Assembly: GCF_030816965.1 (NCBI RefSeq)
Contig: NZ_JAUSYQ010000002.1
Span: 2,451,001-2,515,000, forward strand
DNA length: 64,000 bases
Reading direction: 5' to 3'
Source: Streptomyces canus
GTDB taxonomy: Bacteria; Actinomycetota; Actinomycetes; Streptomycetales; Streptomycetaceae
The notes beneath the pieces were generated by a model. It was not told the DNA's origin. It ran no database searches and saw only the letters and a program-made list of their open reading frames with translations. Made by a program: the position numbers and the translations under genes. Of the stretch, positions 1-64,000 are shown one piece after another. How positions within the stretch are numbered: position 1 is the first letter of the stretch; the number at the start of each line of letters is the position of its first letter.

Positions 1-891
1 GGGAAGGAGTTGCTGGACGACGAACTCGCCGACCGTGCGGCGGCGTTGACGTACTACGGCGTCCTGTCCCTGTTCCCCGCCCTGCTGGTGATGGTCTCCC
101 TGCTGGGCGTGGTGGGACAGCGCGCCACGGACAAGATCCTGGACAACATCGGGGACCTCGCGCCGGGTCCGGCCCGGGACATTCTGCGGGACGCGGCGGT
201 CCAGCTCGGTGACAGCGGCGGCACAGGCAGTGTGCTCGCGATCGTCGGCCTGCTCGCAGCACTGTGGTCGGCGTCCGGGTATGTCGCCGCGTTCATCCGT
301 ACGTCCAACGCGGTGTACGACCTTCCCGAGGGGCGTCCGGTGTGGAAGCTGACGCCGCTGCGGCTGGCGTTGACCGTGACCTTGATGCTGATGCTGGCGG
401 CGAGCGCCCTGATCGTGGTGTTCACGGGCCCGCTGGCCGAACGGGCGGGCAGGGCGGTCGGGTTCGGCGACGCGGCGATCGCGCTCTGGGGCGTGACCAA
501 GTGGCCGGTGCTGCTGCTCCTGGTCGTCCTGATGATCGGGCTGCTGTACTGGGCGGCCCCCAACGTCCGCGGCCGCGGCTTCCACTGGATCTCCCCGGGC
601 AGTGTCCTCGCCACCCTGGTCTGGCTCGCCGCCTCCGCGGGCTTCGCTCTCTACGCCGCCAACTTCGGCTCCTACAACAAGACGTACGGCACCCTCGCCG
701 GCGCCATCGTCTTCCTGGTGTGGCTCTGGCTGACGAACCTGGCGATCCTGCTGGGCCTGGAGTTCGACGCGGAACTGGCCCGGGAGCGGGCGATCGTCTC
801 CGGCGAGGCCGAGCCGACTCAGGAGCCGTACGTGGAGCCCCGGGACACCCGGAAGTGGCCGCCGAGGCTGCGGGCGAACCGCGGGCGGTGA
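1..891 (+). CDS. YihY/virulence factor BrkB-family membrane protein (5' end missing)
   Basis: The reading frame is open from the first base, so the true start lies outside the window. The visible part begins with a conserved stretch for this family (LADRAAALTYYGVLSLFPALL) and has about six hydrophobic helices, ending in a charged proline-rich tail. This is the inner-membrane YihY/BrkB superfamily, once misnamed RNase BN; its biochemical role is not settled. An internal TTG exists at 10 but would cut into the conserved N-terminal domain, so it is not taken as the start. A strong hairpin follows the stop, and the next genes are on the other strand. Confidence 0.85.
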   Translation, partial: GKELLDDELADRAAALTYYGVLSLFPALLVMVSLLGVVGQRATDKILDNIGDLAPGPARDILRDAAVQLGDSGGTGSVLAIVGLLAALWSASGYVAAFIRTSNAVYDLPEGRPVWKLTPLRLALTVTLMLMLAASALIVVFTGPLAERAGRAVGFGDAAIALWGVTKWPVLLLLVVLMIGLLYWAAPNVRGRGFHWISPGSVLATLVWLAASAGFALYAANFGSYNKTYGTLAGAIVFLVWLWLTNLAILLGLEFDAELARERAIVSGEAEPTQEPYVEPRDTRKWPPRLRANRGR

Positions 892-897
892 CGGTAC

Positions 898-941
898 GCG
901 TACGGCTGGGCGCGGGCCATCGCCCGCGCCCAGCCGTACGC
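898..941. terminator. Bidirectional terminator hairpin
   Basis: A perfect 20-bp GC-rich stem (898-917 with 922-941) closes a 4-nt loop. It lies between the convergent ends of the YihY-family gene and the DUF3618 gene. There is no long T-run, as is common in Streptomyces. Confidence 0.8.
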
Positions 942-946
942 ATCGC

Positions 947-1450
947 TCACTTCTTGGGGTACCGCCACGCCACCACGACGACCGCGGCCACTGCCGCGCC
1001 GACGATCAGCGCCGGCCGCGGATGCCGTACCGCGGCCATGACCAGGGGCCGGGCCGGCCCGGGCACGCTGTGCTCCGCCCTGCGCTCCAGCGCGGCACTC
1101 GTCCGCGAAGCCTGGCCCTGGGTGACCTGGCCCGCCCGCAGCGTCCGGTCCTGGACCTGGTGACCGGTCTTCGCCGCCTTGACCTGGACCTTGTGTCCGG
1201 CTTGCGTGGCCCGGTCGTGCACGGTGTGACCGGCCTGTGCGGCGCTGCTGCGCAGCTGCACGGTCATCGCGCCCGCCTTGTCCCTGAGGTCTGCCGCACG
1301 TGCCATCGCGCGGCCCTTCACGTCCATCTTTCCTGCCAGCTCCTCCACCGTGTCGCCGAGTTCGCTGCGGGTCCGCTCGATCTGATGCCGCAGCTCATCG
1401 GGTCCCTTGGCCCCCGTCACGGGGGGCTCGCCGCTCGTCCTGTCCGTCAT
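947..1450 (-). CDS. DUF3618-family membrane protein
   Basis: The 167-residue protein starts at ATG 1450. Its N-terminal third (DELRHQIERTRSELGDTVEEL) matches the DUF3618 helix. A middle stretch of short amphipathic repeats follows (AGHTVHD, AGHKVQV, TGHQVQD), and one membrane segment lies near the C-terminus (ALIVGAAVAAVVVVAW). The start overlaps the stop of the upstream Holin-X-like gene by 4 nt (ATGA), so the two are probably translated together. DUF3618 and Holin-X genes commonly travel together in actinomycetes. The function is unknown; a cell-envelope role is inferred from topology only. Confidence 0.75.
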   Translation of the reverse strand: MTDRTSGEPPVTGAKGPDELRHQIERTRSELGDTVEELAGKMDVKGRAMARAADLRDKAGAMTVQLRSSAAQAGHTVHDRATQAGHKVQVKAAKTGHQVQDRTLRAGQVTQGQASRTSAALERRAEHSVPGPARPLVMAAVRHPRPALIVGAAVAAVVVVAWRYPKK

Positions 1451-1866
1451 CGGTGCGCCCTTTCCCTGATCTCCTCGACATCCGCCTTGACGCTGCCGAG
1501 TGCCTCCTCGGGCGTCGGGGGTGTGGCACGGCGCAGCTGGGCGCGGCCGGTGGCGGCGAGCACCCCTGCGATCACGAACAGGACGGCCGTCACGATCAGC
1601 GCCGAGGCCCACACCGACAGCACCAGTGCGAGGGCGGCGGTGGCCGTCCCGGCCAGGGCGAGCAGTCCTGCGTAGGCGAAGGCGCCGGCCGCGCCGAGCA
1701 GCCCGCCGCCCTTGCCGGCCCGCCGACCCTTCTCGGCCAGCTCCTCCTTCGCGAGGGCGACTTCCTGCCGTACCAGCCGCGAGACCTGTTCGGTGGCCTG
1801 TCCGACGAGTTCGCCCACCGAGTGATGTTCGTCGTGCACCGGCCTGGGGGCCGTGGTTCCGGTCAC
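1447..1866 (-). CDS. Holin-X-like (putative actinobacterial holin superfamily III) membrane protein
   Basis: This 139-residue protein starts at GTG 1866 behind a GGAGG ribosome-binding site. A charged N-terminal helix (SVGELVGQATEQVSRLVRQEVALAKEEL) is followed by two adjacent membrane helices at about residues 53-100, then a charged tail. This fits the Phage_holin_3_6 / Holin-X family, which is chromosomal and widespread in actinobacteria despite its name. Nothing nearby suggests a prophage. It overlaps the DUF3618 gene by 4 nt. Confidence 0.75.
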   Translation of the reverse strand: MTGTTAPRPVHDEHHSVGELVGQATEQVSRLVRQEVALAKEELAEKGRRAGKGGGLLGAAGAFAYAGLLALAGTATAALALVLSVWASALIVTAVLFVIAGVLAATGRAQLRRATPPTPEEALGSVKADVEEIRERAHR

Positions 1867-1918
1867 GGTGTTCCGCCTCCTCTCGGTCGGAACTCCCGGG
1901 TACCCGGCCCGTCCCCCG

Positions 1919-2611
1919 CTACCCCTGCGGACCGCCGTCCGGGCCACGCTGTCCGAGCCGGGCCAGCTGACTCTGGAACCAGTCGAGCCGGGCCTGCAAC
2001 AGGGCCGCCTCGGCGGCGAGTTCGGGCACCCCGAGGCCCTCGGGCATGCCGGGATCACCTTGCGTGAGCACCGTGGCCGGCCGTGCCACCACCCGCAGCC
2101 CCTCTCCGGCCAGCCGCGCGAACCCGGCGAGCGAGAGCGCCGTACGACCGCGCAGGCAGCCCGCGCACGAGGGCGCCAGGGCCCGCCAGCCGGGTCTGCC
2201 CCAGTCGGCGTCGGCGAGGGCCGCGGCGACCGTGCCGCAGCCGCAGGGTCCCACCGTGGCGGTCCGCACCCGCTGGCGGGCGTAGCGGAAGCCGCGCTCG
2301 AAGCGGAGGTAGCGGCCGAGGACCAGGACGTCGAGGAGGACGGCGCTACGGTGCTCGGCCGTGCACAGCAGTGCCTCGGCCGCCGCGCGGTCGTGCACGC
2401 AGTGGAAGCCGCAGTCGCAGCGACGGTTCGGCGCCCGGTGCCGCAGGCCGTAGACGCAGGACGCGTCGGCCAGGACTCCGTACGGCAGCGCGCCGCCGAG
2501 CGACACACCGGTGAACCCGGCCCGGGTGCCGTCCTGGGACAGCACCGGGTGGGCGATCTTGTATCCGGTCGGCGGCTCCGTCGGGCGTTCCTCCGGAAGC
2601 CGCAGTCTCAT
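1919..2611 (-). CDS. Conserved cysteine-rich protein of unknown function
   Basis: I do not recognise this 230-residue protein. It starts at ATG 2611, which overlaps the stop of the 42-codon gene upstream (ATGA, 2608-2611). Notable are paired cysteines and histidines around residues 85-110 (RRCDCGFHCVHD), a GPCGCGT motif near 140 and PSCAGCLRG near 168, suggesting structural metal sites. The C-terminal 50 residues look like an amphipathic helix. No signal peptide or membrane segment is seen, so it is probably cytoplasmic. Confidence 0.6.
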   Translation of the reverse strand: MRLRLPEERPTEPPTGYKIAHPVLSQDGTRAGFTGVSLGGALPYGVLADASCVYGLRHRAPNRRCDCGFHCVHDRAAAEALLCTAEHRSAVLLDVLVLGRYLRFERGFRYARQRVRTATVGPCGCGTVAAALADADWGRPGWRALAPSCAGCLRGRTALSLAGFARLAGEGLRVVARPATVLTQGDPGMPEGLGVPELAAEAALLQARLDWFQSQLARLGQRGPDGGPQG

Positions 2612-2736
2612 CGGGCCGCCGGAACCTCTTCGGGAGCCTTCAGCTCCTTGATCTCCTCGGGGAGCTCGAGCTCCTCGTCGTGGATCTCCGGCCGTTCTTC
2701 CGCGACTCCGGTGGCGAGTGCCTTGCCGAGCTTCAT
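2608..2736 (-). CDS. Small acidic protein, 42 residues, unknown function
   Basis: ATG 2736 is preceded by a clear GGAGG ribosome-binding site. The product is short and strongly charged, with an acidic middle and C-terminal half (EERPEIHDEELELPEEIKEL). Its stop overlaps the start of the cysteine-rich gene by 4 nt, which supports real translation and coupling. I do not recognise a family. Confidence 0.55.
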   Translation of the reverse strand: MKLGKALATGVAEERPEIHDEELELPEEIKELKAPEEVPAAR

Positions 2737-2888
2737 GACGCCTCCAGGACCAGGGGTCGTGCATCGTCCTGACCATGGTGACCCATGCGGGCCCGATTTG
2801 GACATAGGACCTTTTCGCAGCATCCCTTACCGGTACACCGTAGAAGAATTAAGTGGAGCTTCACGGTCGGTCTGCCGAGACTACGCGT

Positions 2889-3782
2889 ATGACGACAACC
2901 GCCCCACCCTTCGGCCGCGCCCTCTGCGCCATGATCACCCCCTTCACCGAGGAGGGCGCGCTCGATCTCGACGGCGCTCAGCGGCTGGCCTCGCGGCTGG
3001 TGGCTCAGGGCTGCGACGGTCTCGTGCTGTCCGGCACCACAGGCGAGTCGCCGACCACGACGGACGCGGAGAAGGCCGCCCTCGTCATGGCGGTACAGGA
3101 GGCGGTGGGCGAGCGAGCGTCGGTCGTGGCGGGGGTGGGCACCTTCGACACCCGGCACACCGTGGAGCTGACCCTGGCGGCCGAAAAGGCGGGCGCGGAC
3201 GGGGTGTTGGTGGTCAGCCCGTACTACAGCAGGCCACCGCAGGACGCGCTGGAGGCGCACTTCAGCGAGATCGCGGACGCCTCCGGGCTGCCCGTCATGC
3301 TCTACGACATCCCGGGCCGCACCGGCACCCGCATCGAGCCGGAGACGATGATCCGGCTCGCCGAGCACCCCCGGATCGTCGCGGTCAAGGACTGTTCCTA
3401 TGACCTTCTCGGCACCCAAAAGGTCCTGAACCGCACGGAGTTGGCGTACTACGCGGGCTGCGACGAGCACATCCTCGCCCTGTACGCGGTGGGCGCGGCG
3501 GGCTACGTCAGCACGGTGGCCAACGTGGTCCCGGCTCAACTCCGCGCGATCCTGGACATGTTCGAGGCGGGCGACACCCCCGTGTCCGCCCGCCTCCAAC
3601 AACGGGCCACGCCGCTGATCGAGGCGATGATGTCGGCGGGCCTGCCCGGCACGGTCACTGCCAAGGCCCTCCTCCACGCGCTCGGTCTGCCCGCGGGCCC
3701 GGTCCGCGCCCCGCTGCGGCCCGCCGGCCGGGAGACGGCCGACGGGCTGCTGGCGGAGTACGAACGACTCGTGGCCGCCTGA
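2889..3782 (+). CDS. dapA: 4-hydroxy-tetrahydrodipicolinate synthase
   Basis: Condenses pyruvate with aspartate semialdehyde, the first committed step to diaminopimelate and lysine. The 297-residue length fits the family. Visible motifs are the GTTGES substrate loop near residue 47, the catalytic tyrosine in LYDIPGRTG near 137, and the Schiff-base lysine in VAVKDCS near 166. ATG 2889 is chosen because an upstream in-frame ATG (2853) adds unrelated residues. Streptomyces often has more than one dapA. dapD lies 2 kb away on the other strand, in keeping with a lysine/peptidoglycan role. Confidence 0.93.
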   Translation: MTTTAPPFGRALCAMITPFTEEGALDLDGAQRLASRLVAQGCDGLVLSGTTGESPTTTDAEKAALVMAVQEAVGERASVVAGVGTFDTRHTVELTLAAEKAGADGVLVVSPYYSRPPQDALEAHFSEIADASGLPVMLYDIPGRTGTRIEPETMIRLAEHPRIVAVKDCSYDLLGTQKVLNRTELAYYAGCDEHILALYAVGAAGYVSTVANVVPAQLRAILDMFEAGDTPVSARLQQRATPLIEAMMSAGLPGTVTAKALLHALGLPAGPVRAPLRPAGRETADGLLAEYERLVAA

Positions 3783-5008
3783 TCAGGGCTGGGCGAAGAT
3801 CGGCTCCCAGCGTCCGGCGTCCCCGTCGTTCCCCTGCCGGAAGCCGCTGAGCGGGGTCTCCTTGTCGCTGCCGATGGTGACCAGCACGAGCCGCTGAGGG
3901 AATTCGCTCTTGTCGTTCCTGCCGATGTCCCAGGCGATGAGCTGTTTGTCGCCCACCCAGGCGGGCAGTTGCTGTCCGCGCACCTCGGTCTTCGTACCGG
4001 TCGCGGCATCGACGATCCAGGAGGAGGTCTTCCACTTCCTGCCCGCGAAGTCACCGGCGACGAGGCTGCCCGTCCGGCGACTTCCCCGCGTCCACGTACC
4101 ACTCCAGGTGCTTGTCGTTCGCCGGCGTGGGGACCTTGTCGCCCCTGAGGTCCCAGAACTCCTTGCCGATGTCCCCCATGGGGTTCCCGGACCAGACGTG
4201 CAGGCCGTCATCGGTGAGGGCGAAGTCCTGGCGGGAGTTGAGGACGGAACCGCCGAGCCCGCCGTCGTCGGAGGCGAGCCTCACCTCGTTCCAGGCGCCC
4301 TTCCCGGAGGCCACGTCGAGGACGTGGAAGCCGGAGCGGCTCGACGTCCACTCCGGGCTCCATTCGATGTCGCCCTCTGTCTTGACCCGCAGATCGGGGT
4401 TCTTGCCGTACGTCGTCGCGACCAGCTTGCGGCCGTCGCGGGAGAAGGCGAGCCCGCCGACCCCGCGCTCGACCAGGATCCACCGCTCGACCTTGCCGGT
4501 GGTCAGATCGAGCAGGCCGATCCGCGAGGTGGGCAGGTCCTGTTCGAGGACGGCGGCGGTCTTCGCGCCGGGCGCGACGGCGACCCAGGACCAGTCCGCG
4601 GTCTTGGCGTACTTGCCGGTCTTCGGGTTCAGCAGGTGGTAGGTGCGCTGGTGGACGGCGGTGTCCGCGGTCTTCTTGACCGTCTCCGGGACGAAGTACC
4701 CGGCCAGGGTCGTGCCCCCGACGGAGATCTCCTCGCGCGGTGGCGACTGGTCGGGGGGCCTTCGTCTTCTTCTCCACCACGAGGCCACCGCCACCCGAGG
4801 GCCGTACGTCGTGCTTGCCGGAGTCCAGCAGCGGCACCCCGACTCCGACGGCGACCACGGCCACCGTGACAACCGCGGCGGCCGCGATCCTGTGGGTACG
4901 GCGGCGGCGCCGGACGGCGAGCACCCGCTCGGCGAACCCCGCTGCCGCCGGGGGCTGTTCGGCGGCCTGCTCGCGCAGAGCGTCGCGCACGATGTCGTCG
5001 ACGTTCAC
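3783..5008 (-). pseudogene. Frameshifted membrane-anchored WD40/TolB-like protein, partner of the adjacent sigma factor
   Basis: The protein can be read only by joining three frames. The first (from GTG 5008) gives VDDIVRDALREQAAEQ and a membrane helix after an RRRRRTHR stretch. The second gives the repeat-rich extracytoplasmic part (NPKTGKYAKTADWSWVAVAPG, SGFHVLDVASGKG). The third gives the C-terminus (LVAGDFAGRKWKTSSWIVD). The first shift is in a run of six G at 4753-4758, where five would restore the frame; the second is one extra base near 4064-4065. Repaired, it would encode about 407 residues. It overlaps the sigma gene by 4 nt (GTGA) and looks like the usual sigma-linked sensor or anti-sigma. 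It is either decayed or carries two sequencing errors. Confidence 0.75.
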
Positions 5009-5571
5009 GGACGCACTCCCACGGGCGAGTAGTCACGGGACTCGAACCGCTCGGCCGGGGCGGGCCCGAGGGCGGCCAGTTCGGGTGCGAGCTGACGCAG
5101 TCGGGCCGGCGAACGGTGGGTGGTGGACCGCACGGTGCCGACGGAGCAGCCGAGCAGCCGGGCCACGTCGGCCTCCGGCATGTCCTCGAAGTAGCGCAGT
5201 ACCAGCACGGTGCGCTGGCGTGCGGTGAGCCGGGACAGGGCCTGGCGCATCACCAGGCGCAGTTCGGCCGCGGCGGCGGTGTCGGCGCCGGGCTCGCCGC
5301 TGCCCGGGGGTTCGGGCGGCTCCGCGACACTGACCTTCCGGCAGGTCCTCTACCGCCGGCGGCTGACCTGCTGGCGGTAGAGGACCTGCCGTACACAGGC
5401 CTCGGGTTCGTCGATCTTCTGCCACCGTCCGGCCGTCTTGACCAGGGCGTTCTGCAACAGGTCCTCACCGGCGTGCTGGTCTCCCCCGCACAGCGGCACA
5501 GCGGTCTTCAGCAGGGCGGACGACCTGCTGTCCACGAAGTCCCGGAAACTCTCCAGCCCTTCGGCATTCAT
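5005..5571 (-). pseudogene. SigE-family ECF sigma factor interrupted by an in-frame TAG
   Basis: ATG 5571 follows an AGAAGG site. Region 2 is readable (AGEDLLQNALVKTAGRWQKI, ACVRQVLYRQQVSRRR). A TAG stop lies at codon 74 (5352-5350), and the same frame continues with region 4 (LTARQRTVLVLRYFEDMP, VARLLGCSVGTVRSTTHRS) to the stop at 5005. There is no frameshift, only the stop. The TAG lies in one arm of a perfect 19-bp inverted repeat (5339-5357 / 5373-5391) whose other arm encodes conserved residues, so the interrupting segment looks templated. Without read-through, no promoter-35-recognition domain is made. Confidence 0.8.
5339..5391. repeat. Perfect 19-bp inverted repeat inside the sigma-factor gene
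   Basis: Arm 5339-5357 is the exact reverse complement of arm 5373-5391, with a 15-nt loop. The arm first in coding order (5391-5373) encodes the conserved RQVLYRQ stretch. The second arm replaces the expected coding sequence and contributes the TAG stop. Confidence 0.9.
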
Positions 5572-5663
5572 CGTCACCTTCTCTTCCCCGGCGACACCTG
5601 TGCGCCGCCCCTCCGACCCTTGTGACGCGTGCCGTGGCCCGCCGCAGCCACCGCCACGAAAAA

Positions 5664-5701
5664 AAGTCGCCGTAGCGGAATTCGGTCCGCTACGGCGACT
5701 T
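5664..5701 (-). terminator. Intrinsic terminator of a minus-strand transcript
   Basis: A stem of about 16 bp (5664-5679 with 5686-5701) with a 6-nt loop is followed, in minus-strand direction, by a run of T residues (plus-strand A-run 5659-5665). It lies directly downstream of the secreted-protein remnant and is one of the few classical hairpin-plus-T-tract terminators here. Confidence 0.85.
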
Positions 5702-5718
5702 CCGCACGGGGTCGCGGG

Positions 5719-5870
5719 TCAGTTCCAGCAGTACCCGTCGCCGATCAGCAGCAGGTGCTCCAGCACGTCCTCCATCGGATCGTCCACCTGGCCGACGTTG
5801 ACCAGGCCGACCCGGGGCCCGTTGTGCGAGGCGGTGTCGGTCTCGTCGGCGTGCGCGCTGCCGACGTCAC
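5719..5870 (-). pseudogene. 5'-truncated remnant of a small secreted protein gene
   Basis: The minus strand reads GSAHADETDTASHNGPRVGL, then a VNVGQVDDPMEDVLEHLLL stretch, ending at a stop at 5719. The first residues look like the end of a signal peptide with its AHA cleavage site, followed by a mature peptide of about 45 residues. The frame stays open upstream of 5862, but it has no ATG, GTG or TTG and no hydrophobic core; it soon enters the end of dapD. The likely reading is a small secreted Streptomyces protein whose 5' end was deleted, leaving its terminator. The family resemblance is from memory only. Confidence 0.55.
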
Positions 5871-5911
5871 GCCGAGTAACCCGTAAGTGATCTTCTTTTG
5901 CCGGGAGCGGC

Positions 5912-6901
5912 TCAGTTGTGGCTGTGCAGGATGTCGTTGAGGCCGCCCCAGACCGCGTTGTTCGGGCGGGCCTCGACCGTGCCGGTGACCGAGTTGCGGC
6001 GGAAGAGGATGTTCGAGGCGCCGCTCAGCTCACGGGCCTTGACGATCTGGCCGTCGGGCATGGTGACCCGGGTGCCCGCGGTGACGTAGAGACCGGCCTC
6101 GACGACGCACTCGTCGCCGAGCGCGATGCCGACGCCCGCCTCGGCGCCGATCAGGCAGCGCTCGCCGATGGTGATGCGGACGTTGCCGCCGCCGGAGAGC
6201 GTGCCCATGGTGGAGGCGCCGCCGCCGATGTCCGAGCCGTCGCCGACCACGACACCGGCGGAGATGCGGCCCTCGACCATCGACGTGCCGAGCGTGCCCG
6301 CGTTGAAGTTGACGAAGCCCTCGTGCATGACGGTGGTGCCCGCGGCGAGGTGCGCGCCGAGGCGGACCCGGTCGGCGTCGGCGATCCGGACGCCCTTGGG
6401 GGCCACGTAGTCCGTCATGCGCGGGAACTTGTCGACCGAGGTGACCGTGAGGTACATGCCCTCGGCGCGGGCGTTGAGCCGCACCTTCTCGATCTCGTCC
6501 ACGGCGACCGGGCCGAGCGAGGTCCAGGCGACGTTGGGGAGGAGGCCGAAGATGCCGTCCAGGCTCTGGCCGTGCGGCTGGACCAGACGGTGCGAGAGCA
6601 GGTGCAGGCGCAGGTAGGCGTCGTGCGTGTCGAGCGGCTTCTCGTCGAGGGAGGCGATGACCGTGCGGACCGCGATCACCTCGACGCCACGGCGGGCGTC
6701 CGGGCCGATCGCCTTGGCGGCACCCTCGCCGAGCAGCTCGACGGCCTTCTCGGCCGACAGCCGCTCGGTACCGGCGGGGCCGGGCTCGGCCGAGAGTTCG
6801 GGGGCGGGGAACCAGGTGTCGAGTACGGTGCCGTCGGCGGCGACGGTGGCGAGGCCTGCGGCGATGGCGCCGGTGGTGCGCGGAGCAGTCGTGTCGGTCA
6901 T
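5912..6901 (-). CDS. dapD: 2,3,4,5-tetrahydropyridine-2,6-dicarboxylate N-succinyltransferase
   Basis: Transfers succinyl from succinyl-CoA to tetrahydrodipicolinate in the succinylase branch of diaminopimelate synthesis. The 329-residue length fits the actinobacterial form. The C-terminal half shows left-handed beta-helix hexapeptides ([63 protein letters not shown]). The ATG is 6 nt downstream of a TAGGTT hexamer with no Shine-Dalgarno sequence, suggesting a leaderless mRNA. A repeat array lies upstream. Confidence 0.94.
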
Positions 6902-6907
6902 GAGGGC

Positions 6908-6913
6908 AACCTA
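6908..6913 (-). promoter_or_regulatory. Candidate -10 element for dapD (leaderless)
   Basis: Minus-strand TAGGTT is 6 nt before the dapD ATG, a spacing that puts the transcription start at or next to the start codon. No ribosome-binding site lies between them. Confidence 0.5.
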
Positions 6914-6996
6914 ACCGGCGCAGGGCATGCGATGCGAACCCTGCGCGGGACGTCTCAGGAGTCGGGCGGCCCGGCCCCCCGTGACACCCAGGAGAA

Positions 6997-7505
6997 GATC
7001 ACCTGGGCCGGTACGGATCATCCGGGCCGGCGGGAGACACAGGCGGTCGGTGGGGACACCCCGGGCCGACGGGAACCACCGAGGTCGGTGAAACTCTCCT
7101 GGGCCGACGAGAATCACCCGCAGTCGTGGGGCACCTGGGCCGACGAGAATCACCCGCAGTCGTGGGGCACCTGGGCCGGCGGGGAACACCCGCGGCCGGT
7201 GAAACTCACCCGCAGTCAGGGGGACCACCCGCGGTCGGCGAAACTCACCCAGGCCGACCGCGACCACCCGAAGTCGCGCGGATCACCCGCGGTCAACCGG
7301 GATCACCAGAGCCGATGGAGATCACCCGGGCCGACCGGGATCACCCACAGTCGTGGGGGTCACCCACGGCCGGCGGAAACCACCCGCAGCCAGGGGGACC
7401 ACCCACGGTCGGCGAAACTCACCCAGGCCGACCGGGACTACCCGAAGTCGCGCGGATCGCCCGCGGTCAACCGGGATCACCAGGGCCGGCGGGGACCACC
7501 CGCCC
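6997..7505. repeat. Degenerate tandem array, about 27 units of 18-19 bp
   Basis: Units resemble GGGATCACCCGCRGYCGGC, alternating between a GGGCCGAC type and a CGCAGTCGTGG type. Two 36-bp double units near 7109-7180 are nearly identical, and a block of about 95 bp at 7213-7307 recurs 178 bp later at 7391-7485. The array fills the space between the dapD promoter and the TetR gene and runs into the TetR 3' end, so the last TetR residues (AGPGDPG) are repeat-encoded. No separate gene is supported; long open frames here follow from the 18-nt period. Confidence 0.85.
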
Positions 7506-8024
7506 CAGCACCTCCCGCGCGTACCCCTCGTCGTACGGTGTCCCGGTCAACAGCACCTGTAGGCAGATCCCGTCGGCCAGGGCGACCAGCGCCCGTGCCG
7601 TGACCGGGTCCGTGCGGCGGGCGAGGCGTTCGGCGAGGTCGTCGGCCCATTCGGCGGCGACGGGGCGCAGGGCGGGGCGGCGCAGGGCGGCGAGGTAGAG
7701 CTCGTACTCCAGCTCGACGCCGGTGCGGTCGCCGCCGAGCCAGTCGCCGAGGACGCGGGCGAGGTCGGCGGCCAGGTCACCGCCCGGGTCGTCCAGGGCG
7801 CCGTGCGCGGCGACCGCCTTGGCGAAGCCCTCGCTGGCCTGGCGCAACGCGGCCACCATCAGCTCGTCGAGGCTCTTGAAGTGGTACGTCGTCGAACCGA
7901 GCGGCACATCGGCCTCGGCGGCGGCGCTGCGGTGACTGAGCCCCGCGAGCCCCTTCTCCCCCACGACCCGGATGGCCGCGTCGATGATCCGCTGCCGGCG
8001 CTCGGGGTCGTGCCGCCGGGCCAT
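7467..8024 (-). CDS. TetR-family transcriptional regulator
   Basis: The 185-residue protein has an N-terminal helix-turn-helix (RIIDAAIRVVGEKGLAGLSH, then EADVPLGSTTYHFKSLDELM), typical of TetR repressors. It starts at ATG 8024, sharing one base with the stop of the SMR gene (TGATG), so the regulator is translated with the pump. It probably represses the operon at the inverted repeat beside the SMR start. The C-terminus runs into the tandem repeat array and ends GPGDPG, which may be a late change to the original end. The inducer is unknown. Confidence 0.85.
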   Translation of the reverse strand: MARRHDPERRQRIIDAAIRVVGEKGLAGLSHRSAAAEADVPLGSTTYHFKSLDELMVAALRQASEGFAKAVAAHGALDDPGGDLAADLARVLGDWLGGDRTGVELEYELYLAALRRPALRPVAAEWADDLAERLARRTDPVTARALVALADGICLQVLLTGTPYDEGYAREVLGRVVPAGPGDPG

Positions 8025-8344
8025 CAGTGCGCCCCGCCCAGGTTCAGCACCACGACCCCCATGATGATCAGCACGATCCCGGCAGCCTTGGTGGCCGTCA
8101 TCCCCTCTCCGAGGAAGAGCATCCCGATGCCGACGATGGCCGCGGTGCCCACCCCGGCCCAGATCGCGTAGGCGGTGCCGACCGACACCGTCTTGAGCGT
8201 CTGGGCGAGCAGCGCGAAGGAGAGGACGTACCCCAGCACGGTCAGCAGCGAGGGCCCGAGCCGACTGAAGCCCTCGGTGTACTTCATGGCCGTGGTCGCT
8301 CCGACCTCGGCGGCGATGGCTCCAGCGAGCAGCAGGTATCCCAT
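8024..8344 (-). CDS. Small multidrug resistance (SMR/EmrE-type) transporter subunit
   Basis: The 106-residue protein has four membrane helices. The glutamate in helix 1 (GAIAAEVGATTAMKYTEGFS, Glu13) is the proton/cation-binding residue of SMR pumps, and AIWAGVGTA in helix 3 is typical. SMR proteins act as dimers exchanging cationic compounds for protons. There is no ribosome-binding site; a TACGCT hexamer sits 7 nt before the ATG, so the mRNA is probably leaderless. The coupled TetR gene follows. Confidence 0.88.
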   Translation of the reverse strand: MGYLLLAGAIAAEVGATTAMKYTEGFSRLGPSLLTVLGYVLSFALLAQTLKTVSVGTAYAIWAGVGTAAIVGIGMLFLGEGMTATKAAGIVLIIMGVVVLNLGGAH

Positions 8345-8345
8345 G

Positions 8346-8359
8346 TGTACAAGCGTACA
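8346..8359. promoter_or_regulatory. Inverted repeat TGTAC-AAGC-GTACA, candidate TetR operator over the SMR promoter
   Basis: Perfect 5-4-5 inverted repeat starting 2 nt upstream of the SMR start codon. It overlaps the minus-strand TACGCT hexamer at 8352-8357, which is 7 nt before the ATG. Repressor bound here would block a leaderless promoter directly. Confidence 0.6.
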
Positions 8360-8647
8360 TAACGGAGCCCGGGAGCGGATCCGCGGCCACCGCCCAGCAG
8401 CCGTTCTCCCAACATGGCGGCGCCCGGCCCTGTCTGATCGACCATCAGCCGCAGGTGCAGAGGTGACCACCGCGCCGATGCGCTGTGAGCCCGCCGAGAG
8501 GAATGTGGAAAGCAGCCGGTTCAAAGGGCTGCTCGGGACCGCCGGTAACCACTAGTGTTCACCCGGAACCACTTGTGTTTCACCCTTCACATACCGCGCC
8601 ACCACAGCAGCGGCACGTCGCCTCGCGCCGCGCCGGAGGAACAGCGC
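8360..8647. other. Intergenic region with paired 18-19 nt direct repeats
   Basis: Divergent promoter region between the SMR and AbfB-domain genes. It holds two tandem copies of a sequence like AACCACTTGTGTTTCACCC at 8547-8564 and 8567-8585, about 65-100 nt upstream of the AbfB-gene start, where an activator or repressor could bind. No gene is seen. Confidence 0.45.
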
Positions 8648-9466
8648 ATGCCCGAAGACAAGTCCCGGCCGCCCCAGGACCGCCCCTGGGAGAACGGCTG
8701 GACGTTGGACACCTCCCGCACGCCCGGCACCCGACGGCTCTATCTCGCCGGGGCGTTGGCGGTGGCCACGATCATCGCCTGTGTGGCGGCGATAGCCGCC
8801 ACGGACAACGAACCCGGCGGACCGTCGAAAACCGCGCGGGACGAGGGGTCCGGCCTGATCTCCTTCTCCTCGCAGCCCCCCGCGCCGACCACGCCTCCGC
8901 CGGGCGACAGCGGCCTCTCGTCGGTGTCCCCCACTCCCCGGGACCCCCAGCAGCAGGGAGCCGAGCCCACCGCCACGGTCACGGCCCACCCGAAGCCGCC
9001 CAGGTCCACGGCGTCCAAGGGCAGCTCGTCGAAGCCCCGCCCTTCCGTGACCTACCGCTCGGTCCGCTCGGTCAACTACCCCGCCCGGTACTGGCACGTG
9101 GACGACGGCTATGTGGGCCTGGACCCGGTCAGCGGCTCGGAGTCCCGCGAGGACGCCACCTTCACCCTGGTCAAGGGCCTGGCGAACGGCTCCTGTTACT
9201 CCTTCACCACCCACGACGGCAAGTACCTGCGCCACCGCGACTTCGTCCTGCGGGCCGACCGCAACGACGGCTCCTCCCTCTTCAGGCAGGACGCCACGTT
9301 CTGCTCCCGGGACGCCTCCTACTCCGGCGCGAAAATGCTGGAGTCGGTCAACTACCCCGGCTACTTCCTCCGCCACCAGAACTTCGTGGTCCGCCTCGAA
9401 CGCTTCGAGTACAGCTCCCAGTACCTGGCGGACTCCTCGTTCCAGCTGGTGAGCGGGCTGGCCTGA
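8648..9466 (+). CDS. Membrane-anchored AbfB-domain (CBM42-like) protein
   Basis: ATG 8648 follows a GGAGG site. The 272-residue protein has a short cytoplasmic N-terminus, one membrane helix at residues 31-51, a proline/serine/threonine-rich linker to about residue 140, and a C-terminal beta-trefoil of the alpha-L-arabinofuranosidase B type. Repeated patterns SVNYPARYWHVDDGYVGLDP and SVNYPGYFLRHQNFVVRLER mark the sugar-binding subdomains. No catalytic domain is present, so it probably binds arabinose-containing polysaccharide at the cell surface. It is a single gene on the plus strand. Confidence 0.75.
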   Translation: MPEDKSRPPQDRPWENGWTLDTSRTPGTRRLYLAGALAVATIIACVAAIAATDNEPGGPSKTARDEGSGLISFSSQPPAPTTPPPGDSGLSSVSPTPRDPQQQGAEPTATVTAHPKPPRSTASKGSSSKPRPSVTYRSVRSVNYPARYWHVDDGYVGLDPVSGSESREDATFTLVKGLANGSCYSFTTHDGKYLRHRDFVLRADRNDGSSLFRQDATFCSRDASYSGAKMLESVNYPGYFLRHQNFVVRLERFEYSSQYLADSSFQLVSGLA

Positions 9467-9482
9467 GCCGCGTACGAGTACA

Positions 9483-9519
9483 GGAAAGCGGCGGCACCCG
9501 ACAGGTGCCGCCGCTTTCC
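9483..9519. terminator. Bidirectional terminator hairpin
   Basis: A perfect 16-bp stem (9483-9498 with 9504-9519) and 5-nt loop lie between the convergent AbfB-domain gene and the end of the suf operon. Confidence 0.85.
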
Positions 9520-9534
9520 CACGAACAGGGTCAC

Positions 9535-9867
9535 TCAGACGTTGAACCCGAGCGCCCGAAGCTGCTCCCGGCCGTCGTCCGTGATCTTGTCCGGCCCCCA
9601 CGGCGGCATCCACACCCAGTTGATGCGGAGTTCGCTCACGAGGCCGTCCGTGGCGGACTTGGCCTGGTCCTCGATGACGTCCGTCAGCGGGCAGGCCGCC
9701 GAGGTCAGGGTCATGTCGAGGGTCGCGATGTTTGCGTCGTCGATGTGGATGCCGTAGATCAGGCCGAGGTTGACGACGTCGATGCCCAACTCGGGGTCGA
9801 CGACGTCGTACAACGCCTCGCGGACCTCTTCCTCCGAGGCCGGCTTCATCTCAACGGTCTCGCTCAT
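9535..9867 (-). CDS. sufT: SufT / MIP18-family (DUF59) Fe-S assembly protein
   Basis: The 110-residue protein carries the DUF59 signature (VREALYDVVDPELGIDVVNLG) and the conserved cysteine motif TSAACPLTD near residue 59. These proteins help mature or deliver Fe-S clusters. It is the last gene of the suf operon, and its ATG overlaps the sufU stop by 4 nt. An RNA terminator hairpin follows. Confidence 0.88.
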   Translation of the reverse strand: MSETVEMKPASEEEVREALYDVVDPELGIDVVNLGLIYGIHIDDANIATLDMTLTSAACPLTDVIEDQAKSATDGLVSELRINWVWMPPWGPDKITDDGREQLRALGFNV

Positions 9868-10334
9868 GCCGTCTTCCTTTCGGCGTCGGCGCCGGCGCCC
9901 AGCGCCTGGGCCGTCGCGTCCTTCCACGCCATCCAGCTGAGGAGGGCGCACTTGACCCGGGCCGGGTACTTGGAGACACCGGCGAACGCGACCGCGTCCT
10001 CCAGCACCTCCTCCATCGCGTCGTCGGGCTCGATCCTGCCCTTCGACTGCATCAGTTCCAGGAAGGTCTCCTGGATCTTCTGCGCCTCCGCCAGGTCCTT
10101 GCCGACCAGCAGATCGTTCAGGACGGACGCGCTGGCCTGGCTGATCGAGCAGCCCTGGCCCTCGTACGAGACGTCCTCGATCCTCTTGCCGTCGTACTTC
10201 ACACGGAGGGTGATCTCGTCGCCGCACGTGGGGTTCACATGGTGCACCTCGGCGTCGCCATCCCTCAGACCACGCCCGTGCGGGTGCTTGTAGTGGTCCA
10301 GGATGACTTCCTGGTACATCGAGTCCAGCTTCAC
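9864..10334 (-). CDS. sufU: SufU-type Fe-S cluster assembly protein
   Basis: The 156-residue protein shows the three conserved cysteines: NPTCGDEI near residue 37, GQGCSISQAS near 62 and VKCALLSW near 128. In Gram-positive bacteria SufU is a zinc protein that accepts persulfide from SufS. It lies 16 bp downstream of sufS and overlaps sufT by 4 nt. Confidence 0.92.
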   Translation of the reverse strand: MKLDSMYQEVILDHYKHPHGRGLRDGDAEVHHVNPTCGDEITLRVKYDGKRIEDVSYEGQGCSISQASASVLNDLLVGKDLAEAQKIQETFLELMQSKGRIEPDDAMEEVLEDAVAFAGVSKYPARVKCALLSWMAWKDATAQALGAGADAERKTA

Positions 10335-10350
10335 GGTTTCAGCACGCCCT

Positions 10351-11607
10351 TCAGCCGAAGAAGTTCCGTACGTGCTCCAGCCCCTCGACCAGTGCGTCGA
10401 TCTCGGCCGGCGTGGAGTACAGATAGAACGACGCTCGCGTGGTCGCGGGAATTCCGTACCGGAGGCAGACGGGCCGTGCGCAGTGGTGACCGACCCGGAC
10501 CGCGATGCCCTGCTCGTCGAGGACCTGGCCCACGTCGTGCGGGTGGATGTCGCCGAGCGTGAAGGAGATCGCCGCGCCCCGGTCCTCGGCCGTGGCCGGG
10601 CCGATGATCCTGAGGTCCGGGACCTCCGCGAAGCGCTTCACCGCGTATTCGGTGATCGCGTGCTCATGGGCGAGGATCTTGTCCATGCCGATCGAGTTCA
10701 GATAGTCGATCGCGGCGCCCAGACCGACCGCCTGCGCGATCGGAGGCGTGCCCGCCTCGAACTTGTGCGGCGCCGGGGCGTACGTCGACGAGTGCATCGA
10801 CACGGTCTCGATCATCTCGCCGCCGCCCAGGAACGGCGGCAGGTCCTCCAGCAGCTCCTGGCGGCCCCAGAGCACGCCGATGCCGGTCGGGCCGCACATC
10901 TTGTGACCGGTGAAGGCCACGAAGTCGGCCTGGAGGGCCTGTACGTCCAGCGGCATGTGCGGCGCGGCCTGCGAGGCGTCGATGCAGACCAGCGCGCCGA
11001 CCTCCTGCGCGCGGCGCACTATCGCCTCGACGGGGTTGACCGTGCCCAGGATGTTCGACACCAGCACGAAGGAGACGATCTTCGTCTTCTCGGTGATGAT
11101 CTCGTCGATGTTCGAGAGGTCGAGCCGGCCGTCGTCGGTCAGGCCGAACCACTTCAGCTTCGCGCCCGTGCGCTGCGCGAGCAGCTGCCACGGCACGATG
11201 TTGGAGTGGTGCTCCATCTCCGTGATGACGATCTCGGTCTCGTGGTCCACGCGGTAGGGCTCGTCGGCCCAGCCCAGCATGTTCGCCACGAGGTTGAGCG
11301 ACTCGGAGGCGTTCTTGGTGAAGATGACCTCGTCGCGGCTCGGCGCGTTGATGAAGGCGGCGACCTTGTCGCGCGCGCCCTCGTACAGCGCCGTGGCCTC
11401 CTCGGCGAGCACATGCACACCGCGGTGGACGTTGGCGTTGTAGCGCTCGTAGTACTCGTTCAGGGCGTCGAGCACCTGGCGCGGCTTCTGCGAGGTCGCC
11501 GCGTTGTCCAGGTACACGAGCTTCTTACCGTCGTGGACCTGGCGGTCCAGGATGGGGAAGTCCTTGCGGATCGCCTCTGTGTCGAGGAGGCCCGGCAGCT
11601 GCGTCAC
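10351..11607 (-). CDS. sufS: Cysteine desulfurase SufS
   Basis: PLP-dependent enzyme that takes sulfur from cysteine as persulfide for cluster building. The 418-residue protein shows the PLP lysine in FTGHKMCGPTG near residue 230, the catalytic cysteine in RVGHHCARPVC near 372, and the class V aminotransferase aspartate/histidine motif CIDASQAAPH. Its start overlaps the sufC stop by 4 nt, consistent with coupled expression. Confidence 0.95.
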   Translation of the reverse strand: MTQLPGLLDTEAIRKDFPILDRQVHDGKKLVYLDNAATSQKPRQVLDALNEYYERYNANVHRGVHVLAEEATALYEGARDKVAAFINAPSRDEVIFTKNASESLNLVANMLGWADEPYRVDHETEIVITEMEHHSNIVPWQLLAQRTGAKLKWFGLTDDGRLDLSNIDEIITEKTKIVSFVLVSNILGTVNPVEAIVRRAQEVGALVCIDASQAAPHMPLDVQALQADFVAFTGHKMCGPTGIGVLWGRQELLEDLPPFLGGGEMIETVSMHSSTYAPAPHKFEAGTPPIAQAVGLGAAIDYLNSIGMDKILAHEHAITEYAVKRFAEVPDLRIIGPATAEDRGAAISFTLGDIHPHDVGQVLDEQGIAVRVGHHCARPVCLRYGIPATTRASFYLYSTPAEIDALVEGLEHVRNFFG

Positions 11608-12368
11608 GCGGATACGCCACCCTTCGTGTATGCCTCGTAGCCCTCGTTCTCCAGCTTGTCGGCGAGCTCGGCGCCGCCGGACTCGACGATGCGACCGCCG
11701 GAGAAGACGTGGACGAAGTCGGGCTTGATGTAGCGCAGGATGCGCGTGTAGTGCGTGATCAGCAGGGTGCCGACCTCGCCGGTCTCACGGACGCGGTTGA
11801 CGCCCTCGGAGACGACCCGCAGGGCGTCGACGTCGAGGCCGGAGTCCGTCTCGTCGAGGATCGCGACCTTCGGCTTGAGCAGCTCCAGCTGGAGGATCTC
11901 GTGGCGCTTCTTCTCACCGCCGGAGAAGCCCTCGTTGACGTTGCGCTCGGCGAAGGCGGGGTCCATGTGGAGACGCTGCATGGTCTCCTTGACCTCCTTC
12001 ACCCAGGTGCGCAGCTTGGGGGCCTCGCCGCGGATGGCGGTGGCGGACGTACGGAGGAAGTTCGACACGGACACGCCGGGAACCTCGACCGGGTACTGCA
12101 TCGCCAGGAACAGGCCCGCGCGGGCGCGCTCGTCGACGGACATCTCCAGGACGTCCTCGCCGTCGAGGGTGACGGTGCCGCCGGTGACGGTGTACTTCGG
12201 GTGACCCGCGAGCGAGTAGGCGAGCGTCGACTTGCCGGAGCCGTTGGGGCCCATGATGGCGTGCGTCTCGCCCTGCTTCACGGTCAGGTCGACACCCTTG
12301 AGGATCTCCTTCGTGGCGTTGTCGGCCTCGACGGTGACGTGCAGGTCTCGGATTTCAAGCGTTGCCAT
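11604..12368 (-). CDS. sufC: Fe-S assembly ATPase SufC
   Basis: ABC-type ATPase of the SufBCD scaffold. Visible are Walker A (MGPNGSGKST), the SufC-type signature (FSGGEKKRHEI) and Walker B (VAILDETDSGLDVDAL), with the D-loop and switch histidine (LITHYTRI). The 254-residue length fits. It lies 7 bp downstream of the ferredoxin gene. Confidence 0.96.
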   Translation of the reverse strand: MATLEIRDLHVTVEADNATKEILKGVDLTVKQGETHAIMGPNGSGKSTLAYSLAGHPKYTVTGGTVTLDGEDVLEMSVDERARAGLFLAMQYPVEVPGVSVSNFLRTSATAIRGEAPKLRTWVKEVKETMQRLHMDPAFAERNVNEGFSGGEKKRHEILQLELLKPKVAILDETDSGLDVDALRVVSEGVNRVRETGEVGTLLITHYTRILRYIKPDFVHVFSGGRIVESGGAELADKLENEGYEAYTKGGVSA

Positions 12369-12375
12369 GGGTGCC

Positions 12376-12693
12376 TCAGGACTCCTGGGAAAGGGAGACG
12401 AGCACGTCGTCCCCTTCGATCTTTACGGGGTATACGGGGACGGGGCGCGTCGCGGGAAGGCCGGACGGTTTGCCGGTGCGCAGGTCGAAGCTGGAGCCGT
12501 GCAGCCAGCACTCGATCTGGCAGTCCTCCACCTCGCCCTCGGAGAGCGAGACGTTCGCGTGCGAGCAGATGTCGTGGATGGCGAACACCTCCCCCTCGGT
12601 CTGCACGACCGAGACCGGCGTGCCGTCGAGTTCCACCCGCTTCGGGGTGTCCTCCTCCAGCTCGCTCAGCCCGCAGGCGCGTACGAAGGCCAT
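12376..12693 (-). CDS. Rieske-type non-heme ferredoxin in the suf operon
   Basis: The 105-residue protein has the Rieske [2Fe-2S] ligands C43-x-H45 (DICSHANVSL) and C62-x2-H65 (ECWLHGSSFD), like biphenyl/phenylpropionate dioxygenase ferredoxins. It lies between sufD (sharing one base, TGATG) and sufC (7 bp), the standard actinobacterial position. It may supply electrons for cluster assembly or be an early client; which is not known from sequence. Confidence 0.9.
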   Translation of the reverse strand: MAFVRACGLSELEEDTPKRVELDGTPVSVVQTEGEVFAIHDICSHANVSLSEGEVEDCQIECWLHGSSFDLRTGKPSGLPATRPVPVYPVKIEGDDVLVSLSQES

Positions 12694-13874
12694 CAGACCG
12701 TGGCCTCCAGCTCCTCGTCGATCTTCACGAGAAGCCGTTCCTCGATGTCGTCGACACCGATCTGCTGGACCAGCTCCGCGAAGAAGCCGCGGACGACCAG
12801 ACGCCGGGCCTCGTCGGCCGGGATGCCGCGGGCCATCAGATAGAAGAGCTGCTCGTCGTCGAAGCGGCCGGTCGCACTCGCGTGGCCGGCTCCGACGATC
12901 TCGCCGGTCTCGATCTCGAGGTTCGGCACGGAGTCGACCCGGGCGCCGTCGGTGAGGACGAGGTTGCGGTTCATCTCGTAGGTGTCGGTGCCCTCGGCCT
13001 TGGCCTCGATGAGCACGTCGCCGATCCACACCGCGTGGGCGCCCTCGCCCTGGAGCGCGCCCTTGTAGGCCACGTTCGACTTGCAGTGCGGGGTGTTGTG
13101 GTCGACGAGGAGGCGGTGCTCCTGGTGCTGGCCCGCGTCGGTGAAGTACAGGCCGAACAGCTCGGCCTCGCCACCGGGGCCGGCGTACGAGACGCGCGGG
13201 TGGAGGCGTACAAGGTCGCCGCCGAAGGTGACCACGAACGACTTGAAGGTGGCGTCCCGGCCGATCAGCGCGTTGTGCTGGGCCACGTGCACGGCCTTGT
13301 CGTCCCAGTCCTGGACGGAGACGACGGTCAGCTTGGCGCCGTCGCCCAGGATGTAGTCGACGTTGGCGGCGAGCACCGCGTCACCGGTGTGGTCGATGAC
13401 GACGACGGCCTCGGCGAAGGCTCCGAGCTCCACGACCTGGTGGCCGTAGCGGACGCCGCCCTCGCCGTGCACGGCGATGCGGATCGGCTCGGTGAGGACC
13501 GTCTCCTTGGGGACGGTGACCACGCCGGCCTTCTCGAACGCCGAGTACGCCTGGGCGGCGATGCGGTCCACCGGGGTGCCGGCCTTGCCGAGCCGGGCGT
13601 CGTCGCGGCCGACGGTCTCGATGACGACCCCCTCGGGGGCCGAGATGTCGACCTTCACGCCGTCGCCGGTGGCGACCGCGGTGCCGTCGTGCAGCCCGCG
13701 CAGCCGCTCCAGCGGGGTGAACCGCCACTCCTCCTCGCGGCCGTGGGGGACCGGGAAGTCCGCCACGTCGAAGGAGGGGGGCGCGCTCATGCGCGTGGCG
13801 ACGGTCGACTCGGCGGCCACCGCGATCTGGCCGGCGGTCGTGCTGCCCACCGGGATGTTCTGAGCCTCAGCCAT
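12693..13874 (-). CDS. sufD: Fe-S cluster assembly scaffold protein SufD
   Basis: The 393-residue beta-helix protein of the SufB/SufD family forms the SufBC2D scaffold. Diagnostic C-terminal motifs are visible: ATGRFDDEQLFYLMARGIPADEARRLVVRGFF. Its sequence diverges from SufB in the N-terminal half. It starts 62 bp after the sufB stop, the largest gap in the operon. Confidence 0.94.
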   Translation of the reverse strand: MAEAQNIPVGSTTAGQIAVAAESTVATRMSAPPSFDVADFPVPHGREEEWRFTPLERLRGLHDGTAVATGDGVKVDISAPEGVVIETVGRDDARLGKAGTPVDRIAAQAYSAFEKAGVVTVPKETVLTEPIRIAVHGEGGVRYGHQVVELGAFAEAVVVIDHTGDAVLAANVDYILGDGAKLTVVSVQDWDDKAVHVAQHNALIGRDATFKSFVVTFGGDLVRLHPRVSYAGPGGEAELFGLYFTDAGQHQEHRLLVDHNTPHCKSNVAYKGALQGEGAHAVWIGDVLIEAKAEGTDTYEMNRNLVLTDGARVDSVPNLEIETGEIVGAGHASATGRFDDEQLFYLMARGIPADEARRLVVRGFFAELVQQIGVDDIEERLLVKIDEELEATV

Positions 13875-13936
13875 GGCTGTCGGTCTGCTCTCTTCCTACG
13901 TCAGTTTCGCTAGCTGTATCCGAAAGGGGGCGGGCG

Positions 13937-15358
13937 TCAGCCGACCGCGCCTTCCATCTGCAGCTCGATCAGCCGGTTGAGCTCCAGCGCGTACTCCATC
14001 GGCAGCTCCTTCGCGATGGGCTCGACGAAGCCGCGCACGATCATCGCCATCGCCTCGAACTCGCTCAGACCACGGCTCATCAGGTAGAAGAGCTGGTCCT
14101 CGGAGACCTTGGAGACGGTCGCCTCGTGGCCCATGGACACGTCGTCCTCGCGGACGTCCACGTACGGGTACGTGTCGGAGCGGGAGATGGTGTCGACGAG
14201 CAGCGCGTCGCACAGCACGTTCGACTTGGAGCCGTGGGCGCCCTCGCCGATCTCGACGAGACCACGGTAGGACGTACGACCGCCACCACGCGCCACCGAC
14301 TTGGAGACGATGTTGGAGGAGGTGTTCGGCGCCATGTGGACCATCTTGGAGCCGGCGTCCTGGTGCTGCCCCTCGCCCGCGAAGGCGATGGAGAGGGTCT
14401 CGCCCTTGGCGTGCTCGCCCATCAGGTAGACGGCCGGGTACTTCATCGTCACCTTGGAGCCGATGTTGCCGTCGATCCACTCCATGGTCGCGCCCTCGTA
14501 CGCCACGGCGCGCTTGGTGACCAGGTTGTAGACGTTGTTCGACCAGTTCTGGATGGTCGTGTAGCGGCAGCGGGCGTTCTTCTTGACGATGATCTCGACC
14601 ACGGCGCTGTGCAGCGAGTCCGACTTGTAGATCGGCGCCGTACAACCCTCGACGTAGTGCACGTAGGCGCCCTCGTCGACGATGATCAGGGTCCGCTCGA
14701 ACTGGCCCATGTTCTCCGTGTTGATGCGGAAGTAGGCCTGGAGCGGGATCTCGACGTGCACGCCCTTCGGCACGTAGATGAAGGAGCCGCCTGACCACAC
14801 GGCGGTGTTCAGCGACGCGAACTTGTTGTCGCCGACCGGGATGACGGTGCCGAAGTACTCCTTGAAGAGCTCCGGGTGCTCCTTCAGCGCGGTGTCCGTG
14901 TCGAGGAAGATGACGCCCTGCTCCTCCAGGTCCTCGCGGATCTGGTGGTAGACGACCTCGGACTCGTACTGGGCCGCGACACCGGCGACGAGGCGCTGCT
15001 TCTCCGCCTCGGGGATGCCGAGCTTGTCGTACGTGTTCTTGATGTCCTCGGGCAGGTCCTCCCAGGACTCCGCCTGCTTCTCCGTGGAGCGCACGAAGTA
15101 CTTGATGTTGTCGAAGTCGATGCCGGAGAGGTCCGAGCCCCAGTTCGGCATGGGCTTCTTGTCGAACAGGCGCAGACCCTTGAGGCGGAGCTTGGTCATC
15201 CACTCCGGCTCGTTCTTCTTCGCGGAGATGTCGCGGACGACGTCCTCGTTGATGCCGCGCTTGGCAGAGGCGCCGGCCGTGTCGGAGTCGGCCCAGCCGT
15301 ATTCGTACTTGCCCAGGCCCTCGAGCTCGGGGTGGGCAGTCTCCGTGGGGAGAGTCAT
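13937..15358 (-). CDS. sufB: Fe-S cluster assembly scaffold protein SufB
   Basis: Core scaffold component on which clusters are built. The 473-residue length is typical. Conserved stretches include [35 protein letters not shown] and the C-terminal [20 protein letters not shown]. The ATG at 15358 overlaps the sufR stop by 4 nt, so the repressor and the scaffold are translated from one message. Confidence 0.97.
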
Positions 15359-16098
15359 GCGGGGTTCCTCCCGGCCGTGCTTGCAGATGCGTTGTCAGTC
15401 ATGTGGGAAATCTTGGGGATGAACGTCGTGCAGACGCCGTCGCCGTGCGCGATGGTCGCCAGTCGCTGGACGTGCGTTCCGAGCAGCTGGGAGAAGATCT
15501 CGGTCTCCGCATCACAGAGCTGGGGGAACTTCTCCGCGACATGGGCCACCGGGCAGTGGTGCTGGCAGAGCTGCTCGCCGACCGGTGCGCTGCGCGCCGT
15601 AGCAGCGTACCCGTCCGCGCTCAGGGCCTTGGCCAGGGCTTCTGTGCGCTCCTCGGGGGCGGCGGACTCGACGGCCTTGCGGTATTCCTCGGCCTGCGCG
15701 GCGATCCTCGCGCGTGCGAAGGCGACGACCGCCTCGTCCCCGCCGAACCGCTCCTGGATCCAGCTCAGGGCGTCCGCGGCGAGCTTGTCGTACGACTGGT
15801 CGAAGGCGTCCCGGCCGCAGTCGGTGAGCGCGAAGACCTTTGCGGGACGGCCGCGCGTCCGTGCGCCGTACACCCGCTGCTCCCGCGCCTCCACGACCTC
15901 GTCGGCCGCCAGGGCGTCCAGATGGCGCCGTACGGCCGCATGGGTCAGGCCCAGTCGGCCGGCCAGCTCGGCAACGGTCGACGGCCCGTGGTCCAGGATG
16001 GATCGCGCGACGCGGTTGCGGGTGGACCGCTCACCGGTCGCGAGCTCCTCCTGAGGGGCCCCCGTGGGGGTCTCCCGAGCCTCGCCGACGTTTTTCAC
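15355..16098 (-). CDS. sufR: SufR-type Fe-S-responsive ArsR/MarR-like repressor of the suf operon
   Basis: The protein has an N-terminal winged helix ([24 protein letters not shown], wing at [18 protein letters not shown]) and a C-terminal cysteine set ([21 protein letters not shown]) that in SufR binds a [4Fe-4S] cluster. GTG 16098 is chosen (247 residues): it is abutted by a CAAC-N6-GTTG palindrome that would be the operator of a leaderless promoter. An upstream start at 16170 adds 24 residues that look non-conserved. It leads the suf operon and should repress it when clusters are plentiful. Confidence 0.88.
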
Positions 16099-16111
16099 AA
16101 CGCCATTGTTG
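16098..16111. promoter_or_regulatory. SufR operator candidate, CAAC-N6-GTTG
   Basis: CAAC at 16098-16101 and GTTG at 16108-16111 flank six bases, immediately before and touching the sufR GTG. From memory, this is the palindrome reported for SufR of Streptomyces avermitilis in the sufR promoter. Position and match together support autoregulation. Confidence 0.75.
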
Positions 16112-16170
16112 CGTAATTCCTCAGGACCGGGCAAGCCGCGTCCCGATCGATGGACGGTGCCCTGCATCAC

Positions 16171-16189
16171 TTAGGCACCCCTAACCTGA
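16171..16189. promoter_or_regulatory. Iron-box-like site (DmdR/IdeR type) upstream of the suf operon
   Basis: The 19-bp plus-strand site TTAGGCACCCCTAACCTGA matches 14 of 19 positions of the actinobacterial consensus TTAGGTTAGGCTAACCTAA, counted by eye. It is about 70 bp upstream of the chosen sufR start, and could add iron control. It could equally serve the divergent AAC(3)-like gene. Confidence 0.5.
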
Positions 16190-16204
16190 CCTGGGAGAAC
16201 GATC

Positions 16205-16218
16205 TTTGATCGATCAAA
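16205..16218. promoter_or_regulatory. Perfect palindrome TTTGATCGATCAAA
   Basis: A 14-bp perfect palindrome, AT-rich for this genome, in the divergent sufR / AAC(3)-like intergenic region, 41 bp before the acetyltransferase ATG. A protein-binding site is plausible but the binder is unknown. Confidence 0.4.
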
Positions 16219-16259
16219 CCGGTGGCATGTCGGGGCCCTGTCAGGGACACTCCGGAACC

Positions 16260-17129
16260 ATGCCGAAACCACCTCCCACCGGCCCACTTGTCACCCGCGA
16301 CACCCTCGCGGGGGAGCTGCGCGAGCTGGGTGTCCGCAGCGGCGAGATCCTCCTCGTGCACTCCTCCCTGAGCGCCCTCGGCTGGGTCTGCGGGGGCGCG
16401 GTCGCGGTGGTCCAGGGACTGCTCGACGCCCTCGGCCCGGACGGCACCCTCGTGGTCCCCACCCAGACCGGCGACCTCTCCGACCCGGCGGTGTGGAGCA
16501 ATCCGCCGGTGCCCGAGGAGTGGTGGGACACGATCCGGACGGCCATGCCCGCCTACGACCCCCTCGTCACGCCCTCGCGCGGGGTCGGGGTGATCCCGGA
16601 GACGGTGCGCACCTGGCCGGGCGCCCGGCGCAGCGCGCACCCGCAGACCTCCTTCGCGGCGACAGGCCCCCGCGCGCACGCGGTCCTGGACGGCCACGCC
16701 CTCGACTGCCGCCTCGGCGAGCACAGCCCTCTGGCCCGCCTCGAGGACCTCCACGCGCGCGTGCTGCTTCTCGGCGCGGGCTACGACACCTGCACGAGCT
16801 TCCATCTCGCCGAGTACCGCGTCCCGGCCCCGCTGGTGAGGGTCGGCCGCCCGGGACCGAACGGGTGGGAGGTGGTGACGGAGGTCTCGATCACCTCGGA
16901 CCGCTTCGACGAACTGGGCCACGACTTCGAGCGCGACCGGGCCGTCGTCGTACGCGGAAACGTGGGCGCGGCTGACGCCCGGCTGTTCCCGGTGGCGGAC
17001 GCCGTGCGGTACGCGCAGCGGTGGCTGACGCTGCACCGGTCATGGGAGGACATCCCCCAGGCCGCCCTGGGTGGAGATCCGGGTGGAGATCCTGCACCCG
17101 CCCGTCTGCGGCGCGGGCGGCGAACCTAG
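16260..17129 (+). CDS. AAC(3)-family aminoglycoside N-acetyltransferase-like protein
   Basis: Family motifs are clear: LLVHSSLSALGWVCGGAVAV near the N-terminus, DGTLVVPTQTGDLSDP, the RSAHPQTSFAATG block and GEHSPLARLEDLHARVLLLGA. The family transfers acetyl from acetyl-CoA to the 3-amino group of aminoglycosides, but many chromosomal Streptomyces members have no demonstrated antibiotic substrate. ATG 16260 (289 residues) is preferred; earlier ATGs at 16206 and 16227 add unrelated residues. The last residues (RLRRGRRT) extend into the promoter of the ABC exporter 10 bp downstream. Confidence 0.85.
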   Translation: MPKPPPTGPLVTRDTLAGELRELGVRSGEILLVHSSLSALGWVCGGAVAVVQGLLDALGPDGTLVVPTQTGDLSDPAVWSNPPVPEEWWDTIRTAMPAYDPLVTPSRGVGVIPETVRTWPGARRSAHPQTSFAATGPRAHAVLDGHALDCRLGEHSPLARLEDLHARVLLLGAGYDTCTSFHLAEYRVPAPLVRVGRPGPNGWEVVTEVSITSDRFDELGHDFERDRAVVVRGNVGAADARLFPVADAVRYAQRWLTLHRSWEDIPQAALGGDPGGDPAPARLRRGRRT

Positions 17130-17132
17130 ACT
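17127..17132 (+). promoter_or_regulatory. Candidate -10 element for the ABC exporter (leaderless)
   Basis: TAGACT lies exactly 7 nt before the ATPase ATG at 17140, with no ribosome-binding site between. It overlaps the stop region of the upstream gene. Confidence 0.5.
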
Positions 17133-17139
17133 CGGGCCC

Positions 17140-18063
17140 ATGCGAAGTGAGCCCGTGGTCCAGGTCCACGCCCTGGTGAAGCGGTACGGCACGAAGACCG
17201 CCGTGGACGGCCTCGACCTGGTGGCCCGGGCGGGCGTGACCGCCGTACTCGGGCCGAACGGCGCGGGCAAGACGACGACGGTCGAGACCTGCGAGGGATA
17301 CCGGCAGCCGGACTCCGGCACGGTACGGGTCCTGGGCCTCGACCCGGTGCGGCAGGCCCGTGAGCTGCACCCGAGGATCGGCGTGATGCTGCAGTCCGGG
17401 GGCGTGTACTCGGGCGCCCGGGCCGACGAGATGCTGCGGCACGTGGCCAGGCTCCACGCGCACCCGCTCGACGTGGACGCGCTGATCGAGCGCCTGGGCC
17501 TCGGCAGCTGCGGCAGGACGACGTACCGGCGCCTCTCCGGCGGCCAGCAGCAGCGGCTGGCGCTCGCCATGGCCGTGGTCGGCCGCCCGGAACTGGTCTT
17601 CCTGGACGAACCCACCGCCGGCCTGGACCCACAGGCCCGCCGCTCGACCTGGGACCTGGTCCGCGACCTGCGCGCGGACGGCGTCTCGGTCATCCTCACC
17701 ACGCACTACATGGACGAGGCCGAGCAGCTCGCCGACGACGTGGCGATCATCGACGGCGGCCGGGTCATCGCCCAGGGCACCCCGGAGGAGCTGTGCAGGG
17801 GCGGCGCCGAGAACACCCTGCGCTTCATGGGCCGCCCCGGGCTCGACGTGGGGTCCCTCCTCAAGGCGCTCCCCGCCGACTGCACGGCCGCCGAACTGAC
17901 CCCCGGCTCCTACCGGGTGGTCGGCAAGGTCAACCCGCAACTGCTGGCGACGGTGACGTCCTGGTGCGCCCAGCACGGCGTGATGCCGGAGAAGATCTCG
18001 GTGGAACGGCACACCCTGGAAGACGTCTTCCTCGAACTCACGGGCAAGGAGCTGCGCTCATGA
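17140..18063 (+). CDS. ABC exporter ATP-binding protein (DrrA-like)
   Basis: The 307-residue ATPase has Walker A (GPNGAGKTTT), signature (RLSGGQQQRLALAMAV), Walker B (LVFLDEPTAGLDPQ) and switch (LTTHYMDEAEQL), plus a C-terminal region of the drug-exporter type. It ends ...LELTGKELRS. Its stop overlaps the start of a repeated micro-ORF (ATGA at 18060-18063) instead of the permease gene, because a 92-bp unit has been tandemly amplified here. It sits just upstream of ctaA, like the ABC pair near heme A synthase in other streptomycetes; the substrate is unknown. Confidence 0.92.
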   Translation: MRSEPVVQVHALVKRYGTKTAVDGLDLVARAGVTAVLGPNGAGKTTTVETCEGYRQPDSGTVRVLGLDPVRQARELHPRIGVMLQSGGVYSGARADEMLRHVARLHAHPLDVDALIERLGLGSCGRTTYRRLSGGQQQRLALAMAVVGRPELVFLDEPTAGLDPQARRSTWDLVRDLRADGVSVILTTHYMDEAEQLADDVAIIDGGRVIAQGTPEELCRGGAENTLRFMGRPGLDVGSLLKALPADCTAAELTPGSYRVVGKVNPQLLATVTSWCAQHGVMPEKISVERHTLEDVFLELTGKELRS

Positions 18064-18155
18064 TGCCGGCCCGCACAAGGACCTGCTGGGGGTCCGGGGG
18101 TCATCCCCCGGGAAGGCACAGCCTCGAACTCACGGGCAAGGAGCTGCGCTCATGA
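18060..18155 (+). CDS. Repeat-encoded micro-ORF, copy 1 (31 residues)
   Basis: The ATG overlaps the ATPase stop (ATGA) and lies 8 nt after AAGGAG. The product starts MMPARTRTCWGSGGHPPGRH and ends with the ATPase C-terminal sequence LELTGKELRS. Whether the peptide matters or the frame only keeps ribosomes moving is unknown. Confidence 0.5.
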   Translation: MMPARTRTCWGSGGHPPGRHSLELTGKELRS

Positions 18156-18247
18156 TGCCGGCCCGCACAAGGACCTGCTGGGGGTCCGGGGGTCATCCCC
18201 CGGGAAGACACAGCCTCGAACTCACGGGCAAGGAGCTGCGCTCATGA
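18152..18247 (+). CDS. Repeat-encoded micro-ORF, copy 2 (31 residues)
   Basis: Same peptide as copy 1 (one silent AGG to AGA change). It begins within the stop of copy 1 (ATGA, 18152-18155) and ends overlapping copy 3 (18244-18247). Confidence 0.5.
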   Translation: MMPARTRTCWGSGGHPPGRHSLELTGKELRS

Positions 18248-18339
18248 TGCCGGCCCGCACAAGGACCTGCTGGGGGTCCGGGGGTCATCCCCCGGGAAGA
18301 CACAGCCTCGAACTCACGGGCAAGGAGCTGCGCGCGTGA
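18244..18339 (+). CDS. Repeat-encoded micro-ORF, copy 3 (31 residues)
   Basis: Same frame, with a last residue of Ala instead of Ser because this copy keeps the original ATPase/permease junction. Its stop overlaps the permease GTG (GTGA, 18336-18339), closing the relay. Confidence 0.5.
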   Translation: MMPARTRTCWGSGGHPPGRHSLELTGKELRA

Positions 18340-19106
18340 CGGCCACCGGTATGTACACCCCGAAGCCGGGCGCGGCACCGCTGGGACGCATGATCGCGAC
18401 CCAGGCGGTCCTGGAGACGAAGATGCTCCTGCGCAACGGCGAACAGCTCCTGCTGACGGTGGTGATCCCGACCCTGGTTCTGGTCCTGTTCAGCTCGGTG
18501 GACATCATCGACACGGCCGAGGGCAAGGCGGTGGACTTCCTCACCCCCGGCGTCCTGGCCCTCGCGGTCATGTCGACGGCCTTCACGGGCCAGGCGATCG
18601 CGACCGGCTTCGAACGCCGATACGGCGTCCTGAAGCGCTTGGCCTCCTCCCCGCTCCCCCGCTGGGGCCTGATGACGGCGAAAACGGCGTCGGTCCTGGT
18701 GACGGAGATCCTCCAGGTGATCCTCCTGACGGTGATCGCCTTCGCGCTGGGCTGGTCCCCGCACGGCAACCCGTTGTCCGTGCTGCTCCTGCTGATCCTG
18801 GGCACGGCGGCGTTCTCGGGCCTCGGCCTCCTGATGGCAGGCACCCTGAAGGCGGAGGCGACCCTGGCCGCGGCGAACCTGGTCTTCCTCCTGCTGCTGG
18901 TGGGCGGCGGAGTGATGGTCCCCCTGTCCAAGTTCCCTTCAGGTACCCAGGACGTACTGAGCCTGCTGCCGATCACGGCCCTGTCGGACGGCCTGCGGGA
19001 CGTGTTGCAGCACGGCGCCGGGATGCCGTGGGGCGACCTGGGGATCCTGGCGGTGTGGGCCGTGGCGGGTCTGGCCCTGGCCGGACGCTTCTTCCGCTGG
19101 GAGTAG
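18336..19106 (+). CDS. ABC-2 type exporter permease
   Basis: The 256-residue protein has six hydrophobic helices and the ABC-2 pattern (ERRYGVLKRLASSPLPRWGLM between helices 2 and 3; GVMVPLSKFPSGTQDVLSLLPITALSDGLRDVL near the end). It is the partner of the ATPase at 17140. GTG 18336 is 8 nt after AAGGAG and overlaps the stop of micro-ORF 3. ctaA follows 46 bp downstream with its own promoter. Confidence 0.92.
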   Translation: MTATGMYTPKPGAAPLGRMIATQAVLETKMLLRNGEQLLLTVVIPTLVLVLFSSVDIIDTAEGKAVDFLTPGVLALAVMSTAFTGQAIATGFERRYGVLKRLASSPLPRWGLMTAKTASVLVTEILQVILLTVIAFALGWSPHGNPLSVLLLLILGTAAFSGLGLLMAGTLKAEATLAAANLVFLLLLVGGGVMVPLSKFPSGTQDVLSLLPITALSDGLRDVLQHGAGMPWGDLGILAVWAVAGLALAGRFFRWE

Positions 19107-19139
19107 GGGCCCTCGTGAACGTATGCACAAGCGGCCCCC

Positions 19140-19145
19140 TACGAT
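19140..19145 (+). promoter_or_regulatory. Candidate -10 element for ctaA (leaderless)
   Basis: TACGAT is 7 nt before GTG 19153. No Shine-Dalgarno sequence precedes that GTG, so a leaderless message is likely. Confidence 0.5.
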
Positions 19146-19152
19146 GGAACGC

Positions 19153-20166
19153 GTGCCGAACCTGACCCGCGCCGACGCCGTAGCGGCCGTCCGCAACCCG
19201 CTCGCCTTCATCGCCGCACGCTGGACCCCGACTCCCCGGACGGTTCAGCGGGCTGCTCTCGCCGCGCTCGTCATGGCGGTGGTCATCGTGGTCACCGGCG
19301 GTGCGGTGCGGCTGACCGGGTCGGGGCTCGGGTGCCCGACCTGGCCCACGTGCACGGACGACTCGCTGACCGCGACCCGCGCGATGGGGGTGCACGGTGC
19401 CATCGAGTTCGGCAACCGGATGCTCACCTATGTGCTGTGCGCCGCCGTCGGATGGGCGATCATCGCCGCGCGCTCCGAGAAGCCGTACCGGCGCAGCCTG
19501 AACCGGCTGGGCTGGGCGCAGTTCTGGATCGTGATGAGCAACGCGATCCTCGGCGGCATCGTGGTCCTCGTGGGTCTCAACCCGTACACCGTCGCGGCCC
19601 ACTTCGTGGCGACGACGGCCCTGATCACGGTCGCCGCGGTGATGTGGCAGCGCACCCGCGAGGGCGACACGGCACCCCGCCCGCTGGTCGGCAAGCCGGT
19701 GCAGCAGCTGGTGTGGTTCCTGGTCGCGGCCGCCGCTCTGCTGATCCTCGTTGGCACCGTCGTGACCGGCGCCGGACCGCACGCCGGTGACTCCAGCGAG
19801 GTCGAGCGGATGCCGCTGGACTGGGAGACGGTGGCCAAGGCGCACGCGGTCCTGGCCTGGATCGTGGTGTCGCTGACCTTCGCCCTGTGGTTCATCCTCA
19901 AGGCGGTCGACGCCCCCAAGGGCCCCCTGCACCGCACCCGCGACCTCTTCCTGGTCCTCCTCTCCCAGGGCGTCATCGGCTACGTCCAGTACTTCACCGA
20001 CCTGCCCGAGTTCCTGGTCGGCCTGCACATGCTCGGCTCGGCCCTGGTGTGGATCGCGGTCCTGCGTGTCCTGCTGGCCCTGCGGGAGCGGTCCGAGGGT
20101 GAGGCGGCCGAGGTCCCGGCTCAGTCGTACGCGCCCACCAGTTCGTCGATCGCCGGGCCCAGGTAG
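19153..20166 (+). CDS. ctaA: Heme A synthase
   Basis: Membrane enzyme that oxidises heme O to heme A for aa3-type cytochrome oxidase. Eight helices are visible, with a disulfide-type loop (GLGCPTWPTC) and heme-ligand histidines in MGVHGAIEFGNRML, YTVAAHF, KAHAVLAW and GLHMLGSALVW. GTG 19153 (337 residues) is preferred over ATG 19123 or 19144 because of the -10 spacing and the start sequence VPNLTRADAVAAV. The last 46 bp overlap the convergent nucleotidyltransferase gene. ctaB, the previous enzyme in the pathway, lies 2.4 kb away. Confidence 0.93.
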   Translation: MPNLTRADAVAAVRNPLAFIAARWTPTPRTVQRAALAALVMAVVIVVTGGAVRLTGSGLGCPTWPTCTDDSLTATRAMGVHGAIEFGNRMLTYVLCAAVGWAIIAARSEKPYRRSLNRLGWAQFWIVMSNAILGGIVVLVGLNPYTVAAHFVATTALITVAAVMWQRTREGDTAPRPLVGKPVQQLVWFLVAAAALLILVGTVVTGAGPHAGDSSEVERMPLDWETVAKAHAVLAWIVVSLTFALWFILKAVDAPKGPLHRTRDLFLVLLSQGVIGYVQYFTDLPEFLVGLHMLGSALVWIAVLRVLLALRERSEGEAAEVPAQSYAPTSSSIAGPR

Positions 20167-20858
20167 GTCCGCGTCAGCTCGGCCCGGCGCTGCGTCCACC
20201 CCTCGGCAGCGGGCGGGACATCGCCGTAGCGCCGCCCCCGGATGTCCTCGACGACCTCCACGGGCGCCCCGAGTCCCGGCAGCAGTTCGAGCGCCTCGCG
20301 TTTGCTGATCAGTCGCCCCTCCCGCAGGGTGACGCTCGCGCGGGCGAAGGTCAGCAGCCCCAGGTCGACCCACACGTCCCTGGTCCACAGCGGGGCGGTG
20401 TCGAGGGCCGGGCGCCAGAAGTCGCGCTGGTCACGGACGACGAAGTCGGTGAGCTCGCGGTCCGATACCGGCGGCAGCAGTTCCGCGGGAGGTTTCCCCA
20501 GCAGCACCCGCCCGAAGCTGTGCAGTTCGCGCCGGGTCACCGGGGTGACCGGCCGCTTGAAGAGCTCCTCGTGCGCCCAGGTGAGGTGGCGGCGCCCCAT
20601 GCCGGCCGCAGGCGTCAGGTAGGTGCAGTGCAGTTGCCCGGCCAGCGGCTCGGCCCGCAGCCGGGCGTGCGTCTTCGCCAGCCGCCAGACCGTGCGGGGC
20701 GTCAGCGAGGGCAGGACGGCGATCAGGTCCAGGTCGCTGCGGCCCTCCTGGTAGTCGCCGCCCGCGAGGGAGCCGTGGGCCCAGACGGCGACGGGGGCGA
20801 GCGGGGCGAGCCCGGTCAGGAAGCGGTCCAGTAACACCTCGGTCTGCATGCGCCCCAT
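20121..20858 (-). CDS. Nucleotidyltransferase-domain protein (aminoglycoside adenylyltransferase-like)
   Basis: The 245-residue protein has the nucleotidyltransferase fold signature near the N-terminus (WAHGSLAGGDYQEGRSDLDLIAV), with the GS motif and the DxD metal-binding pair. The C-terminal part resembles AadA/DUF4111-type helices. Substrate cannot be read from sequence; resistance-type adenylyltransferases share this layout. ATG 20858 is used; ATG 20849 is an alternative. The gene follows the amidohydrolase by 10 bp and overlaps ctaA at its 3' end. Confidence 0.75.
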   Translation of the reverse strand: MGRMQTEVLLDRFLTGLAPLAPVAVWAHGSLAGGDYQEGRSDLDLIAVLPSLTPRTVWRLAKTHARLRAEPLAGQLHCTYLTPAAGMGRRHLTWAHEELFKRPVTPVTRRELHSFGRVLLGKPPAELLPPVSDRELTDFVVRDQRDFWRPALDTAPLWTRDVWVDLGLLTFARASVTLREGRLISKREALELLPGLGAPVEVVEDIRGRRYGDVPPAAEGWTQRRAELTRTYLGPAIDELVGAYD

Positions 20859-20868
20859 CCTGTACAGC

Positions 20869-22011
20869 TCACTCCAGCCTGTACACCCTGCGCGCGTTCC
20901 CCGCCGCGATCAGCCCCGCCACCCGCTGCGCGTCCGCCGGCGACCAGGACCCCTCGGCGACCCAGCCACCCAGCACCCGAGCCAGTGCCTCGCGGAACAG
21001 GCGGGCGCCCACGACATGCAGTTCGGGCAGGCTGTGGGCTCCGCTGGAAAAGACGATCTTGCCGAAGGGGGCCAGTTCCAGGATCTCCGCGAGGACGGTC
21101 GCCGCGCGGGCGCCGGTGCGGACGAGGGCGGCTCCGGAGTCGGCGTAGACGTGCGGGAAGACGCCGGCGAGATGGGCGGCGTGCCGGTGGTAGGGGTAGC
21201 TGTGCAGCAGGACGAGGTCGGTGCCGAGACCCGCGGTGGCCCGGACGAAGTCGGTGAGCAGGACCGGATCGGTGCGGTCGATGCGCACTCTCGGTTCGCC
21301 GAGCCCGGCGTGCAGCTGGAGGGGCAGGCCCGAGGCGGCCGCGATCCACAGCAGGTGCCGTAGGAGAACGGGGTCGGACAGTTCGCCGCCCACCCGGCGA
21401 CCCGCCAGCCACCGGCCCGCCGCGCCCCGCACCTCTCCCGGCCCCGGTGGCTCGGGCGCGAGCGCCAGGCCGTGCCGTACCCCCGCCACCGACGTGAAGG
21501 CGACCGCGCTCGCGGCGGCTCCGTGCACCGACTCGGCGAGGTTGGCGAGGAAAGACTCCACGGTGCCGGAGGTGTCGGCGACCTGTTCGGCGAGGAGCTC
21601 CAGGCGCACGATCTCGCGGGCCTCGGCGGCCGCGGCGGAGGCCAGCTCGGTGGGTCCCGTGAGGTCGCCGGGCAGCCCGGTGTCGACCAGATAGGTCGTG
21701 ATTCCACTGCCGCGCAGCAGCCTGCGGCCCGCTTCCAGCACACCCAGTTCCCGGCGCCGGGCCAGATAGCGGGCGGGCGGACAGTGCGGTTCCAGGCCGA
21801 GCAGGGGCGGGCACCATCGTCGTACGGCGAAACCCGTCTGGGTGTCGAACAGCGTGGTCCCCGGGGCGGGCGGGCCCTCGGTGCGGGCCAGCTGGGTCTC
21901 GAAGGTGCCGAGACCCAGCTCCGTCCTCAGTACGCCGTGGCAGTACTGGTCCACGAGGGACGGCGTTTCGATCATCCGGGCTCCCCGTTGCTGGACCGTG
22001 TCGCTGCTCAC
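20869..22011 (-). CDS. Amidohydrolase-family (Amidohydro_2-like) protein
   Basis: The 380-residue protein starts at GTG 22011. The C-terminal half shows metal-site residues of the amidohydrolase barrel: LQLHAGLGEPR, VLLHSYPYHRHAAHLAGVFPHVYAD and KIVFSSGAHSLPEL. The N-terminal HxH motif of classical members is not evident, as in FluG-N/Amidohydro_2 proteins. The substrate is unknown. The adenylyltransferase-like gene follows closely, suggesting a two-gene unit. Confidence 0.7.
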   Translation of the reverse strand: MSSDTVQQRGARMIETPSLVDQYCHGVLRTELGLGTFETQLARTEGPPAPGTTLFDTQTGFAVRRWCPPLLGLEPHCPPARYLARRRELGVLEAGRRLLRGSGITTYLVDTGLPGDLTGPTELASAAAAEAREIVRLELLAEQVADTSGTVESFLANLAESVHGAAASAVAFTSVAGVRHGLALAPEPPGPGEVRGAAGRWLAGRRVGGELSDPVLLRHLLWIAAASGLPLQLHAGLGEPRVRIDRTDPVLLTDFVRATAGLGTDLVLLHSYPYHRHAAHLAGVFPHVYADSGAALVRTGARAATVLAEILELAPFGKIVFSSGAHSLPELHVVGARLFREALARVLGGWVAEGSWSPADAQRVAGLIAAGNARRVYRLE

Positions 22012-22178
22012 AGGTCCTAACGGGTGAACCGGGCATCAGGTGTTGGTGTCACACACCCCGTGCGAAGCGCTCCGCGGGCTGAACCGTCTCGCCCACCGCG
22101 AGGGATGACACCGGCCGTCCGCGACTGCGGGCCCGTCGTGGCTGATCGCGCCCACGCGGCGGGCCGCACGTCGAAGCA

Positions 22179-22198
22179 GCCCCGCGACCCTTCGGGGC
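22179..22198 (-). terminator. Short terminator-like hairpin
   Basis: A 6-bp GCCCCG/CGGGGC stem with an 8-nt loop ending 8 bp below the stop of the 110-residue protein gene. It is modest; no T-run follows. Confidence 0.4.
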
Positions 22199-22206
22199 GC
22201 GTCTGA

Positions 22207-22539
22207 TCAGCCGTTGCTCGGTCCGCCGACCTGGATGCCCGCCATCCGGGTCCACTCGTACGGCCCCGTCCTCACCTTCGCGGCGAACTCGCCGTCGAAG
22301 TCCTCGTGGACCGTGATGCCGGACTTCTCGACGGCCTTCTCGGCGATCTCGTACGAGGGGGCCACCAGGTCGCCCCAACCGCCGTCCTCGCCGACGAGGA
22401 CGATCCGGGTGCCGCGCTCACCGATGTAGGCCAGCTGTCCCTCGGCGCCGCCGTGCTCCTTGGAGAAGGCGCTGATCTGCTTGGCGAGCCGGGCGGCCTT
22501 GCGCTCGGCCTTCGCGTCAACCTGCTGCGTGTCTGCCAT
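22207..22539 (-). CDS. Conserved small protein of unknown function, 110 residues
   Basis: Starts at ATG 22539, 44 bp after ctaB on the same strand. The N-terminus is a charged helix (DAKAERKAARLAKQISAFSK), followed by a compact predicted alpha/beta part (AYIGERGTRIVLVGEDGGWGD, YEIAEKAVEKSGITVHEDFD). No signal or membrane segment. Function unknown; its position beside ctaB suggests co-transcription. Confidence 0.7.
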   Translation of the reverse strand: MADTQQVDAKAERKAARLAKQISAFSKEHGGAEGQLAYIGERGTRIVLVGEDGGWGDLVAPSYEIAEKAVEKSGITVHEDFDGEFAAKVRTGPYEWTRMAGIQVGGPSNG

Positions 22540-22583
22540 GACCAGGATGCTACCGACGGGTAGGGGGAACGGCGACGTGACCC

Positions 22584-23531
22584 TTACCTCAGGAAGGGGT
22601 CGACCGCCACCGCGAGGAAGAGGATCGACACATAGGTGATCGACCAGTGGAACAGCCGCATCTCCTTGAGCTTCGCGCCCGTCACCTCGGCCTTGGCGCG
22701 GTTCTGCAGCCCGTGCGCCTCCCACAGCCAGAAGCCGCCCGCGAGCAGCGCGACCGCGGTGTAGAACCAGCCGGTGTAGCCGAGCGGCGTCAGCAGCAGC
22801 GAGACCGCGACCATCACCCAGCTGTAGATGACGATCTGCCTGGCGACCACCTTGTTGGAGGCGACGACCGGCAGCATCGGCACGCCCACGCGCGCGTAGT
22901 CCTCGCGGACCTTCATGGACAGCGGCCAGTAGTGCGGCGGCGTCCAGAAGAACATGACCAGGAAGAGGATGATCGGCGCCCACGACATGGAGTTCGTGAC
23001 GGACGACCAGCCGATGAGGACCGGCAGGCAGCCGGCGATGCCGCCCCACACGATGTTCTGCGAGGTACGGCGCTTGAGGATCATCGTGTAGACGACGACG
23101 TAGAAGAGGAGCGCGCCGAGGGAGAGCCAGGCGCTCAGCCAGTTGACGGCGAGTCCGAACAGGAGCGTCGAGACGACCGCCAGCGTGATGCCGAAGGCCA
23201 GACACTCGCGCGGCGACACCATGCCGGTCACCAGTGGACGCTGCGAGGTGCGGTCCATCAGGGCGTCGATGTCGCGGTCGATGTACATGTTGAGCGCGTT
23301 GGCGCCGCCTGCCGAGAGGTAGCCGCCGACGCAGGTGAGCAGGACCAGCTTCAGGTCCGGCACACCCTGCTGCGCCAGGAACATCACCGGAACGGTGGTG
23401 ATCAGCAGCAGCTCGATGATCCGCGGCTTGGTCAGCGCCACGAACGCCTTGACACGGGCCCCGAACGGCCGGTGAACCGGGCTCTGGCTCGCACCGAGCA
23501 CACCCGCTGGACGGGATTCGACGGCCGTCAC
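22584..23531 (-). CDS. ctaB: Protoheme IX farnesyltransferase (heme O synthase)
   Basis: Attaches a farnesyl group to heme B to make heme O, the substrate of CtaA. The UbiA-type prenyl-diphosphate motif [15 protein letters not shown] is clear, with the second conserved loop [17 protein letters not shown] and about nine membrane helices. GTG 23531 (315 residues) follows an AGGGG site; GTG 23537 is an alternative. It is divergent from the tkt operon. Confidence 0.95.
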
Positions 23532-23892
23532 GCACACCCCTACAGAGACATCCCAGCAAGCCTCACCCGTGTGAAGTCCCGGTAAAGGCTCGCGCGTACC
23601 ACGCCACTGTAGACGTTGCCCATACCCGGGCATTCGCGGGGGTCGAGTCGTGTCCGAGGACGGCCCCGGAAGAGCTCGGCGTCACTCGGTTGAGCACTCG
23701 TACGAGCGGCTGCGTATTCACTTGCCGAATGCCGGTACGGGCCAGTCGGGAGGCGGATCCCCGCCCGGCCCGGCAGTCTGGAATGACTCGAAAAAACGCA
23801 CGTACTTGCGGGGGTAGGCTCGACAACGGCCGGGCGTCCCGTGCACCGGCATTTCGACATGCGTGACATGTGGAGAGGAGCCCTGACCCAGG
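23532..23892. other. Divergent ctaB / tkt intergenic region
   Basis: No gene is seen in these 361 bp. The region must hold both promoters. A TAGGCT hexamer at 23815-23820 would fit a -10 for tkt with a leader of about 65 nt, but no convincing -35 was found. Confidence 0.4.
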
Positions 23893-25980
23893 GTGAGCAC
23901 CAAGCCGACCACCACAGACCTCGAGTGGACCGAGCTGGACCAGCGGGCCGTGGACACCGCCCGCGTCCTGGCCGCCGACGCCGTACAGAAGGTCGGCAAC
24001 GGCCATCCCGGTACGGCGATGAGCCTGGCTCCCGCCGCCTACACCCTCTTCCAGAAGGTGATGCGGCACGACCCGGCCGACCCCGACTGGGTCGGGCGCG
24101 ACCGCTTCGTGCTGTCCGCCGGCCATTCGTCCCTGACCCTGTACACCCAGCTGTACCTGGCCGGTTTCGGCCTGGAGCTGGACGACCTGAAGGCGTTCCG
24201 CACCTGGGGCTCGAAGACCCCGGGCCACCCGGAGTACGGCCACACCAAGGGCGTCGAGACGACCACCGGTCCGCTCGGCCAGGGTGTCGCCAACGCCGTC
24301 GGCATGGCGATGGCCGCCCGCTACGAGCGCGGTCTGTTCGACCCGGAGGCCCCCGAGGGCACCTCCCCCTTCGACCACTTCGTCTTCGCCATCGCCGGTG
24401 ACGGCTGCCTCCAGGAGGGCATCTCCGCCGAGGCGTCCTCGATGGCCGGTCACCAGAAGCTCGGCAACCTCATCCTGCTGTGGGACGACAACCACATCTC
24501 GATCGAGGGCGACACCGAGACGGCCGTCTCCGAGGACACCGTCAAGCGCTACGAGGCGTACGGCTGGCACGTGCAGCGCGTCGCCCCGAAGCCGGACGGC
24601 GACATCGACCCGCACGCGATCTACAACGCGATCGAGGCCGCGAAGCAGGTGACGGACAAGCCGTCCTTCATCGCGATGCGCTCGATCATCGCCTGGCCCG
24701 CCCCGAACGCCCAGAACACCGAAGCCGCGCACGGCTCGGCGCTCGGCGACGACGAGGTCGCGGCGACCAAGCGGGTGCTGGGCTTCGACCCGGAGCAGTC
24801 CTTCGAGGTCGCGGACGAGGTCATCGACCACACCCGCCAGGCGCTGGAGCGCGGCCGTCAGGCCAGGGCCGAGTGGGAGAAGTCCTTCCAGGAGTGGCGG
24901 AACAACAACTCCGAGCGCGCGGCCGAGTTCGACCGCATCGCCGCGGGTGAGCTGCCCAAGGACTGGGAGTCGGCGATTCCGGTCTTCGAGCCCGGCAAGG
25001 GTGTCGCCACGCGTGCCGCGTCCGGCAAGGTCCTCCAGGCCCTCGGCGCGGTCATCCCCGAGCTGTGGGGCGGCTCCGCCGACCTCGCGGGCTCGAACAA
25101 CACCACGATCGACAAGAACAGTTCGTTCCTCCCGGCGGACAACCCGCTGCCGGAGGCGGACCCGTACGGCCGCACGATCCACTTCGGCATCCGCGAGCAC
25201 TCCATGGCCGCGGAGATGAACGGCATCGCGCTGCACGGCAACACCCGTATCTACGGCGGTACGTTCCTCGTCTTCTCCGACTACATGCGCAACGCCGTCC
25301 GGCTCTCGGCGTTGATGCACCTGCCGGTGACGTACGTGTGGACGCACGACTCCATCGGCCTCGGCGAGGACGGACCGACGCACCAGCCGGTCGAGCACAT
25401 CGCCGCGCTGCGCGCGATCCCCGGCCTGAACGTGGTCCGCCCGGCCGACGCCAACGAGACGGCGATCGCCTGGCGCGAGATTCTCAAGCGCTGGACCAAG
25501 GAGTTCGGCAAGGGTGCCCCGCACGGCCTGGCGCTGACCCGTCAGGGCGTGCCGACGTACGAGCCCAACGAGGACGCCGTCAAGGGCGGTTACGTCCTGT
25601 TCGAGGCCTCCACCGGGACGCCCGAGGTCATCCTCATCGCCACCGGTTCCGAGGTGCACGTGGCCGTCGAGGCACGCGAGCAGCTGGAGGCCGACGGGGT
25701 GCCGACGCGCGTCGTCTCCATGCCGTCCGTGGAGTGGTTCGAGGAGCAGGACCAGGGGTACCGGGACAGCGTCCTGCCCCCGGCCGTGAGGGCCCGTGTC
25801 GCGGTGGAGGCGGGTATCGGCCTTACCTGGCACAAGTACGTCGGGGACGCCGGTCGCATCGTTTCCCTGGAGCACTTCGGTGCTTCCGCGGACGGCAAGG
25901 TCCTCTTCCAGGAGTTCGGCTTCACCGGCGAGAACGTGGCCGCGAAGGCGCGGGAATCTCTCGCCGCCGCCCAGCGCTGA
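23893..25980 (+). CDS. tkt: Transketolase
   Basis: Thiamine-diphosphate enzyme moving two-carbon units in the non-oxidative pentose phosphate pathway. The 695-residue protein shows the ThDP motif GDGCLQEGISAEASSMAGHQ through WDDNHISIEG, the conserved GHPG near the N-terminus, and FGIREHSMAAEMNGIALHG in the pyrimidine domain. GTG 23893 starts VSTKPTTTDLEW. It is the first gene of the tkt-tal-zwf-opcA-pgl operon; tal begins 33 bp downstream. Confidence 0.96.
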   Translation: MSTKPTTTDLEWTELDQRAVDTARVLAADAVQKVGNGHPGTAMSLAPAAYTLFQKVMRHDPADPDWVGRDRFVLSAGHSSLTLYTQLYLAGFGLELDDLKAFRTWGSKTPGHPEYGHTKGVETTTGPLGQGVANAVGMAMAARYERGLFDPEAPEGTSPFDHFVFAIAGDGCLQEGISAEASSMAGHQKLGNLILLWDDNHISIEGDTETAVSEDTVKRYEAYGWHVQRVAPKPDGDIDPHAIYNAIEAAKQVTDKPSFIAMRSIIAWPAPNAQNTEAAHGSALGDDEVAATKRVLGFDPEQSFEVADEVIDHTRQALERGRQARAEWEKSFQEWRNNNSERAAEFDRIAAGELPKDWESAIPVFEPGKGVATRAASGKVLQALGAVIPELWGGSADLAGSNNTTIDKNSSFLPADNPLPEADPYGRTIHFGIREHSMAAEMNGIALHGNTRIYGGTFLVFSDYMRNAVRLSALMHLPVTYVWTHDSIGLGEDGPTHQPVEHIAALRAIPGLNVVRPADANETAIAWREILKRWTKEFGKGAPHGLALTRQGVPTYEPNEDAVKGGYVLFEASTGTPEVILIATGSEVHVAVEAREQLEADGVPTRVVSMPSVEWFEEQDQGYRDSVLPPAVRARVAVEAGIGLTWHKYVGDAGRIVSLEHFGASADGKVLFQEFGFTGENVAAKARESLAAAQR

Positions 25981-26013
25981 CGCTCACATACGACACGTAG
26001 GAGATGTAATTCC

Positions 26014-27132
26014 ATGACAGACGCACTCAAGCGCCTCTCCGAGGAAGGCGTGGCGATCTGGCTGGACGACCTGTCGCGCAAGCGGATCACGTCCGGCAAC
26101 CTCGCCGAGCTGATCGACCAGCAGCACGTCGTGGGCGTCACCACCAACCCGTCGATCTTCCAGAAGGCGATCTCCGAGGGCGACGGCTACGACCAGCAGC
26201 TGTCCGACCTCGCCGCCCGCAAGGTCACGGTCGAAGAGGCCATCCGCATGATCACCACGGCGGACGTCCGGGACGCGGCCGACATCCTGCGCCCGGTCTT
26301 CGACGCCACGGGTGGCCAGGACGGTCGCGTGTCGATCGAGGTCGACCCGCGCCTGGCGCACAACACCAAGGCGACGGTCGCCGAGGCCAAGCAGCTCGCC
26401 TGGCTGGTCGACCGCCCCAACACCCTCATCAAGATCCCGGCCGCCCGCGCCGGCATCCCGGCGATCACCGAGGTCATCGGCCTCGGGATCAGCGTCAACG
26501 TCACGCTGATCTTCTCGCTCGAGCGCTACCGCGAGGTGATGGACGCCTTCCTGGCCGGCCTGGAGAAGGCCAAGGAGCGGGGTCTCGACCTGTCGAAGAT
26601 CCACTCCGTGGCGTCCTTCTTCGTGTCCCGTGTGGACACCGAGATCGACAAGCGCATCGACGCGCTCGGCACCGACGAGGCCAAGGCCGCCCGCGGCAAG
26701 GCCGGCGTCGCCAACGCGCGCCTCGCCTACCAGGCGTACGAGGAGGTCTTCTCGGGCGAGCGCTGGTCGAAGCTGGAGAACGCCGGCGCCAACAAGCAGC
26801 GTCCGCTGTGGGCCTCGACCGGTGTCAAGGACAAGGCCTACAAGGACACGCTGTACGTCGACGAGCTGGTGGCGCCGAACACGGTGAACACCATGCCGGA
26901 GGCGACCCTGTTCGCCACCGAGGACCACGGCCAGATCCGCGGCAACGCGGTCGCCGGTACGTACGAGCAGGCCCGTGCGGAACTCGACGCCGTCGAGAAG
27001 CTCGGTATCTCGTACGACGAGGTGGTGCAGCTCCTGGAGGACGAGGGCGTCGAGAAGTTCGAGGCGTCGTGGAACGACCTGCTCAAGTCGACCGAGGCGG
27101 AGCTTCAGCGCCTCGCCCCATCGGAGGGCTGA
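26014..27132 (+). CDS. tal: Transaldolase
   Basis: Moves a dihydroxyacetone unit between sugar phosphates. The 372-residue length fits the long actinobacterial form. The Schiff-base lysine lies in [18 protein letters not shown], and [13 protein letters not shown] near residue 47 is typical. ATG 26014 is preceded by GTAGGAGATG. It lies between tkt (33 bp) and zwf (4 bp). Confidence 0.95.
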
Positions 27133-27136
27133 ACTC

Positions 27137-28660
27137 TTGTCGAGCAGCAACCCGCTGCGTGACCCCGCCGACCGACGGCTCCCGCGTATCGCGGGGCCGT
27201 CGGGCCTGGTCATCTTCGGCGTCACGGGCGATTTGTCACGAAAGAAGCTCATGCCCGCCGTGTACGACCTCGCGAACCGGGGTCTGCTGCCACCGGGCTT
27301 TTCGCTGGTCGGCTTCGCCCGGCGGGACTGGGAGAACGAGGACTTCGCGGAAGTCGTCCACGACGCCGTCAAGGAGCACGCCAGGACACCGTTCCGCGAG
27401 GAGGTCTGGCAGCAGCTCATCCAGGGGATGCGCTTCGTCCAGGGCACTTTCGACGACGACGACTCGTTCGAGCGGCTGCGCGACACCATCGACGAACTCG
27501 ACAAGGCACAGGGCACCGGCGGCAACTTCGCCTTCTACCTGTCCGTGCCGCCGTCCGCCTTCCCCGTGGTCATCCAGCAGCTGAAGAAGCACCGGCTGGC
27601 CGACCAGTCGAGCGGCTCCTGGCGGCGCGCGGTCATCGAGAAGCCCTTCGGCCACAACCTCAAGTCGGCCGAGGAGCTCAACGCGACCGTCGAGGAGGTC
27701 TTCGCCCCGGACCAGGTCTTCCGCATCGACCACTACCTGGGCAAGGAGACCGTCCAGAACATCCTGGCGCTGCGCTTCGCCAACACGATGTTCGAGCCGA
27801 TCTGGAACCGGTCCTTCGTGGAGCACGTGCAGATCACGATGGCCGAGGACATCGGCATCGGCGGCCGGGCCGGCTACTACGACGGCATCGGCGCCGCCCG
27901 TGACGTCATCCAGAACCACCTGCTCCAGCTCCTGGCCCTCACGGCCATGGAGGAGCCCGCCTCCTTCGACGCGGACGCGCTGGCAGCCGAGAAGACCAAA
28001 GTGCTCGGCGCGGTGAAGCTGCCGAAGGACCTGGGCCGGGACACCGTGCGCGGACAGTACGCGGCGGGCTGGCAGGGCGGCGAGAAGGCGGTCGGCTACC
28101 TCCAGGAAGACGGCATCGACCCGCAGTCCAAGACCGACACGTACGCGGCCATCAAGGTGGAGATCGACAACCGCCGCTGGGCGGGCGTCCCCTTCTACCT
28201 GCGCACCGGCAAGCGGCTCGGCCGCCGGGTCACCGAGATCGCGGTGGTCTTCCAGCGGGCACCGCACTCCCCCTTCGACACGACGGCCACCGAGGAGCTC
28301 GGCTCCAACGCGATCGTCATCCGCGTCCAGCCCGACGAGGGCGTCACCGTCCGCTTCGGCTCCAAGGTGCCGGGCACCTCGATGGAGATCCGGGACGTGT
28401 CCATGGACTTCGCCTACGGCGAGTCGTTCACGGAGTCCTCGCCCGAGGCGTACGAGCGCCTGATCCTCGACGTCCTGCTCGGCGACTCGAACCTCTTCCC
28501 CCGCACGGAGGAGGTCGAGCTGTCCTGGAAGATCCTCGACCCGATCGAGGAGTACTGGGACACGCACGGCAAGCCCGCCCAGTACCCCTCCGGTACCTGG
28601 GGCCCGGTCGAGGCGGACGAAATGCTCGCACGAGAGGGACGGAGCTGGCGCCGGCCATGA
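27137..28660 (+). CDS. zwf: Glucose-6-phosphate 1-dehydrogenase
   Basis: First enzyme of the oxidative pentose phosphate branch, NADP-linked. Dinucleotide-binding [14 protein letters not shown], substrate-binding [13 protein letters not shown] and EKPFGHNL are all visible. The start is an unusual TTG at 27137, supported by GGAGG 10 nt upstream and by the 4-bp distance from tal; the protein is then 507 residues, normal for the family. Its stop overlaps opcA by 4 nt. Confidence 0.94.
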
Positions 28661-29808
28661 AGACAGACCTCACGGACACCACCGCCAGCAAGATCAACAA
28701 GGAGCTGGTCAAGGGCCGCCGGGCCATCGGCACACCGGCCGTCGGCATGGTGCTCACGCTGGTCATCGTCACGGACGAGGAGAACGCCTACGACGCCCTC
28801 AAGGCCGCCAACGACGCGTCCCGCGAGCACCCCTCGCGCACGCTGGTGGTCATCAAGCGGGTGTCGAGGAGTCCTCGTGACCGCACCCAGTCCCGCCTCG
28901 ACGCCGAGGTGCGGGTGGGCGCCGACGCCGGCACCGGCGAGACGGTGGTGCTGCGGCTGTACGGCGAGGTCGTCGACCACGCCCAGTCGGTCGTCCTTCC
29001 GCTGCTGCTGCCGGACGCGCCGGTCGTCGTCTGGTGGCCGGTGGACGCACCGCTCGACCCGGCCGGGGACCCGCTCGGGGCGCTCGCCCAGCGGCGGGTC
29101 ACCGACACCTACTCCTCCGAGCAGCCGGTGCGCGAGCTGACGGCGCGCGCCGACACCTACACCCCGGGCGACACCGACCTGTCCTGGACCCGGATCACGC
29201 CGTGGCGCTCGATGCTGGCCGCCGCGCTCGACCAGGTCACCTGCAAGGTGGACGCCGTCGAGGTGGAGGGCGAGGAGTTCAACCCGAGCTGCGAGCTGCT
29301 GGCGATGTGGCTGGCGGACCGGCTGGACGTGCCGGTGAAGCGGTCGCTGTCGAGCGGTCCGGGCCTCACGGCCGTACGCCTGCACACGGACAGCGGTCCG
29401 ATCGTCCTGGACCGCGCGGACGGCTCGCTCGCCACGCTCTCCATCCAGGGCCAGCCGGACCGGGCGGTGGCGCTCAAGCGCCGGGACACCGCCGAGCTGA
29501 TCGCGGAGGAGCTGCGCCGGCTGGACCCGGACGACACGTACGCCTCCGCGCTGCGGTTCGGGGTGGAACGGCTGAACCCGTCGGCGCCCTTTCCGGAACC
29601 GGCTCCCAAAGGAGAACCCGGCTCCGCCGTCGGCGAACCCGACTCCGGATATTCCGTCTCCGCGGAGCCGGTCGCAGCCGGAGCCTCCGCGGAAGTCGCC
29701 GTCAAAGCCCCTGTCCAGGGCCCTGCGAAAGCTTCCGGGGAGGAAGCGGCGCCGTCGGCATCGCTGAAGCCGGTCCCTTCCGGCCTGTCCGGGAAGGCGG
29801 CGAAGTGA
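28657..29808 (+). CDS. opcA: Glucose-6-phosphate dehydrogenase assembly protein OpcA
   Basis: OpcA is needed for full G6PDH activity in cyanobacteria and actinobacteria. The core (about residues 1-305) has family stretches such as [39 protein letters not shown] and AGGDSL-like sugar-nucleotide contacts replaced here by [13 protein letters not shown] tail of about 75 residues follows, rich in Pro, Glu, Ala and Ser, which looks disordered. It overlaps zwf (ATGA) and pgl (GTGA). Confidence 0.9.
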
Positions 29809-30587
29809 GCACCCCGCAGCTCGTCGTGCACCACGACAAGGAGCTGATGGCCCAGGCCGCTGCGGCCCGTCTGATCACGAAGATCGTGGACGCACAGGCC
29901 TCCCGGGGCTCGGCGTCCGTGGTCCTCACGGGCGGCCGCAACGGCAACGGCCTGCTCGCCGCGCTGGCCGCGGCGCCCGCCCGGGACGCCGTCGACTGGA
30001 GCCGTCTGGACCTGTGGTGGGGCGACGAGCGCTTCCTGCCCGAGGGCGATCCGGAGCGCAACGTCACGCAGGCCCGCGAGGCCCTGCTGGACGCCGTACC
30101 GCTGGACCCGAAGCGTGTGCATGCCATGCCTGCGTCGGACGGTCCCCACGGGCACGACGTCGAGGCCGCGGCGGCGGCCTACGCCGAGGAGCTGGCCCGT
30201 GCGGCCGGTCCCGAGAACCATGGCGCGGTCCCGACCTTCGACGTCCTGATGCTGGGCGTGGGCCCGGACACCCACGTGGCGTCCCTGTTCCCGGAGCTCC
30301 CCGCGGTACGGGAGACCGAGCGCACGGTCGTCGGCGTCCACGGCGCCCCGAAGCCACCGCCGACCCGGGTCACCCTCACGCTGCCCGCCATCCGCGCGGC
30401 CCGTGAGGTCTGGCTCCTGGCGGCCGGCGAGGACAAGGCCCAGGCCGCGGCGATCGCCCTGTTCGGCGCGGGTGAGATCCAGGCGCCGGCGGCCGGGGCC
30501 CGTGGCCGGGCCCGCACTTTGTGGCTGCTGGACTCGGCGGCGGCCTCCCAGCTGCCGAGGTCGCTGTATCCGCCGGCTTCGTCGTAA
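29805..30587 (+). CDS. pgl: 6-phosphogluconolactonase
   Basis: Hydrolyses 6-phosphogluconolactone, the product of Zwf. The 260-residue protein has VLTGGRNGNGLLAAL at the phosphate-binding loop, WWGDERFLPEGDPERN, and a GVGPDTHVASLFP block of the SOL/DevB family. GTG 29805 overlaps the opcA stop (GTGA). It is the last gene of the operon before a strong hairpin. Confidence 0.92.
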   Translation: MSTPQLVVHHDKELMAQAAAARLITKIVDAQASRGSASVVLTGGRNGNGLLAALAAAPARDAVDWSRLDLWWGDERFLPEGDPERNVTQAREALLDAVPLDPKRVHAMPASDGPHGHDVEAAAAAYAEELARAAGPENHGAVPTFDVLMLGVGPDTHVASLFPELPAVRETERTVVGVHGAPKPPPTRVTLTLPAIRAAREVWLLAAGEDKAQAAAIALFGAGEIQAPAAGARGRARTLWLLDSAAASQLPRSLYPPASS

Positions 30588-30609
30588 CAGCCGCCTTCGA
30601 GAAGGCAGT

Positions 30610-30647
30610 CGGACGCCGGGTCCCTCCCAGGAGGAGCCCGGCGTCCG
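30610..30647. terminator. Bidirectional terminator between pgl and pgi
   Basis: An 11-bp stem (30610-30620 with 30637-30647) with a loop that can pair further (CCTCC/GGAGG). Located between the convergent stops of the pentose phosphate operon and pgi. Confidence 0.8.
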
Positions 30648-30652
30648 CGTTC

Positions 30653-32308
30653 TCACTGCCGTCCGCGCAGCTCCCGGTACGTCGTCACCAGGGCCTTCGT
30701 GGACGCGTCCAGGCCCGGCACCTCAGCGCCCTCGGTGAGTGCCGGCTCGACGCGCTTGGCCAGGACCTTGCCGAGCTCGACGCCCCACTGGTCGAAGGAG
30801 TCGATGTCCCAGATCGCGCCCTGGACGAACACCTTGTGTTCGTAGAGCGCGATGAGCTGGCCGAGGACCGACGGGGTCAGCTCGCGGGCCAGGATCGTCG
30901 TCGTCGGGTGGTTGCCCTTGAACGTCTTGTGCGGGACCAGCTCCTCGGCCACCCCCTCCGCACGCACCTCGTCCGGAGTCTTGCCGAAGGCCAGCGCCTG
31001 GGTCTGGGCGAAGAAGTTCGCCATCAGCAGGTCGTGCTGCGCCCTGAGGGCGTCGGACAGCTCGTCGATCGGACGGGCGAAGCCGATGAAGTCCGCCGGG
31101 ATGAGCTTGGTGCCCTGGTGAATGAGCTGGTAGTAGGCGTGCTGCCCGTTGGTGCCGGGCGTACCCCACACCACCGGCCCGGTCTGCCACTCCGCGGGGT
31201 TGCCGTCACGGTCCACCGACTTGCCGTTGGACTCCATGTCCAGCTGCTGGAGATACGCGGTGAACTTCGACAGGTAGTGGCTGTACGGCAGCACCGCATG
31301 CGACTGCGCGTCATGGAAGTTGCCGTACCAGATGCCCAACAGGCCAAGGAGCAAAGGTACGTTGGACTCGGCCGGGGCGGTGCGGAAGTGTTCGTCGACG
31401 AGGTGGAAGCCGTCGAGCATCTCGCGGAAGCGGTCGGGCCCGATGGCGATCATCAGCGACAGACCGATCGCCGAGTCGTAGGAGTAGCGGCCGCCGACCC
31501 AGTCCCAGAACTCGAACATGTTGGCCGTGTCGATGCCGAAGTCCGCCACCTTCTCGGCGTTCGTCGACAGCGCCACGAAGTGCCGGGCGACCGCCTCCTG
31601 ATCCGCCTTCAGCTCACCGAGCAGCCACGCGCGCGCCGAGGTGGCGTTGGTGATCGTCTCGATCGTGGTGAAGGTCTTCGAGGCGATGACGAACAGCGTC
31701 TCGGCCGCGTCCAGGTCGCGGGTGGCCTCATGCAGATCGGCGCCGTCGACGTTCGACACGAAGCGGACGGTGAGGTCGCGGTCGGTGAAGCCGCGCAGCA
31801 CCTCGTACGCCATCGCGGGGCCCAGGTCGGAGCCGCCGATACCGATGTTGACGACGTTCTTGATACGCCTGCCGGTGTGGCCGGTCCACTCGCCGGAGCG
31901 GACGCGGCCCGCGAAGTCGCTCATCCTGTCGAGCACCGCGTGCACGCCCGGGACGACGTTCTCCCCGTCGACCTCGATGACCGCGTCGCGCGGGGCACGC
32001 AGGGCGGTGTGCAGCACGGCCCGGTCCTCGGTCGTGTTGATCTTCTCGCCGCGGAACATGGCGTCCCGCAGGCCGAAGACGTCGGTCGCGGCGGCGAGTT
32101 CGCGCAGCAGCCGCAGTGTCTCGTCGGTGACGAGGTGCTTGGAGTAGTCGACGTACAGGTCGCCGACCCGCAGTGTGTACGCGGTGCCGCGTCCGGCATC
32201 GGCGGCGAACAGCTCCCTCAGCCGCACCTCGCCGAGCTCTTCGCGGTGCTCGGCCAGCGCGGTCCACTCGGGCGTCCGGTTGAGCCTGGTACGGCCGTCT
32301 TCGTTCAT
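30653..32308 (-). CDS. pgi: Glucose-6-phosphate isomerase
   Basis: Interconverts glucose-6-phosphate and fructose-6-phosphate, linking the pentose phosphate operon and glycolysis. The 551-residue protein has both family signatures ([13 protein letters not shown] region with catalytic residues; [20 protein letters not shown]) and the conserved FVALSTN block. ATG 32308 starts [15 protein letters not shown]; upstream in-frame residues are not conserved in type. Confidence 0.96.
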
Positions 32309-32360
32309 GTCCGACTTCAGCCTTCTTTCGTGCCTGTGCCAGCTGTTCCAACCTAGTTGA

Positions 32361-32534
32361 TCAGCGCGGCGCTCGACCCGTGGTGGCGTCGGCGTCCGGC
32401 GCACCAACAGGTACGTTCGCGTGGAGCGCGAGTATCAGCGAGGCGATGGACAGGACGAAGAAGGCCGTCGCGAACAGGGCAGAGCGAACCCTCGCAGCGC
32501 GTCAGCCGACCGGGAAACGGCTCCGGCCAGGCAC
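32361..32534 (-). pseudogene. Possible remnant of a small single-helix membrane protein
   Basis: The minus strand encodes [20 protein letters not shown] (a clear membrane helix) followed by [20 protein letters not shown] and a stop at 32361. The frame has no start codon after an in-frame TGA at 32504-32502; a GTG at 32534 in the same frame would give ten residues before the TGA. It reads like a 57-residue membrane protein with one nonsense change, between the RbpA homologue and pgi. I do not recognise the family. Confidence 0.35.
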
Positions 32535-32562
32535 CTCTCGGTGTCCCGGCCGGCTGTCGACT

Positions 32563-32898
32563 CTAGATCTCGCCCCTCAGTTTGGCGAGCGCCTCGGCGA
32601 GGATCGCCTCGCCGTCGGCGTCGCTGCGCCGCTCCCGTACATACGCCAGGTGCGTCTTGTACGGCTCGGTGCGCGGTGGGTCCGGCGGGTTGTCCCGGTC
32701 CTGTCCGGCGGGAAAGCCGCAGCGGGGGCAGTCCCAGGTATCGGGGACCTGCGCGTCGCTGGCGAAGCTGGGCTGCGTCTCGTGCCCGTTGGAGCACCAG
32801 AAGGAGATGCGCAGACGGGGCGCGGACTCGCCCCGCTCGGCTTCGCCCATCGGCCCCGCCCCGACCCGGCTACCTCGGATCGCGTTGCCACTTGCCAC
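32563..32898 (-). CDS. RNA polymerase-binding protein RbpA-family
   Basis: The 111-residue protein aligns by eye with RbpA: N-terminal AIRGSRVGAGPM, acidic middle, zinc-knuckle-like FWCSNGHE...WDCPRCGFPA, and the C-terminal sigma-interaction helix THLAYVRERRSDADGEAILAE. RbpA binds group-1 sigma factors and stimulates transcription initiation. S. coelicolor's characterised RbpA is a different, longer protein, so this may be a paralogue. It starts at GTG 32898 after GGGAG, with a hairpin (32927-32951) in its leader. Confidence 0.8.
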   Translation of the reverse strand: MASGNAIRGSRVGAGPMGEAERGESAPRLRISFWCSNGHETQPSFASDAQVPDTWDCPRCGFPAGQDRDNPPDPPRTEPYKTHLAYVRERRSDADGEAILAEALAKLRGEI

Positions 32899-32926
32899 GG
32901 TCGTAACTCCCTGCGTGATGGTGCCG

Positions 32927-32951
32927 CGAAGCGAGTCGGCGTGTCGCTTCG
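32927..32951. promoter_or_regulatory. Hairpin in the 5' leader of the RbpA-family gene
   Basis: CGAAGCGA (32927-32934) pairs with TCGCTTCG (32944-32951) across a 9-nt loop, about 30-50 nt upstream of the start codon. A minus-strand TAGACT (32965-32970) just upstream could be the -10. It may be a leader structure or end the secG transcript. Confidence 0.4.
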
Positions 32952-33112
32952 TTGCGAGCGCCTCAGTCTACGTAAGGCCCAACGCGCGTCCAGTGGTTGG
33001 AGTTACAGCCCCCACACCTAGACGCAAGCCCCATGATAGGCCGCGCTCAGCTGCGCGTACCGAACATGGGGCCTTACGTGCGGAATGTACGTGCTGTGTG
33101 TGGCGTCGCCGC

Positions 33113-33349
33113 TCAGCTGTTCGTCTTCATGAGGAGACCGAGCACGATGATGCACGCGAACCACAGCAGACCGACCACGATGGTGATCCGGTCGAGGTTG
33201 CGCTCGGCGACCGAAGACCCGCCGACGGAGGACTGCATACCGCCACCGAACATGTCGGAGAGGCCGCCGCCCTTGCCCTTGTGCATGAGCACCAGCAGCA
33301 TCATCAGGCCGCTGAAGACGATCAGGGCGATCGAGAACCCCATAACCAC
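33113..33349 (-). CDS. secG: Preprotein translocase subunit SecG
   Basis: The 78-residue protein has two membrane helices joined by the typical glycine-rich loop (HKGKGGGLSDMFGGGMQSSVGGSSVAERNLDRIT). SecG aids the SecYEG export channel. GTG 33349 is used because GAGGAAG lies closer to it than to ATG 33343. Downstream of tpiA by 96 bp on the same strand. Confidence 0.93.
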   Translation of the reverse strand: MVMGFSIALIVFSGLMMLLVLMHKGKGGGLSDMFGGGMQSSVGGSSVAERNLDRITIVVGLLWFACIIVLGLLMKTNS

Positions 33350-33445
33350 GGCTGGACCAACTTCCTCGGATCTGGATGGACGACAGGGGCACAGCCTCAC
33401 GGCAGTGCCCCCGCAAGGGTACGACGGATCCCGCTTACCGCATAC

Positions 33446-34222
33446 TCACTGGTCCCGGAAGCGCACGATCTTGACGAACTCGTCGGCGTCGAGTGACGCA
33501 CCGCCCACGAGCGCCCCGTCGACGTCGGCCTGCGCCATGATCTCGGCGACGTTGCCGGCCTTGACGGAGCCGCCGTACTGGATGCGGACCTGGTCGGCCA
33601 GCTCCTGCGAGTACAGCTCGGCGATCTTGCCGCGGATGGCGGCACAGACCTCCTGGGCGTCCTCCGCTCCGCAGACCTTGCCGGTGCCGATGGCCCAGAC
33701 CGGCTCGTAGGCGATGACGACGGACTCGGCCTGCTCGGCCGGGATGTCCTTGAGGCCGCCCTCGACCTGGCTGAGGGTGTGGGCGACGTGGTTGCCCACC
33801 TCGCGGACGTCCAGCTCCTCGCCGACGCACAGGATCGGGATGAGGCCGTGCTTGTAGGCCGCCTTGACCTTGGCGTTGACGATCTCGTCGGTCTCCGCGT
33901 GGTACTGACGGCGCTCGGAGTGGCCGATCGCCACATACGTGCACTTCAGCTTGGCCAGCATCGAGCCGGAGATCTCGCCGGTGTAGGCGCCGGAGTCGTG
34001 CGCCGAGAGGTCCTGGGCGCCGTACTTGATCTTGAGCTTGTCGCCGTCGACCAGGGTCTGCACGGAGCGCAGGTCGGTGAAGGGCGGCAGGACGGCGACC
34101 TCGACGGCCTCGTAGTCCTTGTCCGCGAGGGCGAAGGCGAGCTTCTGGACGTGGGCGATGGCCTCGAGGTGGTTGAGGTTCATCTTCCAGTTGCCCGCCA
34201 TGATCGGCGTGCGCGTGCTCAT
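33446..34222 (-). CDS. tpiA: Triosephosphate isomerase
   Basis: Interconverts dihydroxyacetone phosphate and glyceraldehyde-3-phosphate. The 258-residue protein shows the catalytic lysine in [10 protein letters not shown], histidine in AIGHSERRQ and glutamate in [13 protein letters not shown], plus GGSVKAGN. It lies 5 bp downstream of pgk in one operon. Confidence 0.97.
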
Positions 34223-34227
34223 GTAGG

Positions 34228-35439
34228 TCAGTCCTCCAGTGCGGCGAGGCCGGGGAGCGTCTTGCCCTCGAGGTATTCGAGGGAGGCGCCGCCACCGGTC
34301 GAGATGTGGCCGAATGCGTTCTCGTCGAAGCCCAGGGTGCGGACGGCCGCGGCGGAGTCGCCACCGCCGACCACCGTGAAGGCCGCGGAGTCGAGGAGAG
34401 CCTGGGCGACCGCCTTGGTGCCCTCGGCGAATTCGGGGTGTTCGAAGACGCCCATGGGACCGTTCCAGAAGACGGTGGCGGCGTCGGTGATCTTCGAGGC
34501 GTACAGCTTGCCGGACGCCGGGCCGATGTCCAGGCCCATCCGGTCGGCGGGGATGGCGTCCGCGGCGACGGTGGTGGAGTCGGCCGGGGCCTTGGTCTTC
34601 AGGTCCGGGAACGCGGGGGCGACCACCGCGTCGACCGGCAGGACCAGCTCGACGCCGGTCTTCTCGGCGCGCTCGATGTACTCCAGAACCGCCGGGATCT
34701 GGTCCTCCTGGAGGAGGGAGGCGCCGACCTCGTGGCCCCTGGCCTTGAGGAAGGTGAAGGCCATGCCCCCGCCGATGAGGATGCGGTCGGCCTTGCCGAG
34801 CAGCTCGTCGATGACGGCGAGCTTGTCGGAGACCTTGGCGCCGCCGAGCACGACCACGTAGGGGCGCTTGACGTCGTCGGTGAGCTTCTTCAGGACGCCG
34901 ACCTCGGTGGCGATGAGGTGCCCTGCGTAGTGGGGCAGCCGGGCCGGGAGGTCGAACACCGAGGCGTGCTTGCGATGGACCGCGCCGAAGCCGTCGCCGA
35001 CGTAGACATCGGCGAGGGCGGCGAGCTGGTCCGCGAAGGCGCCGCGCTCGGCGTCGTCCTTGGAGGTCTCGCCGGCGTTGAAGCGGAGGTTCTCGACGAC
35101 CGCGACCTGGCCGTCGGCGAGGCCCGCGACCGTGGCGGTGGCCGACTCGCCCACCGTGTCGGTCGCGAACTCCACGGGGGCGTCCAGGAGTTCACCGAGG
35201 CGGGCGGCGGCCGGGGCGAGGGAGAAGGCCGGGTCCGGAGCGCCCTTGGGGCGGCCCAGGTGCGAGGCGACGACCACGCGGGCGCCGGCGTCGGCGAGGG
35301 CCTTCACGGTCGGCAGAACGGCTCGGATACGGCCGTCGTCGGTGATGGTGGTGCCGGACAGCGGCACGTTGAGGTCGGCGCGGACGAAGACCCGCTTGCC
35401 GGCCACGCCTTCGGCGAGGAGTTCGTCGATCGTCTTCAT
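34228..35439 (-). CDS. pgk: Phosphoglycerate kinase
   Basis: Makes ATP from 1,3-bisphosphoglycerate. The 403-residue protein has [41 protein letters not shown] and the hinge [16 protein letters not shown] 35439 starts [16 protein letters not shown] hairpin separates it from gap, so pgk-tpiA has its own promoter in 35440-35486. Confidence 0.97.
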
Positions 35440-35486
35440 AAAGGGGACTCCTGAGGAGGGCTCTGGATCGTACGAAAGCTGATCAC

Positions 35487-35538
35487 GTGAGTGAGGGCTC
35501 GGGCAACGCGTCCTCACGCTGCCCGAGCCCTTGCTCAC
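35487..35538 (-). terminator. Terminator after gap
   Basis: A 19-bp stem with two mismatches (35487-35505 with 35520-35538) and a 14-nt loop between the gap stop and the pgk start. It probably separates the two transcripts partly or fully. Confidence 0.75.
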
Positions 35539-35562
35539 ACACCTAGGTGCCTGATCGGTCGA

Positions 35563-36765
<1,203 letters not shown>

Positions 36766-36786
36766 CTACATCGAGTCACGCGGCGT

Positions 36787-39738
36787 TCACCCGCCTATGG
36801 CCGCGAGCGCCTTGGCGAGCAGGACCGTGCGGTCGGCCGCCGCGGTGACGTGCTCCAGGCCGAAGCCCAGCAGCACGGTGTCGTCCGTGGTGACCGCTCC
36901 GTAGGTCTTGAACAGCTCTCCGGCGCGCCCCCAGTCCTTCACGACCGCGGGGCTGCCCGCGGGCGGCCCGGGCACGCTCCACGCGCCGAGCGAGGTCTCG
37001 AAGCCCTCTGTCTCGACGTTCTGGCCGCCGACGACGACCGAGGTGTTGTCGACGAGGACGCCGCGACCGCCGGACCCGGGGTCGGTGATGTAGCTGAAGG
37101 ACACCTCGACCTTCTTGCCCGCGTACGCGGAGAGGTCGAAGGAGACCTCCTGCCAGCCGGCCGAGGCCCCGGTGAGGCTGTTCCACCGGCCACTGGTGCC
37201 GGAGGCCGTGCAGCCGTCGGTGCCCAGGGTCAGATAGCGCTCGAGAGCGGGGTGGGCCGCGATGAAGAACCCGGCACCGCACTCCTCGGGCACGGCGGTA
37301 CTGGTGGCGCCGCCCTTCTCGGGGAGCGTGGTCCAGTCGTCCGCCCCGGCAGTGTGCGCCTCCAGGGCGGCGTGGTCGTAGCCCTCCTCGGTGTCCCAGA
37401 GCATCCGGGTGCGCAGCGTGGGCGCCTGCGCGGCGGTCACCTGGGTGAGGTCGATGGTGCGGGTGAGGCGGTTCCAGGCGTAGTCGCTGTGCGTGACGGC
37501 CGCCATGGAGGTGCCCTCGTACGGTCCGTACGGGTTGGGTGTGCCGGGGTACGTGCCGGCTCCCGCGCTCGCGAACTGCGGGAAGGTCGCCACGGGCAGG
37601 TTGTCCGAGGTGACGCTGAAGGATCCGGCCGTGTCCAGCGGGTTGCCGGGGGCGGCTGCGAGGCTCGCGCCGGCTCCGGCGAGTCTGCCGGTGCCCTGGA
37701 AGGCCGAGGCGCCCGGCAGGGTCGTACGGGTGTAGGCGCCCAGGTAGTACTGGCTGAAGTCGTTCGACAGGGTGCCGCCGCCCAGGTCGACGCTGCCGCC
37801 GGCCCGCTCGCCCGCCTCGATCAGCTTGCCGCCCTCGTTCAGAAAGGCGCGTAGCTGGAGCTGGGTGGGGTTGCCCGGGACGGTCGCGCCCGAGTAGTGA
37901 ACGACGGTCCTGAAGTGGTCCAGCACGCCGAGCGCGTCGGGCGCGCCCTGTGTGGCGACGTTCCAGACGATCGCCCTGCGGCCGGCCGCCTTGAGGGCGT
38001 CCACGTAGGTCTGCGCCTGTTCGGCGGTCGCGCCCTCCTCGGCGACCACGAGCACGTCCGCGCGCGGCCGCTCGGCCACCGTGTAGGTGAAGTGCGCGCT
38101 GGAGCTGGGCTTTCCGCTCTTCGTCCGGCCGGTGAACCAGACCTCGACCTTGTCGCCCGGATCGCCGTCGGCGACCTTGGCGCGGTACTCGTCGAAGGAG
38201 AGGTTGTCCTCACCGCCGTACGTCTCGCCGCCCTTCCAGGCCTTGAGCGCGATGTCCTTCGTACGGCCGCCGTTGACGCGGTACTTGAGCTCCTTGTCGC
38301 GCACGGACCTGCGTACGACGACGGAGACCTCCTGGTCCGCACCGCGCGAGTAGGAGGTGGTGAACGGCTTCGGGGTGAAGTCGGCGGCCTTCAGGCCGAG
38401 CGACGACTTCGGCTGGTCGGGCTTGGCCGCGGACTCGGCGACGGAGAGCGCGAAGGGGATGTTCTTCTCGAACTCCTGCTGGATCAGCCTCTCGTCGTCC
38501 GGGAAGTTGAAGACCGACTGGCAGTCCGCCGCGTTCCACTGGTCGTTCGGGTCGAGGTCCGAGGCGGTCTGGCAGGTCGACATCTCGGGGGTGAACATCG
38601 CCAGGCCGTTGACGTTCGACGCGTGGCCGTCCGCCTCGCCGTTGGTGGTGTACAGCTCCGAGGAGACCTGCGGACGGTAGCCGGGGATGGCGGAGTTGTT
38701 GGGGGTGCCGGCGAGCGCCTTGTACATGATGTCGTCGGGCGTGTCGGTGGCCACCTGCCAGCCGACGCCGTAGAGGAGGAGTTCGGCGGCGGAATGGTAG
38801 TTGATGCCGTACGTGAAGCCGATCCGCTTCTCGAAGGCGTCCAGTGCCTTGGTCTCGGGCTCCGAGGAGGGGGCCGCGCCGCGGTAGGTCTCACTGGTGG
38901 GGTTGGGGGACGAACCCTCGTTGTCGTAGCCCCACTTGTAGGAGAAGTTGCGGTTGAGGTCGACGCCGTCGCCGACACCGATGGTGCCGTCGCCGTTGTT
39001 GTCGTGCAGGTTCTTGCGCCACAGGCGGTTGCCGTCGCTCTGGAAGGTGTGGTCGTAGCCGTCGGGGTTGGCCGACAGGACGAACCACAGCTCGGTGGAG
39101 TCGACGATCTTCTTGACGCGCTTGTCGCTCTTGTAGTTGTCGACGTAGTGGTGGAGCAGCCGGCGGGTCATCTCCGGCGTGATCCACTCGCGCGCGTGCT
39201 GGTTGGACATGTAGAGGACGGAGGGTTTGGCGCCGTCCTTGGACTTCTTCGCGTTCTTGGTCAGCTTGAGCGCGAGGATGTCCTGGCCGTTCACGGTCCT
39301 GCCGATGGAGACGACCTTGGTGAGGCCGGGGTTGGCCCGGGCCGTCGCGAGGATCTCCTCCTGGAGGCCGCCGCTTCCGCTGTACGGCCGGAACACACCC
39401 TCGGCGGCCTTGTCCACGCGGGCCTCGGCCTTGGCGGTCAGGGTGTGCTCGGTGAGCTCGACGCCCTGCCCTTCGAGCTTCCGGGCCTCCTGGTCGGTGA
39501 GGTAGACCTCGACGGTCGCGGTGCCCTTCGCGGGCACCTGCTCGCTCAGTTCGTGGCCGTCCTGCCCGGCCGCCAGCAGCAGGGGTACCTGCCCGCTGGT
39601 CACCTCGGCGCGGAAGACCTTGACTTCGTTCGGATCAGGAGAACCTGCGCTCTCCGCGGCCTGGGCGACGGGCGCGATGCCCGCGCCGCCGAGCAGGAGC
39701 GCGCCAACGGCGAGGATCGGTCTCGCTCTTCGTCTCAT
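36787..39738 (-). CDS. Secreted M14-family zinc carboxypeptidase
   Basis: A 983-residue extracellular peptidase. A signal peptide spans residues 1-27 (cleavage after VAQA). The M14 catalytic domain shows the zinc ligands HAREWITPE and later INYHSAAELLLYG, substrate-binding ANPDGYDHTF and VDLNRNFSYKWGYD. A large C-terminal part has a ThuA-like region (ADVLVVAEEGATAEQAQTYVDAL) and an immune-inhibitor-type end with beta-sandwich repeats (DLSAYAGKKVEVSFSYITDPG, GVLVDNTSVVVGG). Such proteins digest peptides outside the cell. Single-gene transcript with its own terminator; AAGGGGGG precedes ATG 39738. Confidence 0.92.
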   Translation of the reverse strand: MRRRARPILAVGALLLGGAGIAPVAQAAESAGSPDPNEVKVFRAEVTSGQVPLLLAAGQDGHELSEQVPAKGTATVEVYLTDQEARKLEGQGVELTEHTLTAKAEARVDKAAEGVFRPYSGSGGLQEEILATARANPGLTKVVSIGRTVNGQDILALKLTKNAKKSKDGAKPSVLYMSNQHAREWITPEMTRRLLHHYVDNYKSDKRVKKIVDSTELWFVLSANPDGYDHTFQSDGNRLWRKNLHDNNGDGTIGVGDGVDLNRNFSYKWGYDNEGSSPNPTSETYRGAAPSSEPETKALDAFEKRIGFTYGINYHSAAELLLYGVGWQVATDTPDDIMYKALAGTPNNSAIPGYRPQVSSELYTTNGEADGHASNVNGLAMFTPEMSTCQTASDLDPNDQWNAADCQSVFNFPDDERLIQQEFEKNIPFALSVAESAAKPDQPKSSLGLKAADFTPKPFTTSYSRGADQEVSVVVRRSVRDKELKYRVNGGRTKDIALKAWKGGETYGGEDNLSFDEYRAKVADGDPGDKVEVWFTGRTKSGKPSSSAHFTYTVAERPRADVLVVAEEGATAEQAQTYVDALKAAGRRAIVWNVATQGAPDALGVLDHFRTVVHYSGATVPGNPTQLQLRAFLNEGGKLIEAGERAGGSVDLGGGTLSNDFSQYYLGAYTRTTLPGASAFQGTGRLAGAGASLAAAPGNPLDTAGSFSVTSDNLPVATFPQFASAGAGTYPGTPNPYGPYEGTSMAAVTHSDYAWNRLTRTIDLTQVTAAQAPTLRTRMLWDTEEGYDHAALEAHTAGADDWTTLPEKGGATSTAVPEECGAGFFIAAHPALERYLTLGTDGCTASGTSGRWNSLTGASAGWQEVSFDLSAYAGKKVEVSFSYITDPGSGGRGVLVDNTSVVVGGQNVETEGFETSLGAWSVPGPPAGSPAVVKDWGRAGELFKTYGAVTTDDTVLLGFGLEHVTAAADRTVLLAKALAAIGG

Positions 39739-39831
39739 GAGCCCCCCTTGCGGTGGTCCGCCACAGCAGCGAACAGATGCCAGGCTCATGACACTTGATG
39801 ATCCAGTCAAGGGCGCCTCACGGATACGCAA

Positions 39832-39872
39832 ACGCCGGTGCCGACGTCCCAAGTGGGCGTCGGCACCGGCGT
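39832..39872 (-). terminator. Terminator after whiA
   Basis: A 15-bp perfect stem (39832-39846 with 39858-39872) with an inner CCC/GGG pairing, 12 bp beyond the whiA stop. Confidence 0.8.
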
Positions 39873-39884
39873 GGTGAGTGACGG

Positions 39885-40874
39885 TCAGCCGACCAGGTTG
39901 TCGGCCATCTCCTCGGTGATGCTGGACTCCGTGCCCGGAATGCCGAGGTCGGAGGCGCGCTTGTCGGCCATGGCCAGCAGGCGGCGGATACGGCCGGCGA
40001 CGGCGTCCTTGGTCAGCGGCGGGTCGGCGAGCGCGCCCAACTCCTCCAGGGAGGCCTGCTTGTGCTCCATGCGCAGCCGCCCGGCGGCGGCGAGGTGCTC
40101 GGGAACGTCGTCGGCGAGGATCTCCAGGGCCCGCTGGACCCGGGCTCCGGCGGCCACGGCCGCGCGCGCGGAGCGGCGGAGGTTGGCGTCGTCGAAGTTG
40201 GCGAGACGGTTCGCCGTGGCCCGCACCTCGCGGCGCATCCGGCGCTCCTCCCAGGCGAGCACCGACTCGTGGGCACCCAGCCGGGTGAGCAGGGCACCGA
40301 TCGCGTCACCGTCCCGGACGACCACGCGGTCCACGCCGCGGACCTCGCGGGCCTTGGCGGCGATCGAGAGGCGGCGGGCGGCGCCGACCAGGGCGAGCGC
40401 GGCCTCGGGGCCCGGGCAGGTCACCTCCAGGGAGGAAGAGCGGCCGGGCTCGGTGAGCGAGCCGTGCGCCAGGAAGGCTCCGCGCCAGGCGGCCTCGGCG
40501 TCGCAGGTGGCACCGGAGACGACCTGCGGGGGAAGCCCCCGGATCGGGCGTCCCCGGCCGTCGACCAGGCCGGTCTGGCGGGCCAGCTGGTCACCGCCGG
40601 CCACGACCCGGACGACGTAACGCGAACCGCGGCGCAGTCCGCCCGGTGCCATCACGATCAGTTCGGAGCTGTGGCCGAAGATCTCCAGGATGTCCCGCTT
40701 CAGTCTGCGGGCCGCCATCGCGGTGTCCAGCTCCGCCTCGATCACAATGCGCCCGCTCACCAGGTGGAGGCCGCCGGCGAACCGCAGGATGGCGGAGACC
40801 TCCGCCTTTCTGCAGCAGGTCCGGGTGACGGGGAGCCGGGAGATCTCGTCCTTCACCGCTGCCGTCATCGCCAT
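39885..40874 (-). CDS. whiA: Sporulation transcription factor WhiA
   Basis: Regulator needed for sporulation septation in Streptomyces, acting with WhiB. The 329-residue protein combines an N-terminal LAGLIDADG-endonuclease-like domain ([43 protein letters not shown]) with a C-terminal helix-turn-helix ([25 protein letters not shown]). ATG 40874 follows GGAAGG; ATG 40868 is an alternative that overlaps the yvcK stop by 4 nt. Last gene of the uvrC-rapZ-yvcK-whiA cluster. Confidence 0.96.
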
Positions 40875-41932
40875 GGGCCGATCCTTCCATGCATCCGAAA
40901 AATACGGTCGTACGCGGCGGCCAACAGCTCCGGGTCGTGCCTCGGGGTTCCGTCGGGCCGGGCCACCGGCGCCAGCTCGACCGCGGCGCCGAACCGCTTG
41001 GCGGCATCGGTCAGGGAATCGCGGTCGGGCACGGCGGCCTGGTCGGCCAGCACCACGTCCAGGGCGAGTTTAGGGGCGTGTCGTCCCAAAACCTCCAAAT
41101 GACGCTGCGGGGAGAAGCCATCGGTTTCTCCCGGCTGCGGTGCGAGGTTCAGGGAGAGTACCCGGCGCGCCTTCGTCTGGGTGAGCGCGTCCAGGAGTTC
41201 GGGCACCAGCAGATGCGGGATGACCGAGGAGAACCACGAGCCGGGTCCGAGGACCACCCAGTCCGCGTCCAGGACCGCCTCCACCGCCTCGGGGACCGCG
41301 GGCGGGTCGTGCGGCACGACGTGCACCGACTGCACCTCACCCGGGGTCAGAGCCACGGTCGCCTGTCCCCTTACGGTCTCCACGTCCTCGGGCCGGTCCG
41401 GGTCGTGCCCCTTGACCAGGGCCTGGAGCTCCAGGGGTACGGCGGACATGGGCAGCACGCGCCCGTGCGCGCCGAGGAGTCTGCCGACCAGGTCGAGGGC
41501 CTGGACATGGTCGCCGAGCTGCTCCCACAGGGCGACGATGAGCAGGTTGCCGACCGCGTGTTCGTGCAGGTCGCCCTTGGACTGGAAGCGGTACTGGATG
41601 ACCCTGGCCCAGGTCTGGCCCCAGTCGTCGTCGCCGCACAGCGCGGCCAGCGCCTTACGCAGGTCACCGGGCGGCAGGACGCCCAGCTCGTCGCGCAGGC
41701 GCCCGCTGGAGCCGCCGTCGTCGGCCACGGTGACGACGGCGGTGAGGTCGCCGGTGATCCGGCGCAGTGCGGCGAGCGAGGCGGACAGGCCCATGCCACC
41801 GCCGAGCGCGACCACCTTGGGCTGGGCGCCGCGCCGACGGGGTCGTGCACCCCGGGCCTCGACGGGCCGGGTCGCGCGCCCTTCGGGGACGACCCTGCGC
41901 AGCCTGCTCAGCCGCGGACTACGTGCGGTCAT
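40865..41932 (-). CDS. yvcK: YvcK / CofD-like gluconeogenesis factor
   Basis: The 355-residue protein has the glycine-rich nucleotide loop [37 protein letters not shown] and [16 protein letters not shown] of the UPF0052/CofD family. YvcK proteins affect cell shape and carbon metabolism and bind UDP-sugars in Bacillus and mycobacteria. The start overlaps the rapZ stop by 4 nt and the end overlaps whiA. Confidence 0.93.
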
Positions 41933-42888
41933 TCCCGTCCCATGTCCCGGTGTACGACCACCGTCTCCACACCCTCGGCCGCGAGGCGCGCGGCGAGCTT
42001 CTCCGACGTGGCGACCGAGCGGTGCTTGCCGCCGGTGCAGCCGATGGCGATGGTCACGTACCGCTTGCCCTCGCGGCGGTAGCCGGCCGCGATGAGGCGC
42101 AGCAGCTCGGCGTAGCGGTCGAGGAACTCCTTGGCGCCGGGCTGGTTGAAGACGTACGCCGACACCTCCTCGTTGAGGCCGGTGAAGGGGCGCAGCTCCG
42201 GGACCCAGTGCGGGTTGGGCAGGAACCGCATGTCCGCGACCAGGTCGGCGTCGACCGGGAGGCCGTACTTGAAGCCGAAGGACATGACGGTGGCCCTGAG
42301 CTCGGGCTCCTCCTCGCCGGCGAACTGGGCGTCCATCTTGGCGCGCAGCTCGTGCACGTTGAGGCTGGAGGTGTCGATGACCAGGTCGGCGTCGCCGCGC
42401 AGCTCGCGCAGGAGCTCGCGCTCGGCGTCGATGCCGTCGACGATGCGGCCGTCGCCCTGGAGGGGGTGCGGGCGGCGCACGGACTCGAAGCGGCGCACCA
42501 GGGCCTCGTCGGAGGACTCCAGGAAGACGATCCGCCGGGTGACGTGCTTGGCCGCCAGGTCGGCGAGGGACTCGCGGAGGTTGTCGAAGAAGCGCCTTCC
42601 GCGGACGTCGACGACCACGGCGATCCGCGCGACATTGCCCTGCGAGCGGGCGCCGAGCTCCACCATGGTGGGGATCAGCGCGGGCGGGAGGTTGTCGACG
42701 ACGAACCAGCCGAGGTCCTCCAGACACTTCGCTGCGGTGGAGCGCCCGGCGCCGGACATCCCGGAGATGATCACCAGCTCGGGGATGGCCGCCTCCGGGA
42801 CTCCGGCCGCATCGGCGGGTGCGCCCGTACTCACCTGTGCGTCTTCTCCGCCCTGGTCCTGTTGTTCTTCGTGCTCGTTCACATTCAT
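41929..42888 (-). CDS. rapZ: RNase adapter / nucleotide-binding protein RapZ
   Basis: The 319-residue protein has Walker A ([14 protein letters not shown]), a Walker-B-like [13 protein letters not shown], and the C-terminal RapZ domain ([23 protein letters not shown]). In E. coli RapZ guides RNase E cleavage of the sRNA GlmZ; in actinobacteria its role is not clear from sequence. It overlaps uvrC and yvcK by 4 nt each. Confidence 0.94.
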
Positions 42889-44939
42889 GTCTCCTGCCCC
42901 CGTCGTTCGTCCGGGGCACCCGCCGTCACGGGCTCCCCACCGGAACCCATGGTGCCGGGTTCCTCCTCATCCATGATCTCTCCAGTCGCCGTGTTCACGG
43001 CGGGCGCGGCCGGGGCCGCCTGGGCGAGGGCCACGGCGATCGTCTCGGCCGTCTTGCGGCCTATGCCGGGGACCTCGCAGATCTGGTCGATGGTGGCGGA
43101 TCGTAGTTTCTTCAAGGACCCGAAATGTTTCAGCAGGGCCTGCTTGCGCGTGTCCCCGAGCCCGGGGACGTCGTCGAGCGGGCTCGACCGGAAGCGCTGG
43201 GCCCGCTTGGTGCGCTGGTAGGTGATCGCGAAGCGGTGGGCCTCGTCACGGACCCGCTGCAGAAGGTACAGGCCTTCGCTGGTGCGGGGCAGCACGACCG
43301 GGTCGTCCTCGCCCGGCAGCCAGACCTCCTCCAGGCGCTTGGCGAGGCCGCAGACGGCGATGTCGTCGATGCCGAGCTCGTCCAGGGCCTTCTTGGCGGC
43401 GGCGACCTGGGGCTGCCCGCCGTCGACGACGACGAGCTGGGGCGGGTAGGCGAACTTCTTCGGGCGGCCGTCGTCGTCCTTGAGGCCGTTCTCGGGGGCG
43501 CCCTCCTCGGGGAGGTCGTCCACCCACTCGCCCGTCTTCTCCTTCTCGGCGAGGTAGCGCCGGAAGCGGCGGGAGATCACCTCGTGCATGGACCGGACGT
43601 CGTCCTGCCCGGCGAAGCCTTTGATCTGAAAGCGGCGGTACTCGCTCTTGCGCTGGAGTCCGTCCTCGAAGACGACCATGGACGCGACCACGTCGTCGCC
43701 CTGGAGGTGGGAGATGTCATAGCACTCGATCCGCAGCGGCGCGCTGTCCAGGTCGAGGGCCTCGGCGATCTCCTCCAGGGCACGCGAGCGCGTGGTCAGG
43801 TCGGAGGCGCGCTTGGTCTTGTGCAGGCCGAGCGCCTGGAGGGCGTTGCGCTGCACGGTCTCCATGAGGGCCTTCTTGTCGCCGCGCTGCGGGATGCGCA
43901 GGGAGACCCCCGAGCCGCGGCGCTCGGTCAGCCACTCCTGGACCGGCTCGACCGGGTCGGGCAGGGCCGGGACGAGGACCTCCTTGGGGACCGAATCGCC
44001 CTTTTCCTCGCCGTAGAGCTGCTGGAGGGCGTGCTCGACGAGGGCGCCGGTGGTGATCTCCTCGACCTTGTCGGTGACCCAGCCGCGCTGGCCCCGGACA
44101 CGTCCGCCGCGCACGTGGAAGATCTGGACGGCGGCCTCCAGCTCGTCCTCGGCGACGGCGATCAGGTCGGCGTCGGTCGCGTCGGCGAGCACCACCGCGC
44201 TCTTCTCCATGGCCTTCTTCAGGGCCCCGATGTCGTCGCGCAGGCGGGCCGCCCGCTCGTACTCCATCTCCTCGGCCGCGTCCTTCATCTGCTGCTCGAG
44301 ACGGCGGATGTAGGTGCCGGTGCGGCCGGCCATGAAGTCGCAGAAGTCCTCGGCCAGGTCGCGGTGTTCGTCGGCGGAGACGCGGTCGACGCAGGGCGCC
44401 GAGCACTTGCCGATGTAGCCGAGGAGGCAGGGGCGGCCGGTGCGGGCGGCGTTCTTGAAGACGCCGGCGGAGCAGGTGCGGACCGGGAAGACGCGCAGGA
44501 GGAGGTCGACGGTGTCGCGGATCGCCCACGCGTGCCCGTACGGCCCGAAGTACCTGACGCCTTTGCGTTTCTGGCCGCGCATCACCTGCACGCGCGGGAA
44601 CTCCTCGTTCATCGTCACCGCGAGGTACGGGTAGCTCTTGTCGTCGCGGTACTTGACGTTGAACCGGGGGTCGAACTCCTTGATCCAGGAGTACTCCAGC
44701 TGGAGGGCCTCGACCTCCGTGGACACCACCGTCCACTCCACGGACGCGGCCGTGGTCACCATCGTGCGGGTGCGGGGGTGCAGGCTCGCCAGGTCCTGGA
44801 AGTAGTTCGCCAGGCGCTGGCGCAGGCTTTTCGCCTTTCCGACGTAGATCACCCGGCGGTGCTCGTCGCGGAACCTGTACACCCCGGGAGAGTCCGGGAT
44901 CTCCCCTGGTTTGGGGCGGTAGCTGGAGGGGTCGGCCAT
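42885..44939 (-). CDS. uvrC: Excinuclease ABC subunit UvrC
   Basis: Incises DNA on both sides of a lesion in nucleotide excision repair. The 684-residue protein has the N-terminal GIY-YIG domain ([20 protein letters not shown]), a cysteine-rich segment, the UVR domain ([22 protein letters not shown]), the C-terminal RNase-H-like nuclease ([22 protein letters not shown]) and a helix-hairpin-helix pair ([18 protein letters not shown]). The ATG is 7 nt after TAGGGT. First gene of the whiA cluster; uvrA lies 11 kb away. Confidence 0.97.
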
Positions 44940-44946
44940 GTCTCAC

Positions 44947-44952
44947 ACCCTA
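44947..44952 (-). promoter_or_regulatory. Candidate -10 element for the uvrC-rapZ-yvcK-whiA operon (leaderless)
   Basis: Minus-strand TAGGGT sits exactly 7 nt before the uvrC ATG, with no ribosome-binding site between them. Confidence 0.55.
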
Positions 44953-45031
44953 CTGGCGAGGGCTGACAGTCCGGTGAGCCTGTGGACAACGGCCGGTGGC
45001 CACGCATCGGGTCGGCCGCTGATCTCCCGGT

Positions 45032-45658
45032 GTGATCTCCGCCTTTCTCGACACCGCCGGGGTCGCGTCCGTGCTCCTGCGCTCGCCGGTGCTGGCCGAG
45101 CGCTGAGAGCGGCCGAGCGCGCTGGACCGGTTCCGGGTCAGCGGCCTGGCGGGGCATCTGGCCAGAGCGGTCCTCAACGTCGAGCGGTGGCTGGCCGAGC
45201 CGGTCCCGGCGGGCCGGCCCCCCATTGACGCGGTCATGTACTTCGTGGCCGGTGTCGGCCCGGCGCCGGATCTGGACGATGCGGTGCCGCTACGGATCCG
45301 CGAGGTGGGCGAGCAGGAGGCGGCCGGTGGGCCCGACGTCCTGGCCGAGGCGTTCGACGCCGCTCGCGCCCGGCTCACGACCCGGCTGCCGTCCATGCCG
45401 CTCGACCGGCCTGTCGGTGTGTTCACCCACGTACTGCCGCTCGACCAATGCCTGCTCACGCGCCTCGTGGAACTGGTGGTCCACCTCGACGACCTGGCCG
45501 TCAGTCTGGAGATCCCCACGCCGTCGGTGCCCGCCGAGGCCGCCGAGGCGGTCGCCGACTGTCTCACCCGCATCGCCGCGGTTCGCCACGGCTTCCTTCC
45601 GGTGATGCGCGCCCTGGCCCGCCGTGAACGAGCCACCGGTCCGATCGCGGCGTTCTAG
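45032..45658 (+). pseudogene. Mycothiol-dependent maleylpyruvate isomerase-like protein with an in-frame TGA
   Basis: One frame from GTG 45032 reads VISAFLDTAGVASVLLRSPV, ending LAER just before a TGA at 45104-45106. It then continues without shift through ALDRFRVSGLAGHLARAVLN, PLDQCLLTRLVELVVHLDDL to ATGPIAAF and a stop at 45658. The layout fits the DinB/MDMPI N-terminal-domain family, where a tryptophan is expected at the TGA (TGG to TGA). A shorter product could start at ATG 45236 but would lack the first helix. It is probably a single-base pseudogene. Confidence 0.65.
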
Positions 45659-45722
45659 CGCCTGCCCGGAGCCGGATCACGGCCGCGGTGGAGGGCCCGT
45701 GGACGACACAGGCGGCCTTCCC

Positions 45723-45739
45723 CCTGTCCGCCGGACAGG
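45723..45739 (-). terminator. Short hairpin after the response regulator gene
   Basis: A 7-bp CCTGTCC/GGACAGG stem with a 3-nt loop, three bases below the response-regulator stop. Confidence 0.45.
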
Positions 45740-45741
45740 TC

Positions 45742-46416
45742 CTACCGGGACTCCAGGAACGTCAGCACGGCCAGCACCCGGCGGTGGTCGTCGGTGTCCT
45801 CCGTGAGGGCGAGTTTGCCGAGGATGCTGCGGACGTGTTTCTCGACGGTGCCCTCGGTGACCCACAGGCGTCGGCCGATGCCGGCGTTGGAGCGGCCCTC
45901 GGCCATCAGGGCGAGCACTTCGCGCTCGCGAGCGCTGAGACGGGCGAGCGGGTCGTCGCGGCGCTGGGCGGAGAACAGCTCCTGCACCAGGGAGGGGTCG
46001 ACCACCGAGCCGCCCCGGTGGATGCGCTCCAGGGCCTCGATGAACTCGTCGACGACCGTGACGCGGCTCTTGAGGAGGTAGCCGACCTTGCGGCCGCTCG
46101 CCAGCAGTTCCAGGGCGTCCTCGACCTCGACGAACGCGGACAGGACGAGGATGCCGGTGTCAGGGTGGCGCTCACGGATGGTACGGGCGGCCTTGAGGCC
46201 TTCGGTCGAGTGGTCCGGAGGCATACTTATGTCGACGATCGCCAGTTCGGGGCGTTCCTCGTCGACCAGTTCCAGGAGCCGGACCGCGTCACCGGCCTGG
46301 CCCGCGACCTGGTATCCGACGCGCTCGCACAGGCTGGCGAGACCCTCCCTGAGCAGGATGTCGTCGTCGGCGAGGACGACCCGTCCCCGTGCCGGCTGCT
46401 GCGCTGCGTCGTCCAT
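45742..46416 (-). CDS. LuxR/NarL-type response regulator
   Basis: The 224-residue protein has an N-terminal receiver (VVLADDDILLREGLASLCE, phospho-acceptor in LAIVDISMPPDHSTEG, SGRKVGYLLKSRV lysine) and a C-terminal LuxR helix-turn-helix (LSAREREVLALMAEGRSNAGI, GTVEKHV). It lies downstream of the NIT-domain kinase on the same strand and is its likely partner, despite a 517-bp gap. ATG 46416 gives a standard N-terminus. Confidence 0.9.
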   Translation of the reverse strand: MDDAAQQPARGRVVLADDDILLREGLASLCERVGYQVAGQAGDAVRLLELVDEERPELAIVDISMPPDHSTEGLKAARTIRERHPDTGILVLSAFVEVEDALELLASGRKVGYLLKSRVTVVDEFIEALERIHRGGSVVDPSLVQELFSAQRRDDPLARLSAREREVLALMAEGRSNAGIGRRLWVTEGTVEKHVRSILGKLALTEDTDDHRRVLAVLTFLESR

Positions 46417-46933
46417 GCCCCAGCCCCCCTCGCCCGGCCTGTGCGGTGCGTCGTCCAAGGTCGGAGCTCCCCCGGCCCCGCCCTCTGCCCGCGCCCCAAC
46501 AGCCTGCCCCACCCTTGGGTTTACGGCTAGCCGGAAGCGGAATTGGAGGCTTGCCGTGACGACATCAGGACGTGTCCGGGCGATGCTCGAACCAGTGCAG
46601 ATGCAGTCCGACCGGCCGTCCCGGGCGAGGGACGGAAGGTCGCACGGCCGAAGGGTGCGGGACATGCGGCGGACACGGATCGAGAAGCAGCGGCGGCCGG
46701 TCCGTGCCCGTCAGTACCCGGACGAGACGTACGGCACGGTCGACGTCCTGGACCCGAGGGACCCGGACCTCGTGCGGGCCAAGCGTCTGCAGACCGCACA
46801 GAACGGCGCAACCCACCGCCTCCAGAGCCGGACGGATGCCTCTCCGTCCGACAGGACCGCCCGGAGCGTACGCGACGTCACCCAGTTCAGGCTCCCCCAC
46901 CTGGACGAACTCCCCGGCGTGCGCCCCGGGCGG
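46417..46933. other. 517-bp gap between kinase and response regulator
   Basis: No confident gene. On the plus strand an open frame from ATG 46662 gives a hydrophilic stretch (RRTRIEKQRRPVRARQYPDE, then GTVDVLDPRDPDLVRAKRLQ) that looks protein-like, but it has no stop before running antisense into the kinase gene. The minus strand shows nothing convincing. The response-regulator promoter may lie here. Confidence 0.4.
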
Positions 46934-49675
46934 TCACCGGTCCGGCGAGGGCTCGCCCAGGGGCAGCCGCACGTCCATGGTGGTGCCCTCGCCGGGCGGG
47001 CTGCTGACCGCCAGCTTGCCGCCGATCGCCTCGACCCGGTCGATGAGACCGATCAGCCCGGAACCGCGTCCCGGCTCGGCGCCGCCGACGCCGTCGTCGC
47101 GGATGGCCAGCTCCAGAACTCCGTCCCGGATCTCCGCCGAGACCTCCACCACGCGCGCGTGCGCGTGCTTCGCCGCGTTGGTGAGGCATTCGGAGGTCAC
47201 GTAGTAGGCGGCCACCTCCAGTTGTTCCGGCAGTCGGGCCGCGGGCAGCTTCAGGTCGAGCTCGACGGGGACGGCGGAGCGGCGGGCCAGGGAGCGCAGG
47301 GCGGGTCCCAGGCCGCCTTTGGAGAGGATGGCCGGGTGGACGCCCCGGGCCACCTGGAGCAGGTCCTGGAAGGCGTCGTCGAGGCCCTTGCCGACATGTG
47401 CCAGCTGTTCGGCGAGTTCCGAGGACTGGTCGGTCACCAGGCTCTCGGCGAGCCGCAGATCCAGCTGGAGGGCGACGAGCCGCTGCTGGACACCGTCGTG
47501 CAGATCGCGCTCGATGCGCCGCCGGGAGGCGTCCGCCGCGGCCACCACGCGCGCGCGTGAGGCGGTCAGCTGGTCACGGCTGTCGGCGTTGGCGATGGCG
47601 GTGGCGACGAGTTCGGTGAAGTCGGCCAGCCGCGACTCGGTGCCCACCGGCAGCATCTCCAGGGGAGAGGCCGCGACGACGAAGCCCCACAGCCGGTCGT
47701 CGACGACGATGGGCGCGCCCACGGCGTGTCCCACGTGGGCGGCGCGCCGGGTCCGGGTGACCGCGTCGATCGCCTCGTACCCCGCCTCGCTGCGCTCCTT
47801 GCGCGTGGCCTGTTCGAGTTCTTCCGGGATGCCGAGCACCGTCCCGAGGACGGTCTGCCTGCCGTCGGGCTCCTGCCGCAGGACGGCCGCGGTGGTGTCC
47901 AGCAGGTCCCCCACCTCCTCGGCCACCCTCGCGAACACCTCGGACGGCGGGGCGCCGTGTGCCACCAGGGTGGCGACCCGGCGCAGGGCGGCCTGTTCCC
48001 GGGCGGTGCGGCGGCTCTCGGTGACGTCGCGTGCGGTGGCGTAGATGAGTCCTTGTTCCAGGACCGGCCGGGCGCTCCACTGCAGCCAGCACTCGGTGCC
48101 GTCCGCGCGCAGGTAGCGGTTCTCGAACTCGGCCACCTCGACGCCGTCGGCCAGCCGTGCGAGGGCCGCACGGGTGGTGTCCCGGTCCTCCTCGTGCACG
48201 AACTCGATGAACGGCATCGACAGGATCGTCTCGCGCGGGTGGCCCAGAGTGCGCTCGAAGGCCGGGTTGACCCGCTTGAAGTAGCCGTCGGTCCCGCTGA
48301 TGCAGAGCAGGTCCAGAGAGAGGTTGAAGATGCTCGCCAGTTCCTGCTCGGCCTCCTCGCGCCGCCCGTGCGCCGCCGCGAAGGAGGCCATGGTGCCGTT
48401 CATGCCGCCCAGCAGCTGGCTCCACGTGCCCTCGAAGGAGGCTTCGTCGGCGCGGTGTTCGAGGCGGTTGTGGTCGATCGCCGTGTTCATGGCGCGGATC
48501 TCGGCTGCCAGCCGCTCGGTGGTCACGCGCAGTTCGCGGAAGGTGTCGGCGACATCGCCCAGTTCGTCGCGGCCCGCGTACCGGATGTCGTACGAGAGAT
48601 CGCCGTACGACAGTGCCCGGGCGCCCGCGGCGACCTGGCCGAGGGGCCGGGTGATCGACCGGCTGAGGGCGAGCGCGAGGAAGGTGACGAGGGCGAGCAC
48701 GGCCAGGGAGGCGGTGAGGTCGCGCACCACGCGGACCTCCGCGTCGCGGCGGTCGTGGCCGGCCGTGGCGTCGAGTTCGAGGGCGGCCCGGTCCTGGATG
48801 CCGCGCAGCGCGTCGATGCGGGCCCCGGAGTCGGCGAGCCAGCGCTCGTACGAGGGCCAGGCGGCGGTCTCCGGGCGGGCGGTGGCGAGCAGGTCGCGGA
48901 TCCTGCGGACGGCTCGGCCGGGGTCCCGGAACTGGATGACGTACAGCTGGGTCCGCAGTTCGGCCGAGGTGTTCTCCCGGAAGGCGTCCAGCTGGGCCGT
49001 CTCGAGCGCGGGCCAGCGTCCGGCGCCGGTGGGCCGGCCTGCGGGCCCGGCGAGCAGGGCGGCGACCTCCGCCTGTTCTCGGTCGGCGGCCTCGATGGCT
49101 CGCAGGAGCGCGATGTGGGCGTCGGCGGCGCGGCCCGAGGCCCGGGTGGGGCGGCCGGCTTCGAGCGCGGTGACGTCGTGGAGCAGGGTGTCCTCGACGC
49201 CGCCGTACTGCTCGGCGATGTCGGGGGCGGTGAGCGAGCCGGTGGTGATCTGGACGCGCAGGGAGTGCAGTTGACGGCCGAGGGCGCCGAGGTCGCCGGC
49301 GATGTCGGATCCGGACCACGAGGCGGCGCGGGTCACGGCGCGCTCCAGGGCCCGGTCGGTGGCGCGTTCGGCCTCCGTCCGTTCCGCCGGCGTGTCCTGG
49401 CCGGGGCGCAGCCGGGCCTTGACGGCGGCGAGCCGCTCGCCTGCGACGGCGTCGGTGACCTCGGCCGTCGCGAACGACACCCCGGTGCCGGTGTGGAAGT
49501 CGCGCAGGGTCCGCGCTTCCCGCCACTGGGCCACGGAGCTGAAGGCGGTGAAGGCGAGCAGCCCGGTCACCGGCAGCAGGACCAGCAGCATCAGCTTCCG
49601 GCCGACGCGCAGCCGGGCGAGCAGCGGGACGCGGTGCGGGACCCCGGAGCTTCGTCCGAGCGGTGAGCGGCGCAT
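46934..49675 (-). CDS. NIT-HAMP-PAS-GAF sensor histidine kinase
   Basis: A 913-residue membrane kinase. A first helix at about 28-48 and a second at about 312-335 enclose an extracytoplasmic nitrate/nitrite-sensor-like helical domain. HAMP follows (RSITRPLGQVAAGARALSYGD), then PAS (ELASIFNLSLDLLCISGTDG), GAF (REQAALRRVATLVAHGAPPS), HisKA_3 with the phospho-histidine (ASRRRIERDLHDGVQQRLVA) and HATPase_c (SECLTNAAKHAHA, DDGVGGAEPGRGSGLIGLID). It follows a lipoprotein gene and a 14-codon ORF whose stop overlaps its GAGG site. Confidence 0.93.
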   Translation of the reverse strand: MRRSPLGRSSGVPHRVPLLARLRVGRKLMLLVLLPVTGLLAFTAFSSVAQWREARTLRDFHTGTGVSFATAEVTDAVAGERLAAVKARLRPGQDTPAERTEAERATDRALERAVTRAASWSGSDIAGDLGALGRQLHSLRVQITTGSLTAPDIAEQYGGVEDTLLHDVTALEAGRPTRASGRAADAHIALLRAIEAADREQAEVAALLAGPAGRPTGAGRWPALETAQLDAFRENTSAELRTQLYVIQFRDPGRAVRRIRDLLATARPETAAWPSYERWLADSGARIDALRGIQDRAALELDATAGHDRRDAEVRVVRDLTASLAVLALVTFLALALSRSITRPLGQVAAGARALSYGDLSYDIRYAGRDELGDVADTFRELRVTTERLAAEIRAMNTAIDHNRLEHRADEASFEGTWSQLLGGMNGTMASFAAAHGRREEAEQELASIFNLSLDLLCISGTDGYFKRVNPAFERTLGHPRETILSMPFIEFVHEEDRDTTRAALARLADGVEVAEFENRYLRADGTECWLQWSARPVLEQGLIYATARDVTESRRTAREQAALRRVATLVAHGAPPSEVFARVAEEVGDLLDTTAAVLRQEPDGRQTVLGTVLGIPEELEQATRKERSEAGYEAIDAVTRTRRAAHVGHAVGAPIVVDDRLWGFVVAASPLEMLPVGTESRLADFTELVATAIANADSRDQLTASRARVVAAADASRRRIERDLHDGVQQRLVALQLDLRLAESLVTDQSSELAEQLAHVGKGLDDAFQDLLQVARGVHPAILSKGGLGPALRSLARRSAVPVELDLKLPAARLPEQLEVAAYYVTSECLTNAAKHAHARVVEVSAEIRDGVLELAIRDDGVGGAEPGRGSGLIGLIDRVEAIGGKLAVSSPPGEGTTMDVRLPLGEPSPDR

Positions 49676-49684
49676 GGCAGGGCC

Positions 49685-49729
49685 TCAGGCGCCGACGCTT
49701 CCGTGCATGGTGCCGTTGGGTTCCGTCAT
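49685..49729 (-). CDS. 14-codon leader ORF upstream of the sensor kinase
   Basis: ATG 49729 lies about 8 nt after GGGG and encodes MTEPNGTMHGSVGA. Its TGA is 9 bp before the kinase ATG and forms part of TGAGG, the only ribosome-binding site for the kinase, so translation of the two may be coupled. It may be a leader peptide or chance. Confidence 0.35.
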   Translation of the reverse strand: MTEPNGTMHGSVGA

Positions 49730-49869
49730 GCGAAACACCCCTTTGTGGAGGGCCTTTTCACGCGCCCGCGCAGGGCTCGGTCGGTCGTGGCCCGGCCCCT
49801 TCAGCATGCCCGCGAACTCCGCTGGCGTCCATGCGTCCCGAGAGCCACGCGCCCCGGCACGGCGACGGC

Positions 49870-51252
49870 TCACGATCCGCCCTTCGGGTAACCGTCATGG
49901 GCGGCGAGGTCCTTGTCGATGGCCTCGACCGCCTCGTCGAGCGTGGCCTTCACCGGGGCCCTGTCGATCATGATCTTCGGGAAGGCCCGGGAGAACGCCT
50001 CGGTGATCGCCGGGTAGGCGGGGGTGCGCGGCCTCGGCCGGGCCACGCCGTCCGTCAACTGCTCGATGAACAGGTGCTCGGCGCCGCCCTCGGCGTACTC
50101 CGGCGAGAGCTTCACCGCGCTGTGCGTGGCCGGGATCGCGCCGTTGGCCACGCTCATGCGGTGGATCTGGTCCGGCTTCAGCAGATAGGCGAGGAAGCGC
50201 CATACGGCGTCGCCGTCGGCCCCGCCCGAGGTCACGCCCCACTGCCAGGAGCCCATCCCGGTGACGGTGCCCTCGCCGAAGTCGGGCAGCGGCACGATCG
50301 CCAGGTCACCGGGGAACTTCCTGGTGTAGTCCGGGTACCACCAGTGGCCTGTCCAGGAGATGACACTGCGCTCCTGGGCGAAGGCGTGTTCGCTCCTGCC
50401 GGGCTCGACGAGCCCCTCCTCCACCCAGTTCTGCAAGGTGGTGAGCGCCTCGACCGCCTCGGGTCCGTTCAGGAAGCCGTCGGCGGTCCGGAACGTCCTG
50501 GGGTCGATGAGATCCCCTCCCGCCGACCACACCGCGGGCGCGAAGCCGTAGGTGTTCCACTCCTCGCCGGGTTTCGCGTCGACGAGGCCCATGTCGAGCG
50601 GATACCGGTACCCCGCCTTGCGCAGGGTGCGCAGGATGTCCCTGAACTCGCGGACGGTCCAGGCGTCCTCGGCGCCCTGGGGAATCCTGAGATGGGCCTT
50701 CTTCAGCACTGAGGGCCGCACATAGAGCCCGAGCCCGGAGTCGAAGGTGCCGAGCCCGTACAACCTCCCCGCGTAGGTGCCCTGTTGGCGGATCGAGGGC
50801 AGCAGGTCCTTCCGCAGGCCGTCGGGCAGACAGGAGTCGATCGGCTTGATCTTGCCCGACCAGGCGTAGCTGTAGAGCCGGGGTCCGTCGAAGTCGAGCA
50901 GGTCCGGCAGGTCGCCGCTGGCCGCGGCGGAGAGCACCAGTTCGTTGTACGGCCGCTGCTCGGGCAGTGTGACGGCCTCGACCCGTACCTCCCGCTGCGC
51001 CTTGTTGAAGTCCCGGACCTGGCGGCGCAGTGTGTTGTACTCGGCGCTCGGCCCCGCGTGGAACCACACGGTGACCTGCGTGGTGCCCTCGATCCTGCCG
51101 TCACAGGTGGTGTCGGTGCGGACCCGCTCGCCCCTGTCGCCGCCGCCTCCCCCGCCACCGCACGCGGCGAGCAGCAGCGCGGCTGCCACCAGCCCCGAGG
51201 CCAGGGCGCGACGCCCACGGCCTCTTCCGACGTCTCCGAGCGGCGCTTTCAT
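49870..51252 (-). CDS. Lipoprotein extracellular solute-binding protein (family 1-like), no transporter partner
   Basis: The 460-residue protein has a lipobox ending at Cys31 (LLLAACGGGGGGG). The mature part fits ABC sugar-binding proteins: VTVWFHAGPSAEYNTLRRQVRDFN, PDLLDFDGPRLYSYAWSG, and late EAFSRAFPKIMIDRAPVKAT. No permease or ATPase genes are next to it. Instead it precedes the leader ORF and sensor kinase on the same strand, so it may feed the kinase a ligand signal. Confidence 0.85.
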   Translation of the reverse strand: MKAPLGDVGRGRGRRALASGLVAAALLLAACGGGGGGGDRGERVRTDTTCDGRIEGTTQVTVWFHAGPSAEYNTLRRQVRDFNKAQREVRVEAVTLPEQRPYNELVLSAAASGDLPDLLDFDGPRLYSYAWSGKIKPIDSCLPDGLRKDLLPSIRQQGTYAGRLYGLGTFDSGLGLYVRPSVLKKAHLRIPQGAEDAWTVREFRDILRTLRKAGYRYPLDMGLVDAKPGEEWNTYGFAPAVWSAGGDLIDPRTFRTADGFLNGPEAVEALTTLQNWVEEGLVEPGRSEHAFAQERSVISWTGHWWYPDYTRKFPGDLAIVPLPDFGEGTVTGMGSWQWGVTSGGADGDAVWRFLAYLLKPDQIHRMSVANGAIPATHSAVKLSPEYAEGGAEHLFIEQLTDGVARPRPRTPAYPAITEAFSRAFPKIMIDRAPVKATLDEAVEAIDKDLAAHDGYPKGGS

Positions 51253-51459
51253 CGCACACCCCCACTCGACCGGACTCGCACGGCCTTCCCAGGGCAGCCC
51301 ACATGCTACCGCCCGTCACCTCTCGCTGCGCTGGGTGAGCGGGAACTGGCGCACTCGGTACAGGACTTGAGCACATTCCAGGTGCCGGGAAGCAATCCGT
51401 CCCGACTCTTTCCGGGTAGCCGGAAAGCGCAATCCCCGGACGGTTGGGACCCTGTGCGC

Positions 51460-51834
51460 ATGTCCATGCGCTGTCTTCTCGTCGATGACAGCATCCGGTT
51501 CCTGGAGGCCGCGCGAAGTCTGCTGGAACGCGACGGTATACCTGTCGTCGGCGTCGCACTGTCGGGTACCGAGGCTCTCGCACGGGCCGCGGAGCTGAGC
51601 CCGGACGTCGTCCTGGTCGATCTCGACCTCGACGGCGAGAGCGGGTTCGACGTGGCGGTGGAGCTGGCCCGCAGTGTCTCCTGCGTCATCATCCTGATCT
51701 CCACGCACGCGCTGGACGACTTCGAGGAGCTGGTCGCCGGCAGCCCGGCGCGCGGCTTTCTGCCCAAGTCGGCGCTGTCGGCGCGGGCGATCAGGGAGTT
51801 GCTGGGCGGCGACGGGGAGGCCCCGCCCGCCTGA
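51460..51834 (+). CDS. Receiver-domain-only response regulator
   Basis: The 124-residue protein is a bare CheY-type receiver: MRCLLVDDSIRFLEAARSLL, the phospho-aspartate in DVVLVDLDLDGESGFD, ISTHAL and FLPKSALSARAIREL. No DNA-binding domain follows. It is divergent from the lipoprotein/kinase unit and may be a phosphate sink or partner of that kinase. The start is ATG 51460; ATG 51466 or GTG 51454 are possible. Confidence 0.85.
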   Translation: MSMRCLLVDDSIRFLEAARSLLERDGIPVVGVALSGTEALARAAELSPDVVLVDLDLDGESGFDVAVELARSVSCVIILISTHALDDFEELVAGSPARGFLPKSALSARAIRELLGGDGEAPPA

Positions 51835-52047
51835 AACGGAGGGCCCGCCGTCCGGCCGGGAGTGCGCCATCGTTCGGCGGCAGGTGTTGTCGGGACTTGG
51901 TCAACACGCTTCAATGCGGGGGAACTCGGGGCCGGGAACGACGGCGTACGGATGTGAAGCCTCCTTGCGGCACTGCCGCGGACGGCCCCGACGCACCCTC
52001 ACGAACGGCCTGACCAGCCGCCCGGACCTGCACAGAAAGGCCCCTGC

Positions 52048-53004
52048 ATGCCGCACGCCACACAGCACGCGGACGTCGCGACCGTCGCCGACGCGGAACT
52101 GGACACGGCCCTGCGAGGCGGCCCCTTCCACGTCGCGCTGCGCGCCGCGATCGCCGCCCGGGGGCTGCCGCTGCAGCGCGTCCAGCACCATCTGACGCGG
52201 TACGGAGTCAGGGTGGGCGTCACCAGCCTGAGCTACTGGCAGCAGGGTGCCCGGCGCCCGCAGCGTCCCGAGTCGCTGCGGGCCGTACGGGCGCTGGAAG
52301 AGATCCTGCAGCTGCCGGAGGAGTCACTGATCCGGCTCCTCGCCGAGCACGACGACCGGTCGGCCGCTGTGCAGCCCGCGGCCCGTTCCTACCGTTCCCT
52401 CCTCGCGGCCTCGGACGTCCTCGAACAGCTGTTGGGCGAGCTGGACTCGCCGCCCGACGGCGGCCTGCACACTCTCGGCCACCACGAGCGGATAGACATC
52501 GGGGCGCGCCGCGAGCTGCGCGGCCGCGAGTCGCACCACATCGTGCGCGCCCACCGTGAGGGCGTCGACCGTTTCATGGCCGTCCACCACGGCGACCCGG
52601 GGTGCAAGCCTGACCTCATGACCGTGCACGCCCTGGAGAACTGCCGTACGGGACGCGTCCGTTCGCACCACGACACGGGGGTGCTCGTCGCCGAGCTGCT
52701 CCTCGACGCCCGGCTGCGCGCGGGCGACACCTTCCTGTTCCGCTACTGCGTCGAGGACGGCACGGCCGGAGTGTCCCGCGAGTACGTCCGCGGCTTCGGC
52801 TCACCGGGCGGTCAGTACGCGCTCCAGGTCCGGTTCGACGAGAACGCCCTGCCCCTGCGCTGCCACCGCTTCGCCCAGCACTCCCCCGCGGCCCCCCGCA
52901 GCGGCCGCCAGGAGCTGGCCCTCACCGGCCACCACCACTCGGTGCACCTCGTCGAGCCGCGGGTGCGCTCGGGGGCCGTGGGGATCGGGTGGGACTGGGA
53001 GTGA
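52048..53004 (+). CDS. XRE-like helix-turn-helix regulatory protein
   Basis: The 318-residue protein begins with a divergent XRE-type DNA-binding part (FHVALRAAIAARGLPLQRVQ, GVRVGVTSLSYWQQGARRPQRPES) and continues with a 200-residue C-terminal domain containing several conserved His/Cys residues (HHIVRAHREGVDRFMAVHHGDPG, GQYALQVRFDENALPLRCHRF). It follows a GAAAGG site. I do not recognise its ligand or targets. Confidence 0.75.
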   Translation: MPHATQHADVATVADAELDTALRGGPFHVALRAAIAARGLPLQRVQHHLTRYGVRVGVTSLSYWQQGARRPQRPESLRAVRALEEILQLPEESLIRLLAEHDDRSAAVQPAARSYRSLLAASDVLEQLLGELDSPPDGGLHTLGHHERIDIGARRELRGRESHHIVRAHREGVDRFMAVHHGDPGCKPDLMTVHALENCRTGRVRSHHDTGVLVAELLLDARLRAGDTFLFRYCVEDGTAGVSREYVRGFGSPGGQYALQVRFDENALPLRCHRFAQHSPAAPRSGRQELALTGHHHSVHLVEPRVRSGAVGIGWDWE

Positions 53005-53029
53005 GCGGTGTGCCGTCCGCTCGGTGACG

Positions 53030-53061
53030 GCACGTAAACGCTTGCGCAAGCGTTTACGTGC
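53030..53061. promoter_or_regulatory. 32-bp perfect palindrome, LacI-family operator
   Basis: Perfect dyad centred between 53045 and 53046, with the core AAACGCTTGCGCAAGCGTTT at its middle, a LacI/GalR-type operator. It ends 78 bp before the LacI-family gene ATG and overlaps the candidate -35 element. Confidence 0.85.
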
Positions 53062-53081
53062 GCCGCTGAATGGGATACCTT
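53053..53081 (+). promoter_or_regulatory. Candidate promoter of the lacI-pfkB unit
   Basis: TTTACG (53053-53058) and TACCTT (53076-53081) are separated by 17 bp. The -35 lies within the palindrome, so bound repressor would block RNA polymerase. Confidence 0.5.
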
Positions 53082-53139
53082 CCGGGCCATGGGCCGCCGT
53101 TCTGGTGCCCTGTGGGCGTCCTTCCGGGAGGGGAACCCG

Positions 53140-54294
53140 ATGCCGACCATGGCCGACGTGGCACGCAGCGCGGGGGTGTCCGTGGCGACCGTCTCGCACG
53201 TCCTCAACGGCACCCGGCCGGTCCTGCCCCACACCCGCCAGGCCGTGCTGGACGCCGTCGACGAGCTCGGCTACACGCCCAACACCCTCGCCCGCTCCCT
53301 GGTGACCTCCCGCACCCACTCCATCGGGCTCGCGGTGTCGGCGATCAGCAACCCGTACTTCACGGAGATCCTCCAGGGCGTCGAGGCGGGTGCGCTGGAA
53401 CACGGCTACAGCCTGCTCATCGCCGATCCGCACGACGATCCCGACCACGAGTGCAAGGTCGTCCAGCTGCTGCACGAGAGGCGTGTGGACGGCATGATCG
53501 TCGCGCCCTCGGCGGACCCGCGCGAATTGGTCTCCTACCTTGGGCGCCACCGGGTCCCGACGGTGTTCCTCGACCGCGTGATCGACGGAGTGATCGAAGG
53601 CGTGGCCGGCGGTGGGGTCGAGGCCCCGGCGGACGGCCCGCAGCGCTTCGACCAGGTCTGCGCCGAGAACACGGGGCCGACGGCCCGGCTGGTCACCCAT
53701 CTCGCCGGACGCGGCCACCGGCGCATCGGCCTGGTGGCGGGCCTGCCCGGACTGAGCACCACCGCCGAACGGATCACCGGATACCGCCAGGGCCTCACCA
53801 CCGCCCGTCTCCCCTACGACGACGACCTCGTCGTCCACGGCGACTCCGAGTCGGCCGGAGCCGAACGGGCCACAGCCACCCTGCTCTCCCTCGCCGCACC
53901 GCCCACCGCCCTCGTCACCGCCAACAACGCCATGACCATCGGCACCCTGCGCGCCCTGCGCGACCGCGGTCTGTCGGTACCGGACGACCTCGCCCTGTGC
54001 TGCTTCGACGACTTCGCCTGGGCCGACCTGTTCTCGCCCCGGCTCACCGCGATCGCCCAGCCCAGCAGGGAGATCGGCGCACAGGCGGTCCGTGTGCTCC
54101 TGGACCGCCTCGCCGCGCCGGACCGGCCCGCCCGGACCGTGCGCCTCGACTGCACGTTCGTCCACCGCACGTCATGCGGCTGCCCCGACTCCGGGGAGCG
54201 GGGGCAGCCCTCGCAGCCCTCGCAGCCCTCGCAGTTCTCTCAGCCTTCCCAGCCCTCGCAGCCCTCGCAGTTCGAGAAAGGAAACGTCTCGTGA
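53140..54294 (+). CDS. LacI-family transcriptional regulator
   Basis: ATG 53140 follows GGAGGGG. The N-terminal helix-turn-helix and hinge are classical (MPTMADVARSAGVSVATVSH, VLNGTRPVLPHTR), followed by a sugar-binding periplasmic-type domain (SIGLAVSAISNPYFTEILQG, FDDFAWADLFSPRLTAIAQP). It should bind the 32-bp palindrome upstream. The C-terminus carries an added 24-residue repeat (QPS)3QFS(QPS)3QFE encoded by 9-bp tandem repeats. The stop overlaps the PfkB kinase gene (GTGA), so its inducer is probably the kinase's sugar or a derivative. Confidence 0.93.
   Translation: MPTMADVARSAGVSVATVSHVLNGTRPVLPHTRQAVLDAVDELGYTPNTLARSLVTSRTHSIGLAVSAISNPYFTEILQGVEAGALEHGYSLLIADPHDDPDHECKVVQLLHERRVDGMIVAPSADPRELVSYLGRHRVPTVFLDRVIDGVIEGVAGGGVEAPADGPQRFDQVCAENTGPTARLVTHLAGRGHRRIGLVAGLPGLSTTAERITGYRQGLTTARLPYDDDLVVHGDSESAGAERATATLLSLAAPPTALVTANNAMTIGTLRALRDRGLSVPDDLALCCFDDFAWADLFSPRLTAIAQPSREIGAQAVRVLLDRLAAPDRPARTVRLDCTFVHRTSCGCPDSGERGQPSQPSQPSQFSQPSQPSQPSQFEKGNVS
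54205..54276 (+). repeat. 9-bp tandem repeats at the LacI-family 3' end
   Basis: Eight 9-bp units based on CAGCCCTCG, arranged as two 36-bp blocks. They keep the reading frame and so only lengthen the protein by QPS/QFS tripeptides. Confidence 0.9.
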
Positions 54295-55202
54295 TCGTCG
54301 TCGCCGGTGAGGCCCTGATCGACCTGGTACCGCAGGGCAGAGGCGCCCTCGCGAGCCTCACGCCGGCGCTCGGCGGCGGCCCCTACAACACCGCCGTGGC
54401 CCTCGGCCGGCTCGGCTCCCCCACTGCCTTCTGCTCCCGCACCTCGCTCGACGCCTTCGGCGAGGCCCTGCTCGACGGGCTGCGGGAGGCGGGGGTGGAC
54501 GTGTCCCCCGTGCAGCGCGGTACGGAACCCACCACGCTCGCCGTCGCCACGATCGACACCAACGGCTCGGCCGCCTACTCCTTCTACGTCGACGGCACCG
54601 CCGACCGTCTGTTCGCCGCCCCCGCCTCACTCCCCACCGACACGCGCGCGGTGTCCTTCGGGACCTGCTCGCTGGTCCTTGAGCCGGGGGCGAGCGCATA
54701 CGAGGAGCTGCTGCGGACCGCGGCCGCGCAGGGTGTGTTCACCGCGCTCGACCCGAACATCCGGGCCGGGCTGATCCCCGACGCGGACGCCTACCGGGCT
54801 CGGTTCAAGAGCTGGCTGCCGTCGGTGTCGCTGCTCAAACTCTCCGAGGAGGACGCGCTGTGGCTGGGCGGCACCCCGCGCGAGTGGCTGGCCTCGGGAC
54901 CCTCGGCCGTCGTGGTCACCCATGGCGGTGACGGGCTGACCGTGTTCACCCGGGACGGGGCGGCGCTTGCCGTGCCGGGCGAGAAGGTCGACGTCGTGGA
55001 CACCATCGGCGCCGGCGACACCGTGAACGCGGCCCTGCTGCACGGTCTGGGCACCCTCGACGCGCTGTCCCCGGCGGCGCTCGCGGGCCTGGGCGTCGAG
55101 GACTGGACCCGGCTGCTGCGATTCGCGGCACGCGCGGCCGCGATCACCTGCTCACGGGCGGGGGCGCAGCCGCCGTACGCGTCCGAACTGGGTGGACTGT
55201 AG
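54291..55202 (+). CDS. PfkB-family carbohydrate kinase
   Basis: The 303-residue protein shows the N-terminal GGGPYNTAVALGRLG sugar-binding stretch and the C-terminal PfkB signature with catalytic aspartate (DVVDTIGAGDTVNAALLHGL). GTG 54291 follows AGGAAA and overlaps the regulator's stop. Members phosphorylate fructose, ribose or related sugars; the substrate is not readable here. Translational coupling to the LacI-family gene suggests substrate-induced control. The SNGxx-type adenine contacts are present as VVVTHGGDGLTVF. Confidence 0.88.
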   Translation: MIVVAGEALIDLVPQGRGALASLTPALGGGPYNTAVALGRLGSPTAFCSRTSLDAFGEALLDGLREAGVDVSPVQRGTEPTTLAVATIDTNGSAAYSFYVDGTADRLFAAPASLPTDTRAVSFGTCSLVLEPGASAYEELLRTAAAQGVFTALDPNIRAGLIPDADAYRARFKSWLPSVSLLKLSEEDALWLGGTPREWLASGPSAVVVTHGGDGLTVFTRDGAALAVPGEKVDVVDTIGAGDTVNAALLHGLGTLDALSPAALAGLGVEDWTRLLRFAARAAAITCSRAGAQPPYASELGGL

Positions 55203-55267
55203 GCACTGACGAGACCGGTATCCGTCCGCACGGGGCGGCACGTCGACCCAGGGGGCTGACGACGGAG

Positions 55268-55308
55268 CGAGCGGTGCCCCGCGGGGAGTTCCCGCGGGGC
55301 ACCGCTCG
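55268..55308. terminator. Bidirectional terminator between pfkB-like gene and uvrA
   Basis: A perfect 18-bp GC-rich stem (55268-55285 with 55291-55308) and 5-nt loop between convergent stops. Confidence 0.88.
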
Positions 55309-55352
55309 TCGCGTGTTTTCACCGGATGTGTTCGGCTCGCCGCCCCGGCGTC

Positions 55353-58300
55353 TCAGGCCTTGCGGGCCCGGGTGGCCTTCTTGGCGGGCGCGGCCTTCTT
55401 GGTTGTCGTCGTCCTGGCCGTCGCCGTCTTCTTCGGCGTCGACTCGGCGGCGACCGTCTTCTTCGCCGCGGCCGTCTTCCTGGCCGGTGCCTTGCGCGGG
55501 GCCTTCACGGAGGCTCCGTCGCTGATCCGGTCGGCGCCGAGGATCTCCCTGAGGAACTTGCCGGTGTGGCTGGCCGGGACTCCGGCGACCTCCTCCGGGG
55601 TGCCCTCGGCGACGACGAGTCCGCCGCCCGCGCCGCCCTCGGGGCCCATGTCGACGACCCAGTCGGCCGTCTTGATCACATCGAGGTTGTGCTCGATGAC
55701 GATGACGGTGTTGCCCTTGTCGACCAGCCCGGACAGGACCTTCAGCAGCTTGCTGATGTCCTCGAAGTGCAGACCGGTGGTCGGCTCGTCCAGGACGTAG
55801 ACCGTACGGCCGGTGGACCGCTTCTGGAGCTCGCTGGCGAGCTTCACGCGCTGGGCCTCGCCACCGGACAGGGTGGTCGCGGCCTGGCCGAGACGGACGT
55901 AACCGAGACCGACGTCCTTGAGGGTGTTGAGGTGGCGGGCGATCGCGGGGACGGCCTCGAAGAACTCCGTCGCCTCCTCGATCGGCATGTTCAGGACGTC
56001 GGCGATGGACTTGCCCTTGTAGTGGACCTCCAGGGTCTCCCGGTTGTAGCGGGCGCCGTGGCAGACCTCGCACGGGACGTAGACGTCCGGGAGGAAGTTC
56101 ATCTCGATCTTGATAGTGCCGTCGCCCGCACAGTTCTCGCAGCGGCCGCCCTTGACGTTGAAGGAGAAGCGGCCGGGCATGTAGCCGCGGACCTTCGCCT
56201 CGGTGGTCTCGGCGAACAGCTTGCGGACGTGGTCGAAGACGCCGGTGTACGTCGCCGGGTTGGACCGCGGGGTGCGGCCGATGGGCGACTGGTCGACGTG
56301 CACGACCTTGTCGACGAGGTCGTCACCGTCCACGCGCGTGTGCCGGCCCGGGACGCTCCGCGCGCCGTTGAGCTCGCGCGCCAGGTGCGTGTACAGGATG
56401 TCGTTGACCAGGGTCGACTTGCCGGAGCCGGAGACACCGGTGACCGCGGTGAACACGCCCAGCGGGAAGGACACATCGATGTCCTGGAGGTTGTTCTCGC
56501 GGGCTCCGTGCACCGTGAGCTGCCGGGACGGGTCGAGGGGGCGGCGGATGTGGGGCAGCGGGATGGCCTTCTTGCCCGACAGGTACTGGCCGGTCTCCGA
56601 CTCGGCGTTGGCGAGCAGCTCCTTCAGGGAGCCGCTGTGCACGACCTTGCCGCCGTGCTCACCCGCGCCGGGGCCGATGTCGACGATCCAGTCGGCGACC
56701 TTGATGGTGTCCTCGTCGTGCTCGACGACGATGAGCGTGTTGCCCATGTCGCGCAGCCGGACCAGGGTCTCGATCAGCCGGTGGTTGTCGCGCTGGTGCA
56801 GGCCGATGGACGGCTCGTCGAGGACGTACAGGACGCCGACGAGTCCGGAGCCGATCTGGGTGGCCAGACGGATGCGCTGGGCCTCGCCGCCGGAGAGGGT
56901 GCCGGCCGCGCGGTTCAGCGAGAGGTAGTCCAGGCCGACGTCGACCAGGAACTTCAGCCGCTCGTTGACCTCCTTGAGGACCCGCTCGGCGATCTTCTTG
57001 TCACGGGCGCTGAGCTTCAGCTCACCCAGGAAGTCCGCGCAGTCGCTGATGGACATGCCGGAGACCTCGGCGATCGACTTCCCCATGACGGTGACCGCGA
57101 GGACGAGCGGCTTGAGGCGGGTGCCCTCACAGGTGGGGCAGGGCACCTCGCGCATGTAGCCCTCGAAGCGCTCGCGGCTGGCGTCGCTCTCGGACTCGCT
57201 GTGCCGGCGCTTGACGAAGGGAACGGCACCTTCGAAGGGGGTCGTGTAGACCCGCTCGCGGCCGTACCGGTTGCGGTAGCGGACCTCGATCTGCGTCTTG
57301 TGACCGTAGAGCAGGGCCTTCTTGGCGCGCTGGGGCAGCCCGGCGAAGGGGATGTCCGTCCGGAAGCCCAGCGCGTCCGCGAGAGCGCCGATCAGACGGC
57401 CGAAGTAGTCCTTGGTGTGGCCGTGCGACCAGGGGTGGATGGCGCCCTCGTCGAGGGACTTGTCCTCGTCGGGGACGATCAGCTCCGGGTCGACCTCCAT
57501 GCGCGTGCCGATGCCGGAGCAGTCGGGGCAGGCGCCGAAGGGCGAGTTGAAGGAGAAGGAACGGGGCTCCAGCTCCTCGAAGGACAGGTCGTCGTAGGTG
57601 CAGTACAGGTGCTCCGAGAACATGCGCTCGCGCTCGGGGTCGTCCTCGGGGAGGTCGACGAAGTCGAGCACGACCATGCCGCCGGCGAGGCCGAGGGCGG
57701 TCTCCACCGAGTCGGTGAGACGGCGCTTGGCGGACTCCTTCACCGTGAGGCGGTCGATGACCACCTCGATGGTGTGCTTCTCCTGCTTCTTCAGCGTGGG
57801 CGGGTTGGAGAGCTGAATGGTCTCGCCGTCCACGCGCGCACGGCTGTAACCCTTGGTCTGGAGATCGGCGAAGAGATCGACGAACTCTCCCTTGCGCTCC
57901 CGCACCAGCGGCGAGAGCACCTGGAAGCGGCTCCCCTCCGGCAGCTCCAGGACCCGGTCGACGATGGCCTGCGGCGACTGGCGCGAGATCGGGCGGCCGC
58001 ACTCGGGACAGTGCGGCTTGCCGATGCGCGCGAAGAGCAGGCGCAGGTAGTCGTAGACCTCGGTGATGGTGCCGACCGTCGAGCGCGGGTTGCGCGAGGT
58101 CGACTTCTGGTCGATGGAGACCGCGGGCGAGAGGCCCTCGATGAAGTCGACGTCGGGCTTGTCCATCTGGCCGAGGAACTGGCGGGCGTACGAGGAGAGC
58201 GACTCCACGTAGCGACGCTGGCCCTCGGCGAAGATGGTGTCGAAGGCCAGGGAGGACTTGCCCGACCCGGACAGGCCCGTGAAGACGATGAGCGAGTCGC

Positions 58301-58370
58301 GAGGCAGGTCGAGCGAGACGTTCTTCAGGTTGTGCTCGCGCGCGCCACGGACGATGAGACGGTCGGCCAC
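55353..58370 (-). CDS. uvrA: Excinuclease ABC subunit UvrA with basic C-terminal tail
   Basis: DNA-damage recognition ATPase. Two ABC modules are present: Walker [15 protein letters not shown] and [14 protein letters not shown], signatures [13 protein letters not shown] and [13 protein letters not shown]. Zinc-finger cysteines occur in [26 protein letters not shown] and CENCAGDG...CEVCHG. GTG 58370 gives 1005 residues. The last 50 residues are Lys/Ala/Thr-rich with KKxA repeats, resembling histone H1 tails, and probably bind DNA. It lies near uvrC and is transcribed toward the terminator at 55268-55308. Confidence 0.97.
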
Positions 58371-58586
58371 GCCGGTCCGCACCTTTCTTGGCTTGAGAGG
58401 AGTGACAGGGGCGGGGCCCCCGTGCTTTCTCAGACTAGGGGGAGCCACTGACAACGCCGGTCGGATTCCCCGGAGGCATAACAATCCCCGACCATCCAGC
58501 ATGCCCGACGCCGCACCCGACCATATAGCACGCGCTTTCGATTTACGGCACTGCTTCACCACCTTCACCCAAAGGGGTGGCGGGGC

Positions 58587-58592
58587 TAGGGT
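58587..58592 (+). promoter_or_regulatory. Candidate -10 element (leaderless) for the mycothiol-enzyme gene
   Basis: TAGGGT lies exactly 7 nt before ATG 58600 without a ribosome-binding site. Confidence 0.55.
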
Positions 58593-58599
58593 CAGCAGC

Positions 58600-59286
58600 A
58601 TGATTGATCACGCTCATGACCTGGTGTCTGTACGTGGTGCGACCGAGCGGCTCCTGACCGCAGCCGCCACGTTGGACAACGCGTCCGTGACCGAGTCGTC
58701 ACGGCTGCCCGGCTGGAGCCGCGGCCATGTCCTCGCGCACCTGTCCCGCAATGCCGACGCCCTCGTGAACGTTCTGCGGGGACAGCCCATGTACCCCTCC
58801 GCGAAAGCGCGTGACGCCGACATCGAGCGCGACGCCCCGCGCCCCCTCGACGTCCAGCTCGCCGACCTCCGCGAGAGTGCCGAGCGCTTCCAGGAGGTGG
58901 GGGCCGCACCGGCCGACTGGTCGCGCACGGTCGAGCTCCGCAACGGGGTCACCGACTCGGCGTCCCGGGTGCCGTTCCGGCGGTGGGCCGAGGTGGAGCT
59001 GCACCACGTGGACCTCGGGATCGGCTACGAGCTGGAGGATCTTCCGGAGGACTTCGTCCAGCGCGAGATCACCTTCCTCGCGGAGCGTTTCCTGGGCCAC
59101 CCCGAGGTGCCTTCCCTCATGATCGAGGAGGCCGACGGCCACCGGCTCCCGACGGGCGGCCACGGGGACATCGCGCTCGTCGTCACAGGGCGCCGGGCCG
59201 ACCTGCTCGGCTGGCTGGCCGGCCGCCGCGACGGCTCGGCCCTGACGGTCCACGGCGGCACCCTCCCCTCGCTGCCCCCGCTATAG
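58600..59286 (+). CDS. Maleylpyruvate isomerase-family mycothiol-dependent enzyme
   Basis: The 228-residue protein has the DinB-like four-helix N-terminal domain ([40 protein letters not shown] with the metal histidine) and a second histidine pair in [15 protein letters not shown]. The C-terminal SCP2-like part ends [13 protein letters not shown]. These enzymes use mycothiol, the actinobacterial thiol; some isomerise maleylpyruvate, others are S-transferases, so the reaction here is undetermined. It starts divergently from uvrA. Confidence 0.85.
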
Positions 59287-59289
59287 GCT
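59284..59289 (+). promoter_or_regulatory. Candidate -10 element (leaderless) for the MBL-fold gene
   Basis: TAGGCT lies 7 nt before ATG 59297 and overlaps the stop of the preceding gene; no ribosome-binding site precedes the ATG. Confidence 0.5.
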
Positions 59290-59296
59290 GACCGTC

Positions 59297-59953
59297 ATGA
59301 CGTACAGCGGACAGGTGACGGTCGGCGGGCCCGCCGACGTGCACGAGCTCAAGGACCTGATGATCACCAAGATCGCGGTCGGCCCGATGGACAACAACGC
59401 CTATCTGCTGCGCTGCCGGGCCACCGACGAGCAACTGCTGATCGACGCGGCCAACGACGCGGACACCCTGCTGGGCATGATCGGCGACGACGGCATCGCA
59501 TCCGTCGTCACCACGCATCAGCACGGCGACCACTGGCAGGCGCTCGCCGCGGTCGTCGCGGCCACGCGCGCGCGTACGTACGCCGGCCGGGACGACGCCG
59601 AAGGCATCCCCGTGCCCACTGACGTCCTGGTCGACGACGGCGACGTCATCCGCGTGGGGCGTGTGGAGCTGACCGCGCGCCACCTGGTCGGGCACACACC
59701 GGGCTCGATCGCCCTCGTCTACGACGACCCCCACGGGCATCCCCATGTGTTCACCGGGGACTGTCTGTTCCCGGGAGGTGTGGGCAACACCCGTAAGGAT
59801 CCCGAGGCGTTCGCCAGCCTGATCCACGACGTCGAGACGAAGATCTTCGACGCGCTCCCGGACGAGACGTGGGTGTACCCGGGACACGGGAACGACACGT
59901 CGCTGGGCGCGGAGCGGCCGCAATTGCCGGAGTGGCGCGCGCGGGGGTGGTGA
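59297..59953 (+). CDS. MBL-fold metallo-hydrolase (glyoxalase II-like)
   Basis: The 218-residue protein has the metallo-beta-lactamase motif THQHGDHWQALAAV, a further histidine in HLVGHTPGSIALVY, aspartate in FTGDCLFPGG and a final YPGHGNDTSLG. This set fits hydroxyacylglutathione hydrolase-like enzymes, which hydrolyse thioesters of small thiols; in actinobacteria mycothiol adducts are a possible substrate. It lies directly after the mycothiol-dependent-type gene, with separate leaderless-type starts. Confidence 0.9.
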   Translation: MTYSGQVTVGGPADVHELKDLMITKIAVGPMDNNAYLLRCRATDEQLLIDAANDADTLLGMIGDDGIASVVTTHQHGDHWQALAAVVAATRARTYAGRDDAEGIPVPTDVLVDDGDVIRVGRVELTARHLVGHTPGSIALVYDDPHGHPHVFTGDCLFPGGVGNTRKDPEAFASLIHDVETKIFDALPDETWVYPGHGNDTSLGAERPQLPEWRARGW

Positions 59954-60254
59954 ACCCCGGGGTACGCGCCCCGCGCATACCCTTCGCACGCGCCCCGTGT
60001 GAACTCTTCACACACGCCGGCGCCACGCACGCGCTCCCGGCGCACATGGTTGCGCAGTCAACTGGGAGCAGCCCCGCACAGGATGACGGCTCCTGCGCGG
60101 TACGGGCCGCCGGTCTCCTCATCCCCGCCCTCGACCGGCGGCCCAGGCGCCTTGTCCGAAAAGCGTTCACAAGAATGCAACACACGTTCCCAATATGCGG
60201 ACAACTGCCGCTGTGACCTCGACAAACGGGACAGTGGACTGTCACTCTCCCGCC
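59954..60254. other. Intergenic region before the amino-acid transporter
   Basis: No gene or clear hairpin terminator in 301 bp; weak GGGG...CCCC pairing follows the MBL-fold stop. The promoter of the transporter operon should lie near 60150-60220, where the sequence is relatively AT-rich (TTCACAAGAATGCAACAC), but no -35/-10 pair is convincing. Confidence 0.4.
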
Positions 60255-61139
60255 ATGCACCTTGCCCCCCGCGCACTGCGCCGCGCCGCCGTCGCGGCAT
60301 CCATAGCCCTGCTCGCCACCGCCGTCGGCTGTGCTCCGCAGTCGGAGGACGACGCGAACGCCAAAGCCTCGGGGTCGACCGGAACCACCTGCGCCAAGGG
60401 CAAGTTGGCCACCAAGAGCTCCGGAAAGCTGACCGTCGCGACCGACGAGCCCGCGTACGAGCCGTGGTTCAAGGACGACAAGCCCGCGAGCGGCAAGGGC
60501 TTCGAGTCGGCCGTCGCCTACGCCGTGGCCAAGCAACTCGGCTATGACAAGAGCGCTGTCGTCTGGCAGAGCGTCCCCTTCAACAAGGCGTTCGCACCGG
60601 GTGAGAAGACCTTCGACTTCGACATCAACCAGGTGTCGATCAGCGCCGAGCGCAAGAAGGCCGTGGACTTCTCGTCCGGCTACTACGACGTGCGGCAGGC
60701 CGTCATCGCGCTCAAGGGCACCAAGGCCGCCAAGGCGAAGAGCATCGCGGACCTGAAGGGCCTCAAGCTGGGCGCCCAGGTCGGCACGACCAGCCTCAAC
60801 TACATCGAGGACGTGGTGAAGCCGACGCGGGAGGCCGCCGCGTACGCCAAGAACGACCAGGCCAAGTCGGCGCTGCAGAACGGCCAGGTGGACGCCATCG
60901 TCGTCGATCTGCCGACCGCCTTCTACATCACGGCGGCCGAGGTGACGGACGGCACGATCGTCGGGCAGTTCGAGAACCAGGCCGGCACGCCGGAGCAGTT
61001 CGGGCTCGTCCTCGACAAGGGCAGCGCGCTCACCTCCTGCGTGACGGCCGCCGTGGACGCCCTGCGCAAGGACGGCACGCTCGCCGAGCTGGAGCAGGAG
61101 TGGCTGTCGGACGCCGTCGACGCCCCGGTGCTCAAGTGA
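60255..61139 (+). CDS. Polar amino-acid ABC transporter substrate-binding lipoprotein
   Basis: ATG 60255 gives 294 residues with a signal peptide and lipobox at Cys26 (LLATAVGC). The mature domain is SBP family 3: GKLTVATDEPAYEPWFKDDK, GFESAVAYAVAKQLGYD, the NQVSISAERKKAVDFSSGYY block and DAIVVDLPTAFYI. Such proteins bind polar amino acids outside the membrane and pass them to the permease. The permease gene overlaps its stop (GTGA), followed by the ATPase. Confidence 0.93.
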   Translation: MHLAPRALRRAAVAASIALLATAVGCAPQSEDDANAKASGSTGTTCAKGKLATKSSGKLTVATDEPAYEPWFKDDKPASGKGFESAVAYAVAKQLGYDKSAVVWQSVPFNKAFAPGEKTFDFDINQVSISAERKKAVDFSSGYYDVRQAVIALKGTKAAKAKSIADLKGLKLGAQVGTTSLNYIEDVVKPTREAAAYAKNDQAKSALQNGQVDAIVVDLPTAFYITAAEVTDGTIVGQFENQAGTPEQFGLVLDKGSALTSCVTAAVDALRKDGTLAELEQEWLSDAVDAPVLK

Positions 61140-62032
61140 CGCTCACGAAGGACGAGTCCGGCGCCGGGACACCGGAGGCGGGCGATTCGTACACACCGTC
61201 GCAGCGGCGGATCGAGCGGGAGCGTCTCAAGCGTGCCCGCGCCCGCCGCGCGTCGGCGATCGCCGCGGTCTCCACCCTGGTCACCGCCGTCGTCCTCTAT
61301 CTGGTCGTCGTCAGCGCGCCCGGCTGGCCGCGCACCAAGGAGACGTTCTTCAACGGGCAGTACGCGCGCGAGGCGTTCCCGAAGGTCCTCGAAGGACTGT
61401 GGCTGAACGTCCGGCTGCTACTGATCTGCGGTGTCGCCGTGCTGGTGCTCGGCATGCTGATCGCCATCGCCCGCACGCTGCGCGGCCCGGTGTTCTTTCC
61501 TCTGCGTTTCCTGGCCGCCGCCTACACGGACTTCTTCCGCGGGCTTCCGCTCATCATCAACCTCATGATCGTCGTCCTGGGCGTCCCGGCGCTGCGGCTC
61601 CAGGGCGTGACGGTCGACCCGGTGCTGCTGGGCGGTACGGCCCTCACGCTGACGTATTCGGCGTACGTGGCCGAGGTGTTCCGCGCCGGCATCGAGTCCG
61701 TGCACCCCTCGCAGCGCGCCGCCGCCCGCTCGCTCGGTCTCTCCAACCGGCAGGCGCTGCGTCATGTGGTGCTGCCGCAGGCCGTGCGCCGCCAGGTGCC
61801 GCCCCTGCTGAACGACCTGGTGTCCCTCCAGAAGGACACCGGTCTCGTGTCGATCGGCGGCGCGATCGACGCCGTACGGGCCGCCGACATCATCGTCGGC
61901 CGCAGCCTCAACTACACGCCGTACATCGTCGCGGGCCTGGTGTTCGTGGCGCTGACCATCCCGATGACCCGCTTCACGGACTGGGTGACGGCACGGATGG
62001 ACCGTCAGCGGGCCCAGGGAGGGACCACATGA
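61136..62032 (+). CDS. Amino-acid ABC transporter permease
   Basis: GTG 61136 gives 298 residues. A charged N-terminus with an RRIERERLKRARARRAS stretch precedes five or six helices. The inner-membrane signature EAA loop is visible as SLGLSNRQALRHVVLPQAVRR. FFRGLPLIINLMIVVLGVPAL is typical of HisM/GlnP-type permeases. It overlaps both neighbours (GTGA and ATGA). Confidence 0.93.
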   Translation: MTLTKDESGAGTPEAGDSYTPSQRRIERERLKRARARRASAIAAVSTLVTAVVLYLVVVSAPGWPRTKETFFNGQYAREAFPKVLEGLWLNVRLLLICGVAVLVLGMLIAIARTLRGPVFFPLRFLAAAYTDFFRGLPLIINLMIVVLGVPALRLQGVTVDPVLLGGTALTLTYSAYVAEVFRAGIESVHPSQRAAARSLGLSNRQALRHVVLPQAVRRQVPPLLNDLVSLQKDTGLVSIGGAIDAVRAADIIVGRSLNYTPYIVAGLVFVALTIPMTRFTDWVTARMDRQRAQGGTT

Positions 62033-62781
62033 GCGAGGCACCGGTGCTGCGGATGGAGTCCGTCCGCAAGACCTTCGGCGACTCGGTCGTGCTGCGGGAC
62101 GTCGACCTGGAGGTCGCCCCGCACACGGTGACCGCCCTGATCGGCGCCTCCGGCTCCGGCAAGTCGACCCTGCTGCGCTGCGCCAACCTCCTGGAGGAGA
62201 TCGACGACGGGGCCATCTGGCTGGACGGCGAGGAGATCACCGATCCGCGCGTCGACCAGGACGCGGTACGGCGCCGTATCGGCGTGGTCTTCCAGGCGTA
62301 CAACCTCTTTCCGCACATGACGGTGCTGGAGAACATCACGCTGGCCCCGCGCCGGGTGCACGGAGCGACCCGCGCGCAGGCCGAGGAACACGCCCGCGAG
62401 CTCCTGGAGCGGCTCGGGCTCGGCGACAAGGCCGGCGAGTACCCCGACCGGCTCAGCGGCGGTCAGCAGCAGCGTGTGGCGATCGTGCGCGCGCTCGCCG
62501 TACGCCCCCGGCTGCTGCTGTTCGACGAGATCACCGCGGCCCTCGACCCGGAGCTGGTGGGCGAGGTCCTGAACGTCGTGCGCGACCTGAAGGGCGACGG
62601 CATGACCATGGTGCTGGCCACGCACGAGATGGGCTTCGCGCGCGAGGTCGCCGACCAGGTCTGTTTTCTGGACTCGGGTGTGGTGCTCGAGCGCGGGACC
62701 GCGGGGCAGATCTTCGGCGACCCGCAGCAGGAGCGCACGCAGCGCTTTCTGAAGCGGATCGTGGAGGCGGGGCGACTGTAG
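62029..62781 (+). CDS. Amino-acid ABC transporter ATP-binding protein
   Basis: The 250-residue GlnQ/HisP-type ATPase has Walker A ([13 protein letters not shown]), Q-loop VFQAYNLFPHMTVLENI, signature LSGGQQQRVAIVRAL, Walker B LLLFDEITAALDPEL and ATHEMGFAREV. The usual DEPTSALDPE is DEITAALDPE here, a mild change. It overlaps the permease stop by 4 nt and ends before a hairpin. Confidence 0.94.
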   Translation: MSEAPVLRMESVRKTFGDSVVLRDVDLEVAPHTVTALIGASGSGKSTLLRCANLLEEIDDGAIWLDGEEITDPRVDQDAVRRRIGVVFQAYNLFPHMTVLENITLAPRRVHGATRAQAEEHARELLERLGLGDKAGEYPDRLSGGQQQRVAIVRALAVRPRLLLFDEITAALDPELVGEVLNVVRDLKGDGMTMVLATHEMGFAREVADQVCFLDSGVVLERGTAGQIFGDPQQERTQRFLKRIVEAGRL

Positions 62782-62797
62782 CGGTGGCGAAGCGGCG

Positions 62798-62831
62798 GTA
62801 AGGACCGTGCGTCCAGGGCATCGGTCCTTAC
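62798..62831. terminator. Bidirectional terminator between the amino-acid transporter and aroQ
   Basis: A 10-bp stem (62798-62807 with 62822-62831) whose right arm overlaps the aroQ stop codon, 14-nt loop. Confidence 0.7.
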
Positions 62832-63301
62832 ACGTCGGCCTGGGCCGGCCCCGCCAGCGCCGCGACGCGCTCCACGCCGAAGACGTACCCCTGCACTCCG
62901 CAGCCGGCGATGACTCCGTCCGCGCGCAACGAGACGTAGGAGTGGTGCCGGAAGGACTCGCGCCGGTGGATGTTGGAGATGTGCACCTCCAGTACCGGCA
63001 GCCCGTCACAGGTGTTGAGGGCGTCCAGAATGGCGACCGACGTGTGCGAGTAGGCACCGGGGTTGATGACGATCCCGCAGTGCTGGAGCCTCGCCTCGTG
63101 GATCCAGTCGACCAGCTCGCCCTCGTGGTTCGACTGCCGGAAGTCCACCGTGCCGCCGTGCGCGGCGGCCGCCTTGGCGCACAGGGCCTCGACGTCGGCC
63201 AGGGTGTCCTTGCCGTAGATCTCCGGCTGACGCTGACCCAGCAGGTTCAGGTTGGGGCCGTTGAGAATCATGATCGGGGCGTTGGCCAGGGTGCGGGGCA
63301 C
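62828..63301 (-). CDS. aroQ: Type II 3-dehydroquinate dehydratase
   Basis: Shikimate-pathway enzyme converting 3-dehydroquinate to 3-dehydroshikimate. The 157-residue protein shows [19 protein letters not shown] with the catalytic tyrosine, [34 protein letters not shown] and [23 protein letters not shown] 63301 is preceded by GGAGGAACC. It stands alone on the minus strand. Confidence 0.96.
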
Positions 63302-63373
63302 GGTTCCTCCGGTCGGTGAAGGCGGGCTGCTGGGACCCGGTTTATCACGGTGCGCCACGCGCGGTGCGGCCCG

Positions 63374-63379
63374 TACCCT
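63374..63379 (+). promoter_or_regulatory. Candidate -10 element for the S66 peptidase gene (leaderless)
   Basis: TACCCT lies 6 nt before ATG 63386 with no ribosome-binding site. Confidence 0.45.
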
Positions 63380-63385
63380 CCGGGC

Positions 63386-64000
63386 ATGACGACGATCTCG
63401 TACCCGCCCAAGCCCGTACCGGGCGACCGCATAGCCGTCATCTCCCCCGGCGCCGGTCTGCCGGGGCTCTTCCCGCGCCCCTACGAGTTGGGGCTCGAGC
63501 GGCTGCGCAAGGAGTACGGGCTGGAGCCGGTCGAGTATCCGTCGACCCGCAGGATGGGCTCGACGCCCCAGGAGCGCGCCGACGACATCCACGCCGCCTT
63601 CGCCGACCCGGACGTCAAGGCGGTCATGGCGTCCATCGGCGGTGATGACCAGATCACCGTGTTGCCGTTCCTGGACCGGGAGTTGATCCGGGCGAATCCG
63701 AAGCCGTTCTTCGGGATGAGCGACAACACCAACCTGCTCGCGTTCCTGTACGGCACCGGCATCGTCGGCTACCACGGCGCGACCGTGATGACCGCGCTCG
63801 GACGGCCGGTGGCCATGAGCGCGCTGACCGCCGACTCCCTGCGGGCGGCCCTGTTCACCTCGGGCGAGTACGAACTGACTCCCGCTGCCCGCTGGCGGGA
63901 CGTCGACCGTGACTGGGCGGACCCCGCCACCTTCGACTCCGAACCGCAGACCCGTCCCGGCAACGGTTGGACCTGGGTGAACGCCGACCGGACGGTGGAG
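63386..64000 (+). CDS. S66-family LD-carboxypeptidase / MccF-like peptidase (3' end missing)
   Basis: The frame is open to the end of the window (205 codons). It has the S66 pattern: [43 protein letters not shown] and the nucleophile serine in [16 protein letters not shown] followed by [12 protein letters not shown]. Family members cut LD-peptide bonds of peptidoglycan or inactivate peptide-nucleotide antibiotics (MccF). The MccF-like GGDD/GMSDNTN form suggests the second group, but the C-terminal catalytic His/Glu lie outside the window. Confidence 0.85.

Follow-up and report, generated by a model that had tools for sequence, protein, structure and literature searches.

The tandem array that separates an ABC transporter ATPase gene from its permease gene in Streptomyces canus is, we consider it likely, a MIRU-like interspersed repeat of Streptomyces that acts as a relay of micro-ORFs in coupled gene pairs. 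The case is built on the anatomy of the repeat unit, the dispersal of its palindromic part, its recurrence at other operons and the conservation of frame, as read from the sequences. In the scenario we propose, a dispersed and probably mobile palindromic element of ~38 bp, termed here H (...GGGAAGACACAG), would come to have a copy of the neighbouring gene's 3' end on each side. At a coupled gene pair the resulting unit, comprising a copy of the gene tail with its SD sequence and stop codon, a spacer and H, would restore the stop/start overlap. Ribosomes finishing the ATPase would then restart on the micro-ORF, stop inside the next tail copy, restart again, and lastly do so on the permease. Frame-breaking changes would be removed by selection, and copies would be gained and lost, probably via recombination between the direct repeats. 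On the simplest reading, insertion of a unit is tolerated and presumably costs the host little because the coupling signal comes with the unit.

Anatomy of the repeat array

The array lies in the analysed window, a stretch of 64,000 nucleotides from a contig of 10.5 Mb; the array and the two genes that it separates are on the forward strand. The ATPase gene (17140..18063, 307 aa; Pfam ABC_tran, 1.1e-22) begins in the ORF list at an upstream GTG (17071), and 17140 was used as its start; its TGA stop overlaps the start of the first micro-ORF. The permease of the ABC-2 type (18336..19106, 256 aa; Pfam ABC2_membrane_3, 4.7e-24) starts with GTG. These matches agree with the pair named in the first-pass annotation, which had been made from the sequence alone. 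The ORF located 5' of the ATPase (16206-17129) matches the aminoglycoside 3-N-acetyltransferase family (Antibiotic_NAT, 3.4e-87) and contains a 12-bp tandem duplication at 17069-17092.

Between the two genes there are three full 92-bp units followed by a partial fourth copy, composed of the 30-nt ATPase tail and GTGA. TRF places the repeat at 18030-18333, with a period of 92, 3.3 copies, 99% matches and 0% indels; the 92-bp spacing previously claimed for four copies thus stands, and the count of full units is reduced to three. Each unit consists of the ATPase tail (LELTGKELR, with the SD sequence AAGGAG), ATGA, a 20-nt spacer S, and the palindromic element H ending with CACAG. The native ATPase tail, i.e. 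the left copy (18030..18059, SD 18046-18051), is directly preceded by TT, its left boundary being TT/C. Micro-ORF 1 (18060..18155, 31 codons), which has the ATGA overlap at both ends, covers the spacer of unit 1 (18064..18083), a segment that varies between species according to the cross-genome comparison, the first H (18084..18121, ending with GGCACAG; stem 18094-18100 / 18105-18111) and tail copy 2 (18122..18151, SD 18138-18143). It is followed by micro-ORF 2 (18152..18247, 31 codons), with the spacer at 18156..18175, H at 18176..18213 and tail copy 3 at 18214..18243 (SD 18230-18235), and by micro-ORF 3 (18244..18339, 31 codons), with the spacer at 18248..18267, H at 18268..18305 and tail copy 4, the right copy, at 18306..18335 (SD 18322-18327), which abuts the permease. 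The stop of micro-ORF 3 overlaps the GTG of the permease.

The ORF list and the junction survey agree with the earlier description of 96-nt ORFs (31 codons and a stop): three of them are chained via 4-nt overlaps, AAGGAG lies 8 nt ahead of the start at all four starts (those of the micro-ORFs and of the permease), and the 7-bp GC hairpin, CCGGGGG-TCAT-CCCCCGG, occurs three times, once per unit. A 29-mer around the hairpin has 3 matches in the window vs 0 in 100 shuffles. An Rfam search over 17100-19200 returned no match at E<=1. Elsewhere in the window, at 7098-7502, TRF and inspection of the sequence reveal dense, degenerate tandem repeats of ~19/39/58 bp (TCACCCG..., GGCCGA...), which by eye are unlike the 92-bp unit.

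The relay pattern of one genome is weak evidence, because any tandem duplication of 3k+2 nt across an ATGA overlap makes such a chain with a chance of 1 in 3, provided that no stop intervenes; therefore, it is the comparison across genomes that carries the case.

The ABC junction across the genus

The permease was found in 389 of the 392 Streptomyces genomes. We compared 162 junctions, namely those of the 150 best-matching permeases and another 12 that were selected because they carry a unit. In 115 of them the genes overlap directly without any unit, in accord with the earlier assumption that the two genes normally touch, while 38 junctions carry one unit, 7 carry two and 2 carry three; among the 150 chosen without regard to the unit, 35 possess it. 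The NTGA chain is unbroken at 162/162 junctions, including 47/47 unit-bearing ones, and the claim that any copy number leaves the relay intact is thereby borne out for the 0-3 units seen. Comparison of this junction in related genomes had been proposed beforehand, and it revealed both frame conservation and variation of the copy number (0-3, compared between species rather than within one species).

ORFs of single units are 96, 93, 120, 51 or 45 nt long, every one a multiple of 3, and variants of 89 bp exist besides the 92-bp unit. In the array of L123 the ORF of a +1 unit continues through the next unit (189 nt) and ends at the ATGA of the permease. With three unit-bearing junctions identified later (L380, L386, L405), at least 50 of the 389 genomes have a unit at this place, where the remaining 224 junctions were screened by patterns only and one pattern match (G315), which looks like low-complexity sequence, was dropped. 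L380 fails the strict relay check, as its ATPase is split over two frames and the start of its permease is broken up, yielding a further small ORF; these breaks may be sequencing errors because the genome is a draft, 88% complete. We counted it as failing, which gives an intact relay in 49/50 unit-bearing genomes.

Extra ORFs of 54 nt and 39 nt, NTGA-linked too, are found directly before the downstream gene in L380 and L413. The permeases of L118, L123 and L111 have an N-terminal extension, MSQAQLG(T/A)DRRGAAS, which resembles a decayed tail copy fused in another frame. A scan of GTDB contigs with a two-tail pattern returned 65 stretches, all of them Streptomyces by title apart from one, "Actinobacteria bacterium OV450".

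The dispersed palindromic element

The first-pass annotation overlooked that the hairpin is part of a dispersed palindromic element that adjoins a duplicated 3' end of the upstream gene and is found at other genes as well. The 31-mer of H, searched with up to 3 mismatches, has matches in 12/14 genomes, and in 10/14 they are found away from the ABC junction; H is also present in 33 of the 68 genomes that have no unit at that junction. No H was detected in 16 relatives searched outside Streptomyces. Among 89 distinct sites, 6 are at the ABC junction and 83 elsewhere, the latter comprising 41 with strong flanking direct repeats and 42 without. In most cases the repeated sequence duplicates the 3' end of a gene. 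At 34 of the 41 repeat-flanked sites an open frame reads into the left copy and terminates within it or ahead of H, although a few such frames look spurious. At four loci (L034, in the S. canus genome itself, L211, L321 and L346) the copy beside H begins in the anticodon loop of a tRNA-Lys(CTT) gene and represents its 3' half, as identified with ARAGORN. The general arrangement can be written as (tail-S-H)n-tail-downstream.

In 9 of 14 loci, as we group them, the left copy begins right after TT, a dinucleotide with a frequency of 0.020 in the window, and the right copy begins at or beside CACAG. It is possible, and we suggest it tentatively, that H represents a new class of mobile palindromic elements in Streptomyces that leaves on both sides a locus-matched 3' end of its target (or the 3' half of tRNA-Lys), from TT to a fixed CACAG, and that by carrying or copying the stop, the SD sequence and the start overlap it installs its own relay in operons. 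If true, such boundaries imply an unknown integration of a one-ended or circle type rather than ordinary transposition; the boundary models that we considered are integron attC sites, the target hairpins of DGRs, and the rolling-circle ends of IS91/Helitron-like elements. At L293 (G007:C1:2454586-2454625) H forms a near-perfect palindrome of ~40 bp without flanking repeats, perhaps a full-length form.

Coupled and uncoupled loci

Relays are found at other operons as well. The chain is intact at a pair of the TldD/PmbA family in 16/16 genomes read and at a pair of sugar-ABC permeases (BPD_transp_1) in 10/10 genomes read, and in one genome (L371, identical with L308) it lies between the large and small subunits of exonuclease VII. 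The Pfam scan was run on one example per pair, and the remaining genomes were assigned by protein homology, not by phase. At L360, one of the sugar permease loci, a unit carrying a frameshift is joined to its successor in a single 213-nt ORF, which still ends at the downstream start. At L371 a different frame is read through H and no tail repeat is detectable, yet the 99-nt relay holds, a finding that favours the relay over the peptide.

Loci at which the next gene follows without overlap served as the uncoupled control, namely the 3' ends of a gene of the EPSP_synthase family, of proline dehydrogenase and of a DnaJ gene (L333 was omitted, as the script read across its array). Here the spacer lengths vary and H is in frame in 7/22 cases, matching the chance expectation. 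With the relay intact in 75/76 genomes at the three coupled loci vs 7/22 in the uncoupled ones, Fisher's test gives 1.4e-11, a genome-level p-value that is inflated because the rows are related by descent. If classes of length change are counted instead, multiples of 3 make up 7/7 at coupled vs 5/12 at uncoupled loci (p = 0.016), or 7/9 when two compensated frameshifts are included (p = 0.11). In a search of 392 genomes that fixed an ATGA before H and left the spacing free between 12 and 40 nt, so that phase was not selected for, the ATGA-to-H spacing is in phase at 113/126 places, 17 further array copies being omitted; this set includes coupled loci, sites such as L387 and L402, where no gene ends at the ATGA, and rows sharing descent, and ~50 of its 143 rows were read. 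Most of the relays outside the ABC pair came to light in this search. Taken at the level of sequence, it appears that selection keeps the stop/start chain wherever H lies between coupled genes.

Evolution of the units

The spacer diverges with phylogenetic distance, its mean difference rising from 0.26 to 0.61, and its length remains almost constant. Among 39 genomes, the spacer distance tracks the tree of the ATPase and permease (Mantel r = 0.39, 0/2000 permutations), and the distance of the hairpin does not clearly do so (r = 0.12, p = 0.17). The SD sequence ARGGAG is kept in 46/46 distinct 96-nt units. Counting on the tree requires 39 gains or 69 losses of units. In 32/39 genomes the tail copies are closer to the ATPase tail of their own genome than to those of others (distance 0.072 vs 0.141). 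In 19 close pairs of a full and an empty junction, resemblance to the empty neighbour is closer for the right tail in 9 and for the left tail in 6, with 4 ties; around 7 full/empty pairs we found no clear case of local DNA import. These patterns point to some vertical descent of the units, with frequent loss and local homogenisation, and the right tail copies may have been kept intact by gene conversion. Some units may also have been gained horizontally.

The possibility that the spacer derives from an ancient duplicate of the permease start was rejected, since its identity is 0.34 both to its own permease start and to those of others. The similarity of spacers between loci lies above that of column-permuted nulls (matched or exceeded in 0, 1 and 2 of 300), which codon periodicity could explain.

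Alternative explanations

The simplest competing account is a neutral minisatellite, in which a chance tandem duplication of 3k+2 nt was kept by descent alone and the micro-ORFs are unused. It would have the right phase in 1 in 3 duplications, and it is compatible with the abundance of stop-free frames in the units: of 53 units, none has a stop codon in frame 0 or frame 1 and 3 have one in frame 2, and since the other frames are almost equally open, we discarded the absence of stops as proof of translation. The presence of units on the ATPase/permease tree requires 36 changes (shuffles: mean 40.8, minimum 32), an almost random scatter, and units are therefore not obviously needed; the weakening of the length-class test by compensated shifts also speaks for neutrality. 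Against it, the phase is kept at three coupled loci that are unrelated to one another, with length changes that are multiples of 3 or compensated, whereas at uncoupled genes the phase of the element drifts, and we regard the neutral account as quite unlikely.

The units and their hairpins could instead form an attenuator that reduces the output of the permease relative to the ATPase, with the copy number selected for dose. The 0-3 copies between species and the 7-bp stem, complete in 43/46 distinct 96-nt units, would fit such a role, yet the near-random presence on the tree does not, and the element also occurs at uncoupled genes and beside tRNA-Lys. Moreover, one unit folds barely better than its shuffles (z = -1.10; 25/200 at least equal), and the stem is nearly invariant and hence offers no covariation evidence. 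Dose tuning thus seems rather unlikely to us. Finally, the micro-peptide itself (...GRGSGGRPPGRHS-tail) might be the functional product, as a similar core is found at three loci and the GC content of N24 by codon position is 0.57/0.66/0.82. However, a common peptide follows from the common DNA of H, the N-terminus is highly variable between genomes, and at L371 the relay persists with H in another frame; a functional peptide is very improbable. The relay of probably translated micro-ORFs remains our preferred reading.

Relationship to known systems

The statement in the first-pass annotation that no such system is known to have been described does not hold. According to a 2025 review, the MIRUs of mycobacteria are apparently mobile, insert at start codons and carry an internal ORF coupled at -4 nt, and their insertion is likely tolerated since the coupling limits its impact (PMC12548453). 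Two other papers describe MIRUs of 40-100 bp at 41 locations with copy-number polymorphism (PMC2734929) and MIRUs of senX3-regX3 as confined to M. leprae and the M. tuberculosis complex (PMC4213456). The Streptomyces units resemble them in being short tandem units between the genes of an operon, with 92 bp (89 bp in variants) falling into the same size range, in having an ORF apparently joined to the next gene by an NTGA (-4 nt) overlap, and in recurring at several loci, i.e. the ABC, TldD/PmbA-family, sugar-permease and one exonuclease VII relays, in addition to the 83 other sites of H. They differ in the host, which is Streptomyces and not a mycobacterium, in the possession of a palindrome, and in that the 3' end of the upstream gene is duplicated in the unit. 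To our knowledge, MIRUs, reportedly first described by Supply in 1997, lack obvious palindromes. The working principle is therefore already known from MIRUs, and the Streptomyces element, which we do not class as a MIRU, is set apart by its host, its palindrome and the duplicated gene tail.

Other dispersed palindromes offer partial parallels. Rickettsia palindromic elements insert within ORFs and are tolerated in frame inside coding sequences, whereas H forms separate overlapping ORFs between genes and is flanked by a gene-tail repeat. REP/BIME sequences and REPINs are, like H, short dispersed palindromes, often extragenic, but we know of none that duplicates the 3' end of a neighbouring gene or builds coupled ORFs. 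Termination-reinitiation at NTGA overlaps has been described between full genes; the same mechanism would operate at each step here, chained through micro-ORFs built by the repeat. A literature search, whose scope was mostly papers free of subscription and which included PMC4681348, found no published account of such an element in Streptomyces.

Implications

If our interpretation is correct, the idea known from MIRUs, that repeats in operons survive by rebuilding translational coupling, applies in a second genus as well, to a different element that bears a hairpin. The boundaries that duplicate gene tails pose the question of how such elements integrate. The junctions with 0-3 units, the occurrence in three or more operons, and the uncoupled loci as a control provide a natural series in which the reach of chained termination-reinitiation could be measured.
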